DNA from: Paenibacillus sp. V4I7
Lineage (GTDB): Bacteria > Bacillota > Bacilli > Paenibacillales > NBRC-103111
Assembly: GCF_030817275.1 (NCBI RefSeq)
Contig: NZ_JAUSZD010000002.1
Location: 186,001-250,000, forward strand
Direction of reading: 5' to 3'
DNA length: 64,000 nt
In this document: positions 1 to 64,000 of the stretch, piece after piece
Position numbering within the stretch: position 1 is the first letter of the stretch
How the letters are laid out: each line of letters begins with the position of its first letter
Made by a program: the position numbers and the translations under genes
The notes under the pieces: model-generated
What the model was told of the DNA's origin: nothing
Seen by the model: only the letters and a program-made list of their open reading frames with translations
Database searches by the model: none

Positions 1-60
1 ATGGAGCGCGGTACCATTGAAGCTAGTGTGAACGAAAATTGGGAAGTCATCTGGAACTAG
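1..60 (+). CDS. C-terminal fragment of an unidentified protein
   Basis: The first 60 bases read in one frame to a TAG stop and are followed by a rho-independent terminator, so this is most simply the 3' end of a gene that starts before the window. The ATG at base 1 is probably internal. Nineteen residues rich in Glu, Asn and Trp are too few to identify a family. Confidence 0.4.
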   Translation: MERGTIEASVNENWEVIWN

Positions 61-75
61 GTTGTGGTTATAAAT

Positions 76-118
76 AAAGCCGCACATAAGAGAGAGTGTA
101 GTTGTGTACGGCTTTTTT
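76..118 (+). terminator. Rho-independent terminator
   Basis: AAAGCCGCACA pairs, with one mismatch, with TGTACGGCT and is followed by a run of six T. It closes the gene ending at 60; the A-rich left flank lets it work for the minus-strand gene ending at 130 as well. Confidence 0.7.
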
Positions 119-129
119 GATGAATGGCG

Positions 130-375
130 TTAGGATTCGCGAATGTATTCCCGGTCCCCTGATCTAGGATTGTAATACACCCGATAAGTGAATCCATCCT
201 TGGGATCAATGAATACTTCTGACGTTGAGACAAAGCCGTTTGAAGGCTTGCTAGGGTTCGTTGAACCGTTGTTTTTATAGCGTTTGTCATAAATGAGATA
301 GCCCAGAAGAAGGAGAATGATAAAGCCGACGATCCATGTTCCATAAATAAGTAAAATCGGACCGAGTCCACTCAT
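130..375 (-). CDS. Small single-pass membrane protein, unknown function
   Basis: Eighty-one residues. One strong hydrophobic segment (about residues 5-28, rich in Ile, Leu and Gly) is followed by a basic stop-transfer run (DKRYK) and a polar tail with a Tyr-rich end (FTYRVYYNPRSGD). The predicted topology is a short N-terminus, one membrane helix and a soluble C-terminus of about 50 residues. The start overlaps the stop of the upstream YbjQ-like gene by 4 bases, so the two are probably co-translated. I do not recognise a family for it. Confidence 0.6.
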   Translation of the reverse strand: MSGLGPILLIYGTWIVGFIILLLLGYLIYDKRYKNNGSTNPSKPSNGFVSTSEVFIDPKDGFTYRVYYNPRSGDREYIRES

Positions 376-692
376 AGCCTTCGTGTCCGGACGGCAGTGC
401 CATAAGCGACGATTTCACTCATATTTTGTCCGATGTCACCGCTATCGAAACGCATCATTACGATGGCATCAGCGCCCATAGCTGCGGCATTTTTGACTAA
501 TCGGTCCATGGCTTGCTTTCGTCCGTCTTCTACCATCTGGGTATACTGCGTGACTTCCCCACCGACAAGTCCCTTTAAAGAGGCAAGAATATCGCCGCCG
601 ATCCCTCTGGCTCGCACAACGACCCCAAAAGTACTGCCCAACACTTCCGTGACTTCATAGCCTGCGATGTTTTCTGTTGTAGCTACTATCAT
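372..692 (-). CDS. YbjQ family (UPF0145, heavy-metal-binding-like domain) protein
   Basis: About 106 residues with the recognisable YbjQ pattern: N-terminal TTENIAGYEV, the VLG-x-V-x-VRARGIGGDI segment, and the conserved MGADAIVMMRFD near the C-terminus. Members are small cytoplasmic proteins that form oligomeric beta barrels; their role is unknown despite the older name heavy-metal-binding domain. The second ATG (690-692) is preferred because the AAAGGAG site lies 8-9 bases before it, whereas the ATG at 699-701 directly abuts that site. It is the first gene of a two-gene minus-strand unit with the membrane protein at 130-375. Confidence 0.85.
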   Translation of the reverse strand: MIVATTENIAGYEVTEVLGSTFGVVVRARGIGGDILASLKGLVGGEVTQYTQMVEDGRKQAMDRLVKNAAAMGADAIVMMRFDSGDIGQNMSEIVAYGTAVRTRRL

Positions 693-789
693 GAAGAACA
701 TCTCCTTTATTTGTAAAATAGACCCTTGCTACTTGATTAAGATTCGATATTATTAACTTAGTACGAAAATGAAAATAGGGGGTTTCACA

Positions 790-1596
790 TTGAGTATGAT
801 AAAAACGATTGAATTATGGCCCGGAGCATCCAAGGATAGTATAGGTGACGATAACCAAGGATGCCCGAGTTTGACTTTATACCCTGTGTCTAAGGAAGGC
901 TTGAGCTCTGCAGTTATAGTATGTCCCGGAGGAGGCTACGGTAGGCGTGCTGCTCATGAGGGAGAGCCCCTTGCGAAATGGTTAAACGGACTTGGGATCA
1001 CAGCACTTGTTTTGAATTACCGCGTAGCTCCTTACGAACACCCGGTTCCACTCCAAGATGCACAGCGGGCAATTCGAACAGTAAGGCATCATGCTGAAGA
1101 ATGGCAAATCGATTCGAACCGCATTGGTATTCTCGGCTTCTCGGCCGGTGGACATTTAGCTTCTACAGCCGGTACACATTACGATGCAGGGGATCAGGAA
1201 TCCGTCGATCCGATCGAAAGACAAAGCTGTCGTCCCGATGTGATGGTGCTGTGTTACCCCGTTATTACCTTCTCCAGTGAGTATGGACATGAAGGTTCAA
1301 AGCTTAATTTACTAGGAAAAACACCGGATGAGAAGTTAGTCAAGCTGCTATCCAACGAGCAACAAGTAACAGCGCATACCCCACCGACTTTTCTGTGGCA
1401 TACTGCTGATGATGCGGCCGTACCCGTAGAGAACAGTTTGCTTTTTGCAGGAGCGCTTAGCCGTCATAAAGTACCTTTTGACCTGCACGTGTTTGAGAGC
1501 GGACGTCATGGTATTGGAATAGCTGTTGATCATCAGGAAGCTTACATTTGGCCTGAACTATGTGCAAATTGGCTCAAAAAGCAACATTTTGCATGA
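790..1596 (+). CDS. Alpha/beta hydrolase, acetyl-esterase/lipase type
   Basis: An alpha/beta-hydrolase of about 268 residues. The oxyanion segment reads PGGGYG (about 46-51), the nucleophile elbow GFSAGGH places Ser near residue 118, HTADDAAVP near the C-terminal third supplies the Asp, and ESGRHGIG the catalytic His. This is the layout of BD-FAE-like and acetylxylan/carbohydrate esterases; there is no signal peptide, so it is cytoplasmic. The TTG at 790 is favoured since AGGGGG lies 7 bases upstream; the ATG at 769 has no ribosome binding site, and ATG 796 is the other option. It leads an apparent operon with pxpB, whose ATG overlaps its stop. A role in 5-oxoproline metabolism is not evident; the substrate is unknown. 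Confidence 0.88.
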   Translation: MSMIKTIELWPGASKDSIGDDNQGCPSLTLYPVSKEGLSSAVIVCPGGGYGRRAAHEGEPLAKWLNGLGITALVLNYRVAPYEHPVPLQDAQRAIRTVRHHAEEWQIDSNRIGILGFSAGGHLASTAGTHYDAGDQESVDPIERQSCRPDVMVLCYPVITFSSEYGHEGSKLNLLGKTPDEKLVKLLSNEQQVTAHTPPTFLWHTADDAAVPVENSLLFAGALSRHKVPFDLHVFESGRHGIGIAVDHQEAYIWPELCANWLKKQHFA

Positions 1597-2381
1597 CCAA
1601 ACTATTTTACGAATGCCATATGCTTGGAGATTCGGCTATTGTGATTAGGCTTGGTTCAGATATTGATTTATCGATTCTGAATCGAGTACGTCAATTAACA
1701 GCTTACCTAGTGAATAATCGTTTTGAAGGTTTTATCGAAATGGTAACGGCATATACAACAATCACGATATATTATGACAGCTTCCAGGTTTACAGCCACT
1801 ATTCAGAAGAGGGAACCACCCGAAAAAATGGGCGTGCCAGCTGGACGAATACGTTACTCCCCTATGACATTGTCTTATTACATATACAAAGTCTCTTAGA
1901 TAATTTTGAGCATACAAATGAGGTTCATATGAATGAGCTTGGGAGAACTATTGATATCCCTGTTTGTTACGGTGAGGATTATGGACCGGATCTTGCGGAT
2001 GTCGCGGCCTATCATCGTGTTAGCAAGGAAGAGATCGTGCACCTGCACACCTCACAGATCTTTCCAGTATATATGATTGGCTTTGCACCTGGATTTCCTT
2101 ATTTGGGTGGATTGAACGACCAGCTAGCTACACCAAGGAAACCGGTACCTCGGACGAGGATACCTGTCGGCTCGGTAGGCATTGGCGGCGCTCAAACAGG
2201 CATCTACCCCTTTGAAACGCCGGGCGGCTGGAATTTGATTGGTCGTACCCCGTTGGCTTTATTTCGTCCAGAGTCTGATCATCCATCACTACTGAAGGTA
2301 GGAGATCAAGTAAGATTTGTATCCATCACGGCAGAGCAGTTTCAATATGAAAAGGAGAGGAACATGGGAAATGGGCTTTGA
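1593..2381 (+). CDS. pxpB: 5-oxoprolinase subunit PxpB (KipI-like)
   Basis: About 262 residues of the CT_C_D (KipI) family. Diagnostic stretches are GFAPGFPYLGGL, PVGSVGIGGAQTGIYP and ETPGGWNLIGRTP. With PxpC and PxpA it forms the ATP-dependent 5-oxoprolinase that opens 5-oxo-L-proline to L-glutamate; the B. subtilis homologue KipI also inhibits kinase KinA. The start is the ATG at 1593, which overlaps the esterase stop as ATGA, implying translational coupling; the longer frame from 1560 lies inside the esterase. Its end overlaps the start of pxpC by 11 bases. Confidence 0.93.
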   Translation: MTKLFYECHMLGDSAIVIRLGSDIDLSILNRVRQLTAYLVNNRFEGFIEMVTAYTTITIYYDSFQVYSHYSEEGTTRKNGRASWTNTLLPYDIVLLHIQSLLDNFEHTNEVHMNELGRTIDIPVCYGEDYGPDLADVAAYHRVSKEEIVHLHTSQIFPVYMIGFAPGFPYLGGLNDQLATPRKPVPRTRIPVGSVGIGGAQTGIYPFETPGGWNLIGRTPLALFRPESDHPSLLKVGDQVRFVSITAEQFQYEKERNMGNGL

Positions 2382-3345
2382 GGTCATCAAGCCAGGATTA
2401 TTATCAACCTTGCAGGATGAGGGGCGGTACGGACAACGGAAGTATGGCGTCATTACATCTGGCCCCATGGACCTCTTTGCGCATCGAGCAGCCAATATAC
2501 TCGTTGGGAATGATAGAGGCGCAGCTGTTCTAGAGATCACACTGCTAGGACCAAGCATGGTTGCGCAAAAGGATATGCTGCTATCTCTATGTGGAGCTGA
2601 TATGGAAGCAGATAGGGATGGTATTCGGGTTCCATTGTGGCGACCATTTATGATCCGTAAAGGAGACCAGTTAAACGTTCATTATGCAGTTAAGGGGTGC
2701 AGAGCCTACTTAGCCGTGTATGGTGGTTTCGAGGTGAAACCTGTGATGGGCAGCAGAAGCACCTATTTACGTGCAGGAATAGGCGGCCATCAGGGGAGGG
2801 CATTACAAGCTGGAGATGATTTGCCGGTAAGACAAGAGGTGATAGGCGATTATCTTCACCATATAGGGTCAGTGAGTGCCTTTATTCGTCCGGGCTATGA
2901 AGAAAATCCTGTTGTAAGAGTCGTAAAAGGGAAGGAAGCTGCTCTTTTCACAGACGCAAGCATACGCAGCTTAATGTCTCAAAGCTATATTGTTACCGCG
3001 CAATCAGATCGTATGGGTTATCGCTTGGAAGGGATGAGGCTTGAACTCTCTGATGGCGTACCGAGTGAGATGATCTCAGAAGCTGTCGTCCAAGGGACGA
3101 TTCAAGTACCCCCAAGTGGACAGCCCATCTTGCTGATGGCGGACTGCCAAACAACCGGAGGCTACCCGCGCATCGCGCATGTCATCACGGCCGATCTTCC
3201 TTTAGTAGCTCAGGTGAAACCAGGCGGAAAGCTTCGTTTCCGAGAGGTCAGCCACCGTGAAGCCCAGGAGCAGATCTTGCTGCAGGCGATGGATTTGCGG
3301 CTGCTTGAGGCTGGGGTTCGGGCTTGGGTGCGGGATCGTGGGTGA
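2371..3345 (+). CDS. pxpC: 5-oxoprolinase subunit PxpC (KipA-like, biotin-dependent carboxyltransferase fold)
   Basis: About 324 residues of the AHS2/KipA family: N-terminal GLLSTLQDEGRYGQRKYGV, then SGPMD and the ATVQ/GGYPRIAHVI-type region (MADCQTTGGYPRIAHVITAD) near residues 255-275. It is the partner of PxpB in the oxoprolinase complex. The ATG at 2371 is preferred (AAAGGAGAGG about 10 bases upstream, and the product begins with the family-typical short lead MGFEVIKPG). The last codons end in GGGTGA; the GTGA here matches the start of pxpA (GTG AGA ATT), suggesting that the two genes once overlapped directly before the repeat tract arose between them. Confidence 0.93.
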   Translation: MGFEVIKPGLLSTLQDEGRYGQRKYGVITSGPMDLFAHRAANILVGNDRGAAVLEITLLGPSMVAQKDMLLSLCGADMEADRDGIRVPLWRPFMIRKGDQLNVHYAVKGCRAYLAVYGGFEVKPVMGSRSTYLRAGIGGHQGRALQAGDDLPVRQEVIGDYLHHIGSVSAFIRPGYEENPVVRVVKGKEAALFTDASIRSLMSQSYIVTAQSDRMGYRLEGMRLELSDGVPSEMISEAVVQGTIQVPPSGQPILLMADCQTTGGYPRIAHVITADLPLVAQVKPGGKLRFREVSHREAQEQILLQAMDLRLLEAGVRAWVRDRG

Positions 3346-3658
3346 GAATTGAGGGCTGAAGGGCTGAAGGGCTGAGAGCTGAGAGCTGGAGAGCTGAGGA
3401 CTGAGGGCTGGAGAGTTGGAGAGCTGAAGGACTGAAGGGCTGAAGGGCTGAGAGCTGAAGAGATGGAGAGCTGAAGGACTGAAGAGCTGAAGAGCTGAGG
3501 GCTGAAGAGATGGAGAGCTCAGAGCTGAGGGCTGAGGGCTGGAAAGCTGGAGAGCTGAAGAGCTGAAGAGCTGAAGAGCTGAGAGCTGAGAGCTGAGAGC
3601 TGAGAACTGAGAACTGAAAACCTGAGAGCTGAAGGGCTGGAAAATAGAAGGACTGGGA
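3346..3658 (+). repeat. Degenerate 7-8 bp tandem repeat tract between pxpC and pxpA
   Basis: This stretch of about 313 bases is almost entirely made of some 39 units of 7 or 8 bp, consensus (A/G)GCTGA with a linker of AG, GAG or AAG; pure runs of GAGCTGAA (8 bp, near 3550-3575) and GAGCTGA (7 bp, near 3580-3605) both occur. The plus strand is strongly purine-rich. The tract is flanked by direct copies of GTGAGAATT at 3342-3350 (across the pxpC stop) and 3659-3667 (the pxpA start). Long stop-free frames on the minus strand here are a by-product of the repeat. AGAAGG at 3646-3651 is the pxpA ribosome binding site. Confidence 0.95.
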
Positions 3659-4426
3659 GTGAGAATTCTGCGTATTGACTTGAATTGTGATATGGGTGAA
3701 GGCTTCGGCGCTTATCGCCTTGGGCGGGATGAGGAGCTGCTTGACTTCGTCAGCTCCGCCAACATCGCCTGCGGGTTCCACGCAGGCGATCCCGCAACCA
3801 TGCGCAGCACTGTGCAGCGGTGCTTGCGCAAGGGCGTTGCGATCGGGGCCCATCCGGGCCTACCCGATCTACAGGGCTTCGGCCGGCGCGAGATCGTGAT
3901 CACGCCGGCGGAGGCATACGAGCTGACGTTGTATCAGCTCGGTGCGCTGCAGGCGTTCGTCCACGCCGAAGGCGGACGCCTGCAGCACGTCAAGCCGCAT
4001 GGCGCGCTCTATCACATGGCTGCGAAGCGCCATGATCTCGCCGCGGCCATTGCGGCTGCGACCGCCAGCGTCAGCGCGGAGCTGACGCTGTTCGGCCCGC
4101 CCGGCAGCGAGCTGCTGCGGGCGGGTGCCGCCGCGGGGCTGCGGACCGCGAGCGAAGCCTTCGCGGACCGCAGCTACCAGCGGGACGGCACGCTAACGCC
4201 CCGCGATCAGCCGGGGGCGCTGCTCTTCAGCGCCGCCGACGCTGCGGCGCAGGTCGTAAGGCTCGTCCGCGAAGGGAAGGTCCTCTCCCAGGAGGGAGAG
4301 GATCTGAGCATGCGCGCGGACACGATCTGCATCCACGGCGATGGTGCACACGCCGTGGAGTTCGCGCGCGACATCCGCGCGCTGCTAAACAGCAGCGGCA
4401 TCGCAGTGATGGCGCTCGGGCATTAG
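3659..4426 (+). CDS. pxpA: 5-oxoprolinase subunit PxpA (LamB/YcsF family)
   Basis: A 255-residue LamB/YcsF protein, the usual family length. Motifs: LNCDMGEGFG (8-17), ANIACGFHAGDP (about 34-45), GAHPGLPDLQGFGRR (about 63-77) and VKPHGALYH (about 111-119). It is the catalytic-side subunit of the 5-oxoprolinase with PxpB and PxpC. The start is GTG 3659, with AGAAGG 7 bases upstream at the end of the repeat tract. From about 3900 to 4420 the gene is markedly richer in G and C (runs such as CCGCCGCGGGGCT) than its neighbours, and Ala/Arg/Gly replace Lys/Ile, so part of it may have a different recent history or mutational bias. Confidence 0.94.
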   Translation: MRILRIDLNCDMGEGFGAYRLGRDEELLDFVSSANIACGFHAGDPATMRSTVQRCLRKGVAIGAHPGLPDLQGFGRREIVITPAEAYELTLYQLGALQAFVHAEGGRLQHVKPHGALYHMAAKRHDLAAAIAAATASVSAELTLFGPPGSELLRAGAAAGLRTASEAFADRSYQRDGTLTPRDQPGALLFSAADAAAQVVRLVREGKVLSQEGEDLSMRADTICIHGDGAHAVEFARDIRALLNSSGIAVMALGH

Positions 4427-4740
4427 TCAGCTTATTTCCCCACACCGCAACAGGAACTCTAGTCGTCCGAAGATATTCAGAATACGGGAGACCTGTAGGA
4501 TAAACAATGGAATTCCTCCTGTTAATTTCACTAGGATACCGATGAAAATGCATTAACGGGAAAACCTCCAGCTATATTCAGTGTTAATGCGTCATCTGGA
4601 TAATCAACCACCTTCACTTCGACTGATACACCGCGGATCCCAGGTTACGATCAGACATCCAATCATTGCCACCTAGGAAAGAATCTTTATAACTATTCTT
4701 TCACTTGAGAACAAGCTGGAAATATGAGTAAATATAGAGG
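4427..4740. other. Intergenic stretch after pxpA
   Basis: No convincing gene. It holds an 8 bp inverted repeat GCATTAAC/GTTAATGC (4550-4557 and 4583-4590, 25-base loop, no T run) and a second, GAAAGAAT/ATTCTTTC (4677-4684 and 4695-4702). A possible promoter for the following short unit is TTGAGA near 4705 with TAAATA about 17-18 bases later. I see no T-run terminator directly after pxpA. Confidence 0.5.
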
Positions 4741-4754
4741 TAGCCGGCCGGCTA
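4741..4754. repeat. Perfect 14 bp palindrome upstream of micro-peptide 1
   Basis: TAGCCGGCCGGCTA is perfectly self-complementary and lies about 10 bases before the ribosome binding site of the short frame at 4780, near the expected transcription start. It may be an operator; no regulator can be assigned. Confidence 0.45.
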
Positions 4755-4779
4755 ATTACTTCGGAAAGGAGTGATCAAA

Positions 4780-4815
4780 GTGATTACAACAACAACAGAG
4801 GTGGTCTCTGCGTAA
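4780..4815 (+). CDS. Candidate 11-residue leader-like peptide
   Basis: A GTG start preceded by AAAGGAGTG with about 7 bases of spacing opens an 11-codon frame reading MITTTTEVVSA. The TAA stop lies in the GTAA tetraloop of hairpin CTCTGC-GTAA-GCAGAG (4806-4821), and a terminator follows at 4836. A strong ribosome binding site, a very short frame rich in Thr and Val, a hairpin over the stop and then a terminator resemble an attenuation leader, but the next gene is not an amino acid biosynthesis gene. A regulatory or dual-function small RNA is equally possible. Its tail resembles that of the peptide at 5003. Confidence 0.4.
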   Translation: MITTTTEVVSA

Positions 4816-4821
4816 GCAGAG
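4806..4821 (+). promoter_or_regulatory. Hairpin containing the stop codon of micro-peptide 1
   Basis: CTCTGC and GCAGAG pair perfectly around the tetraloop GTAA. Because the stop codon sits in the loop, a ribosome terminating there would melt the hairpin. This is seen in the sequence; a regulatory role is inferred. Confidence 0.45.
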
Positions 4822-4835
4822 TCCATCGTTCCAAA

Positions 4836-4864
4836 CGGGGGTCGCTAGGCCCCCGCATATTTTT
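4836..4864 (+). terminator. Rho-independent terminator after micro-peptide 1
   Basis: CGGGGG pairs with CCCCCG across an 8-base loop, followed by CATATTTTT. It ends a predicted transcript of only about 120-130 bases. Confidence 0.75.
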
Positions 4865-4874
4865 CCTGAATGAG

Positions 4875-4903
4875 TAGACAGCGAGATGCTTTTTACATAT
4901 AAT
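4875..4903 (+). promoter_or_regulatory. SigmaA-type promoter of micro-peptide 2 unit
   Basis: TAGACA (4875-4880) and TATAAT (4898-4903) are separated by 17 bases. Immediately downstream lie two direct copies of GTGAACAC (4910-4917 and 4921-4928), 11 bp apart, a spacing of one helical turn that fits an operator. A hairpin GGAGAG/CTCTCC follows near 4938-4955. Confidence 0.55.
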
Positions 4904-5002
4904 GAGAATGTGAACACATAGTGAACACCATTAATTAGGAGAGAATTTGCTCTCCACCCAATTCCAAAAAATTAAACTATCTGGTGAAAGGAGTGCTTTT
5001 TA

Positions 5003-5062
5003 ATGAACACAATGACAGTAGCGATGAATGTTGCGGCCGCCGCAGAGGTACTCGTCTCCTAA
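5003..5062 (+). CDS. Candidate 19-residue peptide
   Basis: ATG preceded by GAAAGGAG with about 9 bases of spacing, encoding MNTMTVAMNVAAAAEVLVS and ending in TAA. The C-terminal pattern AAAAEVLVS parallels TTTTEVVSA of the peptide 220 bases upstream (four small residues, then Glu-Val and Val/Leu/Ser). The unit has its own promoter (4875-4903) and its own terminator (5126-5149). It is too short for family assignment; leader peptide, secreted signal or spurious frame in a small RNA are the alternatives. Confidence 0.4.
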   Translation: MNTMTVAMNVAAAAEVLVS

Positions 5063-5125
5063 CTGAATATCATTCGTGGAATAACCGTTCACCTGAAGTG
5101 TATAATTGCATATACAACCGACAGG

Positions 5126-5149
5126 CACGATTATGATCGTGTTTTTTTT
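5126..5149 (+). terminator. Rho-independent terminator after micro-peptide 2
   Basis: CACGAT-TATG-ATCGTG followed by a run of eight T. It defines a short transcript from about 4910 to 5149. Confidence 0.75.
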
Positions 5150-5253
5150 ATTCCATTTTTCGAGAATGGTAGGAGGTTATGGGGCGATGAAGATACTCTC
5201 TGCAAATCAGACAAAGTTTAACTTTGCTCGACAATTTGAGGAGGTTTTCATCC

Positions 5254-5541
5254 ATGAGTTACAAGAACGGGAAAGACGTTCTTCCCCCTAACCTATTAAA
5301 ACAATTACAAGAATATATCCAAGGTGAAATTGTATATATCCCTAAGAAAGAGCAGAAGCGCGCTGGATGGGGAGAAAATAACGGAACACGTATTATCATC
5401 GAGCGTAGAAATCGAGAAATTTTCCGGTTGTACCAAACTGGTTCCACCGTAATGGAACTAATCAAAGTCTTTCATTTATCGGAAGACAGCATCCGCAAAA
5501 TTATCGTGAAAACACGCGAATTAACAGCTAATCAGGCATAG
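5254..5541 (+). CDS. CD3324-type helix-turn-helix regulator (Mor-like)
   Basis: About 95 residues. The N-terminus SYKNGKDVLPPNLLKQLQEY, the YIPKK segment and GWGENNGTR are typical of the CD3324/Mor-activator-like family, and the C-terminal part (about 60-90, with LIKVFHLSEDSIRKIIVKTR) is a helix-turn-helix. The ATG at 5254 is chosen because GAGGAGG lies 9 bases upstream; the frame from 5224 lacks a site. CAAAGTTTAACTTTG, a near-perfect dyad at about 5212-5226 just before the gene, may be an operator. The targets are unknown, though two short peptide transcripts lie directly upstream. Confidence 0.85.
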   Translation: MSYKNGKDVLPPNLLKQLQEYIQGEIVYIPKKEQKRAGWGENNGTRIIIERRNREIFRLYQTGSTVMELIKVFHLSEDSIRKIIVKTRELTANQA

Positions 5542-5542
5542 A

Positions 5543-5573
5543 AGCAGCATCCCTAGAGGTGCTGCTTTTTTTT
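5543..5573 (+). terminator. Rho-independent terminator
   Basis: AGCAGCA pairs with TGCTGCT across CCCTAGAGG-type loop bases, followed by seven T. It closes the CD3324-type gene. Confidence 0.85.
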
Positions 5574-5696
5574 CGTTAAGCCTGCCTAGTATAGATTGCT
5601 GTCAAATTGAAGGAAATGCCCTTTATTTTCTTGAAATTAAAAAGTAAGAAAACGTTAGCAAGCGCCCGATCGCTTTTTGGAGGTGGAGCAAGACAA

Positions 5697-6527
5697 ATGC
5701 AAGATGAGCTGGATATCCGCAGTTTTATCGGCACACATGATGCTGATTTTTATGATGATGGATTTCACCGTCATTCGGCCGTTGAAGTCAGTATCGTGCT
5801 AGAAGGACGGTGCTTGTTCGAGTGGTCGAGGCGAAGCTGGATGGAAGCAGGGCATATCGTCATTATCCCTTCAGACATGTCACACAGATTTGAAGCTGTT
5901 ACGAATGTGAGATTTGGGGTTATTTTGCTGCAGGGCGTAACGTCACGTACGATGGAGCTGATCGCGAAGCTCGGAGGCAGCGGATTTACTGGCGACGGAG
6001 GCGGTGCAGATAGATCGCCTTTATTCCTTGCTTTATCCCGACTGGACAAAGAACGATTCGAGCGATTGTTTCGGGAGTGGTTGCGGATGAAAGCATCGTT
6101 CTTAAAGGAGAAGCAAGCTAATTATTCGGCATGGATGGAAGTGCTGCTGCTTTTTTTGCTTGAACACTCGCAGCAGGATTTGCAGGGAATGACGGTGACG
6201 AAAGCGGCTGACTATATGCGTGAAAATGTGCAGGAATCTGTTCACATTTCTGATTTGGCAGAGATGGCCGGTTTTACGGAGCCCGCCTTTCGCCGTGTCT
6301 TTGAACAAATGTATGGCGTTAGCCCAAAGCAATATCAGCAGCAGTGCCGTTTGCAGGAGGCAAAATGGCTGCTTAGCTCAACAGAGAAGGATATGCGTGA
6401 AATCGCCGAGCAGGTAGGCTTTTTCAGGTTGCATTCTTTTTCACAGTGGTTTAAGGAACAAGAGGGTCTCCCGCCTACGGCTTGGCGGAAAAGTCAACGG
6501 TTGCAGCACGGTTCGATGTTGGACTAG
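5697..6527 (+). CDS. AraC family transcriptional regulator
   Basis: About 276 residues. An N-terminal cupin-like sensing domain (HRHSAVEVSIVLEG, then AGHIVIIPSDMSHRFEA) is followed by a C-terminal AraC DNA-binding domain of two helix-turn-helix motifs (ISDLAEMAGFTEPAFRRVF and MREIAEQVGFFRLHSFSQWF). It probably responds to a sugar and controls the dehydrogenase/isomerase genes just downstream, since AraC proteins usually act on neighbours. The start is uncertain: ATG 5697 has GGAGG 13 bases upstream, while the frame is open back to a TTG at 5607. Confidence 0.88.
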   Translation: MQDELDIRSFIGTHDADFYDDGFHRHSAVEVSIVLEGRCLFEWSRRSWMEAGHIVIIPSDMSHRFEAVTNVRFGVILLQGVTSRTMELIAKLGGSGFTGDGGGADRSPLFLALSRLDKERFERLFREWLRMKASFLKEKQANYSAWMEVLLLFLLEHSQQDLQGMTVTKAADYMRENVQESVHISDLAEMAGFTEPAFRRVFEQMYGVSPKQYQQQCRLQEAKWLLSSTEKDMREIAEQVGFFRLHSFSQWFKEQEGLPPTAWRKSQRLQHGSMLD

Positions 6528-6630
6528 CCTTCGTTTTGCGTAAATTGCGGTTCGGTTTCCCTAAATACAAGAGCTTTCTGATTCGATATGCTAGTGGAGT
6601 AAACGTAAACACATAGGGAGGCCACGACGG

Positions 6631-7608
6631 ATGGAAAAAGTAAGAATCGGATTTATTGGTGTAGGCGGCATGGCAGAGTACCATATGAAAACATTGCAGC
6701 AAATCGATGACGCAGTGATTACGGCCGTATGCGACATGAACGCGGATCGGGCGAGGGAGATCTCTGAAACTTTCGGCGCAAACACGTACGAAACTGTGAT
6801 AGAAATGATGGACGCGGGGGTAATCGATGCGCTTTATATATGCACGCCACCTTTTGCTAGGGAAGGGATTGAAGAAGCGGCTGCAGCACGGGGCATACAT
6901 CTGTTATCGGAGAAACCAATCGGCTTACATATGGAGGAGGTACGTCGTAAAGAACAGATTATTCGAGAATCGGGCATCATCCATTCGTCAGGCTATTGCC
7001 TGCGTTATCTGGACACTGTGCAGAAGGCAAAGCAGTATTTGGCTGATAAGCAAGTAGATATGGTGCTCGCGTACCGAATTGGCGGTATGCCGGAGGTAAG
7101 TTGGTGGAGGCTTATGGAACGTTCGGGCGGTCAACTTGTAGAGCAATCGACACATCAAGTGGACTTGATTCGTTATTTGGCCGGTGAGTTTGACTACGTC
7201 CAAGCGAATTATGAGCAGAGACACATCCATCGGATCCATCCAGAGGCAACTGTGTATGATGTGGGCATCGTATCTTTCGGGCTGCGCAGTGGGGCGCTAG
7301 GCACGATTAGCAATACAAGCTTGTCCCGTAAAATTGGACGCGGGGATGTGGAGTTTTTCGGGCATGACTTCTACGTGTCAATTAGCGGTATGACGGTTCG
7401 GATTGTGGATGATACGCAAGACGTGACTTTGACGTCGGAGATGGATTTTTACCTCGAGCAAAATCGGGCGTTTGTCGCAGCAGTGAAAACAGGACGGCAG
7501 GAGCTAGTGCTCGGTGATTATAGCGAAGCGGCAGCGACGCTCGAGGTTACACTGGCGGCGAATGATTCGGCCGTTGCGAAGCAAGCGATAACGATCACTT
7601 CAGCATAA
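6631..7608 (+). CDS. Gfo/Idh/MocA family NAD(P)-dependent oxidoreductase
   Basis: 325 residues. The N-terminal Rossmann domain starts with IGFIGVGGMAEYH, and the family signature EKP (LLSEKPIGLH, about residues 91-100) follows; the C-terminal domain contains GGQLVEQSTHQVDLIRYLAG with the His/Asp typical of sugar-binding sites. Such enzymes oxidise hydroxyls of sugars, inositols or sugar acids with NAD(P). GGGAGG precedes the ATG. It sits between an AraC regulator and a TIM-barrel isomerase, a common arrangement in inositol- or keto-sugar-type catabolism; the precise substrate cannot be read from sequence. Confidence 0.92.
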   Translation: MEKVRIGFIGVGGMAEYHMKTLQQIDDAVITAVCDMNADRAREISETFGANTYETVIEMMDAGVIDALYICTPPFAREGIEEAAAARGIHLLSEKPIGLHMEEVRRKEQIIRESGIIHSSGYCLRYLDTVQKAKQYLADKQVDMVLAYRIGGMPEVSWWRLMERSGGQLVEQSTHQVDLIRYLAGEFDYVQANYEQRHIHRIHPEATVYDVGIVSFGLRSGALGTISNTSLSRKIGRGDVEFFGHDFYVSISGMTVRIVDDTQDVTLTSEMDFYLEQNRAFVAAVKTGRQELVLGDYSEAAATLEVTLAANDSAVAKQAITITSA

Positions 7609-7653
7609 GAGTACGAATGTTTCCATTTTGAAATACATGAAGGAGGTTAAGGC

Positions 7654-8484
7654 ATGTTAAAAGGAGTAAATCAATGGTGCTTCCCTGAAGGGCTGCCGCT
7701 GCAGCAGCTATTCTCGATTAGCCGTGAGGCTGGTTATGACGCGGTTGAGCTGAATGTCAATCCATTAGGCGGTGTTGGTTTGACCATGGAGACGACTGCG
7801 ACGGAGGCAGAGGAGATTGGCCGCATGGCAAAAGAGTACGGTATTCAGCTGCGAAGCTTGTCTACCTCTCTGCTGTGGCACACTCCGCTATCTTCGGCGG
7901 ACGCGTCTGTACGAGAGCAGGGGCGTCGCGTTGTCGAGAAACAGCTGGAGCTAGCGGAGCTGCTAGGTATCGATACAGTGCTTGTCGTACCTGGAGCCGT
8001 CAACGAGGAGACCTCGTATGATGAGTGCTACGACCGCAGCCGTGCTGAACTCGCTTTGCTGGTGAAAGAAGCAGAACGACGTCGCGTTCGCATTGGCATC
8101 GAAAACGTGTGGAACAAATTTTTGCTTTCGCCGCTTGAAATGCGTGCTTATGTCGACGATTTTCAATCTTCTTATCTTGGCGTTTATTTTGATGTAGGCA
8201 ATATTTTGCATAACGGTTATCCGCAGCAGTGGATCAAAATTCTTGGTTCACGTATATTCAAAGTGCATGTCAAGGATTACCGACCAGGTGTAGGCACCGG
8301 TCATGGTTTTGTCCCGCTGCTCTCGGGCGATGTCAATTGGACGGCAGTCCGATCGGCGCTAAAGGACATCGGGTATACCGATACAGTGACGGCTGAAGTC
8401 GGTCTGTACGCAGAAAGTCCGCTGCAGACAGTGTATGACACTTCTCGGCACTTGGATATTATTCTTGGCGGAGCTCCGCGGTAA
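7654..8484 (+). CDS. Sugar phosphate isomerase/epimerase family (AP endonuclease-2 fold)
   Basis: 276 residues of the TIM-barrel xylose-isomerase-like superfamily. Metal-binding acids appear in the expected order: Glu in IGIENVWNKF, Asp in GVYFDVGNILHNGYP, His/Asp in FKVHVKDYR and Glu in TVTAEVG. The hexulose/keto-sugar epimerase, IolE-like and IolI-like enzymes share this plan. AAGGAGG precedes the ATG. It follows the Gfo/Idh/MocA gene by 45 bases and probably acts on its product or substrate. Confidence 0.9.
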   Translation: MLKGVNQWCFPEGLPLQQLFSISREAGYDAVELNVNPLGGVGLTMETTATEAEEIGRMAKEYGIQLRSLSTSLLWHTPLSSADASVREQGRRVVEKQLELAELLGIDTVLVVPGAVNEETSYDECYDRSRAELALLVKEAERRRVRIGIENVWNKFLLSPLEMRAYVDDFQSSYLGVYFDVGNILHNGYPQQWIKILGSRIFKVHVKDYRPGVGTGHGFVPLLSGDVNWTAVRSALKDIGYTDTVTAEVGLYAESPLQTVYDTSRHLDIILGGAPR

Positions 8485-8501
8485 CGACAGGGAGTGAGTA
8501 T

Positions 8502-8879
8502 ATGATTTCAGTTTTCGTCTATGGGACACTTCTAGTAGGAGAGAGCAACCACTATGTTGCGGAGCCTTTTGTGCTCTCCGTTCAGCCTGGTGCGGTTCGC
8601 GGCCGTTTGTACGATGTTGGTCACTACCCCGCACTTGCTTTGCCTACCGAACATGAGGAATCGCAAGAAAATATCGTTGTCGGTGAATGGTTTGAGGTCA
8701 CGGAAGCAGGACTGAAGGCCATGGACATTTTGGAAGATTATTACGGACCCGGTCATTCCAATGAGTATGAACGCGTATGGATTACTGACGTGAAAGGCTC
8801 ACGAGAAGGTTGGGTATATATTTGGCAAGATGTCAGCGGCCTTAGTGAAATAACGAGCGGATCGTGGAAAGCTAAATAA
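8502..8879 (+). CDS. Gamma-glutamylcyclotransferase-like (AIG2/GGCT) protein
   Basis: 125 residues with the N-terminal FVYGTLLVGESNHY motif, the GRLYDVGHYPAL turn and VGEWFEVTEAGLKAMDILEDYYG; the acidic catalytic position after GEWFEV is present. Family members cyclise gamma-glutamyl compounds to 5-oxoproline, or act as related cyclotransferases. GGGAG precedes the ATG by 7 bases, 17 bases after the isomerase stop, so it is the last gene of that operon. If it makes 5-oxoproline, the pxpBCA products encoded upstream could recycle it; that link is inference only. Confidence 0.88.
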   Translation: MISVFVYGTLLVGESNHYVAEPFVLSVQPGAVRGRLYDVGHYPALALPTEHEESQENIVVGEWFEVTEAGLKAMDILEDYYGPGHSNEYERVWITDVKGSREGWVYIWQDVSGLSEITSGSWKAK

Positions 8880-8888
8880 GAAAGGAAG

Positions 8889-8922
8889 GGCCGACAGGAT
8901 AGAATTCTGTTGGCTCTTTTTT
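8889..8922 (+). terminator. Rho-independent terminator
   Basis: GCCGACAG pairs with CTGTTGGC (one G-T pair) followed by CTTTTTT. It ends the AraC-associated sugar operon. Confidence 0.85.
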
Positions 8923-9038
8923 GTTAACATTTTAAATTTAATCCTTATCTTTCATAGTAAAACTTGGAACATTTTAGTTCCTTGCTTCGACACTAGATGC
9001 TATAATTGGTGGTAATTCTACAGGTTGAGGAGAACGCC

Positions 9039-9413
9039 ATGTCTGTTTATAAAATTTTACTTGCAGATGACGAAATCGCGCTACGTTTTCTGCTTACTGA
9101 AACTCTTTCTGATGAAGGTTATGCCATCTCGGAAGTTGAAGATGGTCAACAAGCGATGGAGCAATTGCAAAAGGAAACCTACGATCTTATCATACTTGAC
9201 TATATGATGCCGGAGCGGACGGGTGTTGAAGTCTGTGAATGGCTGCGACATAGCGATAATGCCAATCGGGATATACCGGTTATTTTGCTGACGGCTAAGG
9301 CCTTAGAGAAGGACAAAGAAAAAGCCAAAGCAGCAGGCGTAACCACCTATATTGTTAAACCATTCAGCCCTCTTCAATTAATCGATACGGTCGGACAATT
9401 ATTACAACGTTAG
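9039..9413 (+). CDS. Single-domain response regulator (CheY-like receiver)
   Basis: About 124 residues consisting of one receiver domain: LLADDEIALRF carries the acidic pair, LIILDYMMPERTG the phosphoacceptor Asp (near 53), and ILLTAKA and IVKPFSP the conserved Thr and Lys. No output domain follows. The ATG at 9039 has GAGGAG about 7 bases upstream. It lies 42 bases before a large Hpt-REC-GGDEF-REC protein, so it probably trades phosphate with that Hpt domain. Confidence 0.93.
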   Translation: MSVYKILLADDEIALRFLLTETLSDEGYAISEVEDGQQAMEQLQKETYDLIILDYMMPERTGVEVCEWLRHSDNANRDIPVILLTAKALEKDKEKAKAAGVTTYIVKPFSPLQLIDTVGQLLQR

Positions 9414-9455
9414 TTCGAACAATATAGAGATTATTTTATATATAAAAAAGGGTGA

Positions 9456-11222
9456 ATGGCTGTCATGAATAATACGAATCTAGAGGGGTTGAAGGACTCC
9501 AAGTCAGAATCGGATAGAGATGCAAGAATTCTAAGACAAGGCAGAAAGTTGTTTATTCGTGAATTTGAAAAGCAGCTTAGGGAGCTTAACTCGCTGCTTG
9601 ATACGATTCGGTCAGTGCCTGCAGCCGGTGATTTAAAACAGTTTTACCGCATCGTACATACGCTTAAAGGCAGTGCGCCTATTTTTGGTTATGTCAGGAT
9701 CGGTAAGCTGGCTGAGGATATGGTTCGAGCCTGGGAATGGACGCAATCCATGGATAATGACGCAGAGGGGCTGCTCTTGGCGATCAACCCGATCATAGAA
9801 AGCGCAGAACGAAGTATACATTCGCTTCGTGAAATGAATATGGAATATGATATCGGCGTGACAGAAATCAAGATGGACGAACAGCAGGATCCTAGTGGCG
9901 GCTCTTTGCTTAGATCCATGAAGAGTAGATTGCTTCTTGTAGATGACGACGAGGTGCTGCGCTCTTATTTGACACGCCGTCTTCAACTCGATGATTGTAT
10001 TGTTGATGAAGCAGCAGATGTGGAGAGCGCCATGAAATTATTACGTGAACATACGTATGATTTAGTGACGCTTGATCTCATGATGCATCCTCAGTCTGGG
10101 TATGAGCTTTTTGAATTTCTCAAAGAGGATCCTACATTGAAATGGTTACCGCTTATTGTATTGTCGGGACGTAACGATTTGAATGATAAAGTCCGCTGTT
10201 TTCACTTGGGAGCCGATGATTATGTGACGAAGCCCTTTCAGTACGAGGAATTGGCCGCAAGAATCTATGGATTGCTCAAAAGAACAAAAAATTTCGAGCA
10301 GCTTGCCTTCCGCGATCCGTTAACCGGGGTGTTCAATCGCCGCTATTTCGATCTTCAGATTGGTATGGAATTACAGCGTATTGAGCGCTATCCGGCACCA
10401 ATCTCGCTCGTTTTTATAGACATTGATTGCTTTAAACGTATCAATGATACTTATGGGCATCACGTCGGAGACTTGGTGCTCCAAGGCTTGGCTCATTTGC
10501 TGCAAGTGAACTTGCGTTCGACAGACCTGTTGGCACGTTTTGGCGGCGAAGAGTTCGTTATTGCCCTTCCGAATACAACAGTAGAGCAGGTAGTTGCAAC
10601 CATGCAATCCATACTTAATAAAGTGCGTTTAAATGCAGTTGCGCAGTACGAGGGTCAAACCTTCTCTGTTACCTTCTCAGCAGGTGTTGCAGAGTGGCAT
10701 GAGGGGATGACGGTTGCGGATTGGGTGGCCAAGGCTGACGATGCGATGTATCAAGCTAAGCAACAAGGCAAGGATAGGATTGTTAGCGCTTCGGTCGAGG
10801 AGGAAGGAACAGAGTTTCGTAAGTTGGCTGCCAGTCCGCAAATTGATAAGAAAAATCTCCTCATTGTGGATGATGATCCGATTTTACGAGCGATTCTCAC
10901 TTCGCATTTAGAGCATTTACCGATTACAATTACCCATGCTGCCGATGGTGCAGTCGCGCTCGGCTTACTGCTCGCCAATTCCTATGATGCTTGTATTCTC
11001 GATGGAATGATGCCGAAGTTAGATGGATTCTCATTGTTGTCGCAGATAAAGAAGGATCCACGTCTAACCGTTCGGGACATGAAGGTACTTATGCTTTCAG
11101 GCAAGAAGAAGGAAGATGATCTAGCCAAAGGCTTTCAAATGGGAGCTGACGACTATATGACGAAGCCGTTCTCGCTCGTTGAGTTGGAAGTTCGTGTGAG
11201 ACAGTTAATGAAATTAGTGTGA
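9456..11222 (+). CDS. Hybrid diguanylate cyclase, Hpt-REC-GGDEF-REC
   Basis: 588 residues, no membrane segment. Domains in order: Hpt (about 20-120; RIVHTLKGSAPIFG carries the phosphoacceptor His), receiver 1 (about 160-280; LVDDDE, phosphoacceptor in VTLDLMMHP, Lys in VTKPF), GGDEF (about 285-450; RFGGEEF active site, with RSTD five residues ahead forming the inhibitory I-site), and receiver 2 (about 465-588; LIVDDDPILR, CILDGMMP, MTKPF). It should synthesise cyclic di-GMP with product inhibition, gated by phosphorelay. The ATG at 9456 or 9465 could be the start. It follows a single-receiver protein and precedes a PAS kinase, a likely partner set. Confidence 0.93.
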   Translation: MAVMNNTNLEGLKDSKSESDRDARILRQGRKLFIREFEKQLRELNSLLDTIRSVPAAGDLKQFYRIVHTLKGSAPIFGYVRIGKLAEDMVRAWEWTQSMDNDAEGLLLAINPIIESAERSIHSLREMNMEYDIGVTEIKMDEQQDPSGGSLLRSMKSRLLLVDDDEVLRSYLTRRLQLDDCIVDEAADVESAMKLLREHTYDLVTLDLMMHPQSGYELFEFLKEDPTLKWLPLIVLSGRNDLNDKVRCFHLGADDYVTKPFQYEELAARIYGLLKRTKNFEQLAFRDPLTGVFNRRYFDLQIGMELQRIERYPAPISLVFIDIDCFKRINDTYGHHVGDLVLQGLAHLLQVNLRSTDLLARFGGEEFVIALPNTTVEQVVATMQSILNKVRLNAVAQYEGQTFSVTFSAGVAEWHEGMTVADWVAKADDAMYQAKQQGKDRIVSASVEEEGTEFRKLAASPQIDKKNLLIVDDDPILRAILTSHLEHLPITITHAADGAVALGLLLANSYDACILDGMMPKLDGFSLLSQIKKDPRLTVRDMKVLMLSGKKKEDDLAKGFQMGADDYMTKPFSLVELEVRVRQLMKLV

Positions 11223-11241
11223 AAAAACAAATAAAGAACTC

Positions 11242-11283
11242 AAAGCTGCTTCTCCCATTTATATGGCGAGCAGCTTTTTTTTC
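11242..11283 (+). terminator. Rho-independent terminator
   Basis: AAAGCTGCT pairs with AGCAGCTTT followed by a run of eight T, directly after the cyclase gene. Confidence 0.85.
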
Positions 11284-11298
11284 GCTTAATCAAGTGGA

Positions 11299-11325
11299 GG
11301 AGTTGCTTGTCGGCGACTCCTTTTT
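11299..11325 (+). terminator. Second hairpin terminator
   Basis: GGAGTTGC pairs with GCGACTCC (one G-T pair), followed by TTTTTA. This is a back-up terminator in tandem with the one at 11242. Confidence 0.65.
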
Positions 11326-11477
11326 ATTTGTTTGAGGTTTTATCAAATGTAATAAATATCCAATAATCTTTTTGAATAATAAATGCTATAATCAAATTCG
11401 TCTACATATAATGGCCGCTAGTAAATGATCCTGTTTGTTCAGTTTGAGTGAAAAAAGGAAGGTTAAGGAAGAAATAT

Positions 11478-13109
11478 ATGCATAATTGGTCAAAGGCACT
11501 AAATCTTAGAACTCCTTTTAAAATCTCTTTGGTCTATTTGCTTGTGGGAAGTCTATGGATTATCCTGTCGGATAAATTTATAGACATACTTAACTTATCA
11601 GGGGTAATCACCATTCATTCAACTAAGGGTTTATTTTATGTTTTTCTCACCGCATTGGTTCTATATTTGTGGGTAAAACGTTTGAAAATGGCTCTTACAG
11701 AAAGTGATGAACGATACCGAATTCTTGTGGAACACTCACCAGAACCGTTAGTTGTTCACAGTAAAGGGAAAATAATCTATATCAATCCTGCTGGTGCCGA
11801 AATATTTGGGGCAGCTAGCCCAGAGGAACTTATTGATTATCCCGTAATGAAATTGGTGCATCCCGATTATAACGATTTTGCCAAGGAACGAATTAGGATG
11901 ATTGAAGAGGGGAGGGTATCGATAGCTCCCATTGAGCAGAAATTTCTTCGCTTAGACCATCAAGTAATTGATGTAGAGGTCAGAGCAGTACCTATTATTT
12001 ACTTAGGTAAACCGGCAGTACAACTTATATGTAGGGATATCACTGAACGTAAACGATCCCAACGTTTGCTCGAAGAAAGAGAGCAGAGTTATAAGTCACT
12101 TGTTGAGAATAACCCCGATGCCATATTTGTATTAGATTTAAATGGACAAATACTACATATGAATTCTGCTACTGAAAAGATTACGGGCTACCAGCAGGAA
12201 GAGCTGCTTCATCAAACCTTTAGTCATTTAATGGTAGACGGTGATCAATCGAAAGTATTGAATCTATTTGAAGAGTCGGCAAAAGGCGAATCAAACAACA
12301 CAGAAGTCGCCATCACTAATAAAAAAGGCTATAGTATCGATTTAAGCTTAAAGATGGTTCCTATTATCATAAATGATAAGATCGATGGTGTTTATGGCAT
12401 TGCGAAAGACATGACTGAACGTAAGAGGACAGAAGAGCTGCTGCTTAAATCAGAAAAGCTATCGGTAGTAGGTCAGCTTGCCGCAGGTGTTGCTCATGAG
12501 ATTCGAAATCCTTTAACTTCTCTTAGAGGATTTGTCCAATTATTACAAACAAAAATGGATAATTATGATGAGTATTTTCAAATCATGTTAGCAGAATTGG
12601 ATCGAATCAATTATATCGTTAGCGAGTTTTTGGTAATTGCTAAGCCGCAAGCAGTGAGTTTTGAAATGAAGGATCTTCGGAAGATTCTTCAAGATGTGAT
12701 TTCACTGCTTGATACACAAGCAATTCTTAGTGATGTGCAGATTCATACGACGTTTGATTCGGACATTCCGTTAATCAATTGTGAGGAAAATCAATTAAAA
12801 CAGGTCGTTATTAATATTCTTAAAAATGCAATTGAAGCAATGATAGATGGCGGTACTATTGAAATTCTTATGAAGGTAGACGACGATACAATCGTTATTC
12901 GTTTTATTGATCAGGGGTGTGGAATTTCTGAAGAACGAATAGCGATGTTAGGAGAACCCTTTTATACGACAAAAGAAAAAGGGACCGGATTAGGATTAAT
13001 GGTGAGCCAAAAAATCATTGAAGCACATCACGGGAGTCTTCATATAAAGAGTCAGATCGGTATAGGAACAACGGTTGATCTAATTTTACCTTTAGATCCG
13101 AATAAATAG
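11478..13109 (+). CDS. Membrane PAS-domain sensor histidine kinase
   Basis: About 543 residues. Two membrane segments (about 13-35 and 48-70) with a short extracytoplasmic loop are followed by two PAS domains (about 80-200 and 205-330, each ending in DITER/DMTER linkers), a HisKA domain with VAHEIRNPLTSLRGF, and a HATPase domain with N box (NILKNAIEAM), G1 (DQGCGI), F (FYTTKEKGTG) and G2 (GTGLGL). This architecture matches sporulation-type or generic orphan kinases. ATG 11478 is preferred, with AAGGAAG 8 bases upstream; the GTG at 11448 lacks a good site. No response regulator is fused; the REC genes upstream are candidate partners. Confidence 0.93.
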   Translation: MHNWSKALNLRTPFKISLVYLLVGSLWIILSDKFIDILNLSGVITIHSTKGLFYVFLTALVLYLWVKRLKMALTESDERYRILVEHSPEPLVVHSKGKIIYINPAGAEIFGAASPEELIDYPVMKLVHPDYNDFAKERIRMIEEGRVSIAPIEQKFLRLDHQVIDVEVRAVPIIYLGKPAVQLICRDITERKRSQRLLEEREQSYKSLVENNPDAIFVLDLNGQILHMNSATEKITGYQQEELLHQTFSHLMVDGDQSKVLNLFEESAKGESNNTEVAITNKKGYSIDLSLKMVPIIINDKIDGVYGIAKDMTERKRTEELLLKSEKLSVVGQLAAGVAHEIRNPLTSLRGFVQLLQTKMDNYDEYFQIMLAELDRINYIVSEFLVIAKPQAVSFEMKDLRKILQDVISLLDTQAILSDVQIHTTFDSDIPLINCEENQLKQVVINILKNAIEAMIDGGTIEILMKVDDDTIVIRFIDQGCGISEERIAMLGEPFYTTKEKGTGLGLMVSQKIIEAHHGSLHIKSQIGIGTTVDLILPLDPNK

Positions 13110-13122
13110 GCTTGCGATAATG

Positions 13123-13147
13123 AACTCCTGAAGAGGAGTTTTTTTTT
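13123..13147 (+). terminator. Rho-independent terminator
   Basis: AACTCCT-GAAG-AGGAGTT followed by a run of T, after the PAS kinase. Confidence 0.85.
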
Positions 13148-13164
13148 CTGAAAAATCCGATGAC

Positions 13165-13194
13165 TTGACAAACAAATTACCCTAAAGTTAGCAT
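13165..13194 (+). promoter_or_regulatory. Promoter and putative operator of the marR-type gene
   Basis: TTGACA (13165-13170) is followed 17-18 bases later by TTAGCA/TAGCAT. The spacer carries CTAAAGTTAG (13182-13191), a dyad CTAA-nn-TTAG overlapping the -10 region. The same layout recurs in front of the DoxX gene at 13794, so the regulator probably binds both. Confidence 0.65.
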
Positions 13195-13257
13195 AGTGTT
13201 ATTACAATTTGAAGTAGTGAAGAATACGAAAGGATTTACACCAAAGGAGGAACGATC

Positions 13258-13716
13258 ATGTACCAGGGAGACGAACAAAGCCAGCTTGATTTAAGATTAT
13301 TCCGAATCTGGAGTAAAGCTTCCAAAGCTATTGCTGATAATACCAAACGAGATATCGAAAGTCATGGAATCAGTCCAGACCATTTTATGATTCTAGAGCT
13401 CCTCTACAACAAAGGTCCTCATCCTATTCAAAGGATTAGTGAAATATTTAGTATTCCAAGCGGGAGTATTACCTACGTGGTAGATAAACTTGAACAGAAA
13501 GATTATGTAAGACGACAATCAAGTCCTACGGATAGAAGAACCTCCAATGTCGCTCTTACTGAGAAGGGTGAAACCCTATTTAATGAGATTTTTCCGAAAC
13601 ATGCAGCCGTTATAACTCAGAATTTCTCCTTTATAAGCAACGAGGAAAAACTTCTGATGATCGATCTATTAAAGAAACTAGGATTTGGAGCACAAGAACT
13701 CAGTAAAGATAAATAA
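13258..13716 (+). CDS. MarR family transcriptional regulator
   Basis: 152 residues with a winged helix: MILELLYNKGPHPIQRISEIF, then SGSITYVVDKLEQKDYVRRQ and the wing SPTDRRTSNVALTEKG. AAAGGAGG precedes the ATG. MarR proteins of this type repress small operons and release DNA on ligand binding or thiol oxidation. The shared CTAAnnTTAG dyad in its own promoter and in that of the DoxX gene points to autoregulation plus control of DoxX. In B. subtilis, comparable MarR-DoxX pairs respond to catechols and quinones; that role here is inference. I see no Cys residue in the protein, which argues against thiol sensing. Confidence 0.93.
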   Translation: MYQGDEQSQLDLRLFRIWSKASKAIADNTKRDIESHGISPDHFMILELLYNKGPHPIQRISEIFSIPSGSITYVVDKLEQKDYVRRQSSPTDRRTSNVALTEKGETLFNEIFPKHAAVITQNFSFISNEEKLLMIDLLKKLGFGAQELSKDK

Positions 13717-13735
13717 GACAATACCAATCGAATTC

Positions 13736-13769
13736 AAGTTATCCAGTCGTTACTGGATAACTTTTTTTC
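13736..13769 (+). terminator. Rho-independent terminator
   Basis: AAGTTATCCAGT pairs perfectly with ACTGGATAACTT around CGTT, followed by seven T. Confidence 0.9.
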
Positions 13770-13793
13770 AATTAAATGCCTATTTGAAAATGG

Positions 13794-13846
13794 TTGACAA
13801 ATAAATATCCTAATGTTAGTATTTATTTATAATATTGTTAGGATAT
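13794..13846 (+). promoter_or_regulatory. DoxX promoter with putative MarR operators
   Basis: TTGACA (13794-13799), 17 bases, TAGTAT (13817-13822). CTAATGTTAG (13810-13819) sits in the spacer and -10 and copies the dyad of the marR promoter. A larger inverted repeat, ATATCCTAA (13805-13813) and TTAGGATAT (13838-13846), spans the start point. Binding there would block initiation. Confidence 0.7.
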
Positions 13847-13891
13847 CTAGTCATAGGTTACTTATGATTAGGTAAAAAAGGGGGTAGTTAG

Positions 13892-14230
13892 ATGAATATG
13901 GTATCTATTATTATTCAAATCATTTTAGCACTTGGGTTTCTGATGTTTGGAGCCTCTAAGCTCGGTTCAAAGCAAATGGTGGATGAATTTACACGTTACG
14001 GGATGCCTCAGTGGTTTAGGGTAATCACTGGCTTGCTCGAAATTGCCGGTGCCGCACTCCTGGTTGCAGGGATTTGGAACGACAGTCTTATTGCTATTGG
14101 CGGATTGCTGTTGGCCGTTATTATGGCTGGAGCCGTCATAACCCATCTACGTATTAAGGATCCTGTATCAAAAATAGGTATGCCTATTATTTTATTAATC
14201 CTTACGTTGGTTATCGTATTCATAAATTGA
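13892..14230 (+). CDS. DoxX family membrane protein
   Basis: 112 residues with four predicted membrane helices (about 4-24, 45-65, 70-88 and 93-111); FGASKLGSKQMVDEF after helix 1 and GAALLVAGI are typical of DoxX/DoxD proteins such as CatD and MhqP. Family members take part in quinone or thiosulphate redox handling at the membrane. AAGGGGG precedes the ATG. Its promoter shares an operator with the marR-type gene upstream. Confidence 0.88.
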   Translation: MNMVSIIIQIILALGFLMFGASKLGSKQMVDEFTRYGMPQWFRVITGLLEIAGAALLVAGIWNDSLIAIGGLLLAVIMAGAVITHLRIKDPVSKIGMPIILLILTLVIVFIN

Positions 14231-14260
14231 GAAGTATTTGTTGTCATGTTTGAACCAATA

Positions 14261-14296
14261 AATGCCGGGCCCTATTCATTAGGATCCGGCATTTTA
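14261..14296. terminator. Bidirectional terminator between doxX and phzF-type genes
   Basis: AATGCCGG pairs with CCGGCATT, with CCTA/TAGG extending the stem; T-rich on the right and A-rich on the left, so it serves both converging genes. Confidence 0.75.
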
Positions 14297-14308
14297 TTGT
14301 TATTTTGC

Positions 14309-15196
14309 TTATACCCACTCGCCTTTTGCTGTATATATGGTTTTACCGCCGATTTGAATAGAGATGAGATCATCCTTCTGAGATGCCCGATGATAAAGAA
14401 TGGAAGGACGCATGATTTCAAAGCCTTGCTCAACGCGGATGTCGATGGATTCATTGCCGAAATAGCGGTATTTAATCAAATATCCGGCCAAATCGCCATT
14501 GGCACTTCCGGTAGCCGGATCTTCGGGAGCACCAAAATAGTCACCGAACACCCTGGCATTTAAAGAGTTGCATGCCTGATAAGTCTCTGGACAAAAGACT
14601 AAAATCATTTTAGCTGAAAGCTTCTCAATAAGATGGAAATATAGATCGCGATTAACGTTACAGCGCTGAACGTCTTTCAAGCTTTTTAGTGGGACAATAA
14701 GGGCTGGTAGGCCGGTAGAAACCTCTTGAACCGGGTAGCGTGAATCAATGGACGAAGCTGGAATTCCTAGAACGGCTGCGATCGTATCTAGATCGATAAT
14801 TTCTCCAAATATAGGCGGCTTCTGCTGCATCCAAGCCATGCCGGGATTCTTTTCATCAAAAGTGACCGGTATTTGACCGATTTTTAAGTTAAGCACAATT
14901 TGCTGGACAGGGTGTCCTATGATATCTTTTTGAATGATGTACGCTGTGCCTAGAGTCGGATGACCAGCAAACGATACCTCCTCTTTCGGGGTGAAGATAC
15001 GCACGTCATATCCACCATTATTAGGCTCTTCCGACAGGATAAACGTTGTTTCGGAGAAGTTCATCTCGCGAGTAATGGAAAGCATTTCCTCTGTGGATAG
15101 GTGGGCAGCATGACGAAATACGGCGAGCTGATTGCCTTCATATTTATGCTCGGCAAATACATCAACGATCGAAAAAGATAATGGCTGTATGGACAT
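14309..15196 (-). CDS. PhzF family isomerase-like protein
   Basis: About 295 residues with the PhzF fold of two halves: N-terminal VDVFAEHKYEGNQLAVF, then MNFSETTFIL carrying the catalytic Glu, FAGHPTLGTAYI, and in the C-terminal half FGDYFGAPEDPATGSANGDLAGYL. These are epimerase/isomerase-like enzymes; PhzF itself isomerises dihydrohydroxyanthranilate, but most homologues have unknown substrates, and no phenazine genes lie nearby. The ATG at 15196 has AAAGGAG 8 bases upstream; the frame extends to 15235 without a site. Confidence 0.92.
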   Translation of the reverse strand: MSIQPLSFSIVDVFAEHKYEGNQLAVFRHAAHLSTEEMLSITREMNFSETTFILSEEPNNGGYDVRIFTPKEEVSFAGHPTLGTAYIIQKDIIGHPVQQIVLNLKIGQIPVTFDEKNPGMAWMQQKPPIFGEIIDLDTIAAVLGIPASSIDSRYPVQEVSTGLPALIVPLKSLKDVQRCNVNRDLYFHLIEKLSAKMILVFCPETYQACNSLNARVFGDYFGAPEDPATGSANGDLAGYLIKYRYFGNESIDIRVEQGFEIMRPSILYHRASQKDDLISIQIGGKTIYTAKGEWV

Positions 15197-15345
15197 GATT
15201 CCCACTCCTTTGAATGAATGTATAGATGAATACACCTTATCATATTGTGATTATTTTGCGAATTCGCGCCGGGTAAGGTTTGCGACAGAGCTGCTTTCTG
15301 CTAGAGTAAGGGTATAGGAAATGTTACACGAAAAGGAGTGGGCGG

Positions 15346-15801
15346 ATGTCTGACAAAGAAAATCTGGTGCGCTTCGGTATCTCCATGCCGCAATCTCTCA
15401 TTGAGCAATATGACCGGCTCATTGCCTTGCAGGGCTATGATAATCGATCTGAAGCTATACGTGATCTTACGCGCAAAGCGCTGTTAACGTCTAGCAGCAT
15501 GCAACCCGACGAAACCGTTGCCGGTACGATCGTGATGGTGTATGACCATCATATTCGCGATTTGCCGATTACCTTGATGGAACTTCAACATGATTACCAC
15601 CATGCGATTATTTCAACGATGCATATCCATTTAAACCATCAACAATGCTTAGAAATATTAGTTGTTCGCGGTAAGGTACAGAAGCTTAGAGAGCTTCAAC
15701 AGCGAATTCAAGTACTCAAAGGTGTAGGATATGCGGAGTTATCTGTTACTCATGTGGACGAGCAGGGGCACTCGCATGAGCATCCTGATTCCCATTTGTA
15801 G
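15346..15801 (+). CDS. nikR: NikR-type nickel-responsive regulator
   Basis: 151 residues. A ribbon-helix-helix N-terminus (LVRFGISMPQSLIEQYDRLI...SEAIRDLTRKAL) is joined to an ACT-like metal domain in which HHAIISTMHIHLNHQQCLEIL supplies the His, His, His and Cys ligands in the order known for NikR. Nickel binding increases affinity for operators of nickel uptake genes. AAAGGAGTGGGCGG precedes the ATG. No nickel transporter or nickel enzyme gene lies in the window, so its target must be elsewhere. A His-rich tail (HSHEHPDSH) may add metal affinity. Confidence 0.92.
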   Translation: MSDKENLVRFGISMPQSLIEQYDRLIALQGYDNRSEAIRDLTRKALLTSSSMQPDETVAGTIVMVYDHHIRDLPITLMELQHDYHHAIISTMHIHLNHQQCLEILVVRGKVQKLRELQQRIQVLKGVGYAELSVTHVDEQGHSHEHPDSHL

Positions 15802-15852
15802 AATTCGTAGACGTCTTGTTTTTTTGATAAAATTAAGGCACGGAGGTGCGAT

Positions 15853-16257
15853 ATGTCGGTTAAAAAGTGGTTCAGTTTAGAAGAGGCTAATGAAATGCTC
15901 CCGTTTGTTAATCAGGAATTGAAGAAAATGCAAGCATTGAAGATCCAGTTTGAGGAAAAATATACAGAGCTTCGTATCAAGAAAAACGAGCATGCGGAGA
16001 AACCCGGCGCTGAGAAGGATCCGTTTTTCGTCATGGAAGCAGAGCTGGAATTCCTTCAAATCGAAGCGCGCGGGCTTATTCAAAATTTTCAGCTTACGGG
16101 TGTAGAACTCAAGGATATAGATACAGGTCTTGTCGATTTTCCGGCGTTGATGGAAGGACAGGAAGTACTGCTTTGTTGGAAACAGGGAGAGGATAGAATT
16201 CGTTATTACCATGGCAAACAGGATGGATTTGCTGGACGTAAACCGATTTCGGAATAG
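15853..16257 (+). CDS. DUF2203 family protein
   Basis: 134 residues: the family start KKWFSLEEANEMLPFVNQEL, a helical middle and the end motif GVELKDIDTGLVDFPALMEGQEVLLCWKQGEDRIRYYH with the characteristic LCW. The function is not known. GGAGG precedes the ATG by 6 bases. It lies between nikR and a copper-resistance fusion gene whose ATG comes 11 bases after its stop, suggesting co-transcription with the latter. Confidence 0.88.
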   Translation: MSVKKWFSLEEANEMLPFVNQELKKMQALKIQFEEKYTELRIKKNEHAEKPGAEKDPFFVMEAELEFLQIEARGLIQNFQLTGVELKDIDTGLVDFPALMEGQEVLLCWKQGEDRIRYYHGKQDGFAGRKPISE

Positions 16258-16268
16258 AGGACATACGT

Positions 16269-17915
16269 ATGCAAAGATCTTTACGTTACACAGCCAAACG
16301 CTTTTTGCCCTTATTGTTTGTATGCATGTTCGCCTTAATTCTCTTGAACGCAGTTGTTGTTCCCCAGACAGCTTCTGCTCATGCGTCATTAGTGCAGGCT
16401 CAACCTGAAGCGGGCACCAAGCTTCAAAGCTCACCGCCTCAAATATCCGTTACTTTTAATGAACAGTTAGATGCAGGACTCTTCTATATCAAAGTATTGG
16501 ATCATAATGGTGACGAGATTACGAGTAATAAAGCTTATATGAACAAAGAGCAGACAGGTATATTTCTTGATCTGCCGAAGTTAACTGAGGGCTTTTATTT
16601 GATCAACTATCACGTCATTTCCGCAGACGGGCACCCCGTTGCAGGGAGTTATCCGATAACGATTGGCAATCCACCGCAAGAAGAAGCTCTCGATCTGCCT
16701 TCTGTATATGGGGGGCACAATCATGGAACGGGTCAGTTAACAACAAAAGATTTACTACAATATGCGTCTCGCGGACTGTGGTACTTGATGATGTTGGCGC
16801 TGACTGGGTGGGTTATCTGGTTAAGGATGTTGGGAGCAAGCGGGAAAGATTCCCGAAAATCACTTTCAAATTGGACTCTCAATCTCCAGCGTGCACAACT
16901 AGTAGCCCTATTGCTGCTCATTTTCACACATATCGAAGCTCTACTCGGTGGCGGTGGGGCCCAAGAGATATGGAAACTATTTAGTGCAACCTCAATCGGT
17001 ATTTCCTGGGCGCTTTTGCTAGTGTTATCCTTCCTTGGATTTGTACTTATAGGTAGGGGGAAGTGGCTAGATTTATTATGGCCATTGTGTTTACTAGCGG
17101 TGAAAAGCTTTAGCGGTCACGCGGCTTCATTTACTCCCTTATGGGCAACAATCGGGCTAGATTTTATTCACCTGGTCGGAGCAGCATGTTGGGTTGGGGG
17201 ATTAGTGCTGCTCTATGCAAAATGGCGTCAGAAAAGCGATGATGTCAGTTCCTATATGCAGCGATTTTCGAAAATGGCTTTGATCTCCATCCTTGTACTT
17301 ACGCTATCCGGATCCTTATCCGTCTTGTTGTTCCTGCCAAACTTAAGTTACTTGCTATACACTTCGTGGGGAATATTGCTGCTTGTGAAAATTGGTGCTG
17401 TTGCCCTTGTTGTACTCATTGGTTTTATTATTCGGCTTAATTTGCGCAAACAGAAGTCCAAACAATCCGTTCTCTGGATAAAGGTTGATCTTACCTTTAT
17501 GGTCATTATCGTACTGTTGGTAGGGCTCATCACTTATATGGCGCCAATTCCTGTCAACGAGCCGCTGCAATGGCATCAGATGGGTGAAAAGGTCCATGTA
17601 TCTGCCGATATTACGCCTAAAATCCAGGGAACCAATACCTTTGTAGGGAAAGTATGGCTCCCGGAAAAAGCAGGGAAACCGAAGCAGGTGCTCATGCTGC
17701 TTCATTATTTAGACGATAAAGAAATGGCGCCTATTTCTGTGCCAATAACCATGTACGAGGATAGCACTCAAGAAGAATCTTACGGCTTTGTGAAGTTCAG
17801 CTACAAAGCTCAGGGGGCATACTTGCCGTTCCGAGGCAATTGGGAATTAGAGATGCGTGTCATGGATGCGGATGATAATGAAACGGTGTACACCAAAGAA
17901 TTCATGGTGTATTAA
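16269..17915 (+). CDS. CopC-CopD fusion (YcnJ-like copper import/resistance protein)
   Basis: 548 residues. A signal peptide ending TASA leaves a mature N-terminal His (HASLVQAQP), which in CopC is a Cu(II) ligand; the CopC domain runs to about 130 and includes HVISADGHPVAGSY with further His residues. Eight membrane segments follow (about 165-430, CopD domain, with SGHAASFTPLWATIGLDFIHLVGAACWVGGL), then a C-terminal extracytoplasmic region of about 120 residues with a beta-sheet look. B. subtilis YcnJ has the same CopC-CopD-extra domain order and takes up copper. The gene follows the DUF2203 gene directly. Confidence 0.92.
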   Translation: MQRSLRYTAKRFLPLLFVCMFALILLNAVVVPQTASAHASLVQAQPEAGTKLQSSPPQISVTFNEQLDAGLFYIKVLDHNGDEITSNKAYMNKEQTGIFLDLPKLTEGFYLINYHVISADGHPVAGSYPITIGNPPQEEALDLPSVYGGHNHGTGQLTTKDLLQYASRGLWYLMMLALTGWVIWLRMLGASGKDSRKSLSNWTLNLQRAQLVALLLLIFTHIEALLGGGGAQEIWKLFSATSIGISWALLLVLSFLGFVLIGRGKWLDLLWPLCLLAVKSFSGHAASFTPLWATIGLDFIHLVGAACWVGGLVLLYAKWRQKSDDVSSYMQRFSKMALISILVLTLSGSLSVLLFLPNLSYLLYTSWGILLLVKIGAVALVVLIGFIIRLNLRKQKSKQSVLWIKVDLTFMVIIVLLVGLITYMAPIPVNEPLQWHQMGEKVHVSADITPKIQGTNTFVGKVWLPEKAGKPKQVLMLLHYLDDKEMAPISVPITMYEDSTQEESYGFVKFSYKAQGAYLPFRGNWELEMRVMDADDNETVYTKEFMVY

Positions 17916-17954
17916 ATTGTTTGAAATTATGACGGTTGAAAGTGGGTGGCGGTA

Positions 17955-18140
17955 ATGGCATGGATTCAAGTACTCGATAAAGAAAATTTGTCGGTCAAAT
18001 TTGATGACAAGGATGAGGTGGCATTGCTGGAGATTAACGATGGCGGCATCTCGCCTAATTATGTAACCATTCGTTTAAATGAAACAGAGATTGATGATCT
18101 GATCGAGGCTTTACAACGTATTAAACAAGCCATCCAATAG
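17955..18140 (+). CDS. Small acidic protein, unknown function
   Basis: About 61 residues, rich in Asp/Glu and Ile, predicted as a short beta-strand part (AWIQVLDKENLSVKF...VALLEIN) plus a C-terminal helix (NETEIDDLIEALQRIKQAI). It is not recognised as a named family. Start ATG 17955 or GTG 17946 with a weak GGTGGCGG site. It lies 39 bases after the CopC-CopD gene and just before a terminator, so it is the last gene of that unit. Confidence 0.65.
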   Translation: MAWIQVLDKENLSVKFDDKDEVALLEINDGGISPNYVTIRLNETEIDDLIEALQRIKQAIQ

Positions 18141-18158
18141 TGATGGATTATGTAGGGA

Positions 18159-18181
18159 GGGGCACATTGTGCCCCTTTTTT
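18159..18181 (+). terminator. Rho-independent terminator
   Basis: GGGGCAC-ATT-GTGCCCC followed by TTTTTT. Confidence 0.9.
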
Positions 18182-18212
18182 GCGTTGATTATTGCCGCGC
18201 CATTCGCTTTGG

Positions 18213-18956
18213 CTAGATAAACCCGCCATTGACGCGGATCGTTTGACCTGTTATCCACTGGGATTCTTCACTTGCCAAAAATAAGACAACGCCTGAAATA
18301 TCATCAGGCTCACCTATACGCCCGAAAGAGTTCATTTTGCGGATACCTTCAATTTGCTCTTCCGTTTTTCCAACTGTAAAGAGTTCTGTATTTACTGGAC
18401 CGGGGGCTACTGCGTTAATCGTAATTCCTTTCGGGCCAAATTCCTTCGCAAGTTGGCGAGTGAACTGTTCAACTGCTCCTTTTGTACCGGCATAAACGCT
18501 GTATGTCGGGAACATACTACCGAGGACAGAAGTTGAGAAGTTAATGATTCGGCCATTATCGCTTAAGTATTTGGCTGCTTGTTGGCAAGCGAAGAAGGTA
18601 CCTTTGACATTGACATTAAACTGCTTGTCGAAATCTTCTTCTGTGATATTAGCTATAGGCTTAGTGATCATGAGGCCTGCATTATTGACAAGAATATCTA
18701 CTTTGCCATAGGCTTCAATTGTTTTCTGGAACATGAGCTCAATGTCAGATACGCGGCTAATATCAGCATGAATGGCTGTTGCGATTCCACCGTTCTGTTC
18801 AATCCCATGAACGACCTCTGCAGCTTTCGCTGGATTACTGGCGTAGTTTACAACAACCTTGGCTCCGTTTCGAGCCAACTCCTCTGCGATCTCACGTCCC
18901 ATTCCTCTAGACGCTCCTGTGACTAACGCTACTTTACCTTCTAATTTTTTCTCCAT
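18213..18956 (-). CDS. Short-chain dehydrogenase/reductase
   Basis: 247 residues of a classical SDR: TGASRGMG cofactor motif (14-21), NNAG (about 91-94), catalytic Ser in FSTSVLGSM, Tyr-x-x-x-Lys in YAGTKGA (about 154-160), and VNGGFI at the C-terminus. The ARNGAK/NYASN region suggests NADP preference. It resembles FabG-like 3-oxoacyl reductases, but the substrate is unknown. It is transcribed divergently from the GntR-type regulator; a GAGGAGG-type site precedes the ATG. Confidence 0.92.
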   Translation of the reverse strand: MEKKLEGKVALVTGASRGMGREIAEELARNGAKVVVNYASNPAKAAEVVHGIEQNGGIATAIHADISRVSDIELMFQKTIEAYGKVDILVNNAGLMITKPIANITEEDFDKQFNVNVKGTFFACQQAAKYLSDNGRIINFSTSVLGSMFPTYSVYAGTKGAVEQFTRQLAKEFGPKGITINAVAPGPVNTELFTVGKTEEQIEGIRKMNSFGRIGEPDDISGVVLFLASEESQWITGQTIRVNGGFI

Positions 18957-19099
18957 TGTAGTTCCTCCTCATATTGGTTCATACAGATCCGTTGATTTAA
19001 ACTTGATTGATATTGATTTGATTATAACAGGTTAGAAACAAAAATCAAGTGACAATATTGTATTTTTGTCATCAAGTTCCGGACTCTATCCAAAATGCG

Positions 19100-19134
19100 T
19101 ATATCATGATATATTAATGTTATCGTATGATATA
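19100..19134. promoter_or_regulatory. Paired TATCAT-type palindromes upstream of gntR-type gene
   Basis: TATATCATGATATA (19100-19113) is a perfect palindrome; TATC-GTAT-GATA (19121-19132) is a second one, 20 bp centre to centre. A related dyad ATCATATGAT occurs before the GH125 gene, so these may be binding sites of the adjacent GntR-LacI regulator. Confidence 0.5.
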
Positions 19135-19165
19135 GCATTTGGTTGGGTGCAGGGGGTAGGTAGCA

Positions 19166-20296
19166 TTGTCAACGGATTCGAGACCCATTTACGAGCGAAT
19201 ATTCGAAACGCTGCGTGAAGAAATTATACAACGTAAATATAACGTTGGAGACCGCGTTCCTTCCGAGAAGGAACTGGCGGATGAATATAACGTGAGCCGT
19301 ATTACGAGTAAAAAGGCACTAGAGATGCTGGCAGAAGAACGTCTCATCGTGCGTAAGCCAGGGAGAGGCTCCTTTGTCATGGAAGGAGGGGGAATTGCGT
19401 CTGAAGGACCGTCTTTGGGTGAGAGAACCAAGCATACTTTGATTGGCTTAGTCATAACGGATTTCGGCAATACCTTCGGTACGGAGATGATTTATGGCAT
19501 GGAGCAGGCTTCCGCTGAGCACGATAGCTTCCTAGTATTGCGCAGATCGTTTGGTGTGCCTGAGAATGAAGTAAAAGCCATACGATCGTTTCTTGAATTA
19601 GGCGTGGATGGCATTATTGTGTTTCCTGCACAGGGGGAATTCTATAATGATGAACTTCTTAAGTTGGTCATACAGCAATTTCCCTTAGTTCTTGTTGACC
19701 GTCATCTCAAAGGGGTAGCCGCAGCTTCGATTAGTACAGATAACATAACCGCTGCTCGCACGGGTGCTGACTATTTACTTGATTTGGGACATAAGCAGAT
19801 TTGCTTGCTTACGCCGCCGCCTATGGATACAACAGCTATTGAGGACCGCATTGAAGGCTTCGTGCGAGCTCATGCGGAACGCGGAGTCATGGTTGACCGG
19901 TCGCTCTGGTTAGATGACATCACCTCTACGCTGCCAAATTCATTTCATTCACCTAATATGGATAAAGATATCGATATGATTAAAGAGCACCTGCGAAGCA
20001 ATCCGCAAATTACCGCCTTGTTCGCCATGGAATACAACATTGCTCTATTAGCCAAGGCTGCTGTGGAACAAATGGGACTTCAGGTACCTGAGGATATTTC
20101 AATTATTTGTTTTGATAGCCCTCCTACGACGCTTGGCAGCGGCTATCGCTTTACCCATCTGATCCAAGCGGAAGAAGAAATCGGCAAGCTCGCTGTAGAG
20201 AATGTGCTAAAGCTGAAGCGAGGCGAGAAGGTTGCCAATAAAATAAGTCTGGACGCCAAACTAATCATTGGAGAGTCAACAGGACCCTCCAAATGA
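19166..20296 (+). CDS. GntR-LacI hybrid transcriptional regulator (AraR-like)
   Basis: 376 residues. The N-terminal GntR winged helix (PIYERIFETLREEIIQRKYNVGDRVPSEKELADEYNVSRITSKKAL, about 6-75) is joined to a LacI-type sugar-sensing domain (from about 92, HTLIGLVITDF; SISTDNITAARTGADYL; ICFDSPPTTLGSG). The AraR family has this layout and loses DNA affinity on sugar binding. The start is TTG 19166 with AGGGGG about 10 bases upstream. It precedes an alpha-mannan utilisation cluster, of which it is the likely local repressor; a terminator at 20331 separates them. Confidence 0.92.
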   Translation: MSTDSRPIYERIFETLREEIIQRKYNVGDRVPSEKELADEYNVSRITSKKALEMLAEERLIVRKPGRGSFVMEGGGIASEGPSLGERTKHTLIGLVITDFGNTFGTEMIYGMEQASAEHDSFLVLRRSFGVPENEVKAIRSFLELGVDGIIVFPAQGEFYNDELLKLVIQQFPLVLVDRHLKGVAAASISTDNITAARTGADYLLDLGHKQICLLTPPPMDTTAIEDRIEGFVRAHAERGVMVDRSLWLDDITSTLPNSFHSPNMDKDIDMIKEHLRSNPQITALFAMEYNIALLAKAAVEQMGLQVPEDISIICFDSPPTTLGSGYRFTHLIQAEEEIGKLAVENVLKLKRGEKVANKISLDAKLIIGESTGPSK

Positions 20297-20330
20297 TATG
20301 GTGAATAAATCATCATGGATATCGAAACTT

Positions 20331-20358
20331 GAGACTGCTAATCTAGTAGTCTCTTTTT
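20331..20358 (+). terminator. Rho-independent terminator
   Basis: GAGACT pairs with AGTCTC, extended by CTA/TAG inside, followed by TTTTT. It ends the regulator gene. Confidence 0.8.
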
Positions 20359-20359
20359 A

Positions 20360-20460
20360 ATTGGTATATCATATGATTTAAATGGTATATAAATAGTATG
20401 ATAAATATATATTGACATACTGTATGCATACCAATATAATCGTAAATGTAAGCGGTTTAT
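20360..20460 (+). promoter_or_regulatory. Promoter, operator candidates and cre-like site of the mannan cluster
   Basis: TTGACA (20412-20417), 17 bases, TATAAT (20435-20440): a consensus sigmaA promoter. Upstream is ATTGGTATATCATATGAT (about 20360-20377) and its counterpart ATTGGTATGCATACAG lies inverted over the spacer (about 20420-20436). ATGTAAGCGGTTTAT (20446-20460) differs from the CcpA cre consensus at one position and lies just after the start point, a place where CcpA represses. Confidence 0.7.
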
Positions 20461-20487
20461 TTATCGGAATAGAGAGGAGCGAACCCG

Positions 20488-21822
20488 ATGACGAATGAGG
20501 CTAAGTTGCCTGCATCGATGAGTAAACTCATTGAGCAGGTAAGTAACGAATTACGGAAGGAACAACGGCCGATGCTAGCTGCCATGTTCCGCGATTGCTT
20601 CTCCAACACGTATCAAACAACGATTCAAAACCTAGAAGATGGATCAACTTTCGTAATCACCGGTGATATACCAGCCATGTGGCTCCGTGACTCATCGGCT
20701 CAGGTGCGAGCTTATCTGCTTCTGGCGAATGAGGATTCCAGCTTGGCGGATATGATTGAAGGTGTGGTTAAGCGGCAAATGCAATATATTCAACTTGACC
20801 CGTATGCCAATGCATTCAATATGGAGCCAACCAACGCTGGTCATCAGCAGGACTTGACCCAAATGAGCCCTTGGATCTGGGAGCGTAAATACGAAATCGA
20901 TTCGCTATGTTATCCTATTCAGCTCAGTTATTTACTATGGAAAGCAACGGGAAGAACCGCACATTTTAATGATGCCTACAAATCCGCTGTTCATACGATA
21001 CTGAATCTTTGGCGCGTTGAACAAGACCATGAGACGAAGTCTACTTATCGCTTCCAGCGATTGCATTGTCCTCCGACAGACACGTTAACAAGAGATGGAA
21101 AGGGGAGTCCAGTTAGCTATACAGGGATGACTTGGTCAGGTTTTCGCCCTAGCGACGATGCTTGTTCGTACGGATATTTGATTCCCGCAAACATGTTTGC
21201 CGTTGTGGTGCTGGGTTATATCGCTGAAATCGCAGAGCAGGTGTGGCAGGATGCCAGTCTCAGCCATGAATCGCTTAAGCTGGCCGCTGAGATTAAACAG
21301 GGAATAGAATCATTCGGAACGATCGAGCATCCCAAGCTCGGTACGATGTTCGCTTATGAGACGGACGGACTTGGCAACTACAATCTGATGGATGACGCCA
21401 ACGTACCCAGTTTGCTCTCCATTCCTTACTTGGGATATGCTGCTGAATCCGATCCCATGTATCAGCATACACGCAGCTTTATACTTAGTAATGAAAACCC
21501 TTACTTTTATTCGGGCAAAGCGGCTCAGGGAATCGGCAGTCCGCATACGCCGGATCGCTACATTTGGCATATATCCCTTGCGGTTCAAGGTCTTACGGCT
21601 TCAAGCAGGGAGGAGAAGCTTCGTATCCTTGATTTATTGGCCGACACTGATGCAGGAACGGGATTGATGCATGAGGGCTTCCACGTGGACGATCCGTCGC
21701 AATATACGCGGCCATGGTTCTCTTGGGCGAACTCCATGTTCAGTGAGTTGGTATTAGACGTATGTGGCTTATCGATTAAGAAGCTGCTGAAAGATCGCGT
21801 GAACGCATCGCACTCATCCTAG
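20488..21822 (+). CDS. GH125 exo-alpha-1,6-mannosidase
   Basis: 444 residues of the GH125 (formerly DUF1237) family: GDIPAMWLRDSSAQVRAY (about 56-73), YEIDSLCYPIQLSY, TGMTWSGFRPSDDACSYGYLIPANMFA carrying the catalytic acid Asp, and MHEGFHVDDPSQYTRPWFSWANSMF carrying the catalytic base Glu. The enzyme removes terminal mannose from alpha-1,6-linked mannan oligosaccharides. No signal peptide, so it acts in the cytoplasm on imported oligosaccharides. It is the first gene after the cluster promoter. A weak hairpin GGGGT/ACCCC with TTTT follows (21832-21848). Confidence 0.93.
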   Translation: MTNEAKLPASMSKLIEQVSNELRKEQRPMLAAMFRDCFSNTYQTTIQNLEDGSTFVITGDIPAMWLRDSSAQVRAYLLLANEDSSLADMIEGVVKRQMQYIQLDPYANAFNMEPTNAGHQQDLTQMSPWIWERKYEIDSLCYPIQLSYLLWKATGRTAHFNDAYKSAVHTILNLWRVEQDHETKSTYRFQRLHCPPTDTLTRDGKGSPVSYTGMTWSGFRPSDDACSYGYLIPANMFAVVVLGYIAEIAEQVWQDASLSHESLKLAAEIKQGIESFGTIEHPKLGTMFAYETDGLGNYNLMDDANVPSLLSIPYLGYAAESDPMYQHTRSFILSNENPYFYSGKAAQGIGSPHTPDRYIWHISLAVQGLTASSREEKLRILDLLADTDAGTGLMHEGFHVDDPSQYTRPWFSWANSMFSELVLDVCGLSIKKLLKDRVNASHSS

Positions 21823-21897
21823 GTTATTCAGGGGGTGGAACCCCTTTTAACATAGCAACTGCACTCGTAACGTTTACTTAAAAAGGGAGGAAGAAAC

Positions 21898-23223
21898 ATG
21901 AAAAAATGGATGACCGTTTTAACTGCTCTCTCGCTCACGTTCAGTTTGGCAGCATGCAGTACAAAAACTGGCGAGGATCAAACGGCTGAAAGCAAAAAGC
22001 CTGAGACCACGACAGCACCGGCAGCATCGACAGCCGCCACCAAAGCACCGGTAGAAATTACGTTCTGGGGAGACTGGGGCGGTGAAGGCGAAAAGCAGTT
22101 TGTGATGATGGCAGATGCTTTTAATAAATCGCAAGACAAGATCAAAGTTAAATATGTTTTGCAGGAAGATATGATCACGAAGTTTCTAACAGCGGCTACA
22201 TCAGGGGGCTCACCAGATATTATGTTCTGGGACAGATGGCGTACTTCGCTGTATGCATCTAAAAACGTGCTTCACCCAATCGACGATTATTTGAAGAAAG
22301 ACAATATTAACCGTGGCGATTATTACGATGAAGCCTTGAAGGAGCTTTCCTCTGGCGGTAAGCTGTATGGTCTTCCTTTGACGGTTGATGCACGCGCCCT
22401 GTTTTATAATAAGAAATTGTTCGCTGAGAAAGGTCTGACGCCGCCGAAAACCTGGGATGATCTGCAAAACGCAGCTAAGCAGTTAACGGTATGGGAAGGC
22501 GATAAGCTGATTCGCTCCGGTATGTCGATGCAGGATAATGGCCTGTTCAATATGTGGCTGCAGCAAGCAGGCGGCTCTATGCTGACCAGCGATCTGAAGA
22601 AAACGAATTTCAATAATGAACAAGGCAAACAAGTGTTGGATTTCTGGGATAAGCTGATCAATAAAGATAAGGTGTATAAGGTTGGGTTTGAAAAAGGTCT
22701 TGGCGAAGGCACCGATGCTTTTGTGACCGGAAAAGTAGCTATGACCTATACAGGTCCATGGATGCTATCGACTTATAAGAAATACGGCAAGGATCTTGAT
22801 TTCGGTGTTGTGCCTCCACCAACTGGACCTGGCGGCGCTAAAGGAAGCGTAATGGGCGGCTTCGGTCTCGTTATTCCAGCGGGCTCTAAGCATAAAGACG
22901 AGGCATGGGAATTCGAGAAGTGGTGGTTAGCGAATAAAGACAACACGCTGCTATGGGCGAAAACAAGCTTAAACCTGCCAGGCTTTAAACCGGCGCTGCA
23001 GGATCCGTTCTTCAAGGACGATCCGAACTGGAAGCCATTCATGGATACCCTGGAATTCGCGAAGATTCGTCCACAGCATCCAGGATACTCGGTTATGGAA
23101 GGCGACGGTCTGATGCCGAATATTGAACTGTTTATTCAAGGCAAGCAGGATGCAGCCACGACGCTCAAGAAGGGGCAAGAGCAAGGTGATAAGCTGCTGG
23201 ATCAGAACGCTGCAGGGAAGTAA
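21898..23223 (+). CDS. ABC transporter sugar-binding lipoprotein
   Basis: 441 residues. A lipoprotein signal ends in LAAC (Cys near 20), followed by a Thr/Ala/Pro-rich linker and a family 1 extracellular solute-binding domain (ITFWGDWGGEGEKQF; GSPDIMFWDRW; GLPLTVDARALFYNKKLF; GKVAMTYTGPWMLSTY). It should bind oligosaccharides at the outer face of the membrane. From its place between GH125 and GH76 genes the ligand is probably an alpha-1,6-manno-oligosaccharide. GGGAGG precedes the ATG. Confidence 0.93.
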   Translation: MKKWMTVLTALSLTFSLAACSTKTGEDQTAESKKPETTTAPAASTAATKAPVEITFWGDWGGEGEKQFVMMADAFNKSQDKIKVKYVLQEDMITKFLTAATSGGSPDIMFWDRWRTSLYASKNVLHPIDDYLKKDNINRGDYYDEALKELSSGGKLYGLPLTVDARALFYNKKLFAEKGLTPPKTWDDLQNAAKQLTVWEGDKLIRSGMSMQDNGLFNMWLQQAGGSMLTSDLKKTNFNNEQGKQVLDFWDKLINKDKVYKVGFEKGLGEGTDAFVTGKVAMTYTGPWMLSTYKKYGKDLDFGVVPPPTGPGGAKGSVMGGFGLVIPAGSKHKDEAWEFEKWWLANKDNTLLWAKTSLNLPGFKPALQDPFFKDDPNWKPFMDTLEFAKIRPQHPGYSVMEGDGLMPNIELFIQGKQDAATTLKKGQEQGDKLLDQNAAGK

Positions 23224-23235
23224 TTAGAAATGTGG

Positions 23236-23258
23236 GGGAGGGTTAACCCTCCCTTTTT
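23236..23258 (+). terminator. Intercistronic hairpin between binding protein and permease
   Basis: GGGAGGG-TTAA-CCCTCCC followed by TTTTT. Such partial terminators or 3' stabilising hairpins usually keep binding-protein mRNA in excess over permease mRNA. Confidence 0.75.
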
Positions 23259-23276
23259 GTGGAAGGGGGAATTCTC

Positions 23277-24161
23277 TTGGCATCGATAACCAAGCTGGGT
23301 CGACATCAAGCTAGGATGGGTTATCTCTTTATTACGCCAACGATTTTGCTATTTATTATTTTTACAATCATTCCGGTCATCATGGCGTTCTATTTAAGCT
23401 TCACGAATTATGACATTGTGAGTAAAAACGATTTTGTTGGATTGGATAACTATAAACGCTTGGTAGAGGATAACATCTTTTGGACGACTCTGAAGAACGT
23501 TTTGTTTTACTCTGTCCTCTATATTCCGCTGAATATTGCCATCTCTTTATCGATGGCCTTGCTGTTTATGCGCAGCCGCTTCGGCGTAAAGCTATTTCGT
23601 ACAGCTGGGTATTTGCCAACGTTAACTTCTGGTGTTGCTGCGGCGACGGTATGGATATGGCTGCTAAACCCCGAGTTCGGAATCGTGAATGATATTTTAA
23701 GCAAGTTTGGAATCACAGGACCTTCATGGTTGGCTGAAATGCCTTACGCCATGCTGTCCATTGTGTTCGTGACCTTGTGGCAATCGGTTGGAGCGAATAT
23801 GATCATTTATTTAGCGGGACTTAACGGTGTTCCCGATCATCTGTATGAATCCGCAAAGCTGGACGGAGCTAATGCTTGGCAGTCCTTTCGCTATATTACT
23901 TGGCCTGTGCTGAGGCCGACGACCTTTTTCGTAAGTACAATGGCCATCATAGGCGCGCTGCAGTTGTTTGATCAGGCGTTCGTATTGACCAAGGGCGGTC
24001 CCGCCAACTCGACGAAAACAACGGTGTATCACATTTATCAGCAAGGCTTCAATCAGCTGCAGATGGGCTATGCCGATGCCATGGCGTTTGCGCTGTCAAT
24101 TATTATTTTAGTATTTTCGCTCATTAATATGAGACTAAACAAAGAGGAATCCGTGATCTAG
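23277..24161 (+). CDS. ABC transporter permease, MalF/UgpA type
   Basis: About 294 residues, six membrane helices, with the inner-membrane component EAA loop YESAKLDGANAWQSFRYITWPVLRP (about 200-225). It pairs with the next gene to form the sugar channel. TTG 23277 is favoured since GAAGGGGG lies 7 bases upstream; the longer frame from GTG 23259 places its start within that site. Confidence 0.92.
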   Translation: MASITKLGRHQARMGYLFITPTILLFIIFTIIPVIMAFYLSFTNYDIVSKNDFVGLDNYKRLVEDNIFWTTLKNVLFYSVLYIPLNIAISLSMALLFMRSRFGVKLFRTAGYLPTLTSGVAAATVWIWLLNPEFGIVNDILSKFGITGPSWLAEMPYAMLSIVFVTLWQSVGANMIIYLAGLNGVPDHLYESAKLDGANAWQSFRYITWPVLRPTTFFVSTMAIIGALQLFDQAFVLTKGGPANSTKTTVYHIYQQGFNQLQMGYADAMAFALSIIILVFSLINMRLNKEESVI

Positions 24162-24173
24162 GAGGGATGGAAA

Positions 24174-25043
24174 GTGAAACAACAAACCTATTGGCAAACG
24201 ACAATCATGTATATCATTTCCATCGCTGTCTGCATCGTCATGGTCGTCCCGTTTGTATGGAGTCTTATCACTTCCATCCGTCCGGATGAAGAGATTTTCA
24301 TGCTGCCAATTCAATGGATTCCTTCCAGCATAACGTTTGAGCATTATCGTAAGGCGTTTGAGCTCGTTCCATTTGCTCTGTATTTTTGGAATTCCTTTTA
24401 CCTTGCGTTCATGGGAGTGTTATTCAACTTGCTGTTCGGCTCTTTAAGCGGATATGCCTTCGCTAAGCTTCATTTCCGCGGAAGAGATACATTGTTTAAA
24501 ATTCTGCTCGCTGCCATGATGATACCTGGTGTTGTAACGATGATCCCGCAATTTTTCGTGCTGAAGCATATTCCTTTCATGGGAGGAAATGATTGGTTGG
24601 GCGGTGGCGGCAATGGTTTGCTCAATACATTTTGGGCAATTATTTTGCCCGGTGCGTCGGGATCCTTTGCGGTATTTTTTATGAGGCAATTTTTCGTTTC
24701 TTTACCTAGTGATTTGCAGGAAGTGGCTCGAATTGAAGGCAGCGGGGAGCTTCGTATCTTTTGGAACATTTATATTCCGCTTGCGAAGCCGGCGTTGGCT
24801 ACACTCGGCATATTCACCTTTCAAGCAGGCTGGAACAGCTTTCTCGGCCCGCTCATAATGCTTAACGATCCTGCCAAGAAAACGATTCAGCTAGGCTTAG
24901 CTGCTTTTACTTATAACAAACAGGTCGACTTCGGCCCGTTGATGGCAGGTGCTTTAATTGCGGTAGTGCCGATTCTGATCTTGTTCCTGCTGCTGCAGAA
25001 GTATTTTGTGCAAGGAATCGCTTTTACAGGAACAAAAGGATAG
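24174..25043 (+). CDS. ABC transporter permease, MalG/UgpE type
   Basis: 289 residues, six membrane helices; EAA loop region LQEVARIEGSGELRIFWNIYIPLAKPALA (about 180-210). The start is GTG 24174 after AGGAGG, 12 bases beyond the first permease. No ATPase gene follows, so the importer must use a shared ATPase of the MsmX type encoded elsewhere. An unusual Gly-rich loop (GGNDWLGGGGNGLL, about 140-153) lies between helices, as seen in several MalG-like proteins. Confidence 0.92.
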   Translation: MKQQTYWQTTIMYIISIAVCIVMVVPFVWSLITSIRPDEEIFMLPIQWIPSSITFEHYRKAFELVPFALYFWNSFYLAFMGVLFNLLFGSLSGYAFAKLHFRGRDTLFKILLAAMMIPGVVTMIPQFFVLKHIPFMGGNDWLGGGGNGLLNTFWAIILPGASGSFAVFFMRQFFVSLPSDLQEVARIEGSGELRIFWNIYIPLAKPALATLGIFTFQAGWNSFLGPLIMLNDPAKKTIQLGLAAFTYNKQVDFGPLMAGALIAVVPILILFLLLQKYFVQGIAFTGTKG

Positions 25044-25073
25044 TACGCAAGTCGGACCTATAGGTGAAGCGAT

Positions 25074-26246
25074 TTGACAATTCGATTAAGAATGATTATA
25101 GCCTTGATGGTTGTTGGGATAGGCATCATCATTGCTGCTAGCTGGGGAGTGGAGACAATGGACAAAAACAATAAGATAACCGATGTGCAAGTGAGTACAA
25201 ATAGAGAAACCTGGGAGCAGCGTGCGGATCAAGCGCAAGCCGGGCTGCTTAAGCAATATTGGAATGAAAAGCGGAACTTATTCGATAATTTGTCGCCTTG
25301 CAACGATTTATGCAATGAGAAGTTCCATTATTGGTGGCAAGCGCATGGTGTAGATACGCTAGTGGACGCCTATGCGAGAACGGGCGATGCTGCGTATAAG
25401 GGCTACCTAGCGAACATGTTTCAGGGAATTTTGGACCGCAATGGCGGCGTATTGCCGAATGATTTTTACGATGATATGGAATGGTTGGCTCTAGCTTATC
25501 TCCGTGCTTATAACGCTACCGGGGAAGAGAAATACAAGGAAGCCGCGCTTGAGCTATGGGAGGATATTAAGACGGGCTGGAACGAAGAGCAAGGCGGGGG
25601 CATTGCATGGCGCAAGCCGCAGCTTGATTATAAGAATACGCCGGCGAATGCTCCAGCAGTCATTCTAGCTGCTAGATTGTATAAACAGTTCGGCAAGTCG
25701 GAGGATCTAGCTTGGGCGAAAAAGATTTACGATTGGCAGAAGGTCAATCTGGTTGATCCGGACACAGGCTTCGTCTGGGATGGGAAAAACCGCGAGGGAG
25801 ACGGCAAGATTGATAAGAGTTGGGAATTCTCCTATTGCCAAGGTGTTTACATCGGAGCAGGGGTAGCGCTGTATCAGGCGACTGGGGACAAGAGATATCT
25901 GGCGGATGCGGCTAAGACTGCCCAAGCTTCGAAGCTCAGGCTGACAAGTCCGGCAACAGGCATGCTGCCTAGTGAAAGCAATGGAGACGGCGGCTTGTTC
26001 AAAGGGATATATGTCCGTTATTTGGCGGAGCTTGTTCTTGCGGACCCTAGTCAGAAGGAGTCGCTTGAGCTTCTTGTAACGAATGCGGATAGTCTCTGGA
26101 AGTACGGGAGAGATGAGCAGCGCGTCATATTCAGTAAATCATGGGCGGCAACACCTGAGCCTGCTGAGGATTTGAGCGTGAATTTGAGCGGTGTTATGCT
26201 GCTGGAGCGTATGGCTGAGCTGGAGAAGCAGGGATTGCTAAAATAG
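25074..26246 (+). CDS. GH76 alpha-1,6-mannanase, membrane-anchored or secreted
   Basis: 390 residues. An N-terminal hydrophobic segment (about 7-23) is an uncleaved anchor or signal peptide, followed by a GH76 (alpha/alpha)6 barrel with the catalytic Asp pair in FYDDMEWLALAYLRAY (near residue 134) and GGGIAWRKPQLDYKNTPANAPAVILAARL. It cuts internal alpha-1,6-mannosidic bonds of fungal or yeast mannan backbones outside the membrane, giving oligosaccharides for the transporter. Start TTG 25074 (weak AGGTGAA) or ATG 25092. It has a close paralogue in the next gene without an exporting signal. Confidence 0.92.
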   Translation: MTIRLRMIIALMVVGIGIIIAASWGVETMDKNNKITDVQVSTNRETWEQRADQAQAGLLKQYWNEKRNLFDNLSPCNDLCNEKFHYWWQAHGVDTLVDAYARTGDAAYKGYLANMFQGILDRNGGVLPNDFYDDMEWLALAYLRAYNATGEEKYKEAALELWEDIKTGWNEEQGGGIAWRKPQLDYKNTPANAPAVILAARLYKQFGKSEDLAWAKKIYDWQKVNLVDPDTGFVWDGKNREGDGKIDKSWEFSYCQGVYIGAGVALYQATGDKRYLADAAKTAQASKLRLTSPATGMLPSESNGDGGLFKGIYVRYLAELVLADPSQKESLELLVTNADSLWKYGRDEQRVIFSKSWAATPEPAEDLSVNLSGVMLLERMAELEKQGLLK

Positions 26247-26258
26247 AACTGAGAACAG

Positions 26259-26289
26259 GGGGCAGCCGAAAATCTGCCCCTTTATTTTT
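26259..26289 (+). terminator. Rho-independent terminator
   Basis: GGGGCAG pairs with CTGCCCC, followed by TTTATTTTT. The second GH76 gene follows within 25 bases, so read-through or a weak promoter is needed for it. Confidence 0.75.
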
Positions 26290-26313
26290 AGGCACAGAGG
26301 AGTCGAGGGATAG

Positions 26314-27345
26314 ATGAATGCGGCAGCGATGGCAGAACAACTGCAAACGACTTTGCACAAGCTTTATTGGAATCCGGATACACAGATTATGAATCAATGG
26401 GACGACAGTTTAACTGTCAAACGCCCCGACGAAAATTACTATTATTGGTGGCAAGCACATGCTGCGGATGTCATCCTTGACGGCTATGCGCGAACCGGCA
26501 ATGAGGCATATTCGAACCGATTAGAGCAGCTGTTCCACGGCATTCTTCGCTCTAACGGAGGAACGTTTCGCCATCACTATTATGATGACATGCAGTGGAT
26601 GGCGCTGGCTTGGCTAAGGGCTTACGACATGACAGGTGCCCAGATGTACCGGGAAAGCGTTGCCGACTTGTGGGAAGACATCCGAGACGGATGGAATGAG
26701 CATATGGGTGGAGGGATTGCATGGCGAAAAAATCAACTGGATTACAAAAACACACCTGCTAATGCTCCAGCCGCTATCCTAGCTGCACGCCTATTTCAAC
26801 GATTTGGCGATGAGGCAGATCTGGCTTGGGCACAAAAAATCTATGATTGGAACAAAAGGACATTAACCGATTCCGTTGACGGATTCGTGTGGGATGGCAT
26901 CAATCGACTCGGCGATGAGAATATAGATATGGACTGGCAGTTTACTTATTGTCAGGGCGTCTTCATCGGAGCCGGACTCGAACTATACATCTGCACAGGG
27001 GATTCAGCTTATCTGGAGGATGCATGCCGCACGGCAACCGCGGTGAAGAACCGATTGTGTGATACTGCTGCGGGGATGCTGCCTGATGAGGGGATTAACG
27101 ATACAGGTTTATTCAAAGGGATACTAATCCGGTACCTGCTGAAGTTGGTGGAGACTTACCCCGAATTTGAGCTGCCGGCAGAGCTTATTGAGCAAAATGC
27201 AATCACACTTATGGAGCATGGAATAGACGACAAAGGACGCGTTGGCACAGACTGGAGAATGCCTCCTGAGGGCTCAATTCAGTTAAGTGTTATGCTAAGC
27301 GGCGTTATGTTACTGGAGGCGTATGTATCACTTCGAACGAAATAG
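26314..27345 (+). CDS. GH76 family protein without signal peptide (cytoplasmic paralogue)
   Basis: 343 residues; aligned by eye it parallels the preceding GH76 over its whole length (YYYWWQAHAADVILDGYARTG, YYDDMQWMALAWLRAYD with the catalytic Asp pair, GGGIAWRKNQLDYKNTPANAPAAILAARL, FVWDGINRLGD). It has no hydrophobic N-terminus, so it should act in the cytoplasm, perhaps shortening imported oligosaccharides before GH125 trims them. The ATG at 26314 has a GGAG-type site. The pair looks like a tandem duplication with later change of location. Confidence 0.92.
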   Translation: MNAAAMAEQLQTTLHKLYWNPDTQIMNQWDDSLTVKRPDENYYYWWQAHAADVILDGYARTGNEAYSNRLEQLFHGILRSNGGTFRHHYYDDMQWMALAWLRAYDMTGAQMYRESVADLWEDIRDGWNEHMGGGIAWRKNQLDYKNTPANAPAAILAARLFQRFGDEADLAWAQKIYDWNKRTLTDSVDGFVWDGINRLGDENIDMDWQFTYCQGVFIGAGLELYICTGDSAYLEDACRTATAVKNRLCDTAAGMLPDEGINDTGLFKGILIRYLLKLVETYPEFELPAELIEQNAITLMEHGIDDKGRVGTDWRMPPEGSIQLSVMLSGVMLLEAYVSLRTK

Positions 27346-27383
27346 AGACAAATTAAAGCTGAAAGGAGGTGAAAATCATAGAA

Positions 27384-27481
27384 GTGGAAGCGCATTCATA
27401 ATGACTAATTCAATGTGGACCAACTATATGGCTTGTAGAGGCTCGGATAAAGCGACTGCGAACATTTTTCTAACAACCTAA
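27384..27481 (+). CDS. Candidate overlapping micro-frames after GH76
   Basis: A very strong site AAAGGAGGTGA (27362-27372) lies after the GH76 stop. A GTG at 27384 opens five codons (MEAHS) whose TAA overlaps an ATG at 27401 as TAATG, which opens a 26-residue frame beginning MTNSMWTNYMACRG and ending at 27481. A terminator follows at 27491. The strong site and the overlap suggest translation of something here, but the frames are short and have no known relatives. Confidence 0.3.
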
Positions 27482-27490
27482 AAGGCCAAA

Positions 27491-27523
27491 GAACCTTCCC
27501 AACAAATGGGAGGGTTCATTTTA
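27491..27523. terminator. Bidirectional terminator between mannan cluster and glsA
   Basis: GAACCTTCCC pairs with GGGAGGGTTC (one G-T pair), followed by ATTTTA; on the other strand CTTTGGCCTTTT follows the stem. Confidence 0.75.
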
Positions 27524-27553
27524 TGCATATAAGAAATTGTACAACGTACAGCT

Positions 27554-28507
27554 CTAAAATAAGCTCCAATCAAATTCCTTCGACAGCGTACCCAAAAGGT
27601 GAACACCAGCTGTGCTGTTGCCTTTGCGGTTCAACGCCGGGCCGACCAAGCCGATCCCATATTGTCCGGGCACCATCGTCAAAATGCTGCCAGACACGCC
27701 GCTTTTGGCAGGCAGCCCAACGTTCATGGCGAATTCACCAGAGGCATTGTACATACCACAGGTAAACATGAACGTCTTTGCGATCTGCACGAATCGCCGC
27801 GGAATAAGGCGTTGATTACGAATCGGATCTACGCCATTGTGCGCCAGAACGAGGGCCATTATAGCCAAGTCGGTACAATTCACCTCGATGGAACAATGGC
27901 TGAAATAGACGTAGAGAACGTCGTCAACCTCACTATCCAGCACACCGTTGTCTTTCAGGAAGTAAGCTAACGAACGATTCCGATGGGCTGTATCCGACTC
28001 AGATCGAAACACACTTTGATTGATTTCAAGTGAAGGATTATGAGCGATATCTCGGAAGAAATGGAGAATCCGTTCGACCTGCTCCTTAGGATCACTACCT
28101 GCAATCAAGGATGATATCGCAATTGCCCCGGCATTGATAAGCGGGTTGAAGGGGATGCCGGGCTCGACGAGTTCGAGCTTCAGCATCGAGTTGAAATCGT
28201 CTCCGGTAGGCTCCATCCCCACCTTGGAGAAAACAATCTCTTCACCGTTATCCATCAACGCCAAAATTAGCGTAAATACTTTTGAAATACTTTGTAAGGT
28301 AAAACGGAAATTTGATTCGCCGGCCACAGAGATATTTCCTTCAGTATCCATAATACAGATACCTAGAACATCGGCCGGAGCGTTAGCAAGTTCAGGAATG
28401 TAGGAAGCAACCTGTCCGTCTGATGTATGTGCCTTGCTTTCCGTAACCCACTGAGGCAAGTGCGCCTTGAGATGCTTCCATGTTTCTGCGTGTTGTGTAT
28501 GACTCAT
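27554..28507 (-). CDS. glsA: Glutaminase (serine-dependent, beta-lactamase-like fold)
   Basis: 317 residues, close to the usual length. Motifs: SISKVF (Ser-x-x-Lys nucleophile, near residues 73-78), PFNPLINAGAIA, and GLPAKSGVSGSI near residues 268-279. The enzyme deamidates L-glutamine to glutamate and ammonia in the cytoplasm. The start is ATG 28507 with GAGGAAGGA upstream. It is the first of a set of minus-strand genes that look independent of each other. Confidence 0.95.
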   Translation of the reverse strand: MSHTQHAETWKHLKAHLPQWVTESKAHTSDGQVASYIPELANAPADVLGICIMDTEGNISVAGESNFRFTLQSISKVFTLILALMDNGEEIVFSKVGMEPTGDDFNSMLKLELVEPGIPFNPLINAGAIAISSLIAGSDPKEQVERILHFFRDIAHNPSLEINQSVFRSESDTAHRNRSLAYFLKDNGVLDSEVDDVLYVYFSHCSIEVNCTDLAIMALVLAHNGVDPIRNQRLIPRRFVQIAKTFMFTCGMYNASGEFAMNVGLPAKSGVSGSILTMVPGQYGIGLVGPALNRKGNSTAGVHLLGTLSKEFDWSLF

Positions 28508-28533
28508 TCAGAAGTCATTCCTTCCTCATTCTC

Positions 28534-29454
28534 TTAAGCCTTCCAAGCCTGTGGGTGGTTATCACTGATAAGCTCCGTTGCGCTTGCATTCGAAATAACC
28601 TGTTCAGGATTTTTGCAGCCTGGAATAACCGTTGTAACGGCATCATGCTTCAAACACCAAGCTAATGCCCATTTGGCCATATCCATGCCTTCAGGAACTT
28701 CTTCTTTTTGGATGCGCTGCACGTCCTCAAGCTTCTGTTTCACGCTCTCGGCATCATGACGATGGCGTACATCCGTGTTGCCGAACACCGCACCAGGCTT
28801 ATACTTACCGCTCAAATAGCCGCTAGCCAAAGGGACACGAGCCAGAACGCCAAGATCTTGATTCACACAGGAAGGGAAAACAAGCTCTTCTGGAGCTCGA
28901 TCCAAGCGATTATATACGACTTGAATGGCTTTGGAATTAACCTTGCTGGAGGCTTCTGTTTGATGAATATTAGCATTATTGCCAATGGATGTTCCCAAAT
29001 GACGGATTTTCCCGGCTTGAACTTGTTTGTCCAAAGTTGTCCAAAGCACATCATTATCAAATAAATCATCAGGTCCGGAATGGAATTGATATAAGTCAAT
29101 ATAGTCCGTTTGCAAAGCTTTCAGAGAATCGTCCAGTTGTTTGATAACGCCTGCGGAACTGAAGTCATCTGTTCGGGTGAACAGATCATGGAAATGGTGG
29201 CCAAATTTCGTAGCTACGATCCAGTTCTCGCGATTGCGGCGGGATAAGTAATTACCGATAAGAGATTCCGAAAGATGATCACCATAGCATTCTGCTGTAT
29301 CGATCAGATTTATACCAAGATCGGCTGCTTGATCGAGAATAGCATCTGCTTCAGCTTGCGTGTAGGTAAGTCCCCACTCTCCGCCGAACTGCCAAGTCCC
29401 AACACCCACAATGGAAACTTTCAAATCCGTTTTACCAAGTCTGCGATATTTCAT
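28534..29454 (-). CDS. Aldo/keto reductase
   Basis: About 306 residues: RRLGKTDLKVSIVGVGTWQFGG at the start, catalytic Asp/Tyr in NLIDTAECYGDHLSE, Lys in IVATKFGHH, His in DLYQFHSGP, and the NADPH-binding SASEL-type end region PGCKNPEQVISNASA. It reduces aldehydes or ketones with NADPH. The ATG at 29454 is chosen as AAGGAGAG lies 8 bases upstream; the 29484 frame has no site. The physiological substrate is unknown. Confidence 0.93.
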   Translation of the reverse strand: MKYRRLGKTDLKVSIVGVGTWQFGGEWGLTYTQAEADAILDQAADLGINLIDTAECYGDHLSESLIGNYLSRRNRENWIVATKFGHHFHDLFTRTDDFSSAGVIKQLDDSLKALQTDYIDLYQFHSGPDDLFDNDVLWTTLDKQVQAGKIRHLGTSIGNNANIHQTEASSKVNSKAIQVVYNRLDRAPEELVFPSCVNQDLGVLARVPLASGYLSGKYKPGAVFGNTDVRHRHDAESVKQKLEDVQRIQKEEVPEGMDMAKWALAWCLKHDAVTTVIPGCKNPEQVISNASATELISDNHPQAWKA

Positions 29455-29526
29455 GGCGAGCACTCTCCTTTTTAAGGTATCCAAGTTTATTAAACGCTAT
29501 AGCTTGCTCCGTGTCAAAAAGAAAAA

Positions 29527-29562
29527 GACTCTTTCCTCTCCATGAAGAGAAAAGAGCCTTTG
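29527..29562. terminator. Terminator between MFS gene and aldo/keto reductase
   Basis: CTCTTTCCTCT and AGAGAAAAGAG pair around a six-base loop, in an A-rich/T-rich setting; it serves the minus-strand MFS gene ending at 29567. Confidence 0.65.
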
Positions 29563-29566
29563 TGTA

Positions 29567-31219
29567 TTATGCGAGTTCTGGTGAAAGTTCTTCCTTTTTG
29601 CCATCTGATTTCTTTGATTTACGATCAGATACTTTAATGTTACCGATAAACAGTGTCAGAACAGCCCCAAGTAATACGAACACTAAGCCTACAATAAACA
29701 CTTGGTGAAGCGATGTAACCAGGGCATTTTTTAGAATTGGCAGCATGTGCTCCACGAATTCTTTTGGCATTTTGGCCAAGGATTCAGGATTAAGAAGGGA
29801 AGAATATAAAGCTTGTGGATTCGTATGAATCATGTCAGTCATTGAAGTAGCAAGTCCGCTTGCTTCCGCGGGAAGCTGCTTCACGACAGGGGTTAGGTCT
29901 TGCTCTAACAGCACAGATGATTTGTGATTCATAATGGCACCCAGAATCGTCATACCAAAGGTACCGCCAATTTGACGGAAAAACTGGCTGGAAGACGTGA
30001 CGACACCGAGCTCCGATTTCGGAAAGCTTTCTTGTAAGGCTAGTGTAAGGATAGGCATGACTAGACCCATACCGAGACCTAACAGAAGCATATAGCTGGA
30101 AGCAAGTAATTTTGTTGTATCAATACCCATAGTACTCAGAAGATAGAAGCCTACTGCCATAATGATCATTCCGGAAAGCATTTGTTTGCGAATTCCGATT
30201 TTATGGATGAATTGACCGGAAATAACGCTGGCCGCTATCATTGTGATCATAAGCGGCGTCATCACTGTACCGGAAGCCGAAGCACTGATACCGACGATGC
30301 CTTGCATGAAAAGCGGAACGAACATAATGGCTCCGAACATACCAACTGCCATAAGGAATCCTACGCCGTTAATTGTTGTAAAAGTTCTATTTTTAAACAA
30401 ACGAACAGGGAGAATCGGCTCTTGTGCTTTACTCTCAATAATAACGAAGGATACCAAAGATACAATGGCTAGTATGAAAAGAGCAATGATTTGCCAAGAC
30501 AACCAAGCATATTCATTACCGCCAAATGTCAAAGCAAGCAGTAAGCTGACGACCCCGGTAATCATGGTAACTATACCGGGAATATCGAACTTTACTTTAC
30601 CGATTGCTTTATGCTTCGGTAATGCGATAGAAATTAAGACAACTGCAAGGATACCGACTGGTAGGTTGATGTAAAATACCCAACGCCAGTCTAATGCGTC
30701 AACGATCCAGCCACCGACTTGGGGTCCGACTACTGACGATAAACCGAAAATCGCGCCGAATACGCCCTGCCATTTGGCACGCTGCTTACCAGTGAACAAA
30801 TCCCCGATAATAATCATTGCCATAGGCATCATAATACCGCCGCCAATACCTTGTAAGCCACGGAACAAGATAAGCTCGGTCATATTCTGAGCCATCCCGC
30901 AAAGAGCTGAAGCCCCAATGAAGATAATAAGACCTGTTACATAGATAACGCGGCGGCCGATCAAGTCAGCCAATTTACCGGCAATAGGCACGACCACGGT
31001 TGAAGTCAGCATGTAAGCTGTCGTTAGCCAAGCCATCAACCCAAGGCCGCCGAGCTCACCGACGATACGCGGCATAGCTGTTCCGACAATGGTACCGTCT
31101 AATGCGCCAAATAGCATGGCAATAATAAGCCCTGTAAGCAGGAGACCTCGATTTTTGAGTTCTGGTGCTGCATTTGCTTCTATAGAATTCTCTGAAGCTG
31201 TTTTTTGTATGATTTCCAC
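29567..31219 (-). CDS. DHA2 family multidrug exporter (MFS, 14 membrane segments)
   Basis: 550 residues, EmrB/QacA type. Motif A AGKLADLIGRRVIYVTG (about 80-96), DALDWRWVFYINLPVGI (motif D1-like, about 170-186) and QFFRQIGGTFGMTILGA near 410-426 mark the drug:proton antiporter-2 group. The membrane segments fit a 14-helix plan with a long loop near residues 440-500. It should export hydrophobic toxic compounds. A MarR regulator lies 26 bases upstream on the same strand, so both form an autoregulated operon. Confidence 0.94.
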   Translation of the reverse strand: MEIIQKTASENSIEANAAPELKNRGLLLTGLIIAMLFGALDGTIVGTAMPRIVGELGGLGLMAWLTTAYMLTSTVVVPIAGKLADLIGRRVIYVTGLIIFIGASALCGMAQNMTELILFRGLQGIGGGIMMPMAMIIIGDLFTGKQRAKWQGVFGAIFGLSSVVGPQVGGWIVDALDWRWVFYINLPVGILAVVLISIALPKHKAIGKVKFDIPGIVTMITGVVSLLLALTFGGNEYAWLSWQIIALFILAIVSLVSFVIIESKAQEPILPVRLFKNRTFTTINGVGFLMAVGMFGAIMFVPLFMQGIVGISASASGTVMTPLMITMIAASVISGQFIHKIGIRKQMLSGMIIMAVGFYLLSTMGIDTTKLLASSYMLLLGLGMGLVMPILTLALQESFPKSELGVVTSSSQFFRQIGGTFGMTILGAIMNHKSSVLLEQDLTPVVKQLPAEASGLATSMTDMIHTNPQALYSSLLNPESLAKMPKEFVEHMLPILKNALVTSLHQVFIVGLVFVLLGAVLTLFIGNIKVSDRKSKKSDGKKEELSPELA

Positions 31220-31245
31220 TTATACCACTCCTTGAATAAGATGAA

Positions 31246-31674
31246 TTAATAAAAATCAGTAAGCTTTTCAAAGGCACTCACAAGAATACGCATTTCTTCA
31301 GGTGGAAGCTGGGATAGTCCGCGTGCAATCACTTCTTTCTGGACATCTTCCGCCTGTTTGAGTATGGCCTTTCCGGTTTCGGTTATTTCAACCAACACAA
31401 TACGTCGATCAGTTTCATGGTGTTTACGAATGACATGCCCACTTTGGACAAGTCGGTCAATCATAACGGTGATCGCACTTGGTTTAACGCCCAGTTTCTC
31501 AGCGAGATGAGTTTGTTTCGGCGTACCTTCTTTAGATATCATGAAGAGCATGAATAATTGTGGCCCCGTTAACTCTGAATCTAACTGGGTAAGTACGGTG
31601 TGGCTAATTTTTCGATGAGCCGTTTCAAATGTTGTTCGGAAACGATTGGTATAAGCTATTAATTCATCTTCCAT
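31246..31674 (-). CDS. MarR family regulator of the exporter operon
   Basis: About 142 residues with a MarR winged helix (GTPKQTHLAEKLGVKPSAITVMIDRLVQSGHVIRKHHETDRRIVLVEITETGKAIL). It probably represses itself and the DHA2 exporter and is relieved by a drug-like ligand. ATG 31674 is preferred with AAGGAGG 8 bases upstream; the TTG at 31680 is only two bases from that site. A dyad TAAACA-ATAAAA-TGTTTA lies upstream at 31716-31733 as candidate operator. Confidence 0.92.
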   Translation of the reverse strand: MEDELIAYTNRFRTTFETAHRKISHTVLTQLDSELTGPQLFMLFMISKEGTPKQTHLAEKLGVKPSAITVMIDRLVQSGHVIRKHHETDRRIVLVEITETGKAILKQAEDVQKEVIARGLSQLPPEEMRILVSAFEKLTDFY

Positions 31675-31715
31675 ATCCAAATCCTCCTTACATCTTAATT
31701 AAAGTATGAAATTAT

Positions 31716-31733
31716 TAAACAATAAAATGTTTA
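31716..31733. promoter_or_regulatory. Candidate MarR operator
   Basis: TAAACA and TGTTTA form a perfect dyad around ATAAAA in a very AT-rich region 42-59 bases upstream of the MarR start; a further palindrome GTTTAAAC lies near 31745. Confidence 0.45.
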
Positions 31734-31823
31734 TATGAATTAATGTTTAAACTATTTAAATAAAATATACGCCGCTGATCATTCGAAGTCAACTGGGAAA
31801 TTCATACCTGGGGGCTAGTTCAC

Positions 31824-31852
31824 TTGCATATCAGGCATATCTTGCATATAAT
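31824..31852 (+). promoter_or_regulatory. Promoter of the pheST operon
   Basis: TTGCAT (31824-31829), exactly 17 bases, TATAAT (31847-31852). Transcription would begin near 31859, at the start of the T-box leader. Confidence 0.8.
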
Positions 31853-31859
31853 AATTGGT

Positions 31860-32149
31860 ACATATATGTGAAAATGCTTTGACGGAGAAGAGTATGCAGT
31901 GCTTCTTGACAGGGAGGGAAAGCCAACGATTGAGAGCTATCCCCGAGAATCAGGCTGCAGAAGTTCGCTCCCGAGCAGTCCTTTGAACAGAAGCTTACTA
32001 ACAGCTTCTCATTAGAGGGAACCGGACACATCGTCCGTTATCTGAAATGAAGTGAGAATCGTTTATTTGGCCTATCTGCCAATGAACGAATCTAATTAGG
32101 GTGGTACCACGGCTTTTCGTCCCTTGTAAGGGAGCGGAAAGTCTTTTTT
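31860..32149 (+). ncRNA. T-box leader of pheST
   Basis: The 290-base leader ends with the conserved T-box TTAGGGTGGTACCACGG (32096-32112), which pairs with the uncharged tRNA acceptor end, followed at once by the terminator GGCTTTTCGTCCCTT/AAGGGAGCGGAAAGTC plus TTTTTT (32111-32149). A stem I region with GA/AG bulge-like elements occupies the first half. TTC at 31964-31966 is a candidate phenylalanine specifier codon, though I have not resolved the full stem I fold. Low charged tRNA-Phe should favour the antiterminator and expression of pheST. Confidence 0.93.
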
Positions 32150-32197
32150 GTGTTTTCATTTAGGGTGATTCAGGGGCCTAATTCAGGAGGGATTTCG

Positions 32198-33232
32198 ATG
32201 AAAGAGCGGTTAGAAGCTTTGAAGCAGGAAGCGCTGCAGGAGCTAAGCGGCGTACAAAGTCAGCAGGAGCTTAATGATCTACGTATTAAATATTTGGGTA
32301 AAAAAGGTCCACTAACCGAGGTGCTACGCGGTATGGGCGCATTAAGTGCGGAAGAAAGACCGGTTATCGGCCAAGTAGCGAACGACGTTCGTGCAGCTAT
32401 CGAAACCGTTATTGAAGAAAAGCAAGCAGCGTACCAACAGCAAGAAACAGAGAACAGATTGCGTGCAGAAATGATTGACGTAACGCTTCCGGGTCGCCCT
32501 TCAAAGCAAGGGGCCGTGCATCCTTTAAGCAAAGTTATCCAAGAAATTGAAGACATTTTCATTGGAATGGGTTACACAGTCGCAGAAGGTCCAGAGGTAG
32601 AGCAGGATTACTACAACTTTGAGGCGCTTAATCTGCCGAAGGATCACCCAGCTCGCGATATGCAGGACTCGTTCTATATTACTGATGAAATTCTAATGCG
32701 TACACAAACCTCCCCTGTTCAAGTTAGAACGATGGAGAAACGCAAAGGGGAAGTTCCGATCAAAATCATTTGTCCGGGGAAAGTATACCGCCGCGATGAC
32801 GACGATGCGACACATTCCCATATGTTTACCCAAATCGAGGGTCTGGTCATCGACCGTAACGTACGGATGAGTGATCTGAAAGGAACGTTGCTTCAATTCG
32901 TTCAAGAGATGTATGGCAAAGAGACGAGAATTCGCTTGCGTCCAAGCTTCTTCCCGTTCACAGAGCCAAGCGTTGAAGTTGATGTCAGCTGTGCAATGTG
33001 TGGCGGCGTTGGCTGCCGTACTTGTAAACAAACGGGTTGGTTAGAAATCCTAGGAGCGGGCATGGTACATCCGCGCGTTCTGGAGATGGGTGGATATGAT
33101 CCGAAGGAATACACAGGTTTTGCATTCGGAATGGGCGTTGAGCGCATTGCGATGCTGAAATACGGGATTGAAGATATTCGTCATTTCTACACGAACGATT
33201 TGCGGTTCTTAAAGCAATTCTTACACTTGTAA
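32198..33232 (+). CDS. pheS: Phenylalanyl-tRNA synthetase alpha subunit
   Basis: 344 residues, the standard length. An N-terminal coiled coil is followed by class II motifs: [19 protein letters not shown], motif 2 [18 protein letters not shown], and motif 3 [17 protein letters not shown]. It forms the catalytic half of the alpha2-beta2 enzyme that charges tRNA-Phe. ATG 32198 has AGGAGGG 6-7 bases upstream, while the longer frame from 32150 begins inside the terminator. PheT follows after 25 bases. Confidence 0.98.
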
Positions 33233-33257
33233 GCATCAGGAAAAGGAGGGGTTAAGC

Positions 33258-35711
33258 ATGAAGGTTTCTTATCAATGGTTATCGGAATATGTAGATGTAT
33301 CAGGCTTCACAGCTGAGGAATTAGCAGAAAAACTTACCCGAAGCGGCATCGAAGTGGATATTGTGGAAGATCGCAATAAGGGTGTAACGAACGTAGTCGT
33401 TGGGTTTGTAAAATCACGCGAAAAACACCCAGATGCAGATAAATTAAGTGTGTGTATCATTGATGCCGGACAAGGCGAAGACTTGCAAATCGTTTGCGGG
33501 GCAAAAAATATCGATGCCGGACAAAAGGTGCCCGTCGCTATGATTGGAGCAGTGCTGCCTGGCGGACTGCAAATCAAACGCGCTAAACTGCGCGGCGTAG
33601 AGTCACAAGGCATGATTTGTTCAGCCAAAGAGCTTGGTCTGAACGACAAGCTGCTGCCGAAGGAAATTCAAGAAGGTATCCTAGTACTGCCTGAAGATAC
33701 CGAAATCGGCAGTTCAATTCTGGATGTCCTTGCTATCAACGACAAGGTATTAGAGCTTGATCTGACACCAAACCGCTCCGATTGCTTGAGCATGCTCGGA
33801 GCTGCTTATGAGATCGCAGCGATCCTCGGACGCAGCGTCAAACTGCCGGATGCGGAAGCAGCGCGCGGGGCGGCTGGAACAGCCGCAGTGAAAGCTTCTG
33901 ATCGCATCAGTGTGAAGATCACAGCGACGGAGCAGTGCTCGCACTACGCGGCTCGCCTTATCGAAGGCGTACGCGTCGGCACTTCTCCGCTGTGGATGCA
34001 AAACCGTTTGATGGCGGCTGGTATCCGTCCAATCAACAACATCGTTGACATCACGAATTTCGTGATGCTTGAATACGGCCAACCGCTACACGCTTTCGAT
34101 GCTGAGCAGTTGAACAATGGCCACATCGATGTACGCCTCGCTGAAGCCGGGGAGAAACTCGTCACGCTCGATGATGTGGAGCGTACTCTAGAGCCGCACA
34201 TGCTGCTTATCACGGACGGCACGAAACCGGTAGGGATTGCAGGTGTTATGGGCGGTGCTAACTCCGAAGTGACAGAAGGCACAACACGGATTCTGCTTGA
34301 ATCCGCCAAGTTCGCAGGCAGCTCTGTGCGCCGAACGTCGCGCCAGCTAGGGCTCCGCTCTGAAGCGAGTCTTCGCTTCGAGAAAGAAGTGAACCCGGAA
34401 GCGGTGATTCCGGCATTAAATCGTGCTGCAGCGTTAATAGCTCAATACGCAGCAGGTCAAGTCGCTGACGGCATCGTAGAAGCCGTAGCGGGCTCACACA
34501 AGCCGGTCAGCATCGAGCTTGCTGCTGACCGTGTGAACAATTATCTCGGCACTGAACTTTCCTTGGTCGAGATGGGTCAAATCATAGAGCGCCTGCACTT
34601 CACATTCGAGCAGGCAGGCGAAGGCAAGCTGCTCGTGCATGTGCCGAGCCGCCGAGGAGACATTACACGGGATGTCGATTTGATCGAAGAAGTAGCTCGC
34701 CTTTTCGGCTACGACAACATCCCGACAACGTTAATGACCGGCGTGACGACACCCGGATCCTTGACCAAAGAGCAGTCGATCCGTCGTATCACACGGAATC
34801 TCCTGACTCAAAGCGGACTGCATGAAGTCATCACTTATTCCTTCACACAGCCGGATCAAACCGTGTCGCTGCCGGGTCTATACCCAGCGGCTAAGCCAAT
34901 CTCGCTCGCTATGCCAATGAGCGAGGATCGCAGCCAACTGCGTACTAGCTTGCTGCCGCATCTGCTAGACGTAGTAAGCTACAATCGTAACCGTACGATG
35001 GATGACGTGGCTATTTTCGAAATCGGCAAAGTATTTATTACAGATGAATCTTCACTAACAGATTTGCCGCAAGAGAAGCTTCTCCTCTCCATTGTATTGA
35101 CAGGCAAACGCCGTCAAGCACATTGGGCACAAAAGTCCGAGGCTGTCGACTTTTATGATATCAAAGGTGTTTTTGACCGTCTTGTAAGCTACTTAGGCGT
35201 TAAAGGACTCACCTATAAAACTGCATCACCAGATGGTTTCCATCCGGGGCGAACAGCTGAGCTCCTCTTAAACACAGCTGAAGGTGAACAAGCAATAGGT
35301 CGAATCGGTCAACTGCATCCTACAGTGCAGCAGCAGCGTGATCTTGATGACACTTACGTACTTGAGGTTGAGCTTTCCCCAATTTTAGAAGCTGCTGGAG
35401 ATGCAATTGTATATAAATTGCTGCCGCGTTATCCGTCAATTGGACGCGATCTTGCTGTAGTAGTGAATGCTAGTGTACCAGTAGGTCTAATGGAACAAAC
35501 CATCACTGAAGTTGCCGGAGACTTGTTAGAATCCATTCAAGTATTCGATATCTATACTGGAGAACGTTTAGGCGCAAATCGCAAAAGCGTAGCCATTGCC
35601 TTCGTATACCGACACGCAGAGAGAACACTGCTGGATGAAGAAGTAACAGAGCTCCATGCCAAAGTTGTTCAAACCCTTGAACAACAATATGAGGCAGAGT
35701 TAAGAAAATAG
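33258..35711 (+). CDS. pheT: Phenylalanyl-tRNA synthetase beta subunit
   Basis: 817 residues, usual for the bacterial beta subunit. In order: N-terminal B1 with an EMAP/OB tRNA-binding domain (about 40-155, HPDADKLSVC), B3/B4 editing domain, B5 (about 410-480), the catalytic-like core, and a C-terminal ferredoxin-fold anticodon-binding domain (from about 724, LPRYPSIGRDLAVVVN). It recognises tRNA and edits misacylated Tyr-tRNA. AAGGAGGGG precedes the ATG. Confidence 0.98.
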   Translation: MKVSYQWLSEYVDVSGFTAEELAEKLTRSGIEVDIVEDRNKGVTNVVVGFVKSREKHPDADKLSVCIIDAGQGEDLQIVCGAKNIDAGQKVPVAMIGAVLPGGLQIKRAKLRGVESQGMICSAKELGLNDKLLPKEIQEGILVLPEDTEIGSSILDVLAINDKVLELDLTPNRSDCLSMLGAAYEIAAILGRSVKLPDAEAARGAAGTAAVKASDRISVKITATEQCSHYAARLIEGVRVGTSPLWMQNRLMAAGIRPINNIVDITNFVMLEYGQPLHAFDAEQLNNGHIDVRLAEAGEKLVTLDDVERTLEPHMLLITDGTKPVGIAGVMGGANSEVTEGTTRILLESAKFAGSSVRRTSRQLGLRSEASLRFEKEVNPEAVIPALNRAAALIAQYAAGQVADGIVEAVAGSHKPVSIELAADRVNNYLGTELSLVEMGQIIERLHFTFEQAGEGKLLVHVPSRRGDITRDVDLIEEVARLFGYDNIPTTLMTGVTTPGSLTKEQSIRRITRNLLTQSGLHEVITYSFTQPDQTVSLPGLYPAAKPISLAMPMSEDRSQLRTSLLPHLLDVVSYNRNRTMDDVAIFEIGKVFITDESSLTDLPQEKLLLSIVLTGKRRQAHWAQKSEAVDFYDIKGVFDRLVSYLGVKGLTYKTASPDGFHPGRTAELLLNTAEGEQAIGRIGQLHPTVQQQRDLDDTYVLEVELSPILEAAGDAIVYKLLPRYPSIGRDLAVVVNASVPVGLMEQTITEVAGDLLESIQVFDIYTGERLGANRKSVAIAFVYRHAERTLLDEEVTELHAKVVQTLEQQYEAELRK

Positions 35712-35740
35712 TGTAACTTTCATTTAAGTTGCAGGAAAAC

Positions 35741-35783
35741 AGGCTGGTCTTATCGAAATTACACTCGATAGGGCCAGCCTTTC
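35741..35783 (+). terminator. Rho-independent terminator after pheT
   Basis: AGGCTGGTCTTATCGA pairs with TCGATAGGGCCAGCCT around AATTACAC, followed by TTCATCT; the T run is weak, so some read-through into zapA is possible. Confidence 0.7.
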
Positions 35784-35805
35784 ATCTAAGGGAGGATATA
35801 AAAAA

Positions 35806-37344
35806 GTGAACGCTGAAGATAAAACGAGGATTACCGTTGATATATATGGACACCAATACAAATTAAAAGCTAGCACCAGCACCAATTACATGAAGCGAGT
35901 AGCTGAATACGTGAACGACCAAATGTTTCGTATTGCAAAAGGTTATCCGCGGCTAGATTCACAGAAAATCGCCGTTTTGGCTGCCGTGAACATGGCAGAT
36001 GAGTGCTTCCGTATGAACGAAATCATGGAAGAACTGACCAAAGCCCAAAAGGACCAAGTAGCAACCAAAGCCGCCTATGATAAATTAATCGTAAACTTTA
36101 ACGAATTGAAACAAGAATATGAGCAACAACAGACATCCATAAGTGAACAAAATGCTAAGCTAGTACAAGGTAACCAAACGCAAGAGCAAATGAAACAAGA
36201 AGTGCAGAAAGCAAAACAAGAACAAGAGCAGTTGAGGCAACAACTACAACAAGCAAAACAACTACAAGAGCAAGCTAAACAACAACAACAAGAACAAACT
36301 AAACAACAGCAAGAACAAGCTAAACAGCAGCAAGAGCAAGTCAAGCAACAACTTGAACAAGTCAAACAACAGCTAGAGCAAGAAAAACGTCAACAAATAC
36401 AAGTAAGACAACTGCTAGACCAAGAAAAACAACAACACCAACAAACAAAGCAACAATTCGAACAAGAGAAACAACAAAAAGCACTTCAGCTTCAAAAGCT
36501 GAACGAACAACACAGAGTCGAAAAACAATCTCTCTCAGAAATACACTTGCAAGACAAAGAAATGTTACATCAGCAATATCAACAAGACAAAGAAGCACTA
36601 ATGCAGCTACATCTGCAGGATAAAGAAATCATAAACATGCAACAGCAAGAAGAGATCTTTAAACTTTCGAACCAGTATCTAGTGGAAAAGGAAACACTCG
36701 TTAATCAACATCAAGAGGAACTAGAAAACATCACAATCCAACATCAAACGGAACTTGAAACTATCACAAACCAACTTCAAGAGAGAATAAATACAATTAC
36801 GAACCAACTCCAAGAAAGAATAAATGCAATTTCAAACCAACATAATGAGAAAATAGATATAATTACAAATCAACATCAAGAGGAAATTGAAACTCTTACA
36901 ATCAAGCACCAAGAGGAACTAGAAACGCTAACCGCCCTTTACCAAGACGAGGCTGATGCTAAGATTCTTCGTTTTGAGCAAGATAAAGGCAATCTAGTTG
37001 GGGAATTCCAAGAACGACAAACAAACATTATTCAACAGCTTGAGGACCAAAAATCAACCATTATTACCCAATATCAAGCGCAAATTGATGCCTTACTAGA
37101 GCAGCAGCAATTAGAACGAAGTACCCTTGCTCAACATTTTGAAGAAGAAAAAGAACGGATTTTAGCACAGGCCCGCAGAGAAAAAGAAGAGCTAATGCGC
37201 CAAAGCTTGAACGATGAAGCTCAGCAAAAAGAACTTCAAAATATCAAAGAAGAGTATAGAGAACTGCGCGAGGAATATGCTAAGCTGCAGAATGAATACA
37301 ATGAGTGGATCGAGCTTGTAGAAACAGACAGCCCTGGCAGGTAA
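35806..37344 (+). CDS. zapA: ZapA-like cell division protein with a giant repetitive coiled coil
   Basis: 512 residues, against roughly 85-170 for usual Firmicute ZapA. Residues 1-78 are a normal ZapA domain (ITVDIYGHQYKLKAS...YVNDQMFRIAKGYPRLDSQKIAVLAAVNMADE). Residues about 115-234 are Gln/Lys/Glu-rich heptads (QQQEQAK, QQLEQVK). Residues 235-465 form 21 consecutive 11-residue repeats without a gap (examples QHQEELENITI, QLQERINTITN, QHQEEIETLTI; Gln/His first, Glu/Asp fifth, Leu/Ile ninth). The end is a further coiled coil. ZapA binds FtsZ polymers; the tail could act as a long spacer or crosslinker. Start GTG 35806 with GGGAGG 10 bases upstream. Place between pheT and cvpA is conserved. 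Confidence 0.93.
   Translation: MNAEDKTRITVDIYGHQYKLKASTSTNYMKRVAEYVNDQMFRIAKGYPRLDSQKIAVLAAVNMADECFRMNEIMEELTKAQKDQVATKAAYDKLIVNFNELKQEYEQQQTSISEQNAKLVQGNQTQEQMKQEVQKAKQEQEQLRQQLQQAKQLQEQAKQQQQEQTKQQQEQAKQQQEQVKQQLEQVKQQLEQEKRQQIQVRQLLDQEKQQHQQTKQQFEQEKQQKALQLQKLNEQHRVEKQSLSEIHLQDKEMLHQQYQQDKEALMQLHLQDKEIINMQQQEEIFKLSNQYLVEKETLVNQHQEELENITIQHQTELETITNQLQERINTITNQLQERINAISNQHNEKIDIITNQHQEEIETLTIKHQEELETLTALYQDEADAKILRFEQDKGNLVGEFQERQTNIIQQLEDQKSTIITQYQAQIDALLEQQQLERSTLAQHFEEEKERILAQARREKEELMRQSLNDEAQQKELQNIKEEYRELREEYAKLQNEYNEWIELVETDSPGR
36508..37200 (+). repeat. 33 bp coding repeats (21 hendecads) in zapA
   Basis: 21 x 33 bp = 693 bp, each unit coding for 11 residues. The most similar neighbours are at about 36772-36837 (QLQERINTITN and QLQERINAISN). 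Similarity is stronger at the residue-pattern level than at the DNA level in the outer units, so the array is old with a more recently duplicated centre. Confidence 0.9.
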
Positions 37345-37350
37345 TCCACA

Positions 37351-37905
37351 GTGACAATGAATACATTAGACTATGTCATGTTGTCGATAGTAGCTTTGGG
37401 TCTGCTGCTAGGTTACTTTAGAGGATTTATTGCCCAGATTGTTTCGCTCTCAGGTTTTGTTCTCGCCTACCTCGTTGCATTTTATTTTTACAGGGATTTT
37501 GCCCCTCTGCTTCGAAACGCAGTTTCACTGCCTACCTATCAAAATTACCAAAAATACGAATTTATCGTAAAAGGCCTTAATTTGGATACCTATATCCTGA
37601 ATGCTTTAGCCTTTGCAATATTGTTTTTTGGCGTAAAATTTGCACTAGTCATCGTAGGCAGAGCACTTAATATTCTAGCAAAAACCCCAGGCCTGAACTT
37701 CATCAACCGTTGGAGCGGCGCATTGTTGGGCTTAGCAGAAGCACTTTTGATCATCATTATAGCCGTCAATGTTATCACCATCATGCCCTCAGACGGACTT
37801 CAAAAGCTGCTATCAAGCTCAACCATAGCTCCATATTTAATTAACGAATTACCCAATATTGCAGGAAAACTCCAAGAACTCTGGAAACAAGGAATCCCCC
37901 TATAG
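37351..37905 (+). CDS. cvpA: CvpA family membrane protein
   Basis: 184 residues, four membrane segments (about 5-25, 28-48, 80-102 and 122-145). Features are LDYVMLSIVALGLLLGYFRGFIAQIVSLSGFVLAYL and the second-half helix GLAEALLIIIIAVNVI. CvpA proteins are inner-membrane proteins linked to colicin V production in E. coli and to envelope function; in Firmicutes they lie between zapA and mutS2, as here. Start GTG 37351 (AGGT site) or ATG 37357. Confidence 0.93.
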   Translation: MTMNTLDYVMLSIVALGLLLGYFRGFIAQIVSLSGFVLAYLVAFYFYRDFAPLLRNAVSLPTYQNYQKYEFIVKGLNLDTYILNALAFAILFFGVKFALVIVGRALNILAKTPGLNFINRWSGALLGLAEALLIIIIAVNVITIMPSDGLQKLLSSSTIAPYLINELPNIAGKLQELWKQGIPL

Positions 37906-37943
37906 AAGCTGCCTACATTTCTAATACAGAATGGGCAGCTTTT
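37906..37943 (+). terminator. Rho-independent terminator after cvpA
   Basis: AAGCTGCC pairs with GGCAGCTT across a 20-base loop, followed by TTATC. Confidence 0.65.
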
Positions 37944-38012
37944 ATCAGTTTTCACCAAATCGTACGAGTACCAGCACTAGCAATCCCGACTTACATCCAC
38001 TAAACATTTGAG

Positions 38013-38029
38013 TTCTGTAGTATCTACAA
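38013..38029 (+). repeat. Dyad copy 1 (TTCTGTAGTATCTACAA)
   Basis: TGTAG-TAT-CTACA (38016-38028) is a near-perfect palindrome. Copies 2 and 3 lie downstream, flanking the minisatellites and the promoter of the IS1595-like gene. Confidence 0.8.
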
Positions 38030-38080
38030 GTCACGAAATACAAAACCACTCCCCCACCCGCAACCAGATCCACAGCCCCA

Positions 38081-38172
38081 GTCCCAGCCACCCCCCAGCC
38101 ACCCCCACCCCCAGCCACCCCCACCCCCAGCCACCCCCACCCCCAGCCACCCCCACCCTCAGCCCCAACCAT
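38081..38172 (+). repeat. 16 bp C-rich minisatellite
   Basis: CCAGCCACCCCCACCC-type unit; the AG of successive units lies at 38097, 38113, 38129, 38145 and 38161, exactly 16 bp apart. The minus strand is GGGTGG-rich with G-quadruplex potential. Confidence 0.9.
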
Positions 38173-38173
38173 A

Positions 38174-38221
38174 CCCGCACCCGCACCCGCACCCGCACCC
38201 GCACCCGCACCCGCACCCGCA
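38174..38221 (+). repeat. Hexanucleotide repeat (CCCGCA)8
   Basis: Eight uninterrupted copies of CCCGCA directly after the 16 bp minisatellite. Perfect copies suggest recent expansion and likely length variation between strains. Confidence 0.95.
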
Positions 38222-38386
38222 CCCACAACATCTAACGAGTTTCGCAATCATTACTCCATTAATTGAAGCCAGGAAGTCTAAAAAACAGTGAAATCAAGGA
38301 CAATAACCTTCGCAACATAGCAATAACAGCTGACCCGATAATTGCGAAAATGTCTTCACTCGAACCTTATACTCTAAAATTATGTA

Positions 38387-38403
38387 TTCTGTGGTATCTA
38401 CAA
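38387..38403 (+). repeat. Dyad copy 2 (TTCTGTGGTATCTACAA)
   Basis: Same orientation as copy 1, one base different in the left arm (GTGG for GTAG). Confidence 0.8.
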
Positions 38404-38537
38404 TCATCAAAAAACCTTACCGAAGCCTCAAAACATTCCATGTCCCTGTCGAAACGAGACCGGTACTTTTGCTTACAAAGGTTCAAAACTATAGCTTCAA
38501 ATTTTTGATATTGATTAGTCGATTCATGATTTTTACA

Positions 38538-38554
38538 TTGTAGATACTACAGAA
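38538..38554 (-). repeat. Dyad copy 3, inverted
   Basis: TTGTAGATACTACAGAA is the exact reverse complement of copy 1. It lies 42 bases upstream of the -35 element of the IS1595-like gene. Confidence 0.8.
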
Positions 38555-38595
38555 TATGAATAACCCATGATACTAATCTTGGATACATAAAATTC

Positions 38596-38624
38596 TTTAC
38601 ATACAAACAAATGTTCTATATAAT
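38596..38624 (+). promoter_or_regulatory. SigmaA promoter of the IS1595-like gene
   Basis: TTTACA (38596-38601), 17 bases, TATAAT (38619-38624). Followed by GAGAGGGG about 10 bases before ATG 38673. Confidence 0.75.
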
Positions 38625-38672
38625 ACAAATATAGGGAATTATTTTCGCGTTATAATTGAGAGGGGTCAATTC

Positions 38673-39278
38673 ATGGATGCTTATTTATTTGAATCGTTGG
38701 ATGACACTTTCAAGACAGAGGAAGATTGTGTAAGACTTTTGACGAAAAGACGGTGGGCGGGTGGGTTTTGTTGTCCGAGTTGTGATTATCATTTATTTTA
38801 TATTGTGAAGACTCGTAATTTATTGGAGTGTAAAGAATGCCGTACGCAAATTTCATTAACGGCTGGAACGGTTATGCATAAATCTAAGCTTTCCTTAATG
38901 ATTTGGTTCAAAGCTATTCGAGCATTGATCCAGGAACAACAAACTTATTCGATTGCAGCGTTTGCGAGCTTGCTTGGAGTAAATTATCGAACTGCTAAGT
39001 TGATGCTGGAGAAGCTGCAACTAGCTCTTTATAAGCAATACTCACGCATGGGTTCAGGTGCGGACAGAATTCGTGAACAAAAAGTAGAGTCCAGCCCAAA
39101 TAAAAGAAAGCGTACAACTGTTAACTCTCGAAAGATCAACACCAACTTTTGTACGTATATATTTACAAATTCCAAGAAAATAAAGTATGTTGAGGGTGTT
39201 TTGTTTAGAAAGTGGATGGATGCTTTCTTATCCGTTTATTTGTTTCCTGTCTATTTAAGGTATTGTCAAGTGCTTTGA
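38673..39278 (+). CDS. IS1595-type transposase N-terminus without catalytic domain (possible domesticated DNA-binding protein)
   Basis: 201 residues. The first 120 match the transposase zinc ribbon (CCPSCDYH about 33-40, ECKECRTQISLTAGTVMHKSKLSLMIWFKAI about 54-84) and the following helix-turn-helix (SIAAFASLLGVNYRTAKLMLEKL). The ISXO2-type DDE nuclease domain that should follow is missing: residues 125-201 are a basic linker (SPNKRKRTTVNSRK) and an unfamiliar hydrophobic end. It has a good promoter and ribosome binding site. It could be a truncated insertion-sequence remnant or a domesticated regulator; the three dyads upstream are possible sites. No terminal inverted repeats of an intact element were found. 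Confidence 0.75.
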   Translation: MDAYLFESLDDTFKTEEDCVRLLTKRRWAGGFCCPSCDYHLFYIVKTRNLLECKECRTQISLTAGTVMHKSKLSLMIWFKAIRALIQEQQTYSIAAFASLLGVNYRTAKLMLEKLQLALYKQYSRMGSGADRIREQKVESSPNKRKRTTVNSRKINTNFCTYIFTNSKKIKYVEGVLFRKWMDAFLSVYLFPVYLRYCQVL

Positions 39279-39389
39279 CTTAACGTTAATTACCGTTTAG
39301 ATTCCCTAGTTTTAGCCTATTCCATCGTCCATTGTTGTTGATTTATGGAAGCAATGTTATACCATCAAATTAATGCAAAATCCAAATAC

Positions 39390-39427
39390 AAAAAAGCCTT
39401 ACCGCTTTGTTGCCGCGATAAGGACTT
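39390..39427 (-). terminator. Rho-independent terminator of the cupredoxin gene
   Basis: On the minus strand CCTTATCGC pairs with GCGGTAAGG and is followed by CTTTTTT. Confidence 0.8.
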
Positions 39428-39445
39428 ATGAACTGATGACTTAAA

Positions 39446-39832
39446 CTATTCAACAATCAATGTTGATTTCATATTAGCGTGACCACTGCCACACATGATG
39501 GAACAGTTAATTGGGAAAGAGCCCGCTTTATCTGGTGTAAAGGTAACTGTTTTGTTGCTATTATCGATGTTTATTTTGAATTCTTTAATGGAAGCACCAT
39601 GAATGCCTTGAGCATTATCAAGCGTAATTGTAACGGGCTCTCCTTTTTTGACACGATATTCGGATTGGTCAAATTTGAAGTTTGTCGCTTTCAATAAAAC
39701 TTGCTGGCCTGCTGCTTGTGTGGTAGCGGCGGGGGATGTAGAGGATTGTGCTGATTTCGTATCTTTGTTTCCACAAGCTGCTATCGCAATGACTATGACT
39801 ATTCCCATTAAAAGAACGAATAATTTCTTCAT
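39446..39832 (-). CDS. Cupredoxin-domain lipoprotein (CuA-like)
   Basis: 128 residues. Lipoprotein signal ending IAAC (Cys near 20), a Ser/Thr/Ala linker, then a cupredoxin domain like the C-terminal part of cytochrome oxidase subunit II: ATNFKFDQSEYRVKKGEPVTI, His in GIHGASIKEF, and NCSIMCGSGHANM with the Cys-x3-Cys-x3-His-x2-Met set of the CuA centre. It probably binds copper on the outer membrane face as an electron carrier or copper chaperone (compare CopC-CopD at 16.3-17.9 kb). No oxidase genes adjoin it. SD-like GGAGGG precedes the start. Confidence 0.9.
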   Translation of the reverse strand: MKKLFVLLMGIVIVIAIAACGNKDTKSAQSSTSPAATTQAAGQQVLLKATNFKFDQSEYRVKKGEPVTITLDNAQGIHGASIKEFKINIDNSNKTVTFTPDKAGSFPINCSIMCGSGHANMKSTLIVE

Positions 39833-39930
39833 ATATATCCCTCCGGAATTGTATTAGTTTCCCTCATCATTGTACACGACCTCTTCCGAAAAAACAGTGA
39901 CAAACTCGTGAAAGAAATTGTTATCATAGA

Positions 39931-39976
39931 AAAGATCGGTCCGGCGAGTGAATACGCGGCAGACCGATCTTTTTTG
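39931..39976. terminator. Terminator between the two minus-strand genes
   Basis: AAGATCGGTC pairs perfectly with GACCGATCTT around a 20-base loop, flanked by A-run on the left and T-run on the right, so it can act in both directions; it serves the YvlD-like gene. Confidence 0.75.
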
Positions 39977-40017
39977 GGCTTTAGCATTGGATATCAGTTA
40001 TCGAAACTGATAGGTTT

Positions 40018-40386
40018 TTACCGACGATCCTGTCTTCCTGTGATCCCATGTTCAAAGGGGGTTTTCACAGGGATGAACAGGTCGATGATTCCGATAACTA
40101 AAGCAGCTAAAACGGCACCTATTATGCTCGTAGATACATTACCCACTACAAACTGGGCGGCCCAAATAACAAGCGCGCTTACCAGAAAGCCTACGATTCC
40201 TCTGCCAAAGGGAGTGATTTGTTTGCCGAAGATCCCTTCAATGATCCAAGCAGCAACAGCAATGACCAAAGCTAGAAAAAATGCGCTCCAGAAACCACCG
40301 ACTTGAAACCCTGGAACTAACCAGCTGACAAACATTAAAACCAAAGCAGAAACAATAAACCTTACCAGATGTCCGAGAAGATGCAT
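40018..40386 (-). CDS. YvlD-like (phage holin family 4) membrane protein
   Basis: About 122 residues with four membrane segments (about 4-22, 28-48, 60-80 and 85-106). LVRFIVSALVLMFVSWLVPGFQVGGFWSAFFLALVIA and FGRGIVGFLVSALVIWAAQFVV match the YvlD/holin-4-2 family, which in B. subtilis belongs to the LiaRS-like/sigmaW envelope-stress context. It has no known enzyme activity. ATG 40386 with AAGGAGG 8 bases upstream is preferred; a longer frame begins at 40521. It diverges from mutS2. Confidence 0.85.
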   Translation of the reverse strand: MHLLGHLVRFIVSALVLMFVSWLVPGFQVGGFWSAFFLALVIAVAAWIIEGIFGKQITPFGRGIVGFLVSALVIWAAQFVVGNVSTSIIGAVLAALVIGIIDLFIPVKTPFEHGITGRQDRR

Positions 40387-40630
40387 CTCGTGAACCTCCT
40401 TCTTTTTGTGATGAGAATAAGTTCTCATAACAAGAAGTGATTTTTTGCAAACTATGCTTGGTGTGTCTAAGTCTTGCAATCCTTTTGGCAGGAGGATAGG
40501 TGCACAGCTTAGTGTATCCAATTCGAGTGAATATTATGGTAGGCAGCATCTTCCATATAACGATTGTCTCCGTAGCTAATCAGGCTTGATTTGGTTTATA
40601 ATATAGGGTAGAGAAAAGAGGTTGGGATCG

Positions 40631-42991
40631 TTGAATAAGAAAATAATTAAAACATTAGATTATCAGAAGATTTTACATAAACTAGCTCATCATGCATCAA
40701 CTTCGCTTGGTAAGGATGCCGTGGAAAAGCTTGAGCCTAAAGGTGATTTTGAACTCGTCAAGCTTCGGCTGCAAGCAACCGATGAGGCTGTTAATGTAGA
40801 ACGATTGAAAGGGAATGCCCCTTTTGGTGGGATTCGTGATATTAGATCTTCCTTGCACCGGGTTAGAATTGGCGGGATGTTAAACCCTACGGAGCTGCTT
40901 GATATTTCGACGACGATGTTCGGTACACGCAGGTTAAAGCGATTTGTTCTCGCGGTTCACGAAGAATACGCGATTCCGATGCTCAAAGGGCAGGTTGAAT
41001 TACTCATAGAAAATAAGCCATTAGAGGATAAAATTAATAGCTGTATTGATGAAAATGCTGTTGTTGTTGACGGTGCGAGCCCTGAACTGGGACGTGTGCG
41101 AAGTGAACTGCGCACAGGTGAAGGAAGAGTCCGCGAGAGGTTAGAACAAATGCTTCGCAATTCATCTGTTCAGAAAATGTTACAGGACGTATTGATCACT
41201 ATTCGTAACGACCGTTTTGTAATCCCCGTTAAATCGGAATATCGATCCAGCTTTGGCGGAATGATTCATGATCAGTCAGCATCGGGTGCGACGCTATATA
41301 TTGAGCCAGATGCTATTGTTCAATTAAATAACAAAATTCGTGAGTTAAAGTTTAAGGAAGAAGTTGAGATTGAGAAGATTTTACGCGCACTTACTGAGCT
41401 TGTTGCCGAACAAGTGGATTTGCTTGTGCTGGATGTTGATCAATTGGCTGAGCTTGATTTTACTTTTGCTAAAGCTGGTCTAGCTAGGGAACTGAAAGCA
41501 ACAATGCCTAGATTAAATGATCGAGGCTTTATTAAAATAAAGCGAGGCCGGCATCCGCTTATCGCGGCTGATTCCGTTGTACCGCTTGATTTGGAGTTGG
41601 GCAATGATTTCTCACAAATCATTGTGACGGGGCCTAATACAGGTGGTAAAACAGTTTCCCTCAAAACAGTAGGACTCCTTAGCTTAATGGCAATGTCAGG
41701 GTTGTTTGTACCAGCTGAGGAAGGCAGTCAGTTATGTGTTTTCGATGCAATTTATGCGGATATTGGCGATGAGCAGAGCATCGAGCAGAATTTAAGTACG
41801 TTTTCGAGTCATATGACGAATATTATAAGTATTTTGAGGGATATGACACCAAAAAGTTTGGTTTTGCTTGATGAACTTGGAGCAGGTACCGATCCTGCTG
41901 AAGGTTCTGCTTTAGCGATCTCCATTTTGGATTATATTCATCAAATTGGTTGCCGAATCATTGCAACGACACACTATTCGGAGTTAAAGGCTTATGCCTA
42001 TCAAAAGCAAGGCACCATTAATGCAAGTATGGAATTTGATATACAAACACTAAGTCCGACTTACCGCTTATTAGTAGGTGTTCCTGGTCGAAGTAATGCG
42101 TTTGCTATTGCAGAGCGTCTTGGCTTAGCAAAGCGCATTATTGAGCATGCACGAACACAGGTTGGCGAGGAGGATAAGCGCGTCGAATCAATGATCGCGT
42201 CGCTTGAGGAGAACCGCCTAATTGCAGAAGCTGAGCGCCAAAGTGCTGAAAGGATGCGTCGAGAGGCGGAAGAGATGCGCCTAACGTTAGAGACTCAGCA
42301 GGCCAAGTTCGACGAGCAGCGCGATAAGCTGCTCGAGAAGGCCGAGCGCGACGCGCGTGAGGCTGTCGCCAAGGCGCGCCGCGAGGCAGATGAAATCATC
42401 GCCGAGCTGCGGCGCATGGCGCAGGAGGAAGCCGGTGGGGTCAAGGATCACCGGTTGGTAGAAGCGAAGCGCCGCCTTGATCAGGCGGCGCCGGAGCTGC
42501 GCGAAAAGCAAGTTCGCGCGGCGAAGAAGCGGCCAGAGAGAATTGAGGCCGGGGATGAAGTGCGTGTCGTGACCCTGGGTCAGAAGGGTCACGTCGTAGA
42601 AATTGTTAGCGCCACAGAAGCAACGGTGCAGTTGGGAATTATGAAGATGAAGGTCGATTTGTCGAATCTCGAAAAGATCGGCAGCACAGCTCAGAAAAAG
42701 CCAGCTCATCAGGTGGCTACAACGGTCAAAAGAACACGAGATGATAACATTCGGATGGAACTGGATATGCGCGGTCTCAATATGGAGGATGCCTTGATTG
42801 AGGCTGATCGATTCCTGGATGAATCTTTCTTGGGCAATTTGGGTCAAGTGTACTTAATTCATGGTAAAGGAACAGGTGTGCTGCGTACTGGCATGCAGGA
42901 ATACTTGCGCCGTCATAAGCATGTGAAGAGCTACCGCATGGGGAATTATAATGAAGGCGGAGCAGGAGTTACAATCGTCGAATTGAAATAA
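40631..42991 (+). CDS. mutS2: Endonuclease MutS2
   Basis: About 786 residues, the normal length. MutS-like core with Walker A GPNTGGKTVSLKT (about 333-345), signature STFSSHM and Walker B LVLLDELGAGTDP; a coiled-coil linker (about 515-620) and a C-terminal Smr nuclease domain (ELDMRGLNMEDA; HGKGTGVLR). It binds branched DNA, suppresses recombination and, in B. subtilis, helps rescue collided ribosomes. Start TTG 40631 has AGAGG 9 bases upstream. The coiled-coil linker is encoded by unusually GC-rich DNA (about 42280-42560), unlike the flanks. Confidence 0.97.
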   Translation: MNKKIIKTLDYQKILHKLAHHASTSLGKDAVEKLEPKGDFELVKLRLQATDEAVNVERLKGNAPFGGIRDIRSSLHRVRIGGMLNPTELLDISTTMFGTRRLKRFVLAVHEEYAIPMLKGQVELLIENKPLEDKINSCIDENAVVVDGASPELGRVRSELRTGEGRVRERLEQMLRNSSVQKMLQDVLITIRNDRFVIPVKSEYRSSFGGMIHDQSASGATLYIEPDAIVQLNNKIRELKFKEEVEIEKILRALTELVAEQVDLLVLDVDQLAELDFTFAKAGLARELKATMPRLNDRGFIKIKRGRHPLIAADSVVPLDLELGNDFSQIIVTGPNTGGKTVSLKTVGLLSLMAMSGLFVPAEEGSQLCVFDAIYADIGDEQSIEQNLSTFSSHMTNIISILRDMTPKSLVLLDELGAGTDPAEGSALAISILDYIHQIGCRIIATTHYSELKAYAYQKQGTINASMEFDIQTLSPTYRLLVGVPGRSNAFAIAERLGLAKRIIEHARTQVGEEDKRVESMIASLEENRLIAEAERQSAERMRREAEEMRLTLETQQAKFDEQRDKLLEKAERDAREAVAKARREADEIIAELRRMAQEEAGGVKDHRLVEAKRRLDQAAPELREKQVRAAKKRPERIEAGDEVRVVTLGQKGHVVEIVSATEATVQLGIMKMKVDLSNLEKIGSTAQKKPAHQVATTVKRTRDDNIRMELDMRGLNMEDALIEADRFLDESFLGNLGQVYLIHGKGTGVLRTGMQEYLRRHKHVKSYRMGNYNEGGAGVTIVELK

Positions 42992-43132
42992 CTTTTTAAA
43001 TTTTTCATCTTTTTGAAACTCATTCTATGGGACTGCGTATGAATATGTGTAAGCACCGGTGATTAAAAAATTAGCATTCGCAATACACAAATTTTAAAAT
43101 ACATGTTTATAAACCTTAGGAGGAATTCAAAG

Positions 43133-43813
43133 ATGGGAATTTTTAAAAGACTTCGCGATATGACAATGGCTTCGGTAAATGACTTGCTGGACAAAGCAGA
43201 AGATCCTATTAAGATGTTAAATCAGTTTCTTCGTGATATGGAAGAAGATATCATGGAAGCTGAGGCTGCAGTAGCTAAGCAGATCGCAATTGAGAAGAAA
43301 TTCAAGCTTCAGTTTGAAGAATCCGAAGAGATGGTTACTAAACGTACTGAGCAAGCTATGAAAGCTCTTGAATCAGGCAATGAAGACCTGGCTCGCCGCG
43401 CGTTGGAAGACAAGAAAGAGCACCAAGGACGTTACGATGAATTGAAACGCCAATATGATCTTGCGAAAACGAATGCTGACCAACTTCGCAGTCAATTGAC
43501 CGAAATGAAAGACGAGTTCAACAAAATGAAGAACAAGAAGGATTTGTTGATTGCTCGTGCTGAAACAGCAAAAGCTCAAAAACAAATCAACCAAGCGATG
43601 TCTGGTTTTGGTACAGACAATGCAGCTAAAGGTTTTGACCGTATGAGCGAGAAAGTGCTTCAAATGGAAGCTGAAGCGCAAGCAAGCGGTGAAATCCGTG
43701 CTAAAAACCGCAGCTTAGATGATGAGCTTGACAAACTTGGTGGAAGCAGCAGCGGAATTGATGACGAATTAGCGGCTATGAGAGCAAAGCTTGCTGAAAA
43801 AAAACAATCCTAA
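43133..43813 (+). CDS. pspA: PspA/IM30 (Vipp1) family membrane-stress protein
   Basis: About 226 residues, nearly all helical: MGIFKRLRDMTMASVNDLLDKAEDPIKMLNQFLRDME is the amphipathic membrane-binding start, followed by the long coiled hairpin. PspA proteins form ESCRT-III-like rods on damaged membranes. ATG 43133 has AGGAGG 9 bases upstream. It is followed by a DUF350 membrane protein, as in several PspA operons, but a terminator lies between them. Confidence 0.95.
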   Translation: MGIFKRLRDMTMASVNDLLDKAEDPIKMLNQFLRDMEEDIMEAEAAVAKQIAIEKKFKLQFEESEEMVTKRTEQAMKALESGNEDLARRALEDKKEHQGRYDELKRQYDLAKTNADQLRSQLTEMKDEFNKMKNKKDLLIARAETAKAQKQINQAMSGFGTDNAAKGFDRMSEKVLQMEAEAQASGEIRAKNRSLDDELDKLGGSSSGIDDELAAMRAKLAEKKQS

Positions 43814-43835
43814 TGTTATACTAATAGTACCTGCT

Positions 43836-43862
43836 AGAGACTGAGTCAAACTCAGTCTCTTC
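43836..43862 (+). terminator. Rho-independent terminator after pspA
   Basis: GAGACTGAGT-CAA-ACTCAGTCTC, perfectly paired, followed by TTCTATCTTT. Confidence 0.75.
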
Positions 43863-43892
43863 TATCTTTCGTGAAGGAAGGCAGGAGACGAT

Positions 43893-44312
43893 ATGAATGA
43901 AGAGGTGGATGTATTGCTAAGTAACCCGTATTTATCGACGCTTGCCTTTTTTGCAGTTGCTGTGATCGCGCTTGTTGTATTTCTAACGATTTTTGAAATG
44001 GTCACCAAATATGATGACTGGGCTGAGATCAAAAAAGGCAACTTATCTGTAGCGATGGCAACAGGCGGGAAGATTTTTGGGATTTGTAATCTGTTCCGAT
44101 TCGCTATCCTCAACAATGACACGATGATTAATTCCCTCATCTGGGCAGGGTACGGATTCTTACTATTGCTGGTTGCCTATTTCATTTTTGAATTCTTGAC
44201 ACCTTATTTCAAAATCGATGAAGAAATCAAAAAAGATAATCGCGCTGTAGGTTTCTTGTCCTTGACGCTGTCTGTCTCTCTTTCCTACGTGGTCGGAGCT
44301 TGTGTAACTTAG
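43893..44312 (+). CDS. DUF350 family membrane protein
   Basis: 139 residues, four membrane segments (about 14-34, 50-70, 78-98 and 110-135). LTIFEMVTKYDDWAEIKKGNLSVAMATGGKIFGI is the characteristic DUF350 stretch. The function is unknown; genes of this family often accompany PspA (YjfL in E. coli). GAAGG precedes the ATG. Confidence 0.9.
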   Translation: MNEEVDVLLSNPYLSTLAFFAVAVIALVVFLTIFEMVTKYDDWAEIKKGNLSVAMATGGKIFGICNLFRFAILNNDTMINSLIWAGYGFLLLLVAYFIFEFLTPYFKIDEEIKKDNRAVGFLSLTLSVSLSYVVGACVT

Positions 44313-44341
44313 AATCATACATAATCTTGGAGGCTTGAACA

Positions 44342-44425
44342 ATGAAATACCTGTGGGGCACTTTGTTTGCCATCGCGTTTGTATTTATGGCGGCAGGGGT
44401 TTATTATTTATTGAAATATGCATGA
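44342..44425 (+). CDS. 27-residue single-pass membrane microprotein
   Basis: ATG with GGAGG 9 bases upstream, 27 codons ending TGA. The product starts MKYLWGTLFAIAFVF, continues as one hydrophobic helix and ends in a Lys-Tyr-Ala tail: a small membrane helix with basic ends. It lies 29 bases after the DUF350 gene and 25 bases before the zinc-ribbon gene, with tight spacing typical of an operon. I do not recognise a family. Confidence 0.65.
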   Translation: MKYLWGTLFAIAFVFMAAGVYYLLKYA

Positions 44426-44450
44426 ATGCATTAGGTTGGAGGATTACGTA

Positions 44451-44952
44451 ATGAGTACCAATGAAGAAATAGTTTGTCCATGGTGCCAAACAGAAATCGT
44501 TTTGGGATCCGGAGATTGGACCAGAGGACGAATGTCCACACTGTTTTAATGAACTGAACGATTATAGGAGCATTGATTTAAAGGTAAAACAAACAGGTCA
44601 ACCGCTCCGCTTTGATGAACAAGAATATGCCGATTCGGATGAAGATTTATCATTGGCTTGGGATGATTCGGATGAACCTCTTGATAAATACGGAGAAAAA
44701 GTTCAGCATATTACGGACGAACAAGAAGAGGCACCCGAATGCTCTAGCTGTCATGAGCTGATGTTGTTTGCAGGTACCGAGGTCACGAGTGGCACTTCTT
44801 TCACGCCAGTTATTCCCAAAACGTTAGGAAGTGCTTTCCTAACAGGTCCCTTTACTTCGAATGTCTTTGTGTGCCCATCTTGCTTTAAGGTGGAGAAAAT
44901 CTTATCTGATACAGATCGACTGCTCATGGTGGAACGTATTAAATCGGAGTAG
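44451..44952 (+). pseudogene. Zinc-ribbon protein gene with a single-base frameshift
   Basis: From ATG 44451 (GGAGG upstream) the frame reads MSTNEEIVCPWCQTEIV and then runs off to a stop at 44550. Removing one T from TTTT at 44500-44503 restores IVWDPEIGPEDECPHCF and an open frame of about 166 residues to TAG at 44952. The repaired protein has two Cys-x2-Cys pairs at the N-terminus (CPWC, CPHC), an acidic middle (DSDEDLSLAWDDSDEP) and two more at the end (CSSC, CPSC). The function is unknown. The shift may be a real mutation, programmed slippage or a sequencing error. Confidence 0.8.
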
Positions 44953-44957
44953 CGGTG

Positions 44958-44988
44958 AAACCGAGTCCTTTATGGATTCGGTTTTTTT
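44958..44988 (+). terminator. Rho-independent terminator
   Basis: AAACCGAGTCC pairs with GGATTCGGTTT (one mismatch-type G-T), followed by TTTTTTA. Confidence 0.8.
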
Positions 44989-45070
44989 ATATGTCCTGCC
45001 TCATATTTTTACTCGATTGGGGAAGCTTAACAAGAGCTATTTCGATCTGTGGGGAAAGGTGAGGAGGAGT

Positions 45071-46384
45071 ATGCAAAAGGATCAGAGTAAGTCGTTTGTT
45101 AAACAAGGTAGTGCAAAGGAAGGCACTAAAACCAATTATTTTGAAGACCGTGGAAGTGGAGCCGTCGAAGTCAAGAGTTCACAGAAAAAAGGCAGGCTTG
45201 ATGCTCAGGCGATTCTTTTACTGATCGTTCATTCGTTATTTGGCAGTGCAAATGCCTTGTCGGGAACTTTCGTTGGTGTGTATTTGTGGAAGGCCAAAAA
45301 TGACTACGCTTTAATCGGTTGGTTTACGTTAACCACGCATTTGACAATGGCGGTTACCTTCTGGTTAGCAGGGAAATGGGTAAAGGAACACAATAAAATG
45401 AACTGCTTACGGCTCGGTGTAGCATTTTCCGCGGGCTTTTATATGCTGGTATTATGGCTTGGAGCAAGCAGCATTCACTATTTTGTTTGGTTAGGAATGG
45501 TTCAGGGAATTTCAGCTGGGTTATTCTGGGTTGCTTTTAATGTTGTTTATTTTGAAGTGACGGACCCCGATAATCGAGATAGGTTCAATGGCTGGGTTGG
45601 GCTATTGGGTTCAGGCGCAGGCATAGTCGCACCATGGATATCCGGTTTACTCATCGTGAGTTTGGGAGATGGTGCTGGGTATCGATTAATCTTTTCCATC
45701 TCGTTAGGTATCTTTTTGCTAGGCGTGGTTATCAGTTTCTTTTTGAAAAAAAGAAAAGTACAAGGTACTTACGAATGGTTGTTTCCCTTTCGTTGTTTAA
45801 GGCAAGCTGAAACACCTTGGAAGCGCGTATGCTTAGCCTTGGTATTTCAAGGAGTTCGAGAAGGTGTCTTTGGTTTCATGATTGGACTTCTCGTCTATAT
45901 ATCCACATCAAGTGAAGCGAGCTTAGGGAGTTTCGTATTGATTACTTCTGCGGTATCCTTAGTGAGTTTCTGGGCGGTGGGACGATTTATAAAGCCACGT
46001 TTTCGTAAAATCAGTATGCTGATTGGTGCAACTATGATCGTAGCCGTTATTATTCCTTTTTTCTGGAAAATGGGGTATAGCACTTTACTTATTTTCGGCA
46101 TAGGAGCTTCGCTCTTCTTTCCGATGTATTCGGTACCTATGGTGTCGGCAGTATTCGATCTTATTGGTTCAAATGAAGCCAGTGCTAAGCAGCGGGAGGA
46201 GTACATTGTACTTCGTGAGCTTTCCCTCAATATGGGGCGTGTGTGCGGTGTGCTCTTATTCATTTGTGTCATTTCGTGGAGTAAGGCGCCGCTTGTGATA
46301 AATGTACTGCTATTGCTCATTGGCAGCTCATCGTTGGTCAGTTGGTACTTTATGAGGAAGCAGTTAACGGTAATAAGAACTTGA
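45071..46384 (+). CDS. Major facilitator superfamily transporter
   Basis: About 437 residues, 12 predicted membrane segments after a polar N-terminal tail of about 40 residues. Features: VHSLFGSANALSGTFVGVYLWKA in helix 1, EVTDPDNRDRFNGWVGLLGSGAGIVAPWISG (a motif-A-like loop and helix 5). It belongs to the MFS group often called YfkF/YitZ-like or permease of unknown substrate. ATG 45071 is preferred with AAAGGTGAGG upstream; the open frame reaches back to 44861 inside the previous gene. Confidence 0.87.
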   Translation: MQKDQSKSFVKQGSAKEGTKTNYFEDRGSGAVEVKSSQKKGRLDAQAILLLIVHSLFGSANALSGTFVGVYLWKAKNDYALIGWFTLTTHLTMAVTFWLAGKWVKEHNKMNCLRLGVAFSAGFYMLVLWLGASSIHYFVWLGMVQGISAGLFWVAFNVVYFEVTDPDNRDRFNGWVGLLGSGAGIVAPWISGLLIVSLGDGAGYRLIFSISLGIFLLGVVISFFLKKRKVQGTYEWLFPFRCLRQAETPWKRVCLALVFQGVREGVFGFMIGLLVYISTSSEASLGSFVLITSAVSLVSFWAVGRFIKPRFRKISMLIGATMIVAVIIPFFWKMGYSTLLIFGIGASLFFPMYSVPMVSAVFDLIGSNEASAKQREEYIVLRELSLNMGRVCGVLLFICVISWSKAPLVINVLLLLIGSSSLVSWYFMRKQLTVIRT

Positions 46385-46452
46385 CATCTTTCGCGCTTCC
46401 CGATAAAAATGTGGGTATAGATTGTTTTATTGGGAAGAGGAGGGGGTAACCC

Positions 46453-47379
46453 TTGACACATAAAAAAATGGTGAATAGCATCACAGAGCTGATTGGTGAT
46501 ACACCGGCCGTGCGGATTAACCGATTGGTAGGTCCGAATGATGCGGAGCTCTACGTGAAGCTTGAATACTTTAATCCAAGCGGCAGTGTAAAAGACCGCG
46601 CTGCGTTTAATTTAATCGAACAGGCGGAGAAAGATGGACTGCTTCGTCCTGGCGCTACGATTATCGAGCCGACTAGCGGTAATACTGGCATTGGACTTGC
46701 CATGAATGCGGCTGCCAGAGGCTACAAGGCCATTCTAATCATGCCGGACAACATGACCAAAGAACGGATTACACTGCTCAAGGCCTATGGCGCAGAGGTC
46801 GTACTCACTCCCGCCGCGCTGCGGATGCCGGGTGCGATTGAGAAAGCCAAGGAACTGCGGGATCAGATACCTGGCAGTTATATCCCGCAGCAGTTCGAGA
46901 ATCCGGCGAATCCAAGTATTCATCGGACGACAACAGCTCCGGAAATTCTGGAGCAAATGGATGGGCGTCTGGATGCTTTCGTAGCAACTTCAGGCACGGG
47001 AGGAACGATCACTGGAACGGGCGAGGTGCTTCGGGAGAAGCTGCCGGATATCCAGATCTATGTGGTGGAGCCGAAGGGTTCACCGGTTCTGTCGGGAGGA
47101 AGTCCAGGTCCGCATAAACTCGTTGGTACGAGTCCAGGCTTCGTACCGGCTATTCTGAACACAAACGTGTACGATGAGATCGTGCAGGTAACTGACGAAG
47201 ATGCGATTCGAACCATGAAAGATCTGGCCAGCAAGGAAGGCATACTTGTAGGACCTTCGGCCGGAGCCTCGGTGTGGACAGGTATACAGGTAGCTAGTAA
47301 GCTAGGAGCGGGCAAGAGAGTGCTCTGTATTGCACCGGATACAGGCGAAAGATATTTGAGTATGGACATTTTTGATTGA
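46453..47379 (+). CDS. cysK: Cysteine synthase A (O-acetylserine sulfhydrylase)
   Basis: 308 residues, the normal length. PLP Lys in NPSGSVKDRAAFNLI (near residue 44), the Asn-loop PTSGNTGIGLAM (about 74-85), the GTGGTITG phosphate cradle (about 178-185) and VGPSAGA towards the end. It makes cysteine from O-acetylserine and sulfide. Start TTG 46453 with GGAGGGGG 7-8 bases upstream. It stands alone between an MFS gene and a terminator. Confidence 0.95.
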   Translation: MTHKKMVNSITELIGDTPAVRINRLVGPNDAELYVKLEYFNPSGSVKDRAAFNLIEQAEKDGLLRPGATIIEPTSGNTGIGLAMNAAARGYKAILIMPDNMTKERITLLKAYGAEVVLTPAALRMPGAIEKAKELRDQIPGSYIPQQFENPANPSIHRTTTAPEILEQMDGRLDAFVATSGTGGTITGTGEVLREKLPDIQIYVVEPKGSPVLSGGSPGPHKLVGTSPGFVPAILNTNVYDEIVQVTDEDAIRTMKDLASKEGILVGPSAGASVWTGIQVASKLGAGKRVLCIAPDTGERYLSMDIFD

Positions 47380-47408
47380 TTCATGAATAAGTTAGCACAT
47401 ATAAAATC

Positions 47409-47447
47409 GGCCCACCGGATCCAAATGATTCGGGTGGGCCATTCTTC
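47409..47447 (+). terminator. Rho-independent terminator after cysK
   Basis: GGCCCACCGGATC pairs with GATTCGGGTGGGCC, followed by ATTCTT. Confidence 0.75.
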
Positions 47448-47546
47448 ATTGTTTTATTAAAAAATAATGAAAGTATGTTGAATAAAAATGCAAAATTGAG
47501 TATAATTATAAGTGTGATAAGGTTTGAAATGAAGGGTGGAAATACT

Positions 47547-47843
47547 GTGAAACTAGCCTATATTAATGCGCTTCCTGAAGAAGGTCAATTCCAGGAATTT
47601 ATACAGACATATACAGAAGAATGCATAACATTTGGAACTCAAGCGATTGTGAATTGGAACGATTTCCAATCGGAGCACGTTATCTCAGTTTATGATGAGA
47701 ATAAGCTTGTCGGAATCGGTTGTATGGCGGGAGAATGTCATGTCCATGTGCGTCCAACGTATGAGCATCGTGAAATTGAAAGCATGATGAACAAATTGCT
47801 GCAATCCGAATCGAAGGTTAGTTTGGTTCACGGGCAATCCTGA
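47547..47843 (+). CDS. Short GNAT-like protein
   Basis: About 98 residues. YDENKLVGIGCMAGECHVHVRPTYEHREIESMMNKLL parallels the core of GNAT acetyltransferases (strand 4, then the acetyl-CoA loop normally reading R/Q-x-x-G-x-G/A); here the loop is YEHREIES and lacks the glycines, so acetyl-CoA binding is doubtful. It may be a degenerate or non-catalytic family member. GTG 47547 with AAGGGTGG 7 bases upstream is preferred; ATG 47529 is the alternative. Confidence 0.6.
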   Translation: MKLAYINALPEEGQFQEFIQTYTEECITFGTQAIVNWNDFQSEHVISVYDENKLVGIGCMAGECHVHVRPTYEHREIESMMNKLLQSESKVSLVHGQS

Positions 47844-47862
47844 TGATGACTGGTAGGCAGAG

Positions 47863-47893
47863 GGCTACTCGGGAGATCCCGGTGGCCTTTTTC
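47863..47893 (+). terminator. Rho-independent terminator
   Basis: GGCTACTCGGGA and TCCCGGTGGCC pair with two small mismatches around GA, followed by TTTTTC. Confidence 0.65.
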
Positions 47894-48027
47894 TTATTTG
47901 TGGGGCGGAAATTTCGATTATACAAAAATATTCCGCACTAAAACAAGCTCAGTAATTGAATTAGGACAGCAATTCATTGTAAGATTAAAGGATGAACGAA
48001 TCAGATTTCAGAAAGGTAGGTTTAACC

Positions 48028-48519
48028 ATGGATGCTTTGAAGCTTAATATTCTCGAACTACTGAAAGAAGATGCCCGCAGGAGTGCGGACCTGATCGCCA
48101 CAATGCTTGGTACGGCGGAGGCCGAGGTTGCACGAGCGATAAGCGAGATGGAAGCGGATAAGGTCATCGTCAAATACGCAACAGTAGTCAACTGGAGCAA
48201 AGTGGATGACGAAAAGGTTACCGCCCTGATTGAAGTGCAAATTACGCCGGAACGCGGACACGGGTTCGATGCCATCGCGGAACGGATCTATTTATATCCA
48301 GAAGTCAAATCGGTTTATCTCATGTCTGGCGCCTATGATTTGCTTGTCGAAATTGAGGGCAGTTCCCTCAAACAAGTCGCTTCTTTCGTGTCCAATAAGC
48401 TTTCACCGATTGACCGCGTGCTTTCAACAAAGACGAATTTTATATTAAAAAAATACAAACAAGACGGCATTATATTCGAGGATCAGGAAGACGATCACCG
48501 GATGCTCGTTTCGCCGTAA
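48028..48519 (+). CDS. Lrp/AsnC family regulator
   Basis: About 163 residues: N-terminal helix-turn-helix (LKLNILELLKEDARRSADLIATMLG...EVARAISEMEADKVI) and a C-terminal ligand-binding RAM domain (VTALIEVQITPERGHGFDAIAERIYLYPEVKSVYLMSGAYDLLVEIEGSSL). Lrp proteins sense amino acids. ATG 48028 has AAAGGTAGG 7 bases upstream. The aminotransferase gene follows after 15 bases, so the regulator probably controls it according to its amino acid substrate. Confidence 0.93.
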   Translation: MDALKLNILELLKEDARRSADLIATMLGTAEAEVARAISEMEADKVIVKYATVVNWSKVDDEKVTALIEVQITPERGHGFDAIAERIYLYPEVKSVYLMSGAYDLLVEIEGSSLKQVASFVSNKLSPIDRVLSTKTNFILKKYKQDGIIFEDQEDDHRMLVSP

Positions 48520-48534
48520 AGAAGAGGGAACGCC

Positions 48535-49740
48535 ATGATCAAAGATGAGATAACGATCCAGCAGAACAAAGTAAAATCGATGCAGGACTACCTCGCTCCT
48601 GCCGTACGTGAAATGAAGCCTTCAGGTATTCGGAAGTTTTTTGATTTGGTTAGTAACAGCAAGGAAGATATTATTTCTCTTGGTGTAGGGGAACCGGATT
48701 TCTCAACACCTTGGCATGTTCGTGAAGCAGCTGTTCATTCCTTGGAACGCGGTAGAACGAAATACACGCCAAACTCAGGTATTCCTGAGCTTCGTGAAGC
48801 GATTGCCGATTACCTTCATACGTCCTTTAAAGTGAAATATGAGCCATCGAATGAAGTCCTTGTTACGGTTGGCGGCAGTGAAGCGATTGACTTAGCTCTC
48901 CGAGCTTTGATAACGCCGGGCGACGAGATTCTTATACCGGAACCTTGTTATATTTCGTATTCCCCAATCACGAGCATAAGCGGCGGCGTAGCTGTTGGGA
49001 TCGAGACCTTCGCGAAGGACCAGTTCAAGCTGACTGAGAAAGCGCTTCGCGATGCGATTACGCCACGCTCCAAAATATTAATTCTCTGCTATCCTAGCAA
49101 TCCAACAGGCGGTATTATGACCTATGAGGATTGGCTTCCGATAGCCAAAGTCATTGAAGAGAACGATCTTATTGTCATTTCCGATGAAATATATGCAGAG
49201 CTGACTTATGGTCAGAAGCACGTGAGCTTCGCAGCAATTCCTGGCATGAAAGACCGGACAATCTTGGTTAGCGGTTTCTCCAAAGCTTTTGCCATGACAG
49301 GCTGGCGGATGGGATATGCCTGCGGTCACCAGGAGCTGATTTCCGCGATGACCAAAATTCATCAATATACTGTGATGTGCGCACCCGTCATGGGGCAGGT
49401 AGCCGCTCACGAGGCGTTGACGAATGGCTTGGAAGAGAAGGATCGGATGATCGAGTCCTATAACCAGCGCAGACGTCTGATCGTAAAAGGGTTCCGAGAT
49501 ATTGGTCTCGAATGCCATGAGCCGCAAGGCGCTTTCTATGCATTTCCAAGTATTGTTGCTACAGGATTAACATCAGAAGAGTTTGCACAGCGGCTTTTAT
49601 TTGAGTCAAAGGTTGCTGCCGTGCCTGGAGATGTGTTTGGTTTAGGTGGAGAAGGCTTCTTACGTTGTTCATACGCCTATAGTGTTTCTCAACTAAATGA
49701 AGCATTAGAGAGAATTGGGAATTTTATGAGAAAACTGTAA
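48535..49740 (+). CDS. Class I/II aminotransferase (AspC/PatA-like)
   Basis: 401 residues, fold type I PLP enzyme. LGVGEPDFSTP (about 43-53), SNPTGG (about 184-189), SDEIYAELTYG, and the PLP Lys in SGFSKAFAMTGWRMGYA (near residue 243). It transfers the amino group of aspartate, aromatic or branched amino acids; the exact substrate is unknown. The coupled Lrp regulator suggests an amino acid catabolic or balancing role. Confidence 0.94.
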   Translation: MIKDEITIQQNKVKSMQDYLAPAVREMKPSGIRKFFDLVSNSKEDIISLGVGEPDFSTPWHVREAAVHSLERGRTKYTPNSGIPELREAIADYLHTSFKVKYEPSNEVLVTVGGSEAIDLALRALITPGDEILIPEPCYISYSPITSISGGVAVGIETFAKDQFKLTEKALRDAITPRSKILILCYPSNPTGGIMTYEDWLPIAKVIEENDLIVISDEIYAELTYGQKHVSFAAIPGMKDRTILVSGFSKAFAMTGWRMGYACGHQELISAMTKIHQYTVMCAPVMGQVAAHEALTNGLEEKDRMIESYNQRRRLIVKGFRDIGLECHEPQGAFYAFPSIVATGLTSEEFAQRLLFESKVAAVPGDVFGLGGEGFLRCSYAYSVSQLNEALERIGNFMRKL

Positions 49741-49808
49741 TGAATAACGTAAATAAATATGTTCATTATTGATGAAAACTGGTATTCTTATAGTAAGGAG
49801 GGATGAGC

Positions 49809-50075
49809 ATGGCTTTTATGGAATATCAACTATCAACCTATCAAAAACATTTTCAAATTCGTGAACAGGATTTCGGACAAAGTTGGTTGACCAAGCGTGC
49901 AAAGAAGCAAAACTCCCTTACCTTATTAGAAGAAGAGATTCATTCTCTACGACGCAGGTTAGAAAAGATGGTTTTTGATGGCGAAGAAATGACATCGGAT
50001 TCCGTCGTTGAATTGAGCACAATCCTAGACCAAAAAATAAATGAATATATGCATAATGGGAAAAAAAGTCGGTGA
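49809..50075 (+). CDS. Spo0E-like aspartyl-phosphate phosphatase (candidate)
   Basis: About 88 residues. The second half forms a helical hairpin with LLEEEIHSLRRRLEKMV and the Spo0E signature Ser-x2-Leu-Asp: ELSTILDQKINEYM. Spo0E-type proteins dephosphorylate Spo0A-P and delay sporulation. The N-terminal 40 residues (basic, Gln-rich) extend beyond the minimal family length. ATG 49809 has AAGGAGGG 6 bases upstream; ATG 49803 abuts that site. Confidence 0.75.
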   Translation: MAFMEYQLSTYQKHFQIREQDFGQSWLTKRAKKQNSLTLLEEEIHSLRRRLEKMVFDGEEMTSDSVVELSTILDQKINEYMHNGKKSR

Positions 50076-50090
50076 AAACCGACTTTTCTC
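50064..50090 (+). terminator. Rho-independent terminator overlapping the end of the Spo0E-like gene
   Basis: AAAAGTCGG pairs with CCGACTTTT around TGAAAA; the stop codon TGA lies in the loop. Confidence 0.7.
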
Positions 50091-50136
50091 GCGATTATCG
50101 ATGGATTCAGATAACAAACGGAGGTACGCTTACAAC

Positions 50137-50664
50137 ATGAAAGTGAAATGGCTGTTAGTTATGATGATGGGGCTTATGGTGATTCTAACGGGTTGCGGCG
50201 GGCCGAAGCCGGATGTATCTATATTTATAATGGGCACTAATGGTTTTCCAAGTGAAGCGGGGGACAAGCTGGAGAGTTCCTTGAAGTCCAAGGTGGGCGA
50301 AGTTCCTACAGTCAAAATTAATACGTCGCCTATATTCTCGATGGAAAAAATGATTGTAGAGCTGGCTGCAGGAGGCAATGGCATCTTCATTCTTGCGGAA
50401 GATCAATTCAAATCACTTAGTAATCAAGCGGGTTTCGTTTCTTTGGATGATACGATCAATCCGGTAGATTATCCGGATGGTGTTATTCAAATAGCTGAAG
50501 AAGGCAAGCCTGCAGAAAAGCATCTTTATGGTATTCCTCTTGCAGGAAACAAATGGATGAAAGAACAAGGTTTTGAAGGAAAAGGCTTGGTGGCTTTTAT
50601 TCCCCAAAATGCTCCAAAGTTGAACGAGTCGAAACAAGTGCTCAAAGTAATTGCACAAAAGTAA
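50137..50664 (+). CDS. Small lipoprotein, unknown function
   Basis: About 175 residues. Lipoprotein signal MKVKWLLVMMMGLMVILTGC (Cys 20) and a soluble mixed alpha/beta domain with no cysteine motif; it carries the acid-rich stretch SLDDTINPVDYPDG and a C-terminal helix. I do not recognise a family. GGAGG precedes the ATG by 12 bases, a long spacing. Its 3' end contains the promoter of the following cobalamin riboswitch. Confidence 0.75.
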   Translation: MKVKWLLVMMMGLMVILTGCGGPKPDVSIFIMGTNGFPSEAGDKLESSLKSKVGEVPTVKINTSPIFSMEKMIVELAAGGNGIFILAEDQFKSLSNQAGFVSLDDTINPVDYPDGVIQIAEEGKPAEKHLYGIPLAGNKWMKEQGFEGKGLVAFIPQNAPKLNESKQVLKVIAQK

Positions 50665-50679
50665 CAAGAAGTCTATAAT
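50651..50679 (+). promoter_or_regulatory. Promoter of the cobalamin operon
   Basis: TTGCAC (50651-50656), 17 bases, TATAAT (50674-50679), overlapping the end of the lipoprotein gene. Confidence 0.75.
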
Positions 50680-50711
50680 CGACAAATAGATTGATAGTAA
50701 AATATGCAGCC

Positions 50712-50960
50712 ATAGGTGTTGGTTAAGCTCATTAAGAAGAGATTGCCACTTAAAAGGGAAGCCGGTTAAAGTCCGGCACGGTCCCGCCACTGTAATCCAG
50801 GCATGAGTTGCCGGGAGAGTCAGGATACCTGCCCATGGTGCCGTTTACGACATCCTTCGAGGAAAAGGATCGCGTTAAATCAGGAAGCAACCTTAGGGTT
50901 GCTGAGCACCGCGATTTATCGTCCCCTTTGTTCCTTCGAGAACAAAGGGGCTTTTTTGTT
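50712..50960 (+). ncRNA. Cobalamin riboswitch with terminator platform
   Basis: The leader contains the AAAAGGGAAGCCGG and GTCCGGCACGGTCCCGCCACTG elements and the B12-box region GAGTCAGGATACCTGCC typical of adenosylcobalamin riboswitches (aptamer about 50712-50837). A strong terminator CCCCTTTGTTC/GAACAAAGGGG plus TTTTTT closes it at 50923-50957. Bound cobalamin should favour termination, so uptake and assembly genes downstream are expressed only when cobalamin is scarce. Confidence 0.96.
50923..50957 (+). terminator. Terminator of the cobalamin riboswitch
   Basis: CCCCTTTGTTC pairs perfectly with GAACAAAGGGG, followed by CTTTTTT, 45 bases before the first gene. Confidence 0.9.
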
Positions 50961-51002
50961 AGGGTCAATCGAAATAAATAGTTCAGAAAGAGGTTTTGTC
51001 AG

Positions 51003-52013
51003 ATGAAAAGGAATTCAGTAAAAAAAGCACTTATTCTTACGCTAGCTCTAGTAACAGCAATCAGTCTCGCAGCTTGCGGCAAAAAGGAAACGGAAATGTC
51101 TGATCCATCTAAGCTTGGCGGGGAGGGAACAAAAGCTCCTGCTGCAACTTCGGCACCAGCAGCAGCCAAAAAGACGGTCTATCCATTGAAGATAAAGGAT
51201 GCTACGGGTAAGGAGTTTACTTTTGATAAGGCGCCTGAACGTATTGCATCCGTGTCTCCGGCAGAGACTGAAGCCCTTTTTGCAATTGGGCTTGAGGCTA
51301 ATATTGTTGGTGTATCTGATTTCGATGATTATCCAGAAGCGGCCAAAACGAAACCGAAGCTTGGCAGTATAACGAAGCCTAACCAAGAAGCAGTTATTGC
51401 AGCCAATGCGAATGTCTTGTTCACAGGAGTTTCAATGAAACCCGATACGGTAGAAAAGTTGCGCGCTTTAAATATTAACGTGTTTAAAGTGGAGCCGAAA
51501 ACCTTGGATGATGCCATTGCGAACATTCAAACCTACGGATTGATTACAGATCATCAGGAGCAAGCGGAAAAAGTGGTTGCTAAGATGAAATCGGATCGTC
51601 AAAAGGTTGTTAATGCAGTGAAAGACGTCAAGCAAGAGAACAAGAAAAAGGTATACATTGAATTTGCCCCGGGATGGACAGTGGGCAGTGGCGAATACAT
51701 GGATGAATTGATCAAGCTTTCTGGCGGGATTAACGTCGCAGGAGACGGAAAAGGCTGGTATCAAATCAGCGAAGAGAAAATCATTCAACAAAACCCAGGT
51801 GTAATTTTATTCGCCAATGGGGTCGTCGATAGTAAGAGTAAGAAACCACTTGATGAAATTATCCGTACGCGAAGCGGTTGGGATGCCATTGATGCCGTGA
51901 AGAACAAGCAGGTGATTGGCCTCGACCAGAACATGTTGAGCCGTCCTGGTCCAAGGCTGACCGATGGATTGCTTGAAATGGCGAAAGGCATTTATCCCGA
52001 ACTGGTGAAATAA
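51003..52013 (+). CDS. btuF: Cobalamin-type ABC substrate-binding lipoprotein
   Basis: 336 residues: lipoprotein signal ending LAAC (Cys 22), a flexible Ala/Pro/Thr linker, and a helical-backbone periplasmic-binding domain (PERIASVSPAETEALFAIG, VGVSDFDDYPEAAKTKPKLG). The family binds cobalamin, haem or siderophores; placement right behind a cobalamin riboswitch and before cob genes argues for corrinoids. A GAAAGAGG site precedes the ATG. Confidence 0.92.
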   Translation: MKRNSVKKALILTLALVTAISLAACGKKETEMSDPSKLGGEGTKAPAATSAPAAAKKTVYPLKIKDATGKEFTFDKAPERIASVSPAETEALFAIGLEANIVGVSDFDDYPEAAKTKPKLGSITKPNQEAVIAANANVLFTGVSMKPDTVEKLRALNINVFKVEPKTLDDAIANIQTYGLITDHQEQAEKVVAKMKSDRQKVVNAVKDVKQENKKKVYIEFAPGWTVGSGEYMDELIKLSGGINVAGDGKGWYQISEEKIIQQNPGVILFANGVVDSKSKKPLDEIIRTRSGWDAIDAVKNKQVIGLDQNMLSRPGPRLTDGLLEMAKGIYPELVK

Positions 52014-52014
52014 A

Positions 52015-53052
52015 ATGAAAAGAAAATTAATGCTATGGGGAGGAGTAGGGGTTATACTCCTTCTTCTTTCTATTATGGCGAGCTTGTCGCTGGGAACCGC
52101 TAATCTCCCGGTTTTGCAAATTGCCAGTATTCTCGCCAAGCACATTCCTTGGCTGGGAGATCACATCGATGCAACCTGGCCGCAGTCGTCGGAACAAATC
52201 ATTAATAAAGTGCGATTTCCCCGTGTATTACTGGGGATTCTTGTAGGGGCCTCACTTTCCATTGCAGGGGCAGCTTTTCAAGGTGTGCTGCGCAATCCAC
52301 TTGCTGATCCTTATGCACTCGGTGTATCCTCGGGTGCTTCTGTTGGAGCCGCATTTTTAATCTATTTTGGACTGCAAGTAGCGTGGTTTGGGCAGTGGTC
52401 GATTCCTATTGTTGCCTTTGTGACAGGACTTATTTCTTTATTTCTGGTTCTTAAGCTTGCCCAGATCGAAGGGAAGCTGAAGATGGAGACGCTTATTTTA
52501 TCAGGCGTGGTCATGCAGGCATTTCTAGGGGCAATCGTATCATTCATGGTGTCTATTTCCAATCAAGTCATTAATGAAATTATTTTCTGGTTAATGGGCA
52601 GCTTGGCCATGCGAGGTTGGTCGTATACCTATATCATCTCACCCTATTTAATTATCGGTTTTGTCGTGCTGCTTAGCTATGCAAGGTCGTTAAATTTACT
52701 GGCTCTTGGTGAGCGGCAGGCGTCACATCTTGGTGTGAATGTGGAGCGGACGAAGCTGATTGTGCTTATAGTAGCAACTTTCATAACGGCTGCAGCGGTA
52801 TCTGTTGCTGGTGTTATCGGCTTTGTAGGACTCATCGTACCGCATTTGGTGCGACTATTGGTAGGTCCGGATTATCGGTTGATTATTCCTTTATCCGCCA
52901 TTGGCGGGGGGATTTATGTCCTCTGGGCAGATACACTTGCCCGTACCCTGCTGAGTCCAACTGAAATTCCACTTGGGGTCATCACGGCATTTCTGGGCGC
53001 ACCATTTTTTGCTTATTTGCTCCACAAGGATAAGAAAACGTTAAGAGGTTGA
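52015..53052 (+). CDS. btuC: ABC permease, FecCD/BtuC type
   Basis: 345 residues with about nine to ten membrane helices; family motifs VRFPRVLLGILVGASLSIAGAAFQGVLRNPLADPYALGVSSGASVGA and GVIGFVGLIVPHLVRLLVGPD are clear. It forms the corrinoid channel with the binding protein and the ATPase. The ATG follows the previous stop by one base. Confidence 0.94.
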   Translation: MKRKLMLWGGVGVILLLLSIMASLSLGTANLPVLQIASILAKHIPWLGDHIDATWPQSSEQIINKVRFPRVLLGILVGASLSIAGAAFQGVLRNPLADPYALGVSSGASVGAAFLIYFGLQVAWFGQWSIPIVAFVTGLISLFLVLKLAQIEGKLKMETLILSGVVMQAFLGAIVSFMVSISNQVINEIIFWLMGSLAMRGWSYTYIISPYLIIGFVVLLSYARSLNLLALGERQASHLGVNVERTKLIVLIVATFITAAAVSVAGVIGFVGLIVPHLVRLLVGPDYRLIIPLSAIGGGIYVLWADTLARTLLSPTEIPLGVITAFLGAPFFAYLLHKDKKTLRG

Positions 53053-53057
53053 TCAAG

Positions 53058-53834
53058 ATGATTAAAGTGGAGCACCTTTCCCAAAGCTTTAAGGAACAGC
53101 AAGTGCTTGAGAACATCAGCTTTGAGATCAAGCAGGGTGAATTTTTTGGTATTATTGGGCCAAACGGCAGCGGTAAGTCAACGTTACTTCGTCTAATATC
53201 AGGGATTGATCCTGTTAAAAACGGAAGTGTTGACCTGGGTGGCCGGTTAGTATCCTCCTATTCACGAAAAGAGCTGGCTAGATGGCTTGCTGTCCTCCAG
53301 CAGGATGCACTGCCTCCAGTAGGCTTCACGGTCCGTGAAGTGGTGGAAATGGGCCGATATCCTTTTCAGAATTGGCTTGGTGAGGAGTCTGCTGATGCAG
53401 AAGGTTTAATTGATAGGATTGTCCGGAAGCTGCACTTGGAACCGCTGATTGATCGAACAATCGAGCGCCTCAGTGGCGGTGAACGTCAGCGTGTCGCTCT
53501 TGCTAAAGTGATGGCGCAGCAGCCGCAGCTGCTTATGCTGGATGAACCAACAACGTTCTTGGATATCGGATATCAAGTACAGATGATGGACTACATCAAG
53601 GAATGGCAGCGAGAATCCGAGTTGACGGTTGTAGCTGTCCTACATGACTTGAATTTGGCTGCGCAGTACTGCACGCGATTAATGGTTATACATAATGGCG
53701 AACTTGCAGCGATAGGAACACCTGATGAAATCATTACCAGCGGATTAATCAGCGAAGTGTATGGAACTGAACCGATTGTCCTGCAGCACCCCGTTAACGA
53801 TGCGCCGCAAATTTTATTACAGCCAGGAAAATAG
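53058..53834 (+). CDS. btuD: ABC ATPase, FecE/BtuD type
   Basis: About 258 residues: Walker A GPNGSGKST (about 34-42), signature LSGGERQRV (about 138-146), Walker B LLMLDEPTTFLD and H-loop His in VLHDLNLAAQ. It powers the import channel. ATG 53058 has AAGAGG 9 bases upstream; the TTG at 53049 is inside the end of the permease gene. Confidence 0.95.
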   Translation: MIKVEHLSQSFKEQQVLENISFEIKQGEFFGIIGPNGSGKSTLLRLISGIDPVKNGSVDLGGRLVSSYSRKELARWLAVLQQDALPPVGFTVREVVEMGRYPFQNWLGEESADAEGLIDRIVRKLHLEPLIDRTIERLSGGERQRVALAKVMAQQPQLLMLDEPTTFLDIGYQVQMMDYIKEWQRESELTVVAVLHDLNLAAQYCTRLMVIHNGELAAIGTPDEIITSGLISEVYGTEPIVLQHPVNDAPQILLQPGK

Positions 53835-53858
53835 ATGAGCTATCGGAGGGTCACAATC

Positions 53859-54932
53859 ATGAATAAGATGCAAGAGATTATAGATAGCATTAAGCCTGTT
53901 TATCAAGATGTAGTGAACCAAGCGAATGATCATTTAAATCAGTTGACGAAACCACAGGGAAGCCTCGGGAAACTGGAAGATATTGCACGTCAGGTTGCCG
54001 GAATTACGGGCGATGTGATGCCGATTTTCGATAAAAAAGCGGTCATCGTAATGGCCGGGGATCACGGCGTATGTGAAGAAGGGATTAGTGCATATCCGGC
54101 GGAAGTAACGCCTCAAATGGTGCTTAATTTCCTTTATGGCGGGGCTGCTGTCAATGTACTTGCCAGACATGCCGGCGCTGAAGTTGTCTGTGTCGATATG
54201 GGGGTAAATGCTGATCTGGAGCATCCTAATCTCGTCTCTCGCAAAGTAAGAAAAGGGACGCGTAATATGGCGCGTGAAGCGGCATTAACGCTGGATGAGA
54301 CTGTCCAAGCCATACAAGCTGGTATAGAAGTTGTGGACGAGTTGGTGGAAAAGGGCTACCGGCTCTTTGCTATGGGAGAGATGGGGATTGGCAATACAAC
54401 GGCCAGCGCCGCGATTCTGTGTGCTTTGACGGGCTTGGATGCGAGTATAGCTGTTGGGCGCGGAACAGGCATTGACGATAGCAAATGGTTGCATAAAGTG
54501 TCCGTTGTGAATAAGGCGCTGGATGTGAATGGACTTCGTGTGGATGAGGTGAACAGATCAAGCGCTGAGTATGCGCTCGATGTGTTAATGAAGGTCGGCG
54601 GATTGGAGATCGCCGGACTTGTTGGTGTGATTCTCGGCGCAGCGAAGAATCGCTGTCCGGTCGTCGTCGACGGATTCATCTCGTCGGCAGCTGCGCTTGT
54701 GGCGAGCCGATTAGCACCGCTAACCGCGTCCTACATGCTCGCCTCGCACTTATCGCAGGAGCAGGGGCATGCGAAGCTGCTCGAAGCGGTTGGCCTCGCA
54801 GCGATGCTGCAGATGGATATGCGGCTGGGCGAAGGAACAGGCGCGGTGCTTGTCTTTAACTTGATCGATGCCGCAGGCAAGATCATGAAGGAAATGGCGA
54901 CATTCGAAAGCGCAGGCGTGTCGCGGGGTTAG
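53859..54932 (+). CDS. cobT: Nicotinate-nucleotide-dimethylbenzimidazole phosphoribosyltransferase
   Basis: About 357 residues. Characteristic segments: LTKPQGSLGKLEDIA near the start, VMAGDHGVCEEGISAYP, GEMGIGNTTASAA and the catalytic Glu in RLGEGTGAVL near the C-terminus. It makes alpha-ribazole phosphate, the lower-ligand nucleotide of cobalamin. ATG 53859 with GGAGGG 8 bases upstream is preferred over 53835. GC content rises in the last third. Confidence 0.96.
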   Translation: MNKMQEIIDSIKPVYQDVVNQANDHLNQLTKPQGSLGKLEDIARQVAGITGDVMPIFDKKAVIVMAGDHGVCEEGISAYPAEVTPQMVLNFLYGGAAVNVLARHAGAEVVCVDMGVNADLEHPNLVSRKVRKGTRNMAREAALTLDETVQAIQAGIEVVDELVEKGYRLFAMGEMGIGNTTASAAILCALTGLDASIAVGRGTGIDDSKWLHKVSVVNKALDVNGLRVDEVNRSSAEYALDVLMKVGGLEIAGLVGVILGAAKNRCPVVVDGFISSAAALVASRLAPLTASYMLASHLSQEQGHAKLLEAVGLAAMLQMDMRLGEGTGAVLVFNLIDAAGKIMKEMATFESAGVSRG

Positions 54933-54999
54933 CCGTGTAGGGGCATGCCGTTAAAAGGTAAGCTTATACAGTAAGCATCGATAAGGAGGCGAAGGCGCC

Positions 55000-55560
55000 A
55001 TGGCAGTTTTGGTTACGGGCGGCGCGCGCAGCGGCAAGAGTTCCTTCGCGGAGAAGCTCGCCATGCATGGCAGTGAGCGAGGGATTTATATCGCGACTTC
55101 CCACATCTACGATGAGGAAATGAAGGAGCGGGTTGAGCTGCATCAGCAGATGAGGCTTGCCTCCGGGTATCCATGGGATACCCGGGAGGAGCCTTTCCAA
55201 CTGCGGGAGTTACTGCTCCGCTTGCAGGAGAGCGGGGAGGATGCCGTGGTCTTGGTCGACTGTTTGACACTTTGGCTGTCCAACTGGTTGCTCCATCATG
55301 AGGGAGAAATAGATGCTTCTGCTCGGGTAATGAAACGCATAGACGAGCTCGTAGAAGCAGTGTCCTCCTACCGTGGACACCTCATCTTGGTTACGAATGA
55401 AGTAGGTGACGGCATTGTGCCGGAATACCCGCTTGGCCGTAGTTTTCGTGATCTGGCAGGACGAATGAATCAACGACTAGCTGAGGTGTGTGAGCAGGTA
55501 TTCCTTGTCACGGTGGGCATACCCATGGAGCTAAAAAGCAGAGCTTATCGACTGGAATAG
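55000..55560 (+). CDS. cobU: Bifunctional adenosylcobinamide kinase/guanylyltransferase
   Basis: 186 residues. The N-terminal P-loop GGARSGKSSFAEKL (7-20), SHIYDEEM, VDCLTLWLSNWL and VTNEVGDGIVPEYPLGRSFRDLAGRMNQRLAE match CobU/CobP. It phosphorylates adenosylcobinamide and adds GMP. AAGGAGG precedes the ATG, 67 bases after cobT. Confidence 0.96.
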   Translation: MAVLVTGGARSGKSSFAEKLAMHGSERGIYIATSHIYDEEMKERVELHQQMRLASGYPWDTREEPFQLRELLLRLQESGEDAVVLVDCLTLWLSNWLLHHEGEIDASARVMKRIDELVEAVSSYRGHLILVTNEVGDGIVPEYPLGRSFRDLAGRMNQRLAEVCEQVFLVTVGIPMELKSRAYRLE

Positions 55561-55592
55561 AATAAGTCTTTAGGCATGGAACGGTGATCAAT

Positions 55593-56585
55593 ATGTGGAT
55601 ATATTCTTGGCAGGAAATCGTTAGTATGACGGCTGCTGCCATTGCGCTGGACTGGCTGATTGGTGATCCGAAGTGGCCGATACATCCGGTTATTCTCATC
55701 GGACGCTTCATTCGCTGGGTAGAAGGCATGTTACATAAAGGAAAAGAGACGTCGGTTATATCATCGTCTGGATGGCTGCGAACTAAGGGTGTCATGCTTA
55801 CTGTTTCTACTGTAGTGCTTAGCTTTAACGTGATGCTGCTGCTTACTCTTGCTGCTCACTCGATACATGAGTGGCTCGGATACTTGTTCTCTACGTGGTT
55901 CATTTCCACAACGATAGCTATTAAAGGATTAAAGGATGCCGCTTATCTAGTTTACAATCCGCTGCGTTCAGGGAATCTCGCAGATGCTCGCAAGTACACG
56001 GGCTACATCGTAGGTCGCGATACGGATGAGCTCGGCGAGGAAGAACTGACGCGCGCGGTCGTGGAGACCGTGGCGGAGAACATCGTCGACGCGGTCATCG
56101 CGCCCTTGTTCTATGCGCTGATCGGCGGTGCACCGCTCGCGATGCTGTACCGGGCATCGAATACGCTGGATTCGATGGTCGGTTACCGAAATGACAGATA
56201 CCGTCATTTCGGCTGGGCGTCGGCCCGCTGGGACGACGTGATGAACTGGATCCCGGCTCGGCTGACCGGCCTCCTGTTAATCCTCGTCGCCCTGCTGCAG
56301 CCGGGCCTCTCGGCGAAGCGCGCAGCGGCAGCGATTCGCCGCTTCGCGCACCTGCACCCCAGCCCGAATAGCGGAATTCCGGAGTCGGCGGTAGCCGGGG
56401 CACTCGGAATTGAGCTGGGCGGGCTGAACGTCTATGGCGGCGCTGCGAGTGAGCGCGCTCGCCTGGGCTGGCCGCTGCGGGAGCTAGCGCAGCAGGATAT
56501 TGTCTACGCCGTGAGAATGCTCTACGGCGTCAGCTTTGTAGTGATGGGAGGATTGCTGTGCATACTACTCGTACTGTTTTACTAG
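55593..56585 (+). CDS. cbiB: Adenosylcobinamide-phosphate synthase (CbiB/CobD type)
   Basis: About 330 residues, membrane protein: ALDWLIGDPKWPIHPVILIGRFI, KGLKDAA, YIVGRDTDELGEEELTRAVVETVAENIVDAVIAPLFYALIGGAPLAMLYRASNTLDSMVGYRNDRY are diagnostic. It attaches the aminopropanol (phosphate) arm to the corrin ring. Start ATG 55593 or GTG 55584. The middle to 3' part (about 56030-56500) is strongly GC-rich. Its end overlaps cobS by 28 bases. Confidence 0.95.
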   Translation: MWIYSWQEIVSMTAAAIALDWLIGDPKWPIHPVILIGRFIRWVEGMLHKGKETSVISSSGWLRTKGVMLTVSTVVLSFNVMLLLTLAAHSIHEWLGYLFSTWFISTTIAIKGLKDAAYLVYNPLRSGNLADARKYTGYIVGRDTDELGEEELTRAVVETVAENIVDAVIAPLFYALIGGAPLAMLYRASNTLDSMVGYRNDRYRHFGWASARWDDVMNWIPARLTGLLLILVALLQPGLSAKRAAAAIRRFAHLHPSPNSGIPESAVAGALGIELGGLNVYGGAASERARLGWPLRELAQQDIVYAVRMLYGVSFVVMGGLLCILLVLFY

Positions 56586-57406
56586 ACTGGCTGCGTGCTT
56601 GCATAGCAGCCTTTCAGTTTCTAACCCGTTTGCCGATTCCTGTGCAAATTGACTATACAGACCGAGTATTCCAAAGAAGCGTGATATTTTATCCGCTAGC
56701 GGGATTCGTCATCGGTCTTCTTTTACTCCTAGCAGGCGAAGGGTTAAGCCTCGTCCTTCCTGCGATGCCCGCAGGCGTACTGCTGCTTGGGTTCTGGGTT
56801 GTCTTAACAGGCGGCCTGCACTTAGACGGACTAATGGATACCGCGGATGGTATTCTTAGTCACAGACCCCGTGAGCAAATGCTAGAAATCATGAAAGACA
56901 GCCGCGTAGGCGCCATGGGTGTCATCGTTTGTGTTCTCCACCTGCTCCTCAAATTTTCGCTTCTTTACACCTTACTAGGTACTGGTGGAATGGGTCGTGT
57001 ATGCTTCTTACTTGCCATCGTTCCCATCTGGAGTCGTTGGTTTATGGTTGCAGCAATTCAAGGGTGGCCCTATGCACGGCGAGACTCAGGATTAGGGAGT
57101 TTTTTTCGCGGAGTTACCAAATGGCATGTGATTATGTCTGCATTAGTAGCCCTCTTTACTACTACGCTTATAGTCGCTTTGTTTTCAACATGGCTAGCTG
57201 ATTCTCATGTGATAACTTTCTCTTTAACCTATGGTATAACTATCATTTTTAGCTTTGCTATAGGCACGATTTTAACAGGTTGGATTTTGGCCACGTATAT
57301 AAGCCGTAAATTAGGCGGTTTAACCGGAGATACATATGGTGCTTTGAATGAACTCCTCGAAACGCTACTTTTGTTGGGCATAACCATTTTCGTAACAGAT
57401 TTGTGA
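56558..57406 (+). CDS. cobS: Adenosylcobinamide-GDP ribazoletransferase (cobalamin synthase)
   Basis: 282 residues, about six to seven membrane helices: AFQFLTRLPIPVQ near the start, GGLHLDGLMDTADGILSHRPREQMLEIMKDSRVGAMGV with the metal-binding Asp motif, and GGLTGDTYGALNE close to the end. It joins adenosylcobinamide-GDP with alpha-ribazole to complete cobalamin. Start GTG 56558 with GGGAGG 6 bases upstream inside the end of cbiB, implying coupled translation. Confidence 0.95.
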   Translation: MHTTRTVLLDWLRACIAAFQFLTRLPIPVQIDYTDRVFQRSVIFYPLAGFVIGLLLLLAGEGLSLVLPAMPAGVLLLGFWVVLTGGLHLDGLMDTADGILSHRPREQMLEIMKDSRVGAMGVIVCVLHLLLKFSLLYTLLGTGGMGRVCFLLAIVPIWSRWFMVAAIQGWPYARRDSGLGSFFRGVTKWHVIMSALVALFTTTLIVALFSTWLADSHVITFSLTYGITIIFSFAIGTILTGWILATYISRKLGGLTGDTYGALNELLETLLLLGITIFVTDL

Positions 57407-57436
57407 GTGTAAATAGTCTAAAGTGGTGGTTACCAA

Positions 57437-57621
57437 TGTTGTACTTTCTACAACAATTCACACGCCTAAAGGCTATTTTCCAAGGTGAAGTTGCAGTTTG
57501 TACAACAATTCGAACCCATTTGTCGCGAAATGGCCTGTATAGGGCCAGATTGTTGTACACTATGCAACAACGAAGGGAGAAAGGTGCGATCTAGACCGCA
57601 ATTGTTGCACTTTCTACAACA
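57437..57621. repeat. Array of four helically phased GTTGTA/TACAAC dyads
   Basis: Four imperfect palindromes: 57437-57455 (TGTTGTA-CTTTC-TACAACA), 57490-57506 (GTTGCA-GTTTG-TACAAC), 57550-57570 (TTGTTGTA-CACTA-TGCAACAA) and 57603-57621 (TGTTGCA-CTTTC-TACAACA). Centres are 52, 62 and 52 bp apart, close to whole helical turns. Each spacer also has a short palindrome: GCCT-AA-AGGC (57464-57473), TGGCC/GGCCA (57531-57547) and GCGATCTAGACCGC (57586-57599). The array fills the gap between cobS and cobD. It may be an operator cluster or a copy of a repetitive palindromic element. Confidence 0.85.
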
Positions 57622-57695
57622 TATTCAACCAAGAATAGGATTCATTTATTCAGTGTTTGTCCAATGTTTCCAACTCAGAGAAAGGAGTGAATATC

Positions 57696-58805
57696 ATGCT
57701 AGAACGCTATGGACATGGAGGCGACCTTTGGACGGCAGAAGAAGCCTTTGGCCGTCCAAAGGAGCAATTCTTGGATTTCAGCTCGAATATGAATCCGTTA
57801 GGTCCTCCTTCGGTTGTTAAGCATATTCTCAGAGACGAGTGGCGTGATATGGTCAAATATCCCGACCCCGCCGTGCGTGAACTTAGAAACAAGCTATCGT
57901 TGAAATATGATATCGGAGTGGAATGCATACTGGTTGGCAACGGAGCAGCGGAGCTGATTGACCTGATCGCGCGAGTGTTAAAGCCCTCTGTAACAGGATT
58001 AGCGAGGCCCTCTTTTAGCGAGTATGAAGAAGCGATCCATAAATCAGGTGGCGGTATTTACAACATCTCTCTGTCGCACATGCACAATTTTGAATTGCAG
58101 CAGCAAGATATCGAAGCCTCTTATTCGGCTGTGGATTTGTTCTTTCTAGGGCATCCGAATAATCCAACAGGAAAGCTGGTCCCTCGTCAAGTGTTGGACA
58201 TGCTTATGCAGAGTAACCGTAGATTGGTGCTTGATGAAGCCTTCATGGATTTTGTACCGAATGAACAGGAACACACTTTACTCAAGCTTGCTTCCACGAG
58301 TCAGCAGCTTGTCGTCATCCGCTCGATGACGAAATTTTATTCCATCCCGGGTATACGCTTAGGCTTTATGGTGGCTCACCCTGATCTGATTCGGCAAATT
58401 CAACATCTTCAGGTGCAGTGGAGCGTAAACTATTTAGCGCAGCGCATCGGAACTGCTGTGCTTGATGATTTGGATTTTGAGCAGTCCAGCTGGCAGTGGC
58501 TGCAAGAAGAGAAGCCATGGCTCACTCAGCAGCTCGAGCAATTGGGTCTTGAGGTCGTGGCTAGTGATGTGAATTTTTTGCTTTTTTCGTTTCCTGAGCG
58601 GATGGGTATCGATGTGAAGATGGCGCAGAAGCATTTGGGGCACCAAGGGATATTAATCCGAGATGCGTCTTTATTTGAAGGTCTCAATAAACGCTATTGC
58701 CGGGTTGCGGTACGTCTTCGCGAAGACAACGAACGGTTAATATCTGGGTTACGTCACATGTTGGCAGAATTCATGCAGAACCGGGGGCAAGCTGATGACG
58801 AATAA
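57696..58805 (+). CDS. cobD: Threonine-phosphate decarboxylase (CobD/CobC aminotransferase-like)
   Basis: About 369 residues of PLP fold type I, HisC-like. FSSNMNPLGPP (about 28-38) is the CobD hallmark; GHPNNPTGKLVP, LDEAFMDF and the PLP Lys in RSMTKFYSIPGIRLGF follow. It makes (R)-1-amino-2-propanol phosphate used by CbiB. ATG 57696 has AAAGGAG 9 bases upstream. Unlike the tightly packed genes before it, it is separated by the 290-base dyad array, so it may be differently controlled. Confidence 0.93.
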   Translation: MLERYGHGGDLWTAEEAFGRPKEQFLDFSSNMNPLGPPSVVKHILRDEWRDMVKYPDPAVRELRNKLSLKYDIGVECILVGNGAAELIDLIARVLKPSVTGLARPSFSEYEEAIHKSGGGIYNISLSHMHNFELQQQDIEASYSAVDLFFLGHPNNPTGKLVPRQVLDMLMQSNRRLVLDEAFMDFVPNEQEHTLLKLASTSQQLVVIRSMTKFYSIPGIRLGFMVAHPDLIRQIQHLQVQWSVNYLAQRIGTAVLDDLDFEQSSWQWLQEEKPWLTQQLEQLGLEVVASDVNFLLFSFPERMGIDVKMAQKHLGHQGILIRDASLFEGLNKRYCRVAVRLREDNERLISGLRHMLAEFMQNRGQADDE

Positions 58806-60399
58806 GACTATGCAAGCTGCAACATTGATGGTCCAGGGCACAGCTTCCGACGTGGGGAAAAGCATTTTAACAGCAGCACTGTGCCGCATTCTAGTTCAAG
58901 ACGGCTGGCAAACGGCACCATTTAAGTCGCAAAATATGTCTCTTAATTCTTATGTTACCTTTGATGGCAAAGAGATTGGCCGAGCACAAGGAGTTCAGGC
59001 GGATGCCTGTCGTATTTTAGCCACAACGGATATGAATCCGATCCTGCTTAAGCCGAAGCAAGACATGGTTGCTCAGGTTGTTGTTCACGGTAAACCGTAC
59101 TCTGATTTAGATGCAAGGACGTATAGAGAGTCCTATTTGCCGCAGGCTGAAGTGATCGTGAAGGAAGCTTTAATCCGGCTGCGCAGTCAATATGATGTAG
59201 TGGTGCTAGAGGGGGCGGGAAGTCCAGCTGAGGTTAATCTGAAGGACCGCGATATTGTAAATATGCGGCTGGCGGGTTGGGCGGACGCTCCTGTGCTTCT
59301 TGTTGCTGATATTGATCGTGGAGGCGTATTTGCATCCATCGTAGGCACTTTGGAGATCTTGACACCGGAGGAAAGAGACCGTGTTAAGGGCTTTATTATT
59401 AATAAGTTTCGTGGAGATGTTAGTCTGCTGAAACCGGGCTTGGATTGGCTAGAGGAGAGGACGGGGAAACCGGTTCTTGGGGTTATTCCTTATCTGCCGC
59501 AGTTAGGCATTGAGGATGAGGACTCAGCGTCACTAGATTCTAAGCGCATGCAGAGTAAACGGAATGAGAGCTCTCAAGGGAAACAGGCAGATCAGCTGGA
59601 TATCGCGGTTATTCGCTTGCCTCGTCTCTCAAATTTTACGGATTTCGATCCCCTGCAAGAGGAGAAAGATGTCCATTTCCGCTATATTACCCACCTATCC
59701 GAATGGGGTGAACCGGATGTCGTTTTGCTCCCAGGCAGCAAGAATACCATGGACGATTTACGGTATTTGAACGAATCTGGTCTGGCAGAGCGAGTGAAGG
59801 TTTTCGCGCAATCAGAGAATGGTTGGGTCGCTGGTATTTGTGCAGGCTATCAGATGCTAGGCGCCAAGCTGCTTGATCCAAATGGCTACGAATCAGATCA
59901 TCCTGAGCTAGAGGGACTAGGGCTTTTACCAACGGAGACTGTCTTTACTTCCGATAAACGGACCGTTCAAGTTCAGGGAAGCAGCACACTTTTTACTGAA
60001 AATAGCTCTGGAATTGCCATTGATGGCTATGAAATCCACATGGGGCGGACGCGTTATTTGCAAGAAATGGTAACGCCTTTCCAGATTAAGGCTCTTACCA
60101 GCTTCGATGATGAAAGCTCTGATAATGTGCTGCACGGAGACGGGGCAGCTGCGGATCATGGGCGTGTTTGGGGGACGTATTTACACGGGATTTTACATAA
60201 TGATGACTTCCGCAGAGCCTGGTTAAATCGTATTCGCAAGCATAAAGGATTATCCCTAATCGAGGGTGGCCTTCGTTTTAAAGAACGTCGAGAAGCTGCT
60301 TTCGATAGATTGGCTGACCACGTTAGATGTCACTTGGATATGAATCGTGTTTATGAGATGATGGATATATCAAAGCCTTGGAAAAGGGAGGATGTTTAA
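58795..60399 (+). CDS. cbiP: Cobyric acid synthase
   Basis: 534 residues. N-terminal dethiobiotin-synthetase-like domain (MVQGTASDVGKSILTAAL, P-loop; QNMSLNSYVT; VLEGAGSPAEVNL), and C-terminal class I amidotransferase with nucleophile Cys in GICAGYQMLG (near residue 348) and His in WGTYLHGILHND. It amidates four carboxyls of adenosylcobyrinic acid diamide. Its start overlaps cobD by 11 bases. Corrin-ring genes are not in the window, so its substrate must come from genes elsewhere or from salvage. Residues about 245-270 (SKRMQSKRNESSQGKQ) are a polar insertion. Confidence 0.96.
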   Translation: MTNKTMQAATLMVQGTASDVGKSILTAALCRILVQDGWQTAPFKSQNMSLNSYVTFDGKEIGRAQGVQADACRILATTDMNPILLKPKQDMVAQVVVHGKPYSDLDARTYRESYLPQAEVIVKEALIRLRSQYDVVVLEGAGSPAEVNLKDRDIVNMRLAGWADAPVLLVADIDRGGVFASIVGTLEILTPEERDRVKGFIINKFRGDVSLLKPGLDWLEERTGKPVLGVIPYLPQLGIEDEDSASLDSKRMQSKRNESSQGKQADQLDIAVIRLPRLSNFTDFDPLQEEKDVHFRYITHLSEWGEPDVVLLPGSKNTMDDLRYLNESGLAERVKVFAQSENGWVAGICAGYQMLGAKLLDPNGYESDHPELEGLGLLPTETVFTSDKRTVQVQGSSTLFTENSSGIAIDGYEIHMGRTRYLQEMVTPFQIKALTSFDDESSDNVLHGDGAAADHGRVWGTYLHGILHNDDFRRAWLNRIRKHKGLSLIEGGLRFKERREAAFDRLADHVRCHLDMNRVYEMMDISKPWKREDV

Positions 60400-60400
60400 A

Positions 60401-60970
60401 ATGAAAATTTATACTCGAACTGGCGATGCGGGGCAAACAGGCGTAATCGGTGGCCGTGTGGATAAAGATGATGATCGTGTTGAGGCTTATGGCACAACGG
60501 ATGAACTGAATTGTTATGTGGGTCAGGCGATGAGCTTTATGGATCCTGAGAAGTACCCCGATTTACTCCCGGATTTGCTGCAGGTGCAGCATGAGTTGTT
60601 TGATTGCGGTTCAGACCTCGCTCTCTTGAAGCAAGAGCTGCGCCCTTATAAAGTAACCGCAGAAATGGTCGATATGCTGGAGACTTGGATTGATAAATAC
60701 GATGCCGAAACACCGGATATTACACGATTCATTTTGCCGGGCGGAGGTACTGTATCATCCACACTTCATGTTTGCCGTACCGTATGCCGTAGAGCAGAAC
60801 GCAGGGTGGTAACGCTTGCGCGAACACAAGCAATTAATCCAGAAGTGCGCAGATACTTGAACCGACTGTCCGATTTGTTCTTCACCATTGCCCGCACTGC
60901 GAATCACCGTGAAGGTATTACAGATGTGGAGTATGTGCGCAGCGCTGAGGTGTTTAGACGCAAATCATGA
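60401..60970 (+). CDS. pduO: ATP:cob(I)alamin adenosyltransferase (PduO type)
   Basis: About 189 residues: YTRTGDAGQTGVIGGRVDKDDDRVEAYGTTDELNCYVG at the start, FILPGGG and VCRRAERRV in the middle, and LNRLSDLFFTIAR near the end, all typical of the trimeric PduO-type enzyme. It adds the adenosyl group to cobalt. ATG 60401 with AGGAGG about 8 bases upstream is preferred to the ATG at 60392 used in the longer frame. Confidence 0.96.
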   Translation: MKIYTRTGDAGQTGVIGGRVDKDDDRVEAYGTTDELNCYVGQAMSFMDPEKYPDLLPDLLQVQHELFDCGSDLALLKQELRPYKVTAEMVDMLETWIDKYDAETPDITRFILPGGGTVSSTLHVCRTVCRRAERRVVTLARTQAINPEVRRYLNRLSDLFFTIARTANHREGITDVEYVRSAEVFRRKS

Positions 60971-61908
60971 GTTATTATGAACCGTTAGTATACATCGTAC
61001 CGCCGGAGGAAGAGGGCTTCATTCTCAAAACGGTGCTGCAAAAAAGGTTGATGGTCTCTCGCAAATTGCTATCCCGCATTAAATTAACCGAGAAGGGCAT
61101 AACGGTGAATGGGGTTAGACAATATATCAATATTAAGGTGAAGGCTGGCGATCGTGTAGAGATTCGTATGGAAGAAGAGCAGTCTGAGGATATCTTGCCG
61201 CAGGATATCCCTCTGCACATTCTGCATGAGGATGAGCATCTATTGATACTAGCTAAAGATGCCGGTATCATCGTACATCCGACGCATGGGCATTATTTGA
61301 ACACGATCGCCAATGGCGTCGTGTATCACTGGCAGCAAGCGGGTATTACGTGCCGTTTCCGTCCCGTGCATAGGCTTGACCAAGAAACCTCAGGTGTTTT
61401 GGCAATCGCAAAGACACCCTATGTGCACCAGCAAATATCAGAGCAGATGATTCAGCATCAGGTAAAAAAAGAATACCTGGCCTTTGTGTGGGGCTTCGTC
61501 ACAGCGAAAAGCGGAACAATCAATGAACCCATTGATCGCGATCCTGAACTGCCGCATGTTCGTATCGTTACCCCGGGCGGTTATTCGGCAGTAACTCATT
61601 ATGAGGTCGTGGAACAATTCGCGCATGCCGCTTTAGTTCGAATATGGCTTGAAACCGGTCGGACACATCAAATTCGTGTGCATATGCGCCATTTGGGACA
61701 TCCGCTGCTCGGAGATAAAATGTACACACTTCCAGAGTTTGAGCAGAGTTTATCAGCAGTAGAAGTCAATGAACGACTGGGTCGTCAGGCTTTGCACGCT
61801 TATAAACTGGGCTTTGTGCATCCAGGAACAAGGGAGTGGACGGAGTTTAATGCTCCACTGCCTGCAGATTTATCTGTTTTACAGGCATGGCTGAAAGAAA
61901 GCAACTAG
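60967..61908 (+). CDS. RluA family pseudouridine synthase
   Basis: 313 residues. An N-terminal S4-like RNA-binding domain (LSRIKLTEKGITVNGVRQYINIKVKAGDRVEI) precedes the catalytic domain with HRLDQETSGVLAIAKTP (catalytic Asp) and RTHQIRVHMRHLGHPLLGD. It isomerises uridines in rRNA or tRNA. It overlaps the end of the adenosyltransferase gene by 4 bases, so it rides on the cobalamin transcript without an obvious functional link. Confidence 0.95.
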   Translation: MSYYEPLVYIVPPEEEGFILKTVLQKRLMVSRKLLSRIKLTEKGITVNGVRQYINIKVKAGDRVEIRMEEEQSEDILPQDIPLHILHEDEHLLILAKDAGIIVHPTHGHYLNTIANGVVYHWQQAGITCRFRPVHRLDQETSGVLAIAKTPYVHQQISEQMIQHQVKKEYLAFVWGFVTAKSGTINEPIDRDPELPHVRIVTPGGYSAVTHYEVVEQFAHAALVRIWLETGRTHQIRVHMRHLGHPLLGDKMYTLPEFEQSLSAVEVNERLGRQALHAYKLGFVHPGTREWTEFNAPLPADLSVLQAWLKESN

Positions 61909-61916
61909 ATAAACAG

Positions 61917-61947
61917 AAACCATCCCTTGTGTAGGATGGTTTTTCTT
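61917..61947 (+). terminator. Rho-independent terminator ending the cobalamin operon
   Basis: AAACCATCC pairs with GGATGGTTT around CTTGTGTA, followed by TTTCTTT. Confidence 0.85.
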
Positions 61948-62036
61948 TGTTATAACTTGACTTTCCTTATCAATTCGATCAGAATTTTAAGTAGTTCGTT
62001 TCATATCAACTTAGACTTAAAGGAGCTTTAAACATC

Positions 62037-62402
62037 ATGGGAGTAAAAGTATTTTGTTACGATAAATGCGGGACATGCCGTAGTGCCGTAAAGTGGTTGA
62101 AAGATCATCATGTAGATATTACAGAAAATGTCGCTTTATTCGATACGCCGCCCTCTGCCAAGGAATTGGCTAAGCTGCTTAGTGATAGCGGTCTGGAAAT
62201 CAAAAAGTTTTTTAATACGTCCGGAGAAGTATATAAAGAGATGAGTCTGAAAGACAAACTTCCAAACATGTCGCAAGAGCAAATGCTCGCATTGCTTGCC
62301 TCGAACGGCAGGTTGATTAAGCGTCCAATCGTAACCGATGGCCATAAAGTAACAGTAGGCTTCAAGGAAGCAGTGTATGACGAAGTATGGGCGAAGGGGT
62401 GA
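62037..62402 (+). CDS. ArsC/Spx family protein (MgsR/YffB-like)
   Basis: 121 residues with a thioredoxin-like ArsC fold: YDKCGTCRSAVKWLKDH carries a Cys-x2-Cys redox pair (residues 10 and 13), followed by LIKRPIVTDGHKVTVGF, the usual RP-loop. Members are arsenate reductase-like enzymes or RNA polymerase-binding regulators of thiol stress (Spx, MgsR). The end lacks the Spx-type RxxxR/KPY segment, so the enzyme-like YffB group is more likely. AAAGGAG precedes the ATG. The M50 protease gene follows within 10 bases. Confidence 0.9.
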   Translation: MGVKVFCYDKCGTCRSAVKWLKDHHVDITENVALFDTPPSAKELAKLLSDSGLEIKKFFNTSGEVYKEMSLKDKLPNMSQEQMLALLASNGRLIKRPIVTDGHKVTVGFKEAVYDEVWAKG

Positions 62403-62409
62403 TCTTAGG

Positions 62410-63507
62410 TTGGAAGAGAAGAAGAAACGGTCAGGTAAAAAGTCACCACTAGCCATTGGTGGTTTCATAGCTGTTCTATTATCCCAAGGGAAGCTGCTCT
62501 TAGGCTTACTAAAGCTTGGTAAAGCTGGCGGAGCCATCATCTCGATGTTCATTACAATTTGGGCCTATGCCTATCTCGCCCCATTGCCCTTTGCGATTGG
62601 TATTGTTCTGATGATTCTGATTCATGAGCTCGGTCATGTTTTCGCTGCCAAGATGAAGGGGCTTCCAGTGTCAGCGCCAGTATTTATTCCTTTTCTTGGA
62701 GCACTGATTACAATGAAAAAGAATCCTACCGATGCAGCAACAGAAGCGTTTATTGGCATAGGAGGCCCTATTCTTGGGACCGTTGGTGGCGTGGCCGCTT
62801 TTGGTTTGGGTGTATATACCGATTCTCCTGTCATTGTTTCGGTTGCCTATGCCGCATTCTATTTAAACTTAATTAATTTACTCCCTATTCATCCTTTAGA
62901 TGGTGGGCGAATTTCTACAGCAGTAACTCGTTGGTTATGGATTCTAGGTTTAATCGGCGGTTTGGTATTTATTTTCTATATAAATAGCCGTGTAAGTCAA
63001 CTTATTTTCTTTGCCATATGGGCCATGTTTGCTTGGGATTTGTATAAAAAATACGTGAAATTCAGAAATCGAGAAGAGCTTCTTTCGGTTTCGACTCGGT
63101 TTGATTTTGCGGCTGATCATCTGCTCCAGCAGGGATATATCATTCCAGGTGAAAATCACACACGAGATTTAGAATATACGACTTACTCGGATTTGCAGGG
63201 CCCGGGGGAAAGTAGACAAACCATAGTGATGTACTGGCAGGGGATCGGATTCGAGGGTCATGCTTTATTGCCTCAGCAATCCATCATTAAAAGAGTGCAG
63301 TTAATCAAAGTGGAACGTATGCAGAAAGAAAATGGGTTTAATTTAGGGTTACAAATAAAAGTGGATTATTCACCTCTAGGGATACAGGAGCGTTACTATG
63401 ATGTTCCTGCGAAAACACGCTGGAAATTCGGAATCGCTTATCTTGCGCTCGTTTTGTTTTTGCTTTATATGATAAGACTTGTTCATCAAGTGGGAATTAT
63501 CGACTAA
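62410..63507 (+). CDS. Site-2 protease family (M50) membrane metalloprotease
   Basis: About 365 residues. After a basic tail, membrane helices carry the zinc motif HELGH (in ILIHELGHVFAAKMKG, about residues 75-79) and the third ligand in LLPIHPLDGGRIST, as in YwhC-like peptidases. A C-terminal soluble domain of about 150 residues and a last membrane helix follow (LALVLFLLYMIRLVHQ). It should cleave within the membrane; the substrate is unknown. Start TTG 62410 with AAGGGG about 10 bases upstream is preferred to the ATG at 62377 inside the previous gene. Confidence 0.88.
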   Translation: MEEKKKRSGKKSPLAIGGFIAVLLSQGKLLLGLLKLGKAGGAIISMFITIWAYAYLAPLPFAIGIVLMILIHELGHVFAAKMKGLPVSAPVFIPFLGALITMKKNPTDAATEAFIGIGGPILGTVGGVAAFGLGVYTDSPVIVSVAYAAFYLNLINLLPIHPLDGGRISTAVTRWLWILGLIGGLVFIFYINSRVSQLIFFAIWAMFAWDLYKKYVKFRNREELLSVSTRFDFAADHLLQQGYIIPGENHTRDLEYTTYSDLQGPGESRQTIVMYWQGIGFEGHALLPQQSIIKRVQLIKVERMQKENGFNLGLQIKVDYSPLGIQERYYDVPAKTRWKFGIAYLALVLFLLYMIRLVHQVGIID

Positions 63508-63573
63508 AGTTTCAAGTTCTACTCCTATTAATTACTGATATGAAGTGAATTCATCATAAAGAGGATATAAACC

Positions 63574-64000
63574 ATGAAAATTACAGGATCAAAGAGACTT
63601 GGTCAACTAGGATCGGCTATTTTTTCAGAAGTAGCAGATTGGAAGAGAGAGGTTATGAACCAAGGGGTAGACGTCATAGATTTAGGTATAGGAAGCCCTG
63701 ATCTACCTCCTTCTGATCGAATTATTGAAGCGATTACTGAAGCCGTTCGTAACCCCGCGCATTACGGTTATCCAACATCGGAAGGGAGTTTAGCGTTTCG
63801 AGAAACGGTTGCCAGATGGTACCGCTATAGATTCGGTGTGGAGCTGAGTCCGGAAAGTGAAATATTAACTCTGATGGGCTCACAAGATGGTCTTGCTCAC
63901 TTAGCGCTTTCACTCTGTGATCCTGGGGACATTGCTATTGTCCCTGATCCAGGTTACCCCATATATTCGGCAAGTCTCGTGCTGGCGGGAGTCGAACCTT
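63574..64000 (+). CDS. PLP-dependent aminotransferase, 5' part (truncated by window end)
   Basis: 142 codons are present: SAIFSEVADWKREVMNQGVDVIDLGIGSPDLPPSDRIIEAI and YGYPTSEGSLAFRETVARWYRYRFGVELSP, then GSQDGLAHLALSLCDPGD and DPGYPIY. This is the N-terminal part of a class I/II aminotransferase most similar to LL-diaminopimelate aminotransferase-like or PatA-like enzymes. The PLP Lys lies beyond the window. AGAGG precedes the ATG. Confidence 0.9.
   Translation, partial: MKITGSKRLGQLGSAIFSEVADWKREVMNQGVDVIDLGIGSPDLPPSDRIIEAITEAVRNPAHYGYPTSEGSLAFRETVARWYRYRFGVELSPESEILTLMGSQDGLAHLALSLCDPGDIAIVPDPGYPIYSASLVLAGVEP

Follow-up and report, generated by a model that had tools for sequence, protein, structure and literature searches.

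ZapA is, in the textbook picture, a protein of about 90 amino acids (~10 kDa) that keeps FtsZ filaments at a fixed, short spacing. The window analysed here, a stretch of 64,000 nucleotides from Paenibacillus sp. V4I7, carries on its forward strand an elongated zapA (35806..37344) with a GTG start and an open reading frame of 512 amino acids, preceded by a ribosome-binding site, GGGAGG, read directly from the sequence (35790..35795, forward strand). The locus raises the question of how a ZapA of this size is built, how widely it occurs and what its added length is for. The initial annotation knew of no description of such a protein, and none was present among the matches listed in a literature search for long ZapA in Paenibacillus, which covered few subscription papers.

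The gene lies in the pheT-zapA-cvpA order of Bacillus, between pheT (33258..35711, forward strand, assigned by Pfam) and cvpA (37351..37905, forward strand, Pfam Colicin_V, 110.8 bits). It is the sole PF05164 match of the genome (two contigs, 100% complete), and the 512-residue protein is the cell's only ZapA. Further downstream, GC-rich simple repeats at 38083-38224 (a 16-bp unit x 4.6, 98%; a 6-bp unit x 24, 76%) separate cvpA from an insertion sequence fragment; the open reading frame at 38673-39278 encodes the zinc ribbon of an IS1595-type transposase (Pfam, 45 bits) with no other transposase domain found, and is probably the decayed remnant of an insertion that lies between cvpA and mutS2.

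Head, rod and C-terminal helix of the 512-residue protein

The N-terminal head (residues 1-82; 35806..36051, forward strand) had been described as normal ZapA, and Pfam, AF2 and Foldseek agree: the protein scores 40.0 bits against PF05164 (cut-off 23.8), the AF2 model of the head (pLDDT 92.6) shows the ZapA fold of two strands, a helix and a long second helix, and Foldseek with the predicted head returned ZapA structures at all of ranks 1-10. The NCBIfam equivalog PRK14126 was matched over residues 3-82 at 61.3 bits, under its cut-off of 80, which we take to be a naming threshold for the short form; at 512 amino acids the protein lacks the shortness of ZapA, which marks it as a variant, and it was filed as such. 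A Pfam scan of the whole protein (E <= 0.01) returned ZapA only, with neither a DivIVA-like N-terminal domain nor EzrA.

The rod that follows has two parts. The first, Gln-rich part (residues 81-234; 36046..36507, forward strand) has a 3.5-residue period and is underlain by a 21-bp tandem DNA repeat at 36209-36481, in keeping with the heptad section that the initial annotation had placed before the hendecads. The second (residues 235-465; 36508..37200, forward strand) had been described as exactly 21 consecutive, gap-free hendecads, and the register analysis confirmed this. When its 231 residues were set in 11 columns, self-similarity lay 28 standard deviations above shuffles (z = 28), none of the other periods from 3 to 15 exceeding 0.2 standard deviations, and a leave-one-out profile found this register to be the best of 11 offsets for 21 of 21 units (100 shuffles: mean 2.0, maximum 6 units in register). 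Ten 11-mers tested outside both ends scored negative in the same register, so 21 is the right number of units; a 33-bp DNA repeat lies within this part at 36706-36925. The residue preferences first noted also hold, position 1 being Gln in 14 of the 21 units, position 5 Asp/Glu in 15 and position 9 Leu/Ile in 20. Hendecads have a core spacing of 4-3-4, which is fitted by positions 2, 6 and 9, with position 6 charged in 10 of 21 units and hydrophobic in 10. At a helix rise of 0.1485 nm per residue the 231 residues extend ~34 nm, close to the ~35 nm originally estimated. The rod contains no proline and three glycines. AF2 modelling of the full-length protein from seven sequences gave moderate scores (pLDDT 75.3, pTM 0.26), with the helix broken at residues 150-170 and 270-280 and low confidence at both.

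The protein ends in a conserved helix, EYAKLQNEYNEWIELVE (residues 490-506; 37273..37323, forward strand), which is likely the original ZapA C-terminus and which we think is the functional key, missed by the initial annotation. The end conserved in Paenibacillales (EYxKLQxEYNEWIELVE) resembles that of ordinary Bacilli ZapA, EYFKLKQEYEELLKLLE (consensus of 30), both showing the pattern EYxKLxxEYxExxxLxE; at residues 490-506 the match is short and partly aided by composition. A C-helix profile from the 30 Bacilli ZapA was scanned beyond residue 85 of the 149 Paenibacillales proteins described below, and its best match fell within the last 45 residues in 139 of them, 138 of which also carry the end-helix motif pattern; at least one member in each of 39 genera, and all members in 33, had the match at the C-terminus. 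Forty column-shuffled profiles placed on average 25.9, and at most 90, of the 149 proteins there, so composition helps this match, in which the shared helix spans only 17 residues. When the profile was slid along Bacilli ZapA, the count peaked at the end helix (139 of 149) and reached at most 54 in non-overlapping windows. Since the conserved end matches the Bacilli ZapA C-terminus, the rod appears to have been inserted inside the ZapA helix, between the head and the old C-terminal tail. Duplication of the end helix may have been the route, as a diverged copy with a comparable pattern persists beside the head (observed in 66 of the 149 proteins, those to which a simple pattern could be fitted). 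On the sequence evidence, a two-part coiled-coil rod very probably stands between a ZapA head and the ancestral C-terminal end.

Occurrence, length and evolution of the rod

ZapA was detected in 98 of the 104 genomes of the window's family and in 239 of the 246 of its order; a search with the head sequence brought back four members of the genus that the HMM had overlooked, and still found no ZapA in two incomplete genomes (G036 and G055). The loci of 160 Paenibacillales were read (102 from family f1, which has 104 genomes, 41 from family f10 and 17 from other families), of which 11 run off their contig, leaving 149 frames uncut by a contig end; family f10 was read in part, and 20 of its 41 had been picked as close relatives with similar open frames. 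The end helix is present in 139 of the 149 uncut frames (lengths 138 to 1,892 aa, median 859), and only G030 (138 aa) is under 149 aa. The ten frames lacking the motif pattern comprise two with a diverged end (G113, G122) and eight broken ones, interrupted by a stop within the gene (G023), an apparent frameshift (G052, G078) or runs of N (G063, G080, G081, G082, G090). The window's ZapA is thus no single odd protein: at 512 aa it is shorter than the order median, and elongated ZapA is an order-wide trait of Paenibacillales.

The periodicity of homologues had been proposed as a check on the hendecads, and the outcome was divided. Of 125 long homologues, 71 showed lag-11 self-similarity (z of at least 4), and these came from 19 of 31 genera; in the other 54 it was weaker or absent. 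Hendecads are common in Paenibacillales ZapA rods, not universal. The seven members of the genus that align to the window's ZapA at 80% or more have uninterrupted frames, share its head and end, and differ from it by gaps of unit size.

Rod length varies widely. Across 28 species of the window's genus, ZapA ranges from 303 to 822 aa, with a coefficient of variation (CV) of 0.21 compared to 0.02 for the adjoining CvpA (found in 25), and over the 84 of 139 loci beside which CvpA was found (none in the listed f10 genera with this query) the CV is 0.46 for ZapA and 0.04 for CvpA. Lengths differ up to five-fold inside a genus (251 vs 1,310 aa; 472 vs 1,516 aa). One clade is steady, its five species having 1,589-1,740 aa (CV 0.03), and the twenty f10 relatives, chosen by similar open frames, lie at 902-935 aa.

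The rods change length mainly in coiled-coil units, heptads and hendecads. Gaps were compared in 163 pairs of relatives with at least 80% identity in aligned columns, the pairs sharing history and not being independent. Of the 98 distinct gaps no longer than 40 residues, 79 are sums of 7 and 11, for which 37.5% of integers qualify; for gaps of all sizes the count is 123 of 146, and as every integer above 59 is such a sum, the argument is based on the gaps of 40 residues or fewer. Within the window's clade, length changes in the hendecad part are multiples of 11 (one alignment splitting 110 into 68 + 42), and those in the Gln-rich part amount to 7, 14, 22, 29, 36 or 43; the 22-residue change we read as three heptads, one of which has a skip residue. 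In 122 of 125 long rods, the lag with the strongest self-similarity is likewise a sum of 7 and 11 (39% of lags qualify). Repeat slippage alone, without selection, would yield such unit-sized indels. Pooled dN/dS over 19 pairs, which overlap in species and include some dS values above 1 or saturated, was 0.025 in the last 30 residues, the most constrained part, compared to 0.087 in the head and 0.161 in the rod, which is thus under purifying selection. Proline accounts for 0.03% of 99,265 rod residues and for 2 of 1,854 amino-acid differences in the rod, compared to 8.5% expected from single-base amino-acid changes in rod codons.

Some individual loci are recorded here. In G023 (L131) a 183-aa head frame (from about nucleotide 1485) is followed in frame by a 378-aa frame with the conserved end (2058-3192), a split that is either a natural break or an assembly error. 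In Bacilli outside the order, the listed matches above cut-off all have open frames of 74-258 aa, with no inserted rod of comparable length in those read. For six genomes elsewhere in the phylum, the search gave ZapA frames of about 660-690 aa (660-687 aa in G399, G515, G616, G600, G662 and G623), but direct reading of the DNA gave 100-107 aa in all six. Six further loci elsewhere in the phylum, among the matches listed, have ZapA frames of 126-335 aa; beyond these listed matches, giants outside the order may yet occur. Three of the six further loci, in one non-Bacilli family (L316, L317 and L319, in G438, G392 and G562), have a Pro/Gly-rich tail, with 35-42% P+G after the head, that is probably disordered; another outside Bacilli (L321, G575) has a 197-aa frame with a low-Pro/Gly, coiled-coil-like extension.

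Candidate functions of the rod

In our heptad assignment of the end helix, hydrophobic residues occupy positions a, d, e and g (Y2, L5, Y9, W12, I13, L15 and V16 of 17), a pattern characteristic of four-helix contacts. According to the portions available of three reports, known ZapA is an antiparallel tetramer in which C-terminal coiled coils join two dimer heads, and tetramerisation is required for function (PMC12754632, PMC12216130, PMC7246612). By analogy with ZapA of E. coli and Pseudomonas, we infer that the Bacilli end helix is a tetramer contact. The most likely reading of the long form, to which we would give about an even chance, is a stretched ZapA dumbbell with its heads on FtsZ and its tails meeting through the old end helix. 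In this model the FtsZ-binding dimer head is kept and the long rod sits within the C-terminal helix, as the sequence indicates. Along the rod, two chains would run parallel as a pair; two of these dimers would then meet at their tails via the retained helix, like the coils of the ordinary tetramer, a step with about even odds; and the two head pairs could hold FtsZ filaments up to ~130 nm apart here (a rod of ~65 nm, doubled). In favour of the model are the end helix in 139 of 149 frames with its profile match, the strong constraint on the last 30 residues, the scarcity of proline and the unit-sized gaps and lags. The brevity of the shared end helix and its help from composition, the ability of slippage alone to make such gaps, the moderate AF2 model of the full protein and the NCBIfam score under its cut-off weigh against it. 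That the whole order turned its FtsZ cross-linker into such a dumbbell, bridging tens to hundreds of nanometres, with heptad or hendecad length steps and both ends fixed, is plausible and somewhat short of an even prospect.

In the main rival, which seems rather unlikely to us, the rod is a parallel dimer with its heads on FtsZ, and the tip attaches to a different protein, of cell division or of the nucleoid, in the role of ZapB (E. coli) or ZapJ (Streptococcus). That the tip is the most constrained part (dN/dS 0.025) would suit a docking site, ZapA partners of this type exist (ZapB and ZapJ, in the accessible part of PMC8687745), and the divisome is unlike that of other Bacilli: in 20 genomes scored more fully for EzrA, 7 of 8 other Bacilli gave 225-579 bits and all 12 Paenibacillales 30.9 bits or less, so that no clear EzrA was present in the 12. 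The tip, however, resembles ordinary Bacilli ZapA ends, which adjoin the head, so no new partner is needed, and it is encoded at no second place, no second gene with the conserved tip being found in this genome (next match E = 1.8). EzrA, moreover, was not found in members with a short ZapA either, so its loss does not track length, and EzrA loss as the cause of the rod was rejected on that account.

Next comes a largely passive spacer, a shade less probable than docking, in which repeat slippage sets the length, a helix of any kind would do as long as it is continuous, and the protein functions like ordinary ZapA. The five-fold differences within a genus and the mostly unit-sized indels would be expected of it, but the rod dN/dS of 0.16 together with the near-absence of proline indicates that an unbroken coiled coil is maintained, and lengths are kept in the five species at 1,589-1,740 aa and in the twenty relatives at 902-935 aa, though the latter were picked by similar open frames; nor is more than one of the 149 uncut frames under 149 aa. 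The opposite extreme, a fixed molecular ruler setting one FtsZ filament spacing, as the initial annotation had suggested, would gain from the presumed rigidity of a hendecad rod and from the one steady clade, yet ZapA length varies so widely between species (303 to 822 aa in one genus, and the CV of 0.46 against 0.04 for CvpA over 84 loci) that a universal ruler is very improbable and was rejected; the coiled-coil proteins of the synaptonemal complex, which has a fixed width, have by contrast length CVs of ~0.03-0.04 in the part of PMC8598163 that was available. A frameshift, an assembly error or a fusion of two genes, named at the outset as what could undo the observation, has the eight broken frames in its favour and against it 139 intact frames with a common end, two more with a diverged end, and purifying selection along the rod, leaving its probability negligible. 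A link between FtsZ and the envelope, also suggested initially, was rejected: no long hydrophobic stretch was seen when the sequence was read by eye, and the tip helix of the 512-residue protein is acidic, with E at five of 17 positions and one K.

If the stretched dumbbell is correct, Paenibacillales hold a natural series of cross-linker lengths with which to test how linker reach shapes the Z ring, bearing on whether that reach matters for Z-ring condensation. An order median of 859 aa, with conserved ends and a length-variable middle, questions the picture of ZapA as a ~10-kDa protein acting over a fixed short distance, and ZapA of up to 1,892 aa may connect division filaments that lie much further apart than the textbook form allows. 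The rod is also a clear example of coiled-coil evolution by units that preserve the register.

Comparison with known systems

The head fold is common to the Paenibacillus long form and to ZapA of Bacilli, E. coli, Pseudomonas and Klebsiella (PF05164), and long and ordinary ZapA alike are encoded in single copy. By way of a second element, ZapB and ZapJ let ZapA reach further, in the portion of PMC8687745 that could be consulted, as the rod would do; they are separate proteins, whereas the extension here lies within the ZapA chain.

EzrA, like long ZapA, is a long helical protein acting on FtsZ in Bacilli, where it is a regulator, but it is spectrin-like and membrane-anchored (PMC8687745, available part), unlike long ZapA. 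It seems to be missing from Paenibacillales. The EzrA model PF06160 had no match at E <= 0.001 in this genome, and a wider search (eight candidates scored in most genomes) gave some match in 51 of the 149 order genomes, 17 above cut-off; most were partial, the best reaching 71.9 bits over part of the model, and we take these weak matches to reflect coiled-coil similarity. In one genome (G107) the match covers model positions 3-553 of 557 with 49.7 bits and may be a divergent copy; a divergent EzrA may occur in a few genomes of the order. G278, one of the eight other Bacilli, has no clear EzrA, yet its ZapA has 91 aa.

The nearest precedent is found in FilP and Scy of Actinobacteria, division-related coiled coils in which, as in long ZapA, heptads are expanded by hendecads, with sizes ranging from fewer than 200 to more than 1,000 residues (PMC9858780, in the text available). 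Their N-terminal domain is DivIVA-like, whereas the ZapA rod stands between two conserved segments of ZapA itself.
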